A stretch of DNA of 20,546 nucleotides, from the IMG/VR virus record IMGVR_UViG_3300044641_004013, positions 1 to 20,546 of that record; one strand, given 5' to 3'. This stretch comes from a virus. The translations under genes and the position numbers were made by a program. This document shows, piece by piece, positions 1 to 20,546 of this stretch. Every line of letters begins with the position of its first letter. Within the stretch, counting starts at the first letter, position 1. Under the pieces are notes generated by a model, which was not told where the DNA came from, searched no databases, and saw nothing but the letters and a program-made list of their open reading frames with translations.

Positions 1-2
1 TC

Positions 3-500
3 GTTACATTCACCTCCCCCATGTCCTCTGCTGCCCTTAAAGGTTGCCATGATGTGCAGAACTTAGGTGCGGTGCAGACCTATCTTCGTAGGTATTTATG
101 GACTAATGCCTTTGAGATTGTTGAGCATGATGCCTTGGATGCAACTACTGGAGGAGCTGAACCAGTAAAGAAGTCTAACGATACATTCCCTAGTGGAGTG
201 CCAATATCAAAGCCAAACTCACCAGCTTTTGTTGTGAAGCCAAAGACAATAGCTGGACAAAAGGGTGAATGGCAGATTGTTGCGCCTGCTAAACCAGAAG
301 GCGATACCAAAGAATGGCTTGAGTTAATCAAGTCTGCATCCCATATGCTTTTGGATTTAACAGAAGATGAAGAGGATGTTATGTTGATTTTCAAGAAGAA
401 CAAGGTGCTATTCGATACCGTTAAGGCTACCGATGGCGTGTTCTTTAAGGAAATGATGGGCAAGTTTACTGAACGCAAAACACTATTTACAAAGGAGTAA
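3..500 (+). CDS. ERF-family single-strand annealing protein, 5' truncated
   Basis: ERF proteins bind single-stranded DNA and promote annealing-type recombination, often in phage replication modules. The visible part keeps a typical stretch of the family: a Leu-Gly-Ala-x-x-Thr-Tyr-x-x-Arg-Arg-Tyr core (LGAVQTYLRRY), followed by a patch of acidic and small residues. The frame is open to the left edge, with six codons (V-T-F-T-S-P) before the first ATG at 21. The true start is therefore probably outside the window and the ATG is internal. The C-terminal ~60 residues are Lys/Glu rich and unassigned. It is followed 3 nt later by a small SSB-tail protein, which fits a recombination cassette. The family call is fairly sure; the exact N terminus is not visible. 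Confidence 0.75.
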   Translation, partial: VTFTSPMSSAALKGCHDVQNLGAVQTYLRRYLWTNAFEIVEHDALDATTGGAEPVKKSNDTFPSGVPISKPNSPAFVVKPKTIAGQKGEWQIVAPAKPEGDTKEWLELIKSASHMLLDLTEDEEDVMLIFKKNKVLFDTVKATDGVFFKEMMGKFTERKTLFTKE

Positions 501-503
501 TAC

Positions 504-758
504 ATGGCTTACGAACCAAAACCAAACACAGGCACATTGTGGCCTAACGATAAGAAATCCCCTAATCACCCTGATGTCAAGGGCGATATCCATATGGATC
601 GGGATTTGCTTAAAACCCTTTTGGAAAAAAATTCTGATGGTTTAGTCAAAATCTCGATTGCTGGCTGGAAGAAAGAGATTAACGGCAAGAAGGTATTGTC
701 TATCTCAGGCTCTGAGCCATATGTCAAAGCATCGCAAGATGATGACCTTCCATACTAA
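504..758 (+). CDS. Small protein with SSB-like acidic tail, probable ssDNA-associated
   Basis: The protein has 84 residues and starts MAYEPKPNTGTLW. It starts after an AAAGGAG ribosome site at good spacing, 3 nt behind the ERF gene. The N terminus (NTGTLWPNDKKSPNHPDVKG) resembles small phage and bacterial proteins of the DUF736 type seen beside recombination genes. The middle shows alternating beta-strand-like segments with a Trp-Lys-Lys pair (AGWKKE). The last six residues, DDDLPY, look like the conserved acidic tip of SSB (DDDIPF type), which recruits repair and replication enzymes. A role in handling single-stranded DNA with the ERF protein is inferred. No OB-fold assignment can be proven by eye. 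Confidence 0.6.
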   Translation: MAYEPKPNTGTLWPNDKKSPNHPDVKGDIHMDRDLLKTLLEKNSDGLVKISIAGWKKEINGKKVLSISGSEPYVKASQDDDLPY

Positions 759-767
759 GGAGCAGAT

Positions 768-1022
768 ATGACTATTAAAAGACGTGGCAGACCAGTTGGT
801 TCTAAAAACAAAAAAGTTATCAAACGAGTCAACATCAAATCTTTTGGAGACACATTAAAAGAATGGGATGAAAAAGAAAAGCAAGTTGACTTTAAAGAAC
901 TTTGCCAAAAGCTACAGAATGCCTTGTCATTGGCATATGTTGAACTTGATGCGCTTAAACAGAAGACTCAGTTAGATCGTCAAGCAATCATCATTGAGTA
1001 TCTAGAAAGCCGTATCAAATGA
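768..1022 (+). CDS. Small basic protein with AT-hook-like N terminus
   Basis: The protein has 84 residues and follows an AAGGAG ribosome site. Residues 4-15 (KRRGRPVGSKNK) contain the Arg-Gly-Arg-Pro core of AT-hook motifs, which bind the minor groove of AT-rich DNA. The same start is common in small phage DNA-binding proteins. The remainder is predicted helical, with a heptad-like stretch around residues 45-80 (LCQKLQNALSLAYVELDALK), compatible with a short coiled coil and dimerisation. It lies in the recombination cassette, and its stop overlaps the next start (ATGA). DNA binding is an inference from the motif; no specific family is recognised. Confidence 0.6.
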   Translation: MTIKRRGRPVGSKNKKVIKRVNIKSFGDTLKEWDEKEKQVDFKELCQKLQNALSLAYVELDALKQKTQLDRQAIIIEYLESRIK

Positions 1023-1441
1023 AAACTCTTCAGTTTGAAGGGGTGAAGGTTGCTCTCAAACAGGATAAGACTGGCTATGTTCTAACCCTATCTATGCACC
1101 CAGACGATATCCCAGAAGAGCTTTTAAGGGATTTTGTCGGTGCTAGGTATCAGGTAGTCATGGTTAGGCTTGATGTTAATGAAGCTCCTATGGATCGCCA
1201 AAATGAGTTTGAGGGGGATCGCTGCATCCGTATTGCTGGCTTACTGTGCCGAGACCCTAAGTTCTGGAAGTTCTTATTTGATGAAGCGCAGATATTTGAA
1301 GAGGATGAGGAGTCCTGCTTAGAGTGGATACGCACCTACTTAAACGTGAAATCTAGATCAGAACTTAAAACTAACCAAGAAGCTAGGAAATTGCTAGACA
1401 AAATACTTAGGGAATACAACGAATGGAAACAAAAAAGCTAG
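1019..1441 (+). CDS. Conserved phage protein of unknown function (recombination cassette)
   Basis: The protein has 140 residues; its ATG overlaps the stop of the AT-hook-like gene by 4 nt, indicating translational coupling. It has an N-terminal beta-rich part (residues 1-65) ending in a charged loop. A helical C-terminal part contains RIAGLLCRDPKFWKFL (about 71-86) and an Ser-Arg-x-Glu-Leu motif near residue 113. This pattern, with a Cys-Arg-Asp-Pro-x-Phe-Trp core followed by SRSEL and a C-terminal Trp helix, recurs in proteins beside ERF and RecT-like genes as far as I recall, but I cannot attach a function. Position suggests a helper for recombination or replication. Confidence 0.6.
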   Translation: MKTLQFEGVKVALKQDKTGYVLTLSMHPDDIPEELLRDFVGARYQVVMVRLDVNEAPMDRQNEFEGDRCIRIAGLLCRDPKFWKFLFDEAQIFEEDEESCLEWIRTYLNVKSRSELKTNQEARKLLDKILREYNEWKQKS

Positions 1442-1704
1442 TACCGTATTCGGTCTATTTGCCAGTCGAGCAGTTTGACAAGCTAAAATTGGCAGCAAAA
1501 GATCGCAAGGCAGCGTCTATTGTCAGGGATGCTATTGCCATGATCCTTGATGGTAATGACCTGTTTACAAGCGGATACAACAAAGGAATTAAAGATGCCG
1601 CCAAGGTGGTATACGACTGCGAAGAGGCTCAGATGATTGCTATCAAAGGTAAGGACTTGGGCGCTTTATTGGCTGAAAAGATTGACTTACTGGAGATGAA
1701 ATGA
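1423..1704 (+). CDS. Ribbon-helix-helix-like small DNA-binding protein
   Basis: The protein has 93 residues; its start lies inside the end of the previous gene (19-nt overlap). Residues 7-43 (VPYSVYLPVEQFDKLK, then a helix rich in Lys/Arg and ending VRDAIAMIL) have the beta-strand, helix, helix order of ribbon-helix-helix repressors, where the strand (YSVYLP) would contact DNA. The C-terminal half is helical and may serve oligomerisation. A role as a local transcriptional regulator or antitoxin-like protein is inferred; no toxin partner is visible. The fold call rests on pattern only, so confidence is moderate. Confidence 0.5.
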   Translation: METKKLVPYSVYLPVEQFDKLKLAAKDRKAASIVRDAIAMILDGNDLFTSGYNKGIKDAAKVVYDCEEAQMIAIKGKDLGALLAEKIDLLEMK

Positions 1705-1892
1705 ATGAAGAAGACTTGAGAGATTGCTTTGCAATGTTTGCTATGCTCGGTTTAATAACTGATGGCTCGTACTCTGCGGGTATGAAAGCAGTTGCACAAG
1801 GTGCGTACGAAATAGCTGACGAAATGTTAGAAGCACGTAAACCACAGGAAACAGTAGGTTTGCCAGCCATTAAAAAAAGAACTAGAAAATGA
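1701..1892 (+). CDS. Small helical phage protein, unknown function
   Basis: The protein has 63 residues and its ATG overlaps the preceding TGA (ATGA). It is composed of two helices: one with DCFAMFAMLGL and one with AYEIADEMLEAR, a signature that I recall in many small phage proteins of unknown role. The C terminus is basic (IKKRTRK), so nucleic acid contact is possible. It has overlapping junctions on both sides and must be co-translated with its neighbours. No enzyme or membrane signature is seen. It is a real gene by context and family pattern, with no assigned function. Confidence 0.6.
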   Translation: MNEEDLRDCFAMFAMLGLITDGSYSAGMKAVAQGAYEIADEMLEARKPQETVGLPAIKKRTRK

Positions 1893-2038
1893 ATGAAATG
1901 GAGTTAGAATTTTGGGTTTGGGCTAAGGATAATATAACTCCTTGGCCTCATCCTGAAATAATATTGACTAATTACTGGATTGTGTGGCAAGCCTCTTGGC
2001 AAAAGTCCAGACAAGGAGATGACGATGGAAGAGAATAA
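1889..2038 (+). CDS. Trp-rich mini protein, 49 residues
   Basis: This short frame starts with an ATG that overlaps the stop of the previous gene (ATGA at 1889-1892), and a second Met follows at codon 4. It encodes 49 residues with six Trp (FWVWAK, ITPWPH, NYWIVWQASW), an aromatic pattern also seen in small phage proteins that start MNEMELEFW. It ends 14 nt inside the next gene, whose ribosome site lies within this frame. Coupling on both sides supports translation. Function is unknown. It has no signal peptide and no continuous membrane helix. Confidence 0.5.
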   Translation: MNEMELEFWVWAKDNITPWPHPEIILTNYWIVWQASWQKSRQGDDDGRE

Positions 2039-2201
2039 CAGCAAAGAATATAGCCAATATGATGCTACCCATGAGCAAATTGGCAAAGAAATGGGTAAAA
2101 GCCGTGCTTATGTCTCTTTAATTGAGAAAGAAGCACTGGAAAAACTACGGAAAAAGTTGCTGTGGAAGCATAATGTTGCCTCCGTGGATGATTTGCTTTG
2201 A
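2025..2201 (+). CDS. Sigma-70 region-4-like helix-turn-helix mini protein
   Basis: The chosen start is the ATG at 2025, which has AAGGAG six bases upstream; in-frame ATGs at 1980 and 2019 are less well placed. The 58 residues contain a helix-turn-helix, THEQIGKEMGKSRAYVSLIE, followed by KEALEKLRKKL. This has the layout of sigma factor region 4.2, which binds the -35 element. No other sigma regions are present. It could redirect host RNA polymerase or act as a small activator, or simply be an HTH protein of other descent. A second region-4-like gene lies at 7731-8102 on the other strand. Confidence 0.55.
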   Translation: MEENNSKEYSQYDATHEQIGKEMGKSRAYVSLIEKEALEKLRKKLLWKHNVASVDDLL

Positions 2202-2488
2202 TTTACAGGAATAAAAAACTACTTGAACTTATTAGACAATCCCCGTGTCAAAGCTGTGGTCGATCTGACGGCACAGTTGTGGCAGCTCACTCCAACCAGC
2301 TTAGAGATGGAAAGGGTAGAGGTATCAAAGCGCATGACTATCGAGTTGCAGCGCTCTGCTATTCCTGCCATATGAACATCGATCAGGGAAAGTCCCTAGA
2401 TAGAGCAGAAAGAGTGGAAATCTGGGAAGAAGCTCATCGAAAAACTATCGCCTGGCTATTTGAAAATAATCACATAGAACTACGCTAG
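2198..2488 (+). CDS. DUF1364/Ref-like HNH-type nuclease
   Basis: The protein has 96 residues. The only available start is a TTG at 2198 that overlaps the previous stop (TTGA), since a stop codon lies two codons upstream. Two Cys pairs (C17/C20 and C54/C57) surround a His (H31) and a His-Asp (H46-D47), with CHMNID at 57-62. This metal-ribbon HNH-like arrangement, with the GKGRGIKAHD motif, matches the DUF1364 family of lambdoid phage recombination nucleases related to P1 Ref. A role in cleaving recombination intermediates is inferred from the family. It is the last gene of the first plus-strand block. Confidence 0.65.
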   Translation: MIYRNKKLLELIRQSPCQSCGRSDGTVVAAHSNQLRDGKGRGIKAHDYRVAALCYSCHMNIDQGKSLDRAERVEIWEEAHRKTIAWLFENNHIELR

Positions 2489-2499
2489 AACACTACCTA

Positions 2500-2529
2500 T
2501 TGTTATTTTTTTAAATTTTATGGTATATT
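2500..2529 (+). promoter_or_regulatory. Candidate sigma70 promoter of the small RNA
   Basis: TTGTTA at 2500-2505 and TATATT at 2524-2529 are spaced by 18 bases. They lie in AT-rich DNA directly after the last gene of the block and just before a chain of hairpins ending in a terminator. The match to TTGACA is four of six; the -10 is five of six. The predicted start is about 2536. No experimental support is visible. Confidence 0.45.
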
Positions 2530-2535
2530 TAGTTG

Positions 2536-2650
2536 TCAGCTCACACTCTGACTCGCACATTCTATCTCCTAGCAGAGACTTGTGCAACGCAAGCCCTCGG
2601 ATCAACGATCCACGAACCCCAGCCTAAAAAACTGGGGTTCTTCTTTTTGT
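2536..2650 (+). ncRNA. Candidate small RNA with serial hairpins
   Basis: Between a promoter-like sequence and an intrinsic terminator lie about 110 non-coding bases with consecutive short inverted repeats: GTCAG/CTGAC (2535-2552), TCTC/GAGA (2565-2578), CTTG/CAAG (2579-2593), GGATC/GATCC (2599-2611) and the terminator stem. The second loop region carries CTCCTAGCAG (2566-2575), which is the exact complement of the ribosome-site element found before several minus-strand genes. This is inference from sequence; it matches no RNA family that I recognise. Confidence 0.45.
2614..2649 (+). terminator. Rho-independent terminator
   Basis: A perfect 9-bp stem, GAACCCCAG (2614-2622) and CTGGGGTTC (2632-2640), encloses a 9-base A-rich loop and is followed by TTCTTTTTG. 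This is the strongest terminator in the window. It would end the first plus-strand block and the candidate small RNA. Confidence 0.85.
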
Positions 2651-2652
2651 GC

Positions 2653-2679
2653 TTGCAAATCTTTTTTTTCTGATGTAAT
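2653..2679 (+). promoter_or_regulatory. Candidate extended -10 promoter
   Basis: TGATGTAAT at 2671-2679 matches an extended -10 element (TG, one base, then TGTAAT). TTGCAA at 2653-2658 is a poor -35 at a short 15-base spacing. Its position, between the terminator and a second structured region, suggests that it starts the transcript leading into the gene at 2975. Support is by pattern only. Confidence 0.35.
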
Positions 2680-2682
2680 CTA

Positions 2683-2945
2683 CTTGGGCTAGGAGGTAGA
2701 ACGTGTAGACAAACGATTAATTTCGTCTGTCTGCGCCTCTATCTCCCAAGCTACACCATACAGGTCGGACATAACAGCAGCTATATGGGAAGATGCCTTA
2801 CTGTGGGATTAGATTTGAAACAGGGCAATGGATGGCGAAGAAAGAATCCATGATCGAAAGTCTTTCGGGTGCAGTGGCTCCAAAAAGCAACTGTTGAAGG
2901 CAACCTAGGAGAGGCTAGGTGCGTTCACCAAAAAGCAACTGTCGA
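2683..2945 (+). ncRNA. Structured leader or non-coding RNA of unknown family
   Basis: About 260 non-coding bases have strong secondary structure. A long hairpin runs from 2683 to 2750: CTTGGG/CCCAAG, then AGGTAGA/TCTATCT with one G-U pair, then GTAGACAAACGA/TCGTCTGTCTGC with one wobble and one mismatch, and a 6-base loop. Further stems are ATGGAT/ATCCAT (2828-2851), CGAAAG/CTTTCG (2855-2867) and ACCTAG/CTAGGT (2903-2920). No group I or II intron core, tRNA, tmRNA or RNase P signature is recognised. Confidence 0.5.
2880..2944 (+). repeat. Direct repeat CCAAAAAGCAACTGTyG
   Basis: CCAAAAAGCAACTGTTG at 2880-2896 and CCAAAAAGCAACTGTCG at 2928-2944 differ at one of 17 positions and start 48 bases apart. 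They flank the ACCTAG/CTAGGT hairpin. Both are non-coding. They could be paired RNA loops or binding sites. Confidence 0.75.
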
Positions 2946-2974
2946 TAAGAGTGACTTTTATTATTAGTGAGTGT

Positions 2975-3406
2975 ATGAGTGCATATAAGCCGTTTAGTCA
3001 AGTAACCCACGATGAGTGTGATCCTCCTGCCAGGGATGCGGTAATCCGCTTCCATGCCACAAGAGGTCGAATTGCCAAGCCCCATCCTGATAAATACATG
3101 GTGGATTTGGTGATTGAAAATGAATTCATGGTTGCTGTTGGGTATTGTGAGATTGAGATGCGTGACTGGAACGATGTTCCACAGCAATATCAAACAATCC
3201 ACGTTCCAAGCCGTAAAAAGAAGTTAGTTGATAACGACCTACCAACTACCTACTTTGTGGTCTCCAAGAATCTTAAAAAGGCTTGGTGGTGCAATACCAA
3301 AGACATTCTGGAATCTCCACTGGTGGAAGTTCCGAATATAGAAGTAAAAGAAGGTGAGTATTTTTATGATGTTCCAAAAAAGAAGTTTAAAGAAGTAATC
3401 TTATAA
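2975..3406 (+). CDS. Hypothetical protein, possible PD-(D/E)XK-type nuclease
   Basis: The protein has 143 residues from ATG 2975; an in-frame GTG at 2951 would add eight residues, and neither has a clear ribosome site. Residues 38-65 show PDKYMVDLVIEN, then YCEIEMRDW, then IHVPSRKKK. An Asp (D44) ends one strand and Glu-x-Glu (E59, E61) lies in the next, which is the usual layout of PD-(D/E)XK nucleases, although the Lys is replaced. The C-terminal part is beta rich with two Trp (KKAWWCNTKD). It is the first gene after the structured RNA region. Nuclease function is an inference; it may be an inactive relative. Confidence 0.5.
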   Translation: MSAYKPFSQVTHDECDPPARDAVIRFHATRGRIAKPHPDKYMVDLVIENEFMVAVGYCEIEMRDWNDVPQQYQTIHVPSRKKKLVDNDLPTTYFVVSKNLKKAWWCNTKDILESPLVEVPNIEVKEGEYFYDVPKKKFKEVIL

Positions 3407-3424
3407 AACGAAAGGTCTTGCAAC

Positions 3425-4291
3425 GTGAAAACATTAAATTTATTAAACATACGGATTGACGGTGGCACACAAGCTCGTCTTCAATTAAACCAAGAGGTAG
3501 TCGCAGAGTATGCAGAGAAGATGCGTGATGGTGAAGTGTTCCCACCAGTCACAGTCTACTTTGACGGCTCTGAGTATTGGCTCGCAGATGGTTTCCATCG
3601 TTACTTTGCTACCAAAGCCAATGCCAAGGCATCGATTGATGCTGATGTAGAAAACGGCACACAGCAGGAAGCTAAGAAGTATTCATGGAAAGCCAACTCA
3701 AGACGTGGTTTGCGTTTGAACCATGATGATTTCAGAAACATCATCCTTGCCATGTTAAGCGATGAAGAAACAAAAACATGGTCAAACAGGCAGATAGCAG
3801 AATGGGTTGGAGTTTCCCACAGCACTGTCAATCGTATTAAATCGTCACTGGAACAGTCTTCCAGTGATACCACGGAAAAGAAATACATCAACAAGCACGG
3901 CAAAGAATCAGTCATGAAAACTGAGAAGATTGGTAAAACAGTCCAAAAAATCCCTGCTCCTGATATGACTTCTGCGTTAATGGTCAAGCAAGAAGTAGTG
4001 CTTGAACTCAACGAAAAGATTGATGAACTGTCCCAAACCATCAATATGTTGGCTGATGAGAACACCCTGATGCGTGACAAGATTGCCATTGGTCAATGGG
4101 ATGCCTCAGAAATTGAGAAGATTGATGCAGAAGAAACCATCAAAGACTTGCGTGAACAGCTCCGTGTGCTTGATTTAGACAACAAAGCTCTTCGCCAAAG
4201 CCGAGATATGTTCCAAAACAGAAACTCTGAGCTGATGAAAACAGTCAAATCTTTGCAATCAAAATTAAAAAAGCTAGATCAGGGTAACTAA
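3425..4291 (+). CDS. ParB/Srx-fold DNA-binding protein with helix-turn-helix and coiled coil
   Basis: The protein has 288 residues from a GTG start; GAAAGG lies about 11 bases upstream, so the ribosome site is weak. Residues ~5-95 form a ParB N-terminal (Srx-like) domain: IRIDGGTQARLQLNQEVV, EVFPPVTVYFDG, and the phosphate-binding-like LADGFHRYFA box. Residues ~115-145 hold a helix-turn-helix (NRQIAEWVGVSHSTVNRIKS). Residues ~190-288 are a Glu/Lys/Leu coiled coil. Chromosomal ParB has GERRxRA and ENLQR boxes, which are absent, so this is a phage or regulator-type branch. It could act in partition, transcription or replication. The gene contains one copy of an inverted repeat shared with the small terminase gene. 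Confidence 0.75.
   Translation: MKTLNLLNIRIDGGTQARLQLNQEVVAEYAEKMRDGEVFPPVTVYFDGSEYWLADGFHRYFATKANAKASIDADVENGTQQEAKKYSWKANSRRGLRLNHDDFRNIILAMLSDEETKTWSNRQIAEWVGVSHSTVNRIKSSLEQSSSDTTEKKYINKHGKESVMKTEKIGKTVQKIPAPDMTSALMVKQEVVLELNEKIDELSQTINMLADENTLMRDKIAIGQWDASEIEKIDAEETIKDLREQLRVLDLDNKALRQSRDMFQNRNSELMKTVKSLQSKLKKLDQGN
3845..3867. repeat. Inverted repeat TCACTGGAA-N5-TTCCAGTGA, copy 1
   Basis: Perfect 9-bp arms at 3845-3853 and 3859-3867 surround a 5-base centre, inside the ParB-like gene (coding Ser-Leu-Glu-Gln-Ser-Ser). The same arms occur in the small terminase gene at 14921-14944 in another reading frame, so the match is at DNA level. Confidence 0.8.
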
Positions 4292-4335
4292 ACCCAAGCC
4301 CAAGCCAGAGGGATTCTGGTAGTTAGGAGTGTGAT

Positions 4336-5814
4336 ATGGAATTAGAGTTGCGAGAGCATCAAGTAGAAGTTATTGATGCGTTAAGAGAAGGATTTAGACA
4401 GGGGCATAGGTCACAGTTGCTGTATGCACCCACAGGATTTGGCAAGACAGAAGTTGCTATTTACCTGATGAAAGCCACTGCCGATAAGTATAAAAGGGCT
4501 GCGATGGTCTTAGACCGAATCGTATTGGTCGATCAAACCAGTATGCGTCTAACCAAATACGGCATAGGTCATGGTGTATTCCAAGCAGACCACTGGAAGT
4601 TTGATAAAAGAAACAGACTTCAGGTATGTTCTGCCCAGACCCTAGAAAAGCGAAGAGACTTCCCTGAAATCGATTTATTGATTGTGGATGAATGTCATAT
4701 CGCTAGGGCACAAACCTCAGAGTTCATCAAGAATAACCCCGATGTCAGAGTCATTGGATTGACTGCCACACCCTTTACCAAAGGACTGGGAGATCTATAT
4801 ACCAATGTAGTTTGTGGTGCTACCACCAGTGATTTAGTCAATAACAAATGGCTGACTCCACTAAAGGTTTATATCGCTAAAGAAATCGATATGACTGGGG
4901 TAAAAAAGGTTGCAGGAGAGTGGGCACAAGACCAAGTTACTGAAAGAGGTATGCAAATCACTGGCGATATCGTGGCTGAATGGGCACAAAAGACCAATGA
5001 GATATTTGGTAAGCCAGTCAAGACGATTGTGTTTTGTGCAGGAGTCGCCCACGGAGCAGACTTGGTAGATCAGTTTGCCAATAAAGGTTATAACTTTGTT
5101 TCAATTTCATATAAGGACAATGATGAGTTTAAAAAAGCTGCCATCGAGGACTTCGCCAAGCCAGATACAAATATACATGGGCTTATCGCTACTGATATTC
5201 TTACTAGGGGCTTCGATGTTTCTGATGTTATGGTTGGGGTATCAGCTCGCCCATTTAGTAAGTCTCTTAGTTCCCATATTCAGCAGATGGGTAGGGTAAT
5301 GAGACCATTTGAGGGCAAAGAGTTTGCTCTCTGGCTAGATCATTCAGGCAATTACCTACGATTCAGAGATGACTGGGATGAAGTCTATGTTAATGGTGTT
5401 AAAGCCCTAGAAGGTAAGGCTGAGAAAGCCAAGAAAGAGCCGACTGAAAAGCTAAAGAAAGAGTCCAAGTGTTCTGCTTGTGGGCATTTATGGCCTCCAA
5501 ACACAGATACTTGCCCATCCTGCGGTCATGTAAGGCAGAGAAGGAATCTTGTTGATCATGTGGCTGGTGAATTAGTTGAGTTGGTGGCAGGCAAGAAAGT
5601 TGCCAAAGACGACAAGCAGATGTTCTATTCAGAGATGCTCTACATAGCACAGCAGAGAAACTATAACCCTAACTGGGCAAGCCATGTCTATCGAGATAAG
5701 TTTGGAGTATGGCCTAGAAATCTAAAAGAAAATGCCATACCCCCATCAATCAACACCATGAAATGGATTACCCACAGGCAGATTAAGTTTGCGAAACGAA
5801 AGGAAACGGCATGA
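4336..5814 (+). CDS. RadD-like superfamily 2 DNA helicase
   Basis: The protein has 492 residues and starts after TTAGGAG. The first RecA-like domain has motif I APTGFGKT (31-38), motif II DECH (118-121) and motif III TATP (143-146). The second has IATDILTRGFDV (~284-295) and motif VI QQMGRVMR (316-323). A Cys4 zinc ribbon follows (C379, C382, C393, C396). The C-terminal ~80 residues carry HVYRDKFGVWPR, a motif I recall from RadD/YejH-type helicases. It would hydrolyse ATP and remodel branched or single-stranded DNA during phage replication. It is preceded by a short hairpin and overlaps the next gene by ATGA. The helicase call is certain; the RadD relationship is likely. Confidence 0.9.
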   Translation: MELELREHQVEVIDALREGFRQGHRSQLLYAPTGFGKTEVAIYLMKATADKYKRAAMVLDRIVLVDQTSMRLTKYGIGHGVFQADHWKFDKRNRLQVCSAQTLEKRRDFPEIDLLIVDECHIARAQTSEFIKNNPDVRVIGLTATPFTKGLGDLYTNVVCGATTSDLVNNKWLTPLKVYIAKEIDMTGVKKVAGEWAQDQVTERGMQITGDIVAEWAQKTNEIFGKPVKTIVFCAGVAHGADLVDQFANKGYNFVSISYKDNDEFKKAAIEDFAKPDTNIHGLIATDILTRGFDVSDVMVGVSARPFSKSLSSHIQQMGRVMRPFEGKEFALWLDHSGNYLRFRDDWDEVYVNGVKALEGKAEKAKKEPTEKLKKESKCSACGHLWPPNTDTCPSCGHVRQRRNLVDHVAGELVELVAGKKVAKDDKQMFYSEMLYIAQQRNYNPNWASHVYRDKFGVWPRNLKENAIPPSINTMKWITHRQIKFAKRKETA

Positions 5815-5975
5815 GTTTCAAAACAATTAAATTGAAAGTAGAAGGGAAAACTGTATATCAGTTTGTTATTACGCAAACCCAATTAAATCTGGCAAAAAGG
5901 TTAGGAGTAGAAGAAAAAGACTTTATAACAGAACTTGCAAAAGAACACCTTAAAGATCGTAAGGAAAAAAAATGA
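5811..5975 (+). CDS. Small helical protein, 54 residues, unknown
   Basis: The ATG overlaps the helicase stop (ATGA at 5811-5814), so translation is coupled. The 54 residues begin with a beta-like segment (FKTIKLKVEGKTVYQFVIT). A Lys/Glu-rich helical half follows (NLAKRLGVEEKDFITELAKE), with an LGVEEKDF turn that could be a minimal helix-turn-helix. The next gene again overlaps by ATGA. No family is recognised. The two overlaps, the coding-like composition and the uninterrupted frame argue that it is real. Function is unknown. Confidence 0.55.
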   Translation: MSFKTIKLKVEGKTVYQFVITQTQLNLAKRLGVEEKDFITELAKEHLKDRKEKK

Positions 5976-6055
5976 GATTAAAAGATGCTTTCTTTTTTAT
6001 GTTAGTTTTTTATTTATTAGGGATTTTAAGTGGATTTGTTGTTTTGCAATACTAA
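5972..6055 (+). CDS. 27-residue single-span membrane peptide
   Basis: The frame starts by ATGA overlap with the previous stop, and its ribosome site is GTAAGGAAA. It encodes MRLKDAFFF, a hydrophobic stretch rich in Leu, Phe, Val and Gly, and LQY at the end. The positively charged N terminus (Arg2, Lys4) followed by ~18 apolar residues predicts one inner-membrane helix with the N terminus inside. Such mini membrane proteins in phage early regions are usually unassigned. A holin role is unlikely in this place but cannot be excluded. It is too short for standard gene finders. Confidence 0.5.
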   Translation: MRLKDAFFFMLVFYLLGILSGFVVLQY

Positions 6056-6071
6056 AGAAAGCGAGTGATAA

Positions 6072-6365
6072 ATGAGAAAGGTGAGCATACACACAGTTGA
6101 AGGTGATATTGGGCTGGCACGAAGTGTCGCTAATGGCACGACCAAATTTCCTTTTCTTGGTCACTGCGCAGATCAAATGGCAAGAATGCTTGAAGAGATT
6201 AAAGAGGCAAGAAATAAAAAAACGTGGCAATACCTGAATGACGATGAGATTAAAGAAATCGTTGGGCAGTATGGCAATTGTGATGGCATCGGTGGCTACA
6301 CTCGTGAACTGTTTGACAAAATAGAATCCAAGATAAAGGAAAAAAATGACATTTCTAGTAGCTAA
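6072..6365 (+). CDS. Hypothetical phage protein, 97 residues
   Basis: The protein has 97 residues from ATG 6072; the upstream GCGAG is a weak ribosome site. The N-terminal half contains GHCADQMARMLEEIKEAR, and the C-terminal half contains YLNDDEIKEIVGQYG and TRELFDKIESKIKEKN. The second pattern, a Leu-x-Asp-Asp-Glu-Ile helix followed by a FDKIESKIKEKN-type helix, is a recurring C-terminal module in phage proteins of unknown role. It overlaps the next gene by 20 nt. It is probably soluble and helical. No function can be assigned. Confidence 0.55.
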   Translation: MRKVSIHTVEGDIGLARSVANGTTKFPFLGHCADQMARMLEEIKEARNKKTWQYLNDDEIKEIVGQYGNCDGIGGYTRELFDKIESKIKEKNDISSS

Positions 6366-6993
6366 CATACCCCCAGTCAAATGCTTTGTGCGTAAAGAGT
6401 TCCTTTACAACCATGAGAAAGGTCATGGTGAACTAGAGCCGTGCGTGTGGATGACTGCCAAAGCCATCAAAGGTCAAGCGTTCCGTATTGAATCGATGCT
6501 TACAAACTATGGAGCTTTGTATGACAAACTACCCATTAGTGCGTATGTGTGGAAAGAAGTCATTGATCCACTACCCTTAGACTTCTTACAGATTTGGGAT
6601 TGTCTGTCTTACGACATGGCTGTCATTGAGAAGTCTAACTTGCGTGGCTTAAAGGTTAAATACTTTGGTAAGGACAAACAGTTCCACTTTGGCAATTACC
6701 TGTTCACCATTGACTTTGCTAGTCCTGATGCTAACCGCTTGGATACCAGTTTTAGCGAAGGGGTAGAAGAACACAAGTCCTACAACTTTATCAAGCTGGA
6801 TAACGGACAGTTTGCCTGCCAACCCAATAACAGATGCCTTTGGTATGACGTATCACTTGTTCCTGCCGTGCTTAAAACACCTGACTTTAGGATACCTACC
6901 GAAGTGTATAGCGTAGAGAACCATGCTAAATGGAGTGCTAAAGATGAGTGGTTTTATAACTTTGAAGAAATAGGGCACAAGAATGAGATTTGA
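6346..6993 (+). CDS. Conserved phage protein of unknown function, 215 residues
   Basis: The protein has 215 residues and its start lies 20 nt inside the previous gene. It has an alpha/beta pattern with conserved-looking boxes: VWMTAKAIKGQAFRIESML, PLPLDFLQIWDCLSYDM, VKYFGKDKQFHFGNYLFTID, and QPNNRCLWYDVSLVP near the C terminus. The YFGKDKxxHxGxYLFTID box is one I recall from phages of aquatic bacteria, without an assigned role. It overlaps the Toprim gene by 11 nt, so a role in DNA replication is plausible. No catalytic motif, signal peptide or membrane segment is visible. Confidence 0.6.
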   Translation: MTFLVANIPPVKCFVRKEFLYNHEKGHGELEPCVWMTAKAIKGQAFRIESMLTNYGALYDKLPISAYVWKEVIDPLPLDFLQIWDCLSYDMAVIEKSNLRGLKVKYFGKDKQFHFGNYLFTIDFASPDANRLDTSFSEGVEEHKSYNFIKLDNGQFACQPNNRCLWYDVSLVPAVLKTPDFRIPTEVYSVENHAKWSAKDEWFYNFEEIGHKNEI

Positions 6994-7798
6994 AGATTTT
7001 GCCAAGTCCCATGGATTGATTATGCGAGACATCATTCCATTTAAATGGGTTTCGACACCAACAGTAGACCATCCACGATCAGGTAATGGGCGGTATAAAT
7101 TCATGGGCGATGTTGGATGGGTGCAGAACTGGGCAACCATGGAAAAACCAGTGATGTGGAAGTCTGGAGAAAAAAATGCCATATCCCCGCAATTTCAAAA
7201 AGCTAAAGATGAAGCGTTTCGGCAGCGAACAGAACTGGCAAACAAAGCCTCTGCCAAAGCTGGGTGGATAATGCACCAGACCCATTTAATGCCACATCCA
7301 TACTTAGCAAGCAAAGGATTCCCAGACGAAAAAATGGCTGTCTGGGATTCAGTGGAGGGCGAGAACCGATTAGTCATCCCAATGCGGAGGGATGGCAAAA
7401 TAGTCGGATGCCAACTGATCGATAGCGAGGGGGAAAAGAAGTTCCTCTACGGACAGACTACTAAGGGTGCATTCTTCTGCATGGATGCAAAAGGCACTCC
7501 TATTTTCTGCGAGGGCTTGGCTACTGGTCTTTCTATTCAAGCGGTTATGAGAGCAAACAAAATCAGATACTCTATCTATGTGTGCTTTAGTGCAGGAAAT
7601 ATGAAGGAGGTATCGAGTCGCATCCCCAATGGAGTCATCGTTGCTGATAATGACCCCAGTGGTGTTGGCGAAAGTATTGCCAAAGCGACAGGCAAGCGTT
7701 ATTGGCTCTCCGAGACAGTCGGGGATGATTTCAATGATTATCATCAGAGGGTAGGTCTGTTTGTTGCATCTCAGTCATTAAAGCGACTTTTTTACTAA
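6983..7798 (+). CDS. Toprim-domain primase-like protein
   Basis: The protein has 271 residues and overlaps the previous gene by 11 nt. The C-terminal half is a Toprim domain: PIFCEGLATGLS gives the catalytic Glu (E177), GVIVADNDPSGVG gives the Asp-x-Asp pair (D222, D224), and VGDDFNDYHQ supplies further acidic residues (248-252). The N-terminal half has no CHC2-type zinc finger, only scattered Trp-rich boxes (RYKFMGDVGWVQNW). There is also no fused DnaB-type helicase, so it would work as a primase or nuclease domain with a separate helicase. Primer synthesis is inferred from the family. Its 3' end overlaps the convergent sigma-like gene by 68 nt. Confidence 0.8.
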   Translation: MRFEDFAKSHGLIMRDIIPFKWVSTPTVDHPRSGNGRYKFMGDVGWVQNWATMEKPVMWKSGEKNAISPQFQKAKDEAFRQRTELANKASAKAGWIMHQTHLMPHPYLASKGFPDEKMAVWDSVEGENRLVIPMRRDGKIVGCQLIDSEGEKKFLYGQTTKGAFFCMDAKGTPIFCEGLATGLSIQAVMRANKIRYSIYVCFSAGNMKEVSSRIPNGVIVADNDPSGVGESIAKATGKRYWLSETVGDDFNDYHQRVGLFVASQSLKRLFY

Positions 7799-8102
7799 AA
7801 CCTGAAAGGATGGATAGATTAGATTCTATCCCCTTCCAGTATTCTTGCCCATAAAGTCTTATAAACTTTGCTTCAATCTGCCTAACCCTTTCCCTAGTCA
7901 AAGCATAAGGCTTACCAGCTTCTACCAAAGTAGAACCTAAACTCCTGTTTCTTAAAATGTTCCAATACTTCTCCCTGTTATCGCCATGCACCTTTGCAAA
8001 CAGGTTATCGAACAACTTTCTATCGGGAAAGTCAATCAGAAGAAAAGGGGTTTCCCCCTTTCCCTGAATTGGCACTTTACCTTTCGCTAGTCTGAGATTC
8101 AT
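7731..8102 (-). CDS. Sigma-70 region-4-like transcription regulator
   Basis: The protein has 123 residues. Residues ~50-85 (ILRNRSLGSTLVEAG, then YALTRERVRQIEAKFIRLYG) reproduce the end of sigma-70 region 4, in which the TRERVRQIE helix reads the -35 element. Regions 2 and 3 are absent, so it cannot open promoters as a whole sigma factor. It could act as a phage activator, co-sigma or appropriator of host RNA polymerase. It is the last gene of the minus-strand block and overlaps the convergent primase-like gene by 68 nt. The ribosome site is poor (AGAAAG). DNA-binding function is likely; its target is unknown. Confidence 0.65.
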   Translation of the reverse strand: MNLRLAKGKVPIQGKGETPFLLIDFPDRKLFDNLFAKVHGDNREKYWNILRNRSLGSTLVEAGKPYALTRERVRQIEAKFIRLYGQEYWKGIESNLSILSGFSKKVALMTEMQQTDLPSDDNH

Positions 8103-8238
8103 TTTTTTTACTTTCTACTTCTACAAGTCTGTTAATTAAGAATTCAACTCGGTCATTCCACAACTGGGAATCTACTGATTGAGGCCATGGAATTAGTGAT
8201 TCTTTTGCTATATCTACTGGTGTTTCTGCTTTACTCAT
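8077..8238 (-). CDS. Small acidic helical protein, 53 residues
   Basis: The frame begins at ATG 8238, which overlaps the preceding stop by 8 nt, and ends 26 nt inside the sigma-like gene. It encodes MSKAETPVDIAKES, a short LIPWPQ turn and a helical part, QLWNDRVEFLINRLVEVESK, with a Glu/Lys-rich tail. Heptad-like Leu and Val suggest a short coiled coil. Tight coupling to the sigma-like gene hints at a partner, chaperone or leader-type role, but no family is recognised. A GAGG site lies nine bases before the ATG. Confidence 0.55.
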   Translation of the reverse strand: MSKAETPVDIAKESLIPWPQSVDSQLWNDRVEFLINRLVEVESKKNESQTSER

Positions 8239-8401
8239 TCGGATCAACCTCATCTACATCATCTATTTCACATTCCCAATCAGTCACATCCTTTGGACTG
8301 GCAATATCAATCGCATAATCTTCAGGGTCTTCGCCATTTGGCACATCCACCTCAACATAGGTAGTTCCAGTAAATCTCACACTCACTCCATATCTACGCA
8401 T
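8231..8401 (-). CDS. DpnD/PcfM-like small acidic protein
   Basis: The chosen start is ATG 8401, with GAGGAG seven bases upstream; a start at 8419 would add six residues without a ribosome site. The 56 residues begin MRRYGVSVRFTGTTYVEVDV, two beta strands. An acidic helix-like segment (PNGEDPEDYAID) and a very acidic tail follow. The order strand, strand, helix matches the repeated small-protein type of this block and resembles the DpnD/PcfM-like domain. It begins in the ATGCGTAG junction that also ends the upstream gene. Function is unknown. Confidence 0.55.
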   Translation of the reverse strand: MRRYGVSVRFTGTTYVEVDVPNGEDPEDYAIDIASPKDVTDWECEIDDVDEVDPNE

Positions 8402-8798
8402 AATCTGACTCCTCTGCAAACCATTCTAGGTCAGCACCAATTAAATAAACTACTTGCCCATCTCTTAACTTAACAGGGCAAAAAGCATGGCTATCAGGGT
8501 CTTCTCCAGTATCAACCTCATACGCACCCTCAAGGTCTTTTGCACTTAGATACATAATATCTTCAAGATTGTCGTAAACAGACCAATTTTTACCTGCTGG
8601 TATGGAAATTCCCTGTTCTTCCAAATCTTTACGCATACGCACTGGCTTTGCGTCATCATCCAATTCAGACAAATACTCTTTTCTTGGTTCTTTGTAAAAG
8701 GTGACAATCATGTTGCCCTGTTCATCCCAGTCCATAGACCAGTCTTTATGTCCATATTGCTCTTCGCAATACTCATCTAACATATCACTGTCATACAT
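8394..8798 (-). CDS. Acidic hypothetical protein, 134 residues
   Basis: The protein has 134 residues from ATG 8798 with GGAG seven bases upstream; it overlaps the genes on both sides by 8 nt. It is strongly acidic (MYDSDMLDEYCEEQYG, SELDDDAK, VDTGEDPDSH). A Trp-rich strand follows the N-terminal helix (DWSMDWDEQGNMIVTFYKEP), and a beta-like C-terminal part contains LRDGQVVYLIGADLEWF. High negative charge suggests a possible DNA mimic or a partner of a basic host protein, but this is speculative. No family is recognised. It ends with Tyr-Ala-stop, which sits in the shared junction sequence. Confidence 0.55.
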   Translation of the reverse strand: MYDSDMLDEYCEEQYGHKDWSMDWDEQGNMIVTFYKEPRKEYLSELDDDAKPVRMRKDLEEQGISIPAGKNWSVYDNLEDIMYLSAKDLEGAYEVDTGEDPDSHAFCPVKLRDGQVVYLIGADLEWFAEESDYA

Positions 8799-8937
8799 AC
8801 GCTATCTCCATACATTCAATTAAAGCTACTGTTTCGTTATCTTCACAGACCTGAGTTATTACACTAGGTAGCCAGTCGCTAGGCGGTGCATCCGTATCTG
8901 CAATAGTTATCTCCATTACGATTTTGTATTTAAGCAT
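8791..8937 (-). CDS. Small hypothetical protein, 48 residues, possible DpnD-like relative
   Basis: ATG 8937 lies in the ATGCTTAA junction with the upstream gene and has GAGG six bases before it. The 48 residues start MLKYKIVMEITIADTDAPPS, a strand followed by a loop. A helix (DWLPSVITQVCEDN) and a strand (ETVALIECMEI) follow. The MLKYKI start resembles the MPKY starts of its neighbours, yet the layout differs after residue 12. It ends inside the next gene by 8 nt. Its coupling, ribosome site and conserved start argue for a real gene of unknown function. Confidence 0.55.
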   Translation of the reverse strand: MLKYKIVMEITIADTDAPPSDWLPSVITQVCEDNETVALIECMEIAYV

Positions 8938-9112
8938 CTTGCACCTCACTCCCTAAAGTATTTGAATAACTCGTGCTAATAGAATCGGCATCCTCCATAG
9001 CGTAATACTTGTCTTGGGCTATTTCGTGAGCATCCTCTTTATTTTTAGCATCAACATAAAAACCATAATCCTTTGTTGATTCTTCGGTAAACACTACAAA
9101 ATATTTAGGCAT
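8930..9112 (-). CDS. DpnD/PcfM-like small protein, paralogue A
   Basis: The start is ATG 9112, after AAGGAAGAGAAG, rather than an upstream ATG at 9151. The 60 residues read MPKYFVVFTEESTKDYGFYV, then DAKNKEDAHEIAQDKYY and an acidic Ser-rich tail. This gives two beta strands, an Ala/Glu-rich helix and a final strand, as in the DpnD/PcfM-like domain, where a strand ends in a x-V-x-A-x-x-x-x-E-A helix start. It shares its start, its helix position and its 8-nt junctions with paralogues at 9455-9634 and 9627-9806. Molecular role is unknown. Confidence 0.6.
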   Translation of the reverse strand: MPKYFVVFTEESTKDYGFYVDAKNKEDAHEIAQDKYYAMEDADSISTSYSNTLGSEVQDA

Positions 9113-9293
9113 CTTCTCTTCCTTTATCAATTTGAGAGCACTCACATTCAAAGCATAAGTAATCGTTGATTGTGTCGCACTGGCTACATTCAGGATTAGG
9201 CAAAAGCGGTAAACCCTTGGCTAAGTGAGCATCTGCTAAATCCTCCCGATAATTAAGCCATTCATCTGAAGTCATTTTGTCAATATCAACCAT
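9105..9293 (-). CDS. Small Cys-rich protein, possible zinc ribbon
   Basis: The protein has 62 residues with a strong GGGGAGGAGGAG site before ATG 9293. After a charged N-terminal helix (DEWLNYREDLADAHLAKG) comes a Cys cluster: C36-x2-C39, then C47-x2-C50-x-C52 (PECSQCD, CFECECSQ). Two Cys pairs seven residues apart fit a compact metal site. It ends Glu-Asp-Ala-stop in the ATGCCTAA junction with the next DpnD-like gene and starts inside the previous gene by 8 nt. A zinc-binding adaptor or regulator is possible; no family is recognised. Confidence 0.55.
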   Translation of the reverse strand: MVDIDKMTSDEWLNYREDLADAHLAKGLPLLPNPECSQCDTINDYLCFECECSQIDKGREDA

Positions 9294-9465
9294 GCTCCTC
9301 CTCCCCTACATAAACTTCTTCGTAAATTGATTTGATAATTTCACCTTTATGCTCGTCAGCACAGTATCCAATTACATCTTCAACTGTAAAGTGACTGACA
9401 TAAATGGTTCTTCCTGATTCAAACTGAACCATGTAAACCCTTTCAAAGTCGGAGTCATAGCTCAT
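9286..9465 (-). CDS. Small hypothetical protein, 59 residues
   Basis: ATG 9465 has an excellent site (GAGGAG, seven bases upstream). The 59 residues are MSYDSDFERVYMVQFESGRT, then IYVSHFTVEDVIGYC, a helical segment (ADEHKGEIIKSIYEE), and an acidic end with three consecutive Glu. Strand, strand, helix order again resembles the small domains of this block, although the sequence has drifted. It overlaps the upstream gene by 11 nt and the downstream gene by 8 nt. No function can be stated. Confidence 0.55.
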   Translation of the reverse strand: MSYDSDFERVYMVQFESGRTIYVSHFTVEDVIGYCADEHKGEIIKSIYEEVYVGEEEHG

Positions 9466-9634
9466 CTTCTAGCTCCTCAATTAAATCAACTTCTTCACAA
9501 AGAAATTCAGGATGTTCAGGTCTTATATCACCATCCTTATACATCCCAAATGCCACCATTTGAGCATCCCTAGGGCTTTCGGCTTCCACCTCCACAAAGT
9601 CAGCAGTAACCATTAACACATTCCATTTAGGCAT
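9455..9634 (-). CDS. DpnD/PcfM-like small protein, paralogue B
   Basis: The start at ATG 9634 follows GGAGAAAGAAG and lies in the ATGCCTAA junction; an upstream ATG at 9685 is not supported. The 59 residues begin MPKWNVLMVTADFVEVEAES, then PRDAQMVAFGMYKDGDI and an acidic end. The C-terminal PEFLCEEVD matches PEFFCEEAD of the next paralogue, so the two arose by duplication. The core (E-V-E-A-E-S-P-R-D-A) is the family-like strand-to-helix turn. It ends 11 nt inside the next gene. Function is unknown. Confidence 0.65.
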   Translation of the reverse strand: MPKWNVLMVTADFVEVEAESPRDAQMVAFGMYKDGDIRPEHPEFLCEEVDLIEELEDEL

Positions 9635-9806
9635 CTTCTTTCTCCAATCGGTCAGCTTCTTCACAAAAAAATTCAGGCATTTCATCTAACTCAATGTTGC
9701 CATCCATGTAGTCTTGCAAAACATACTGTCTTGCTTCCTCTGCATTGTTGGCATCAACAGATACCCGATACTGGTTTAATGTAATCAACACCTGATATTT
9801 AGGCAT
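9627..9806 (-). CDS. DpnD/PcfM-like small protein, paralogue C
   Basis: The start is ATG 9806 in an ATGCCTAA junction, after CAGGAGAAAGAAG; the longer frame from 9863 is rejected. The 59 residues are MPKYQVLITLNQYRVSVDAN, NAEEARQYVLQDYMDGNIEL and a tail with PEFFCEEADRLEKEDA. It shares its C-terminal box with paralogue B and its start with paralogue A. The strand, strand, helix, acidic-tail layout fits the DpnD/PcfM-like type. The DNA before the start (AGGAGAAAGAAG) is also nearly the same as for paralogue B, showing duplication of the whole unit including its ribosome site. Confidence 0.65.
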   Translation of the reverse strand: MPKYQVLITLNQYRVSVDANNAEEARQYVLQDYMDGNIELDEMPEFFCEEADRLEKEDA

Positions 9807-10377
9807 CTTCTTTCTCCTGTTCTTCCCAGTCTGCATAAGACTCGGAAATAGCCATCTCTTCATCTATGTCCTTGGGGATATTTTCTTGAATCCATTCCAC
9901 TGGTGAACCCTTATCAGGAAAATCGAGGGAATAACCTTCGTCTATTCCATCTTCCCATTTGCCACAGAAAGCACAACCACCTTCAAAGTAATAGGCTCGG
10001 ATGGAATAACCCATCTCAACCAATGTGACATAAGCATCCAAAGGAGGACTCCAAGCAGACTGGAAATTCACAAACATAGCGTTATCCTCATTTAATTCTG
10101 CTTTATCCTGATAGCTTTCCCATCCGATATCCCACTTCGTTCCCCAGTTTTGTATCCGCCAGTCCCACCATGCCGTTTCGGGATCGACAAACTCAGGTTT
10201 TGGTGTGCCAGTTATATGACTGGAATCAAAAGTCGGCTTGACCTTGACTGTCTTGTAATCAGGCTCAGGCACAAGGGTAGATAAGAATTTCTTCTCATTC
10301 CAAGCATTAAGGGCTTTCTCCATCATGTTCTTATCAGGATGAGAGATAAACAGGTTGTTGTCGCACCAATTAGGCAT
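9799..10377 (-). CDS. YubB/Api92-like protein with ferredoxin-like domain
   Basis: The protein has 192 residues. It starts MPNWCDNNLFISHPD, the hallmark of the DUF1281/YubB-type family common on plasmids and phages. Typical later boxes are visible: AWWDWRIQNWGTKWD (about 69-83), FQSAWSPPLDAYVTL and GYSIRAYYFEGGCAFCGKWE. The family is predicted to have a ferredoxin-like alpha/beta fold without iron, and its function is unresolved. The TAGGAG site is strong. It sits between paralogous small proteins with ATGCCTAA junctions on both sides and ends Glu-Asp-Ala. Family assignment is confident; role is unknown. Confidence 0.75.
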   Translation of the reverse strand: MPNWCDNNLFISHPDKNMMEKALNAWNEKKFLSTLVPEPDYKTVKVKPTFDSSHITGTPKPEFVDPETAWWDWRIQNWGTKWDIGWESYQDKAELNEDNAMFVNFQSAWSPPLDAYVTLVEMGYSIRAYYFEGGCAFCGKWEDGIDEGYSLDFPDKGSPVEWIQENIPKDIDEEMAISESYADWEEQEKEDA

Positions 10378-10606
10378 TTGTTTCTCCTAGCAGATTGTTA
10401 GTAATGCGGTTAAAAAACTCTTTGTCGATTGAATCTTTGATTCTCATCTCTGTTGTTTGAGCATCAGCCAAAATACTGTCGTCAGCCTGAACTCCCTCAA
10501 AGTGTTTGACTTCAGCAAGGTGTAAGGCTTCTTCACTGCTCTTGGCTTCTACTTCATACTCGTAAACCCAATACTGGGTTTCATTCACTTGCACTGTATA
10601 TTTCAA
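10370..10606 (-). CDS. DpnD/PcfM-like small protein, paralogue D
   Basis: The start is a TTG at 10606 with TAGGAG six bases upstream, overlapping the previous stop (TTGA). The 78 residues begin MKYTVQVNETQYWVYEYEVE, then AKSSEEALHLAEVKHFEG, which is the clearest DpnD/PcfM-like pattern here: a strand ending in x-V-E-A-K-S-x-E-E-A before the helix. A longer C-terminal helix (IKDSIDKEFFNRITNNLL) is extra. It ends Thr-Asn-Ala in the ATGCCTAA junction with the YubB-like gene. DNA-modification or conjugation operons carry such proteins, but their role is not known. Confidence 0.65.
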   Translation of the reverse strand: MKYTVQVNETQYWVYEYEVEAKSSEEALHLAEVKHFEGVQADDSILADAQTTEMRIKDSIDKEFFNRITNNLLGETNA

Positions 10607-10734
10607 GATAATCTCCTAGCAATTTCATCTTCAATCGCAAACATGAGGATTGTGTCTTTTACCCCCATGCTTGCACCCTTTACTTCTTTCAACATAACCC
10701 TTAACTGGGTTAGAGTTTTGCTCTGTAAATCCAT
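10603..10734 (-). CDS. Small helical protein, 43 residues
   Basis: The start chosen is ATG 10734, with CTGCTAGGAG ending six bases upstream; an ATG at 10740 is too close to the site. The 43 residues are MDLQSKTLTQLRVMLKEVKG, a helix followed by a short turn and an amphipathic helix (KDTILMFAIEDEIARRLS). It ends by TTGA overlap with paralogue D. The perfect SD element, the overlap and the helix-forming composition support a real gene. No family is recognised, and a role as leader peptide for the next gene is possible. Confidence 0.55.
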   Translation of the reverse strand: MDLQSKTLTQLRVMLKEVKGASMGVKDTILMFAIEDEIARRLS

Positions 10735-10773
10735 AACCATCTCCTAGCAGAGTTAAATGATTACCAAAATGGC

Positions 10774-10804
10774 AATCCCAATGCCCAGTTAGGGCATCAG
10801 GATT
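10774..10804 (-). other. Intergenic hairpin
   Basis: AATCC / GGATT (10774-10778, 10800-10804) enclose ATGCCC / GGGCAT (10781-10786, 10792-10797) with a symmetric 2-base internal loop and a 5-base apex. It lies between the gene at 10812-11063 and the CTGCTAGGAG site of the gene at 10603-10734. No U-run follows on the minus strand, so it is more likely a processing or attenuation element than a terminator. Confidence 0.6.
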
Positions 10805-10811
10805 ACTGCAC

Positions 10812-11063
10812 TTATCGCATCACAGGCAAACAACTTTGTTTCTCATCACTGGTGAACAATGCTCCACCACCATTCCCCTCATCATCACGACTAGGGAAGA
10901 ACCACAGCCCATCCTGAGTTTGGAAAGCAACAGTCCTTTCATCCCATCCCATGTCCTCTGCTTCTTCTGAGGTCAGGTAGCGAACATTTACGATGCGTTT
11001 ATGCAACAGTAGTTTTTTGGCTTCATCCAACCAGTATTTATCGTAGTCTTTAATATCTTTCAT
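10812..11063 (-). CDS. Conserved phage protein with DDEGNGGGALF motif
   Basis: The protein has 83 residues; its ATG overlaps the previous stop (ATGA) and GAGAGGAAGA precedes it. An N-terminal helix (KYWLDEAKKLLLHKRI) is followed by strands and a turn-rich C terminus with LWFFPSRDDEGNGGGALF. The aromatic Phe-Pro-Ser-Arg-Asp-Asp-Glu-Gly-Asn box with Gly-rich loop recurs in small phage proteins from memory, usually without assigned function. It could be a binding protein for nucleotides or host factors, but nothing is provable. Downstream is a strong intergenic hairpin. Confidence 0.6.
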   Translation of the reverse strand: MKDIKDYDKYWLDEAKKLLLHKRIVNVRYLTSEEAEDMGWDERTVAFQTQDGLWFFPSRDDEGNGGGALFTSDEKQSCLPVMR

Positions 11064-11248
11064 TCTTCCTCTCCCTCAATATCAACAATCACAAAACCAT
11101 CATCTAAAATTAAGCCAACTTCCAAAGGCTCTCCATCCATGTAAAAGAAAATGGATTGGTCTTCCTCATCCTCTACTTCATCCCAAGAACCAAGAGCAAT
11201 ATCTACCTGATAAAAGTCCACAACCCTGACAGTATCTAATTTAGGCAT
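11060..11248 (-). CDS. Small acidic beta-rich protein
   Basis: The preferred start is ATG 11248 (ATGCCTAAATTAG, GAGGG six bases upstream), which matches the MPK starts of the block. An upstream ATG at 11287 overlaps the previous stop and would add 13 residues, so it is an alternative. From 11248 there are 62 residues, MPKLDTVRVVDFYQVDIALG, an acidic loop (EVEDEEDQ), and strands around MDGEPLEVGLILDDGFVIVD. The composition is all-beta and very acidic. Its relation to the DpnD-like group is possible but weak. Function is unknown. Confidence 0.5.
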   Translation of the reverse strand: MPKLDTVRVVDFYQVDIALGSWDEVEDEEDQSIFFYMDGEPLEVGLILDDGFVIVDIEGEEE

Positions 11249-11283
11249 AAAAAACCCTCGGCAGTGTTTAGTTTGATATTTCA

Positions 11284-11391
11284 TCATTCCCCCATTGAAA
11301 TTAAATAAACTGCGTAAGCTACAACATAAGCGGTATACACAATCCCGATAAACAGGATGGCATTAAATACCCATTCGTATTTATGAAACAT
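11284..11391 (-). CDS. 35-residue single-span membrane peptide
   Basis: ATG 11391 follows GGGAG at ideal spacing. The 35 residues are MFHKYEWVFNAILFIGIVYT, then AYVVAYAVYLISMGE, giving one hydrophobic helix of about 22 residues with a basic N-terminal side. Its stop overlaps an ATG of the next frame. Like the 27-residue peptide at 5972-6055 it would sit in the inner membrane. Phage early membrane peptides can block superinfection or alter host transport, but no motif shows this. Small size means it is easily missed by gene finders. Confidence 0.55.
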   Translation of the reverse strand: MFHKYEWVFNAILFIGIVYTAYVVAYAVYLISMGE

Positions 11392-11401
11392 TAGATTCTC
11401 C

Positions 11402-11704
11402 CTATTCAAAATCGTCAGGCACGATTACATTGTGTTTGCGAAGCAGAGCAATCGCCAAATCAGACAAGCACATCACTCCATCGTAATCTTTAAGACTGCG
11501 GATTCCGAACTGGTCAATGCTGAACCACAGCCCGATATGCTCAAAGCCCACATCCTCGATGTCCCACTCAATGAAACCAGTTGCATCGTCATTGAAATAC
11601 AACTCCATTGTTGATTCGTGAGTCCCGATATCTCTCTCACCCCAACTGCCCTCCATAATCAAAGGGCAGTTAAAAGTTTCTTTCCCGATAAAAGTAGCGG
11701 TCAT
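11402..11704 (-). CDS. Conserved phage protein, beta-rich, unknown
   Basis: Start ATG 11704 has GGAG eight bases upstream, inside the end of the previous gene; an ATG at 11722 is less likely. The 100 residues have a beta pattern with NCPLIMEGSWGERD, MELYFNDDATGFIEWDIEDV, EHIGLWFSIDQF and a C-terminal helix (MCLSDLAIALLRKH). The TGFIEWDI...EHIGLWF box followed by LKDYDGVMCL is one I recall from many phage hypotheticals. It begins 2 nt after the DUF6876-like gene, so the pair is co-translated. Function is unknown. Confidence 0.6.
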   Translation of the reverse strand: MTATFIGKETFNCPLIMEGSWGERDIGTHESTMELYFNDDATGFIEWDIEDVGFEHIGLWFSIDQFGIRSLKDYDGVMCLSDLAIALLRKHNVIVPDDFE

Positions 11705-11706
11705 AA

Positions 11707-12045
11707 TCAATACTCCGAGCAAAGCATGAGAACATCATCAGTCAGGAAGAATGAATAAACCCCATCAGGGCAGTCAGTGAATTCAATCTGCTTCTGCATC
11801 AGACGACTGATATCGCCATCCTGAACGATAATCTCTGCCTTACCATCCCCAACAGTCAGGTAGATGGTCAAGAAAGGGTCATTCTCTTGCATGGGGTAAA
11901 TCTCTGTCGCAACAATGTCCAAGAACCAAAAGGCTTGGGCTTGCTCGGCAAAGTATTGAACCCCATCCGTGTGTTTGAGTTTCGGGGTAAACATAAAGGT
12001 GCGGTGATAGGCTTCAGTGCCTGTGAACTGTGATAAGTCAAGCAT
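11707..12045 (-). CDS. DUF6876-like protein
   Basis: The protein has 112 residues with AGGAG six bases before ATG 12045. The N terminus MLDLSQFTGTEAYHRTF, the HTDGVQYFAEQAQAFWFLDI box, the IVQDGDISRLMQKQIEFTDCPDG stretch (about residues 74-96) and the C-terminal LMLCSEY together match the DUF6876 pattern, found in phages and integrative elements next to small accessory genes. The fold is alpha/beta. No catalytic residues are known. Family is recognised from memory with good confidence; biological role is unknown. Confidence 0.65.
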   Translation of the reverse strand: MLDLSQFTGTEAYHRTFMFTPKLKHTDGVQYFAEQAQAFWFLDIVATEIYPMQENDPFLTIYLTVGDGKAEIIVQDGDISRLMQKQIEFTDCPDGVYSFFLTDDVLMLCSEY

Positions 12046-12054
12046 TTTATTCTC

Positions 12055-12243
12055 CTAAATAAGATGAACTGGATTGTTATCTGCATCCAAGGCAGACACA
12101 TACATATTGAACCGACTGGCAAGAGATAGGGCTTCCTTGAATTGATTCTTCGCAGACCTGATGCCGATACAATGGTAAGTCCGTATCAGTTTGCCAGTGC
12201 CATCGCATGACCTTACTTCAATCTTAAATACTGGTTTTTTCAT
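12055..12243 (-). CDS. Small hypothetical protein, 62 residues
   Basis: ATG 12243 is preceded by AAGGGGAATGAA, one of the recurring ribosome-site forms in this block. The 62 residues have two strands (FKIEVRSCDGTGKLIRTYHC), a Lys/Ala-rich helix (SAKNQFKEALSLASRF) and a closing strand (MYVSALDADNNPVHLI). The strand, strand, helix, strand layout again resembles small domains nearby, but no sequence match to the DpnD-like set is clear. It stands alone with short spacers on both sides. Function unknown. Confidence 0.55.
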   Translation of the reverse strand: MKKPVFKIEVRSCDGTGKLIRTYHCIGIRSAKNQFKEALSLASRFNMYVSALDADNNPVHLI

Positions 12244-12253
12244 TTCATTCCCC

Positions 12254-12439
12254 TTAAGTTAAGTTCGATACTGATACACCATAATCAGCACATACTTTGA
12301 TAAAAAAGTCTTCATTCTTCAATGCACCAGTCATAGCGAGACCGATTTCCCTAGCGGTGCGATAGGGCATCCCATTTTGCAATTGAACCCTAGCGATGGC
12401 TTTCGGCACTGGCTTTGAGTTGATATACCACTGAATCAT
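12254..12439 (-). CDS. Small hypothetical protein, 61 residues
   Basis: ATG 12439 lies behind CTGCTAGGAG and an A-rich spacer. The 61 residues start MIQWYINSKPVPKAIARVQL, with a middle GMPYRTAREIGLAMTGALKN that could be a small DNA-binding or helical hairpin, and end in FFIKVCADYGVSVSNLT. No family is recognised. The strong SD element is identical to those before three other genes here and, reversed, is present in the candidate small RNA at 2536-2650. This makes it a possible target of that RNA. Confidence 0.55.
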   Translation of the reverse strand: MIQWYINSKPVPKAIARVQLQNGMPYRTAREIGLAMTGALKNEDFFIKVCADYGVSVSNLT

Positions 12440-12464
12440 TTTTGAATCTCCTAGCAGTTTGTCA

Positions 12465-12525
12465 AAGACCCCCTACTGCATCGTTCACTCAATTAAGGTG
12501 ATTCGGGGGTTTCGGGCATTAGCCC
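12465..12525 (-). other. Intergenic hairpins, possible attenuator
   Basis: The gap between genes holds ACCCCC (12468-12473) pairing with GGGGGT (12505-12510) across a 31-base loop, and a compact GGGC-ATTA-GCCC hairpin at 12514-12525. Neither is followed by a convincing U-run on the minus strand. The pair could form an attenuator or RNA-processing element between the genes at 12542-12658 and 12254-12439. Confidence 0.4.
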
Positions 12526-12541
12526 ATCATCAGTTTGACTG

Positions 12542-12658
12542 TTAAGAATTTAGCCATTCTTCAAAGGTCTTCAATGGCTTACCATCGGTGATTGAATGAC
12601 CAGTGCCATCGTCAGCACAGGCAAGATAGATTTCATAGCGTTGTTGTAATGTTTCCAT
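12542..12658 (-). CDS. 38-residue mini protein
   Basis: ATG 12658 follows AAGGGGACTGAC, matching the recurring ribosome-site form. The frame encodes METLQQRYEIYLACADDGTG, then HSITDGKPLKTFEEWLNS. The end, a Lys-x-x-Glu-Glu-Trp-Leu helix, is common to small phage proteins that may bind partners through the Trp. At 38 residues it is near the lower limit for annotation, but the site, spacing and composition support translation. It is followed by a 100-base gap with hairpins. Function unknown. Confidence 0.5.
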   Translation of the reverse strand: METLQQRYEIYLACADDGTGHSITDGKPLKTFEEWLNS

Positions 12659-12668
12659 GTCAGTCCCC

Positions 12669-12944
12669 TTAGAATGTTTTAACCCAAATGCGATTAGCAT
12701 CGGCAAAGTCGTAGATGGTGTCTAGCAGATAGTCAGCTTCATCAATATCGTCAGTCGATGCAAGTTCGTCTACTGCATCCTCAAAACTGCGGAAGTAAAT
12801 GTAATCAGCAGTTTTAGGGTTAGCATCAATGAACGATTTGAATGCGTGGTGCAAACAGGTCAGCATTTCATGACCATCGATGTCAGCACTTTCAAATTTG
12901 GCATACAGGTCAGCCAAGTCAATCTCATGTTTCCATTTAGTCAT
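12669..12944 (-). CDS. Helical acidic protein, conserved phage type
   Basis: The protein has 91 residues, ATG 12944 overlapping the preceding TAA by one base, with GAGGGG as ribosome site. It is mostly helical: MTKWKHEIDLADLYAKF, LTCLHHAFKSFIDANP, RSFEDAVDELAS and YLLDTIYDFADANRIWVKTF. The C-terminal LYD-x-A-D-x-x-R-I-W-hydrophobic pattern occurs in many small phage proteins of unknown function. Net charge is negative. It forms a pair with the previous gene. No enzyme motif is seen. Confidence 0.6.
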   Translation of the reverse strand: MTKWKHEIDLADLYAKFESADIDGHEMLTCLHHAFKSFIDANPKTADYIYFRSFEDAVDELASTDDIDEADYLLDTIYDFADANRIWVKTF

Positions 12945-13171
12945 TATTCATGCCCCTCAAAGTAGTCGTCTTCAATAACCCCATTGGTCATAGCAATTTC
13001 TTCGATGCGGTTAAAGTTCGGTGATGTGCCAATGGCTTCGCCAATCAGTTCAGCTATCTCATAGAATTCGTCAATCCATTCCCCTTTGCCCTCATAGTTA
13101 TCAATCAGGCGGTCAAGAATGGCAGTAGCTACAACAGTCTTACTGGCATTGTGATAGTTGCTTTTGCTCAT
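12944..13171 (-). CDS. Small helical protein, 75 residues
   Basis: ATG 13171 has GGAG with a 6-base spacer. The 75 residues form two or three helices (KTVVATAILDRLIDNYEGK, EWIDEFYEIAELIGEAIG) followed by an acidic tail (VIEDDYFEGHE). No family is recognised. Its stop touches the start of the next helical gene, and both may act as a complex. Codon use and composition resemble the rest of the minus block, so there is no sign of separate acquisition. Function unknown. Confidence 0.6.
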   Translation of the reverse strand: MSKSNYHNASKTVVATAILDRLIDNYEGKGEWIDEFYEIAELIGEAIGTSPNFNRIEEIAMTNGVIEDDYFEGHE

Positions 13172-13183
13172 AAGTATCTCCAG

Positions 13184-13414
13184 TTAATAAGATGATTTGG
13201 CTTCGGCTTGATGTTCAGCCATCATGTCGGCACGGATATCAATCATGGCTTGCAGTGATTGGAATGTCTTAGCGACATCCATACCATTTATGGACAATTC
13301 AGCCAGTAAGTCGCTATCGTCATAGGCTTCTACTACAATGTCCCAACCCTCGTTATAAAAAACATTAGCGTAGGCTCTGATTGCCTGAATGATTTTTTGT
13401 TGTTCTTCAGTCAT
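13184..13414 (-). CDS. Conserved phage protein, 76 residues, unknown
   Basis: ATG 13414 overlaps the previous stop by 8 nt and follows AAGGGGAATCAC. The 76 residues carry IIQAIRAYANVFYNEGWDIV, VEAYDDSDLLAELS and a C-terminal helix with Met/Ala (DIRADMMAEHQAEAKS). The box AIRAYA-x6-GWD-x-V-V-E-x-x-D-D is one I recall from phages and mobile elements, without known role. Helix, strand, helix order is likely. It is the third gene of the minus operon as transcribed from the divergent region. Confidence 0.6.
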   Translation of the reverse strand: MTEEQQKIIQAIRAYANVFYNEGWDIVVEAYDDSDLLAELSINGMDVAKTFQSLQAMIDIRADMMAEHQAEAKSSY

Positions 13415-13613
13415 GTGATTCCCCTTGTTGAGTTAAAACCATTGAGTCAAAGTCAGCAATTAGCAGACCATCATTGAAATTAAAAGTCCGATAACCAGTA
13501 GTTATTGAATGAATAGCAACAGGCTCATAATCGTGAGAAGTCCCTTTGACTGGCATTAGAAGAACAGAGTCCAAAGTAATGTCTTCGGCATAGGTAAATT
13601 TAACAGTTGTCAT
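13407..13613 (-). CDS. Small beta-rich protein, 68 residues
   Basis: ATG 13613 follows AAGGGGAATCAC, a sequence repeated almost exactly before the next gene at 13414. The 68 residues are mainly strands: MTTVKFTYAEDITLDSVLLM, VAIHSITTGYRTFNF and NDGLLIADFDSMVLT. It ends 8 nt inside the next start. The repeated ribosome-site unit, with 12 identical bases, suggests that these two gene starts share ancestry. Function unknown. Confidence 0.55.
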   Translation of the reverse strand: MTTVKFTYAEDITLDSVLLMPVKGTSHDYEPVAIHSITTGYRTFNFNDGLLIADFDSMVLTQQGESHD

Positions 13614-13625
13614 TTGTGATTCCCC

Positions 13626-13772
13626 TTAGATGGCTAACAGGATTAAGTAGATGGCACGACCAACCGAGCAGTTATCGCACTCAGTCAATCTCCAAAAGGT
13701 GTAGCGAATACCACAATGCTTAATGCAGTCATGGATATCCAATGGTGATACTAGGGATGGTAGAAAATTCAT
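13626..13772 (-). CDS. First gene of minus operon, 48-residue Cys-containing peptide
   Basis: ATG 13772 follows TTAGGAG at seven bases, within CTGTTAGGAG. The 48 residues are MNFLPSLVSPLDIHDCIKHC, GIRYTFWRLTECDNCS, then VGRAIYLILLAI. Four Cys and a His (C16-x3-C20, C32-x2-C35) could bind a metal, and the end is hydrophobic. It is the promoter-proximal gene of the minus block, so it would be made first after infection if this block is early. No family is recognised. Confidence 0.5.
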   Translation of the reverse strand: MNFLPSLVSPLDIHDCIKHCGIRYTFWRLTECDNCSVGRAIYLILLAI

Positions 13773-13817
13773 TATTAAACTCCTAACAGGTGGTTAATTT
13801 GTAAGTCATCAGGTGAG

Positions 13818-13834
13818 TGACAATTTCATTGTCA
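13818..13834. promoter_or_regulatory. 17-bp palindromic operator candidate
   Basis: TGACAATTTCATTGTCA is a perfect inverted repeat of 7-bp arms with a 3-base centre. It overlaps a minus-strand TTGACA (13835-13830), so a bound repressor would block that -35 element. It lies between the minus operon and the plus-strand promoter. The DNA-binding protein is unknown; the ribbon-helix-helix, LexA-like or ParB-like proteins are candidates. Confidence 0.6.
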
Positions 13835-13862
13835 AGCATTATTTAATTGACTGTCAAGCATT
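13830..13862. repeat. Twin TGTCAAGCATT direct repeats
   Basis: TGTCAAGCATT occurs at 13830-13840 and 13852-13862, starting 22 bp apart, close to two helical turns. Read on the minus strand both contain TTGACA, a consensus -35. No good -10 is seen at the right distance, so they may be operator half-sites, activator boxes, or tandem minus-strand promoters with poor -10 elements. Confidence 0.65.
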
Positions 13863-13876
13863 TTTGCAAATATATT
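13847..13876 (+). promoter_or_regulatory. Candidate sigma70 promoter for the packaging block
   Basis: TTGACT (13847-13852) and TATATT (13871-13876) are 18 bases apart, five of six matches each, with start expected near 13883. It points into the structured leader and small terminase gene. Its -35 overlaps one of the twin repeats, so the minus and plus promoters can be coordinately controlled. Confidence 0.55.
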
Positions 13877-13882
13877 TTATGC

Positions 13883-14154
13883 CTCGTAGAATAAGGCTCT
13901 CAGGGTGATATCTCAGTCCGTAGAAGCACTTGCTTGTGTATCAAGGCTCACAAAAACATAAAGCACGGCTCTGTGGCTCGCCTGAATCGGGGATTGTCAG
14001 GCTTAAAATCGGGATAGGTGCGAAGCACAACAGCCCAAGGGGTAAAGCACTAGAGAGAGGTAATACACTAGGAGAGAGTAGAAGAATAGATTACTAGCAG
14101 AATCGCCCTTATGGGCATAGAATAGACGGGTATACCGATTATCAAGAGATTCCT
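13883..14154 (+). other. Long untranslated leader with repeats and hairpins
   Basis: About 270 bases before the small terminase gene have no gene. They hold GCCT/AGGC near the 5' end, GCCTGA/TCAGGC (13980-14002), GCCC/GGGC (14105-14116) and four copies of AAGCAC (13924, 13961, 14023, 14045). CTAGGAGA at 14068-14075 resembles a ribosome site without an adjacent start. It may be a regulatory leader or hold a packaging site, as pac sites often lie in or near the small terminase gene. Confidence 0.4.
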
Positions 14155-15039
14155 ATGAAAAGACTAACACGCAAAGAAATAGAACAAGGGCTTGAAGCAA
14201 TGCCTATTGATACTATTCTATTGGGTGCGGTTACTGCGAAGACGACCAAACTTACCCACAAACAAAGGGCATTCGCCAAGGAAGTAGCGATGGGGAATAC
14301 CAAGACTGGTGCGTATCGGAAGACCTATAAGACTAAGGGCAAACCATCAACCCAGTCAGCAGAAGCACAAAAGCTCACAAAGAACCCAGCGATTGCCACT
14401 CAGATTGAGGCATTTAGGGTGGCTTTGGAAGCGAATCAATATATTACGCCCGCTTCTTTAAGGGCATTGGCAATCCACAAGATAACGGAAAAGGCACTCG
14501 ACCCTGATGTCCCGCCCGCACAACAGCTTAGGGCATTGGAACTATTGGGCAAGATAACAGAGGTGGCACTGTTCACAGAACGCAGAGAGATTGTGCAAGT
14601 CACTAACTCACAGGAGATGAAGGACAAACTACTGAACTCTATTCGACTGGCAATATCTAGTCAGGGTGCAACGGATGTGGCGGTGGATGATGCAGACAGT
14701 TTACTGGCAGAGATAACTGGAACAGCTAATGTGATGCATGATGTAGACACCAATGAACCAATAGATGATGATGATGCGGATGCACAGGAACAAATCGCAG
14801 AGGTGGTGGCATCGACAAACGGGAATCTAGCCGACCCACGACACCCCGACCCCCAAAATTCGGCAGTCGGCTCGGAGCGAGTCTTGCATAGTATTCCACA
14901 CATCGGATCGCCCCCAAATCTCACTGGAACACCTGTTCCAGTGACAACTCCTTTAGAATCAGACACTTGCGAGTCAACTAGTATTAACCCTAATAAGGAT
15001 ATCGGTCTTGGGGGTGGGGGTACAAAAAATGCCGAGTGA
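14155..15039 (+). CDS. Terminase small subunit-like protein
   Basis: The protein has 294 residues; the ribosome site is weak (AAGAG). Residues ~30-90 contain KLTHKQRAFAKEVAMGNTKT, GAYRKTYKTKG and AEAQKLTKNPAIATQIEAF, the helix-turn-helix and helical pattern of phage small terminase subunits, which recognise the packaging site and load the large subunit. A helical oligomerisation part follows to ~170. The last ~110 residues are low complexity, first acidic (EPIDDDDADAQEQ) then Pro/Thr/Ser/Gly rich and probably disordered; such a tail is unusual. The gene holds the second copy of the TCACTGGAA inverted repeat and is followed by a parS site. Two small genes and two others lie before the large subunit. 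Confidence 0.7.
   Translation: MKRLTRKEIEQGLEAMPIDTILLGAVTAKTTKLTHKQRAFAKEVAMGNTKTGAYRKTYKTKGKPSTQSAEAQKLTKNPAIATQIEAFRVALEANQYITPASLRALAIHKITEKALDPDVPPAQQLRALELLGKITEVALFTERREIVQVTNSQEMKDKLLNSIRLAISSQGATDVAVDDADSLLAEITGTANVMHDVDTNEPIDDDDADAQEQIAEVVASTNGNLADPRHPDPQNSAVGSERVLHSIPHIGSPPNLTGTPVPVTTPLESDTCESTSINPNKDIGLGGGGTKNAE
14921..14944. repeat. Inverted repeat TCACTGGAACA-CC-TGTTCCAGTGA, copy 2
   Basis: Perfect 11-bp arms at 14921-14931 and 14934-14944 with a 2-base centre lie in the disordered tail of the small terminase gene (reading Leu-Thr-Gly-Thr-Pro-Val-Pro-Val). The arms share TCACTGGAA/TTCCAGTGA with the site at 3845-3867, which is read in another frame. Confidence 0.85.
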
Positions 15040-15047
15040 TAAAGAAA

Positions 15048-15063
15048 TGTTCCACGTGAAACA
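15048..15063. other. parS-like centromere site
   Basis: TGTTCCACGTGAAACA differs at one position from the palindromic chromosomal parS consensus TGTTTCACGTGAAACA and, from memory, equals the site in Bacillus subtilis spo0J. It sits 8 bp after the small terminase stop in non-coding DNA. Bacterial ParB of most phyla recognises this sequence. It is the only CACGTG in the window that I could find. Host ParB could load here. Confidence 0.8.
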
Positions 15064-15105
15064 CCCCCCGTCAACTTTCTATACAAAAACAGGGTGGGGG
15101 GGTAT
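15061..15105 (+). promoter_or_regulatory. C-run/G-run inverted repeat covering a ribosome site
   Basis: CCCCCC (15064-15069), directly after the parS site, can pair with GGGGGG (15097-15102), which serves as the Shine-Dalgarno of the TTG start at 15109. Flanking A-T pairs extend the stem, with a 27-base loop. It may hide the ribosome site and so regulate the following gene. Confidence 0.45.
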
Positions 15106-15108
15106 ATT

Positions 15109-15264
15109 TTGAAAAAACTAATTAACTACCATTCACCAGAGATGGAAGCCTTGCGGGAATTAAATAACAAATTAAAAAAATGGAACAAACAAAAGTTTGA
15201 AGTTAAGGTTAAAAAGATTGAGAACAAAGAAAAACCCGATTGGATGAAACATGTTAAAAATTAA
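15109..15264 (+). CDS. Small basic Lys-rich protein, 51 residues
   Basis: The chosen start is TTG 15109 with a G-run (GGGGGG) six bases upstream; an internal ATG at 15142 is possible but has no clear site. The 51 residues begin with a KKLINYHSPEM stretch. Then come MEALRELNNKLKKWNKQKFE and KVKKIENKEKPDWMKHVKN, a helical and highly basic sequence with about 15 Lys. It overlaps the next gene by 14 nt. It could bind DNA or RNA, but no family is recognised. It lies just downstream of the parS site, whose occupation might affect its expression. Confidence 0.5.
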   Translation: MKKLINYHSPEMEALRELNNKLKKWNKQKFEVKVKKIENKEKPDWMKHVKN

Positions 15265-15490
15265 AAATGAGTATCCAGATTTGCTAACCTTAGACGGCTT
15301 TGATGAGGCAATCATAGGCGTAGTCGAGCGTATTGGAATCCAGGCTATTTGTTATGACACGGCTAAGGTCATTGAGATCCTTAAGCGGGATATGGATGAA
15401 GACACCGCTTGGTTGCATTTTGACGTCAATATTGCTAAGGCTTGGGTAGGGGAGTCTTCGCCTTTATTTTTAAACAGGATGGGTTTATGA
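15251..15490 (+). CDS. Conserved phage protein with LDGFDEAIIG motif
   Basis: The protein has 79 residues and overlaps the previous gene by 14 nt. It carries the box LTLDGFDEAIIGVVERIG, then AICYDTAKVIEILKRDM, and ends with HFDVNIAKAWVGESSPLF. These boxes recur in many phages as a small conserved protein (Leu-Asp-Gly-Phe-Asp-x-Ala-Ile-Ile-Gly, a Tyr-Asp helix and NxxxAWVGExxPxF) of unknown role, often near terminase or replication genes. It has an alpha/beta pattern. Family recognition is from memory; no function should be attached. Confidence 0.7.
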   Translation: MLKIKNEYPDLLTLDGFDEAIIGVVERIGIQAICYDTAKVIEILKRDMDEDTAWLHFDVNIAKAWVGESSPLFLNRMGL

Positions 15491-15684
15491 ATGAAATGAA
15501 AATAGTTCGTGCCAGAGCTGCAGCCATGAGTTCGATTGGTGTATTGATTAATCATGACCGTGAATCCTTACTGCAGATTATTTCTTGGGTAGAGGATCAT
15601 CTGATAGAAGAAAAAGTCATGGAAGAAAACGCACTGCTTGATGCGATTGCGGCTATTCGTAAAGCTCAATATGGGAAGGCATAA
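15487..15684 (+). CDS. Small helical protein, 65 residues
   Basis: ATG 15487 overlaps the previous stop (ATGA), and AGGATGGG precedes it, so it is preferred over an in-frame ATG at 15442. The 65 residues are helical: MNEMKIVRARAAAMSSIGVL, LLQIISWVEDHLIEEK and ALLDAIAAIRKAQYGKA. No motif is recognised. It ends 14 nt inside the LexA-like gene. Its place between conserved packaging genes suggests a morphogenesis or regulatory helper; this is inferred from position only. Confidence 0.55.
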   Translation: MNEMKIVRARAAAMSSIGVLINHDRESLLQIISWVEDHLIEEKVMEENALLDAIAAIRKAQYGKA

Positions 15685-15919
15685 GGTAACGACTGTGACT
15701 CCAGCGCAAAAAGAAATCTTTTTGGTGATTGACTCGTTCTGGAAAAAGCACGGGTTTGGTCCATCGATTGACGACATTATGTATTTGACTGGCGAGCGTA
15801 GTCGGGGCAATGTCTGCCGCAAAATGTGGCGATTGGTTGCCTTGGGTATGTGCAGCGGGATCAAAGGGGTTCCAAGGTCTATTCGTCCTAAGTACATTCG
15901 GGCGCATCACATTGAGTAA
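15671..15919 (+). CDS. LexA-type winged-helix DNA-binding protein
   Basis: The start is taken at ATG 15671 (MGRHKVTTVTPAQKEIF), although the ribosome site is weak; a frame open from 15638 is less likely. The 82 residues match the LexA N-terminal domain: TPAQKEIFLVIDSFWKKHGF, GPSIDDIMYLTGERSRGNV as the helix-turn-helix, then a wing ending SIRPKYI. The LexA peptidase domain is absent, so it cannot self-cleave. It may regulate late genes or repress SOS-type promoters. It overlaps the large terminase start by 8 nt. Confidence 0.65.
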   Translation: MGRHKVTTVTPAQKEIFLVIDSFWKKHGFGPSIDDIMYLTGERSRGNVCRKMWRLVALGMCSGIKGVPRSIRPKYIRAHHIE

Positions 15920-17408
15920 ATTAGAAGAAATCCTAGCCAGCCTTGGAGAAGGTGAACGTGCCAGTATTATGGAGATGGCACAAGCCTATCAGGATTCTCT
16001 GACCAGAGAAAAAGGGCAAGTGTCCTTTATGGAGTTCGTTAAAGTCATGTGGCCTGGATTTATTCACGGCAGGCACCATGCTGTTATGGCTAAAAAATTT
16101 GAGGAGATAGCCAATGGAAAAACTAAACGTCTTATTATTAATATGCCCCCTCGTCATACTAAGTCTGAGTTTGCATCCTATCTGTTACCAGCCTGGTATC
16201 TTGGCAAGTTTCCTCATAAGAAAATTATCCAGTGTTCTAACACAGCCGAACTCGCAGTTGGGTTCGGACGGAAGGTGCGTAACTTAGTAGACGGGGATGT
16301 CTATGGAAAGATCTTTCCGAATGTTGCTTTGCGCCATGACAGTAAGGCTGCTGGTCGATGGGCTACTAACGCTAATGGTGATTATTTTGCTATTGGTGTG
16401 GGCGGTACCGTTACAGGTAAAGGCGCTGATCTGCTCATTATTGACGATCCGCACTCGGAGCAGGAGGCAGCGTTAGCAGCATCTGATCCAACGGTTTACG
16501 ACAAAATCTTTGAATGGTACGGCTCTGGTCCACGCCAGCGTCTACAGCCAGGTGGCTCAATCGTCATCGTTATGACCCGCTGGTCTAAACGAGATCTAAC
16601 GGGCAGAGTCCTTCAGTCCATGGTCGAGCGAGACGGAGACGAATGGGAAGTGATCAATCTTCCAGCGATTCTGCCTTCAGGTAATCCTTTATGGCCTGAG
16701 TTCTGGAGCCTAGATGAATTAGAAAAACTACGCAATGAACTGCCGATTTCTAAATGGTCAGCCCAGTATCAGCAGGACCCCAGCTCAGAAGAAGGCGCCC
16801 TAGTTAAACGAGAATGGTGGCAAATCTGGGACAAAGAAAATCCCCCGCAATGCGATTTTGTTATTCAGTCTTGGGATACCGCCTTCACTAAAAACGAGCG
16901 TTCAGACTACTCAGCGTGTACGACCTGGGGTGTCTTTTATATGAACGAAGATCCAAATGACGCCCACATTATTCTGTTAGACGCTCTCAAAGAAAGGCTA
17001 GAGTTTCCAGAATTAAAGAAGCGAGCCATGGAAATGTACCAAGAATGGGAACCCGATGCGTTCATTGTGGAAGCAAAAGCCTCTGGTGCTCCCCTTATAT
17101 TTGAGCTAAGATCCATGGGTATTCCTGTACAAGAATTTACACCTACCCGTGGTAATGACAAGATCTCCCGTGTAAACTCTGTAGCAGACATGTTTGCATC
17201 AGGAAAAGTATGGGCGCCAAGAAAGCGTTGGGCAGAAGAAGTGATAGAAGAGATGGCAGCATTTCCAAACTCTGACCACGATGACTTGGTTGACTCGTCA
17301 ACACAAGCGCTATTGAGATTTCGTAAGGGAGGATTTATCCGACTCCAAAGCGATGAACCAGATGAGCAACGGTACTTTAAATCTAAACGACCAGTAAGTT
17401 ATTACTAA
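15912..17408 (+). CDS. Terminase large subunit
   Basis: The start is a TTG at 15912 overlapping the LexA-like stop by 8 nt, because LSKLEEILASLGEGERASIM belongs to this family's N terminus. The 498 residues have a Walker A-like MPPRHTKS (78-85), Walker B LLIIDDPH (174-181) and a nuclease domain with SWDTAF (D322), IVEAKASGAP (E387) and SDHDDLVDS (D457/D458), the three metal-binding acids. The protein powers DNA packaging into the prohead through the portal and cuts concatemers. The PPRHTKS loop is a known variant of the phosphate-binding loop. The portal gene follows at 10 nt. Confidence 0.92.
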   Translation: MSKLEEILASLGEGERASIMEMAQAYQDSLTREKGQVSFMEFVKVMWPGFIHGRHHAVMAKKFEEIANGKTKRLIINMPPRHTKSEFASYLLPAWYLGKFPHKKIIQCSNTAELAVGFGRKVRNLVDGDVYGKIFPNVALRHDSKAAGRWATNANGDYFAIGVGGTVTGKGADLLIIDDPHSEQEAALAASDPTVYDKIFEWYGSGPRQRLQPGGSIVIVMTRWSKRDLTGRVLQSMVERDGDEWEVINLPAILPSGNPLWPEFWSLDELEKLRNELPISKWSAQYQQDPSSEEGALVKREWWQIWDKENPPQCDFVIQSWDTAFTKNERSDYSACTTWGVFYMNEDPNDAHIILLDALKERLEFPELKKRAMEMYQEWEPDAFIVEAKASGAPLIFELRSMGIPVQEFTPTRGNDKISRVNSVADMFASGKVWAPRKRWAEEVIEEMAAFPNSDHDDLVDSSTQALLRFRKGGFIRLQSDEPDEQRYFKSKRPVSYY

Positions 17409-17417
17409 GGAAATATT

Positions 17418-19850
17418 ATGGCAATTGATAAAGCACTCTACGAATTACCCCAAGGTCTTGAGGCAGCAGCTGCCGCCATGGAACCTATCGAGATTGAAAT
17501 TGAAGATCCAGAAGCAGTCCGAATTGGGATTGACGGCTTAGAAATTGAGATCAAACCAGAAGAAGAAACTGCCGATGATTTTGATGCCAACCTTGCCGAA
17601 TACATAGACGAAGGGTATTTATCCCAGATGTGCAATGATCTTCTGGGCGATGTAGAGGGTGACGTTAGTTCCCGTAAAGAATGGATGCAGACTTACACCG
17701 ATGGCATTGAGCTATTGGGAATGAAGATTGAAATTCGTTCTGAGCCATGGGAAGGCGCTTGCGGTGTGTATCATCCCCTGCTTTCCGAAGCACTTGTTAA
17801 GTTTCAAGCTGAGACGGTCATGGAAACCTTACCTCCAGCTGGTCCAGTAAAAACCGTGATTGTTGGCAAAGAAACGCCAGAGATTCTGGCTTCTGCTGAT
17901 CGTGTCCAAAAGGACATGAACTACCAAATTACAGAGAAGATGCCAGAGTACCGCCCAGAGCATGAGCGTATGTGTTGGGGTCTAGGTCTTTCAGGTAACG
18001 CCTTTAAGAAGGTTTACTTTGATCCTTCCCTGAACCGCCAAGTAGCTTTGTTTGTGCCAGCCGAAGATCTGATTGTTCCTTATGGCGCATCTGACCTTCA
18101 AAGTGCAGAGCGTGTGACCCACGTTATGCGTAAGACTGAGAACGAACTACGCAAACTGCAGGTTGCAGGATTCTATCGAGACATTGATTTAGGCGAACCT
18201 TCTTCTGCGTTTGATGAAGTAGAAAAGAAGATTGCTGAGAAGATGGGATTCCAAGCAACCTCCGATGATCGCTATAAGCTCTTAGAAATTCAAGTAAACC
18301 TTGATATTGAAGGTTTTGAAGATGAGGATGAAGATGGCGAACCTACTGGCATCGCTCTTCCTTACATTGTTACTGTGGAAAAAGGCAGTCAAAAAGTTTT
18401 AGCCATCCGCAGAAACTGGAGACCTGAAGATGAAACCAAACAAAAACGCAATCACTTCGTGCATTACGGCTACGTTCCTGGCTTTGGCTTTTACTGCTTT
18501 GGCCTCATTCATCTTGTTGGCGCCTTTGCAAAGTCTGGAACGTCTATCATTCGGCAGCTGGTCGATGCTGGAACGCTTTCAAACTTGCCAGGTGGTTTCA
18601 AAGCCCGTGGATTGCGTATCAAAGGCGATGACACCCCAATCAGTCCTGGAGAATTCCGAGACGTTGACGTACCAAGCGGAGTGCTTAAAGATAACATTCT
18701 GCCATTGCCATATAAAGAACCATCACAAGTTCTCTATAGTTTGCTTGGCACAATTGTAGAAGAAGGACGTAGATTCGCCTCTGCTTCAGATATGAAGATT
18801 GCCGATATGTCAGCCAACACGCCCGTTGGTACGACCTTGGCTATTCTAGAGCGTACTCTAAAGGTTATGTCTGCGGTTCAGGCTCGTGTTCACTATTCGA
18901 TGAAACAAGAGCTAAAGCTCTTAAAAGACATTATCCGTGATTACACACCTGACCAGTACAACTACACACCTGACGTTGGCACTCGTTTTGCTAAACAAGA
19001 AGATTACGACAATGTGGACGTCATCCCTGTCAGCGATCCTAATGCCGCTACGATGAGCCAAAAGGTAGTTCAGTATCAAGCCGTTCTGCAGCTTGCCCAG
19101 CAAGCTCCGCAGCTGTACGACTTAGGTCAATTGCACCGCCAGATGTTAGAAGTTCTAGGAATTAAGAACGCTAAGAAGCTGGTTAAGATAGAAGACGACC
19201 AGATGCCAGAAGATCCTGTAACGGAAAACATGAACATCATGAACATGAAACCCGTCAAGGCTTTCCTATATCAAGACCATCAGGCGCACATTCAAGTGCA
19301 TATGAACGCCATGCAAGATCCTAAGCTGGCTCAGTTAATTGGTCAAAACCCACAAGCTCAGGCTATTGCTGCAGCTGCAATGGCGCATATTCAACAGCAC
19401 TTAGCCTTTGAATACCGCAAGCAAATGGAAGATATGATGGGCGTTCCATTGCCTAGTGGCGAAGAGGAAAACGAAGAAGGCATGCCAAGAGATATGGAAG
19501 TACAAATCTCTAGAATGGCTGCACAAGCCTCGGACGCATTGTTAAATCGCAACAAAACCGAAGTGGCTGCACAGCAAGCCCAACAAGCAGCCCAAGATCC
19601 AGTCATTCAAATGCAAGCCAAGGAACTCGAACTCAAACAGCAAGAGGAACAACGGAAAATGCAGAAAGACCAATCTGATGCAGCTGCCAAAGCAGCTCAA
19701 CTTCAGATTGAGAAAGAAAGAATTGCTTCACAAGAGCGTATAGCCCAAGCCAATCTAATGTCCAAACAACAAAAAGATAAGCAAGAGCTAGAACTCAAAG
19801 CAATGCAAGCAGTAGCCAGTGTTAATAAACCTCAAACAGGGAAACGATAG
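17418..19850 (+). CDS. Portal protein, P22-type
   Basis: The protein has 810 residues after TAAGGAAATATT. The N-terminal 75 residues are acidic. The core (~80-560) has SRKEWMQTYTDGIELLG, SEPWEGACGVYHPLLSEALV, GNAFKKVYFDPSLNRQV and the loop GFYCFGLIHLVGAFAKSGTS, which I recognise as the P22-type portal pattern. The C-terminal ~170 residues are Gln/Glu/Lys/Ala rich and helical (EVAAQQAQQAAQDPV, KELELKQQEEQRKMQK), as in the barrel of long portals. Twelve copies form the DNA channel and the terminase dock. It is the next gene after the large terminase, with the next gene starting on its stop codon. Confidence 0.9.
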   Translation: MAIDKALYELPQGLEAAAAAMEPIEIEIEDPEAVRIGIDGLEIEIKPEEETADDFDANLAEYIDEGYLSQMCNDLLGDVEGDVSSRKEWMQTYTDGIELLGMKIEIRSEPWEGACGVYHPLLSEALVKFQAETVMETLPPAGPVKTVIVGKETPEILASADRVQKDMNYQITEKMPEYRPEHERMCWGLGLSGNAFKKVYFDPSLNRQVALFVPAEDLIVPYGASDLQSAERVTHVMRKTENELRKLQVAGFYRDIDLGEPSSAFDEVEKKIAEKMGFQATSDDRYKLLEIQVNLDIEGFEDEDEDGEPTGIALPYIVTVEKGSQKVLAIRRNWRPEDETKQKRNHFVHYGYVPGFGFYCFGLIHLVGAFAKSGTSIIRQLVDAGTLSNLPGGFKARGLRIKGDDTPISPGEFRDVDVPSGVLKDNILPLPYKEPSQVLYSLLGTIVEEGRRFASASDMKIADMSANTPVGTTLAILERTLKVMSAVQARVHYSMKQELKLLKDIIRDYTPDQYNYTPDVGTRFAKQEDYDNVDVIPVSDPNAATMSQKVVQYQAVLQLAQQAPQLYDLGQLHRQMLEVLGIKNAKKLVKIEDDQMPEDPVTENMNIMNMKPVKAFLYQDHQAHIQVHMNAMQDPKLAQLIGQNPQAQAIAAAAMAHIQQHLAFEYRKQMEDMMGVPLPSGEEENEEGMPRDMEVQISRMAAQASDALLNRNKTEVAAQQAQQAAQDPVIQMQAKELELKQQEEQRKMQKDQSDAAAKAAQLQIEKERIASQERIAQANLMSKQQKDKQELELKAMQAVASVNKPQTGKR

Positions 19851-20041
19851 TGGATCAAAATTTAGATTACCTCTTAAGTGAGTACAAAGACCGCATAGAT
19901 ATGCTCCAAAAAGCTGTTGCAGCGGGAAATTGTATGAATTTTGAGGAATATAAGTACGCATGTGGGCAAATTAGAGGTCTTGAGTCCGCATGTTTAACAA
20001 TTACAGACCTTAAATTTAGAATGGAGAACTCGAATGAGTGA
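19850..20041 (+). CDS. Small conserved head-module protein, 63 residues
   Basis: The start is a GTG that shares its first base with the portal stop codon, with AGGGAAA upstream. The 63 residues are MDQNLDYLLSEYKDRIDMLQ, an FEEYKYACGQIRGLESACLT helix and DLKFRMENSNE. The GQIRGLESA-type helix recurs in small proteins placed between portal and chaperonin-like genes in related phages, as I recall. It is probably an all-helical dimer. Role in head assembly is inferred from position. It overlaps the co-chaperonin gene by 8 nt. Confidence 0.65.
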   Translation: MDQNLDYLLSEYKDRIDMLQKAVAAGNCMNFEEYKYACGQIRGLESACLTITDLKFRMENSNE

Positions 20042-20456
20042 TACAACGATACTGATTGGCTCAAATCCCAATCAGCCACAAGTTGTAGGAGCAGTAAACC
20101 TTAGTTCAACCAACGAAGAAAAGGCAAAAGTACTTCCTGAGCCTTCTGGATACCGTATTTTGGTAGCTATTCCAGAGCAAGAGAAGGAATATGAAAGCGG
20201 ACTCATCAAAGCTGATTCCGTTATGCATACAGAAGAGCTACTTTCTACCGTATTTTTCGTAGTTAAGCTGGGTCCAGATTGCTACAAGGACGAAAAACGC
20301 TTTCCAACTGGACCATGGTGCAAAGAAGGTGACTTTATCCTAGCCAGACCAAACTCTGGCACACGATTAAAGATCCACGGACGTGAATTTAGGATTATTA
20401 ATGACGATTCTGTCGAAGGAATAGTCGAAGATCCCCGTGGCATAACCAGAGCATAA
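20034..20456 (+). CDS. GroES-like co-chaperonin
   Basis: The protein has 140 residues with GGAG seven bases before the ATG. It carries the Cpn10 core: EPSGYRILVAIPEQEKEYES, a mobile-loop-like region (SGLIKADSVMHTEELLS), VFFVVKLGPDCYKDEKRFPT, GPWCKEGDFILARPNSGTRL and the end FRIINDDSVEGIVEDP. An N-terminal extension of about 35 residues is not part of normal GroES. Phage co-chaperonins such as gp31 replace GroES on host GroEL to fold the major capsid protein, and its place after the portal fits that. The host GroEL partner is inferred. Confidence 0.8.
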   Translation: MSDTTILIGSNPNQPQVVGAVNLSSTNEEKAKVLPEPSGYRILVAIPEQEKEYESGLIKADSVMHTEELLSTVFFVVKLGPDCYKDEKRFPTGPWCKEGDFILARPNSGTRLKIHGREFRIINDDSVEGIVEDPRGITRA

Positions 20457-20466
20457 GGAGAAAATA

Positions 20467-20546
20467 ATGGCAGATATGGAAATGACGGAATATAAATTCC
20501 CAGATGAAATTAATAAAACAAAGTCGCAAGACGAAGAGCTAGAGCC
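20467..20546 (+). CDS. Acidic protein start, 3' truncated by the window edge
   Basis: ATG 20467 follows AAGGAG six bases upstream. The visible 26 codons read MADMEMTEYKFPDE and then an acidic Glu/Asp/Lys stretch. In related phages the gene after the co-chaperonin often encodes a long acidic, coiled-coil scaffold-like protein before the major capsid protein, so a scaffold role is plausible. This is inferred from position and composition only. Confidence 0.55.
   Translation, partial: MADMEMTEYKFPDEINKTKSQDEELE

Follow-up and report, generated by a model that had tools for sequence, protein, structure and literature searches.

RNA1 is a conserved putative small RNA (sRNA) encoded in a phage genome, and it contains an exact reverse complement of an extended Shine–Dalgarno (SD) element that precedes several genes of the same phage. 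We consider it highly likely that RNA1 acts in trans as an anti-SD sRNA and turns down a regulon made up of genes of the same phage. A first-pass annotation of this DNA had proposed a phage RNA with a loop complementary to an element shared among ribosome sites; conservation, together with compensatory change between the loop sequence (hereafter, the seed) and the sites, now lends that proposal strong support.

The sequence under study, a viral contig from IMG/VR, was analysed over its whole length of 20,546 bases (hereafter, the window). PHROG matches to terminase, portal and other proteins, with an Erf-like annealing protein at the left of the window, indicate a tailed phage (Table 1). The RNA1 stretch occupies the gap between the HNH gene and the gene at 2975, and the minus strand from 8 to 13.8 kb holds a block of about 26 small genes. 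Between approximately 8100 and 9900 on that strand, short genes with similar acidic tails form a run of small paralogue-like acidic proteins; the junctions among these genes, AGAAGATGCC(TAAAT), are near-identical, and 10-mers are repeated at least four times.

Table 1 Coordinates of RNA elements, candidate target sites and marker genes in the window
Feature	Position	Strand	Basis or remark
HNH protein gene	2198-2488		PHROG match
RNA1 sigma-70-type promoter, TTGTTA-18-TATATT	2500..2529	+	sequence; kept in relatives
RNA1, conserved small RNA	2536..2650	+	ends approximate, inferred from promoter and terminator
RNA1 5′ hairpin, GTCAG...CTGAC	2535..2552	+	compensatory changes
Seed-displaying hairpin of RNA1	2555..2585	+	predicted fold
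Anti-SD seed CTCCTAGCAG	2566..2575	+	near-invariant core CCTAGCAG at 2568-2575
RNA1 intrinsic terminator, GAACCCCAG...CTGGGGTTC and T-rich tail	2614..2650	+	covarying stem
RNA2 promoter, TTGCAA-17-TAATCT	2653..2681	+	kept in CAG-seed relatives
Anti-seed GCTAGGAGGTAGAA at presumed RNA2 5′ end	2688..2701	+	complementary to RNA1
Rfam RF02932 (Betaproteobacteria-1 RNA) within RNA2	2754..2870	+	91 bits; gathering score 49.4
Regulator-like protein gene	3425-4291	+	weak HTH matches
ResIII-type helicase gene	4336-5814	+	
Candidate target SD CTGCTAGGAG	10384..10393	-	before gene 9799-10377; duplex -26.9 kcal/mol, 0/200 shuffles as good
Candidate target SD TGCTAGGAGAT	10611..10621	-	before gene 10370-10606 (TTG start)
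Candidate target SD CTGCTAGGAG	10741..10750	-	gene 10603-10740, start 10734; duplex -33.9 kcal/mol, 0/200 shuffles as good
Candidate target SD CTGCTAGGAG	12448..12457	-	before gene 12254-12439; duplex -28.0 kcal/mol, 0/200 shuffles as good
Weaker possible site CTGTTAGGAG, one G-U pair	13776..13785	-	before gene 13626-13772; sequence
Terminase small subunit gene	14155		PHROG match
Terminase large subunit gene	15810-17408		PHROG match
Portal gene	17418-19850		PHROG match

The conserved signals at both ends suggest that RNA1 is a stand-alone sRNA, which would be transcribed from its own sigma-70 promoter and end at its intrinsic terminator. Promoters in relatives read TTGACA or TTGACG, then TATATT or TACATT, followed by TAGT. 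The 5′ hairpin has changed in a compensatory manner: GC has become AU in 9 sequences, and UA has become CG in 12. Across this hairpin and the stem of the terminator, 8 of 15 base pairs have undergone a double change at least once. The terminator loop comprises 9 nt, beyond the 8-nt limit of the automated terminator scan, which therefore missed it; the T-rich tail that follows is compatible with Hfq binding. The whole RNA1 stretch has a fold z-score of -3.3, with none of 200 shuffles as stable. The TCTC/GAGA hairpin that was first noted between a promoter-like sequence and a perfect terminator is recovered in the predicted fold, inside a GCACA...TGTGC stem and flanked by TTGTTA-18-TATATT and the 2614–2650 stem. 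An enclosing helix around the seed is predicted in 37 of 41 homologues despite 28 different stem sequences, and in 37 homologues the mean unpaired probability is 0.64 for the seed versus 0.45 for the entire RNA.

RNA1 is present in approximately 50 related IMG/VR contigs. A search with the helicase yielded 66 related viral loci, about 33 of which have a similar intergenic region, mostly at 70–90% identity, and patterns independent of the helicase recovered additional members. Homologues retain the promoter, the loop CCTAGCAG, a CTTGTGCAA-GCAAGC segment and the terminator. With a covariance model, 38 of 67 sources, some of them near-duplicates, yield RNA1 at E < 1e-5, and five divergent sources score more weakly. 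RNA1 has no Rfam match at the gathering score or at E up to 5. Among genome contigs, the helicase search found no encoded relative, and the RNA1 pattern gave three matches in unrelated contexts and without covariance-model support. MW202481 was the sole match among annotated phages, through the HNH gene upstream of RNA1, with no match to RNA1 itself. Our literature search, with subscription papers largely outside its reach, found no description of RF02932 or of a comparable phage RNA; an earlier description of RNA1 may exist elsewhere. Weak pattern matches in L145–L147, L151, L158 and L163 were set aside as unrelated.

Several divergent or displaced copies stand out. RNA1 sits away from the helicase in L022 and L153, which are one contig, and the unit thus moves relative to its neighbours. 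Copies in L025, L133, L134 and L137 have CACCTCC or CTCCTT in extra loops or linkers, resembling the 16S anti-SD, and each of these RNAs may carry several anti-SD segments. RNA1-like units with CTCCTAGCGG lie at 3182–3290 of L134 and at about 6000–6110 of L136, on contigs without repeated matching SDs; their targets may be beyond the contig ends or in the host.

The RNA1 seed CTCCTAGCAG is the exact reverse complement of the extended SD CTGCTAGGAG, which was seen four times on both strands of the window (three SD sites and RNA1 itself) versus 0.03 expected under a third-order Markov model. Beyond RNA1, the element is limited to three minus-strand SD positions (12457–12448, 10750–10741 and 10393–10384). 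The placement of the complement before minus-strand genes reported in the first-pass annotation is confirmed, with identities of 14, 12, 12 and 11 bases, as is the G-U pairing given for position 13780, where CTGTTAGGAG at 13785 pairs with one G-U. In a comparison with shuffled controls, which the same annotation had proposed, RNA1 pairs better than all 200 shuffled RNA1 sequences with three of the window's four leaders that have an exact target. Duplex energy alone is a poor discriminator, since 11063 also ranked high, probably because of the pyrimidine-rich tail, and 10606 was not among the best. The idea that a whole early operon is controlled was too strong, as 4 of the approximately 26 minus-strand genes carry the element. 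The presumed targets comprise several small genes and a regulator-like gene, which is one of the commonest carriers of an RNA1 site across relatives; gene 9799–10377 has a marginal Api92-like domain match, just under the curated cut-off.

Comparison across phages shows that the seed and its sites change together. The seed is CCTAGCAG in most phages and CCTAGCGG in L062, L029 and L137. Before genes of CAG-seed phages, the diagnostic site base is T in 104 cases and C, A and G in 4 each (TGCTAGG sites), and in the CGG-seed group it is C in 15 and T in 3 (CGCTAGG sites), an association of seed base with site base that is highly significant on the T and C counts (Fisher 2.8e-13). Sites in L137 are mixed (3 C, 2 T). 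The same words distant from starts show no difference between the CAG and CGG groups, which argues against base composition as the cause; L025 has a G+C content of 0.515, close to the 0.513 of L062, yet carries an A seed and T sites. Because related genomes are not independent, the comparison was repeated on clades defined by 85% helicase identity, and seed and site base agreed in every one of them, CAG (13 of 13) as well as CGG (2 of 2; exact p = 0.0095). The CGG seed with multiple sites is represented by two independent clades only, and on the tree the CGG label needs at least two changes. Before the orthologous regulator-like gene (approximately 278 amino acids), the base is T in all 16 CAG genomes and C in all 3 CGG genomes, and a 290-amino-acid gene is preceded by CTGCTAGGAG in L026 and by TCGCTAGGAG in L137. 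L167, found by pattern only, has the longer seed CAGGG, and all five of its gene sites are CCTGCTAGGAG. Relatives that keep the ribosome sites and lose the complementary 10-mer had been named at the outset as the outcome that would speak against the proposal; the opposite was found. These patterns show that seed and sites have co-evolved by compensatory change across related phages, a result obtained from comparative genomics alone.

The repeated element also emerges from a tally made blind to the RNA, in which all 9-mers NNNNNGGAG before start codons were counted without reference to it. The repeated GCTAGGAG-type SD, with TGCTAGGAG or CGCTAGGAG as the repeated word, was confined to RNA1-bearing genomes or to contigs ending before the RNA1 position; other repeated words were few, and none had a related RNA. 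Among genomes of at least 12 kb, site density is 2.0 per 10 kb with RNA1 (n = 33) versus 0.22 without it (n = 37; p = 8e-12). Few sites occur despite RNA1 in L025/L026 and L018, and L031 has a variant seed, TCTAGCGG, with the matching site absent from its 12-kb contig. In the 18-kb L088, an apparent RNA1 lacks the CTCCTAGCGG segment, which its relative L133 has; the blind tally finds no such word repeated there, and two TGCTAGG[AG] words alone precede possible starts. Coincidence or shared descent, with a seed that resembles the ribosomal anti-SD and both partners inherited among related genomes, is an extremely unlikely account of these data. The compared genomes are indeed related, and CTCCT resembles the 16S anti-SD closely enough for some matching to SDs to be expected; against this, related phages without RNA1 are also without the repeated element, seed and sites change jointly when clades are counted as well, and the base that distinguishes the two site types is not part of the SD core.

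Site orientation bears on a different explanation, namely that a phage regulator protein recognises CTGCTAGG as its DNA operator before target genes, at the RNA2 start and within the RNA1 unit, that RNA1 merely holds a copy of it, and that the co-change stems from altered protein specificity. Sites stand in the sense orientation before starts in 125 cases versus 11 reversed, with one preferred spacing, and they therefore appear to act as SDs on mRNA; an operator would hardly be so strictly SD-oriented and SD-spaced. The RNA1 copy, moreover, is always reversed and sits in a loop enclosed by changing stems, and the site is not palindromic. T sites are tolerated alongside the CGG seed (3 of 18, pairing as G-U), whereas the CAG seed is rarely found with C sites (4 of 108, an A-C mismatch), a pattern that RNA pairing would predict, although the numbers are small. 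An operator would nevertheless fit several observations: a site lies right after the RNA2 promoter, some relatives have a site behind TATACT-like hexamers ahead of the regulator gene, that regulator-like gene is among the commonest targets, and the extended consensus AACTGCTAGGAGA exceeds the pairing core in length. The best support for such a DNA- or protein-binding function is the AA before CTG, which is 83–85% conserved and unpaired by RNA1 in most genomes; it may be a chaperone site, an accessibility feature or the mark of another binder. A test of flanking pairing showed no clear own-genome advantage beyond the seed core. Overall, we regard the operator as unlikely and retain RNA1 as an anti-SD regulator.

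Downstream of RNA1, a second unit, RNA2, begins with its own predicted promoter and an anti-seed. RF02932 adjoins RNA1 as part of this separate transcript or leader, and RNA1 lies outside that model. Nearly all CAG-seed relatives retain the promoter with the GCTAGG directly behind it, even with the downstream body replaced. The first-pass annotation had proposed three possible sponges that pair over 8 bases, at 2688, 2905 and 14068. Of these, the one at 2688 alone is supported, being conserved and strongly complementary, and pairing extends further than claimed: GCTAGGAGGTAGAA (2688–2701) can pair with TTCTATCTCCTAGC (2560–2573) over 14 bp with one G-U, and the duplex between RNA1 and the RNA2 start reaches -31.5, compared with -29.6 for the best of 200 shuffled RNA1 sequences. 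The candidate CTAGGAGA at 2905 was rejected, as it lies in a CCTAG/CTAGG hairpin of its own in the conserved RNA. The conserved downstream transcript, starting GCUAGGAG and containing RF02932, may be a target or sponge of RNA1, a weaker step of our scheme, and, given the lack of a clear terminator before gene 2975, RNA2 may also be a long leader of the regulator and helicase genes.

The anti-seed raises the prospect that RNA1 is mainly titrated by mRNAs and RNA2 and that its true targets are host mRNAs. An anti-seed does open RNA2 in the CAG-seed group, with RNA1 pairing stronger than all shuffles, and precedents exist for phage sponges and for phage sRNAs directed at the host (AgvB, PreS; PMC12197685). 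Several gene leaders, each complementary at its SD position, seem beyond what a sponge needs, however, and no anti-seed was found downstream of RNA1 in the CGG phages L062 and L029; the anti-seed is therefore not essential to the system. We judge titration with host targets to be very improbable, and repression of phage genes remains our preferred reading.

RNA2 has features of its own. Window positions 2653–2950 form a conserved structured RNA or long leader in a phage, and conservation reaches well past RF02932 on both sides; a DNA pattern for RF02932, probably too strict, gave no matches over the viral contigs. The RNA2 body is swapped for unrelated conserved sequence in L034, L035, L036, L038, L041, L043 and L018, with the promoter and (AACT)GCTAG start retained, like an exchangeable cassette. 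The divergent clades (L062, L029, L088, L133 and L025/L026) have, just downstream of RNA1 where RNA2 would lie, another noncoding element that is conserved, GGGGCGGGGAA...GATTCCTGCAACGTGGGATTCGGTTGTT...CCCGCCCC.

In the mechanism that we propose, the hairpin loop would present an 8–10-nt anti-SD seed, CUCCUAGCAG, to selected phage genes whose start codons are preceded, at a distance of a few bases, by the matching extended SD (AA)CUGCUAGGAG. Pairing would cover the AGGAG of the SD and block ribosome loading, and a scattered set of phage genes would be turned down together, with a presumed role in the phage cycle. The CUG or CCG preceding the SD would serve as an address that sets these genes apart from other phage and host SDs. 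Translational repression is proposed because of known RNAs that pair with SDs, such as AbcR1/2, NfeR1 and c4.

AbcR1/AbcR2 (alpha-r15) and NfeR1 of Sinorhizobium meliloti are trans-acting sRNAs of approximately 115–120 nt with 8-nt anti-SD motifs, one of them in a hairpin loop, which repress many mRNAs by pairing with ribosome sites (PMC8844928). RNA1 likewise has an anti-SD motif in a hairpin loop, an analogy of layout only: these sRNAs are chromosomal, with generic CUCCUCCC-type motifs directed against host mRNAs, whereas RNA1 is phage-encoded and matches the extended SD of phage genes, and the alpha-r14 and alpha-r15 anti-SD families show no covariance-model match or sequence relation to RNA1. 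The c4 RNA of phages P1 and P7, which has complementary segments in loops, pairs around a ribosome site and blocks phage translation, and in phage P22 the sar RNA base-pairs to a phage mRNA and disturbs translation initiation (PMC12197685). Both c4 and RNA1 are complementary to ribosome sites on phage mRNA, but c4 has one target, the antirepressor mRNA ant, which is not among the presumed targets of RNA1, whereas RNA1 would reach a number of dispersed genes by means of a single recurring tag and has a terminated unit to itself. Similarly, sar is a single-target antisense RNA, whereas RNA1 is separate from all its targets. Reviewed phage regulatory RNAs mostly target single phage mRNAs or host RNAs (PMC12197685). 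RNA1, in contrast, appears to act as one RNA on several ribosome sites that belong to the phage itself.

We see about an even chance that the system forms a lineage-specific address code of extended SDs, in which one sRNA serves a dispersed and exchangeable regulon, genes join by means of the SD tag, CUG drifts to CCG in a compensatory manner and RNA2 titrates the sRNA. The T4 protein RegA represses several phage mRNAs coordinately at their ribosome sites; RNA1, if our reading is true, would be an RNA counterpart of such phage translational repressor proteins. It would also provide an sRNA regulon that is readable from the sequences of many uncultured viruses, and a model, simple enough to be tested, for how sRNA regulons are built and rewired.
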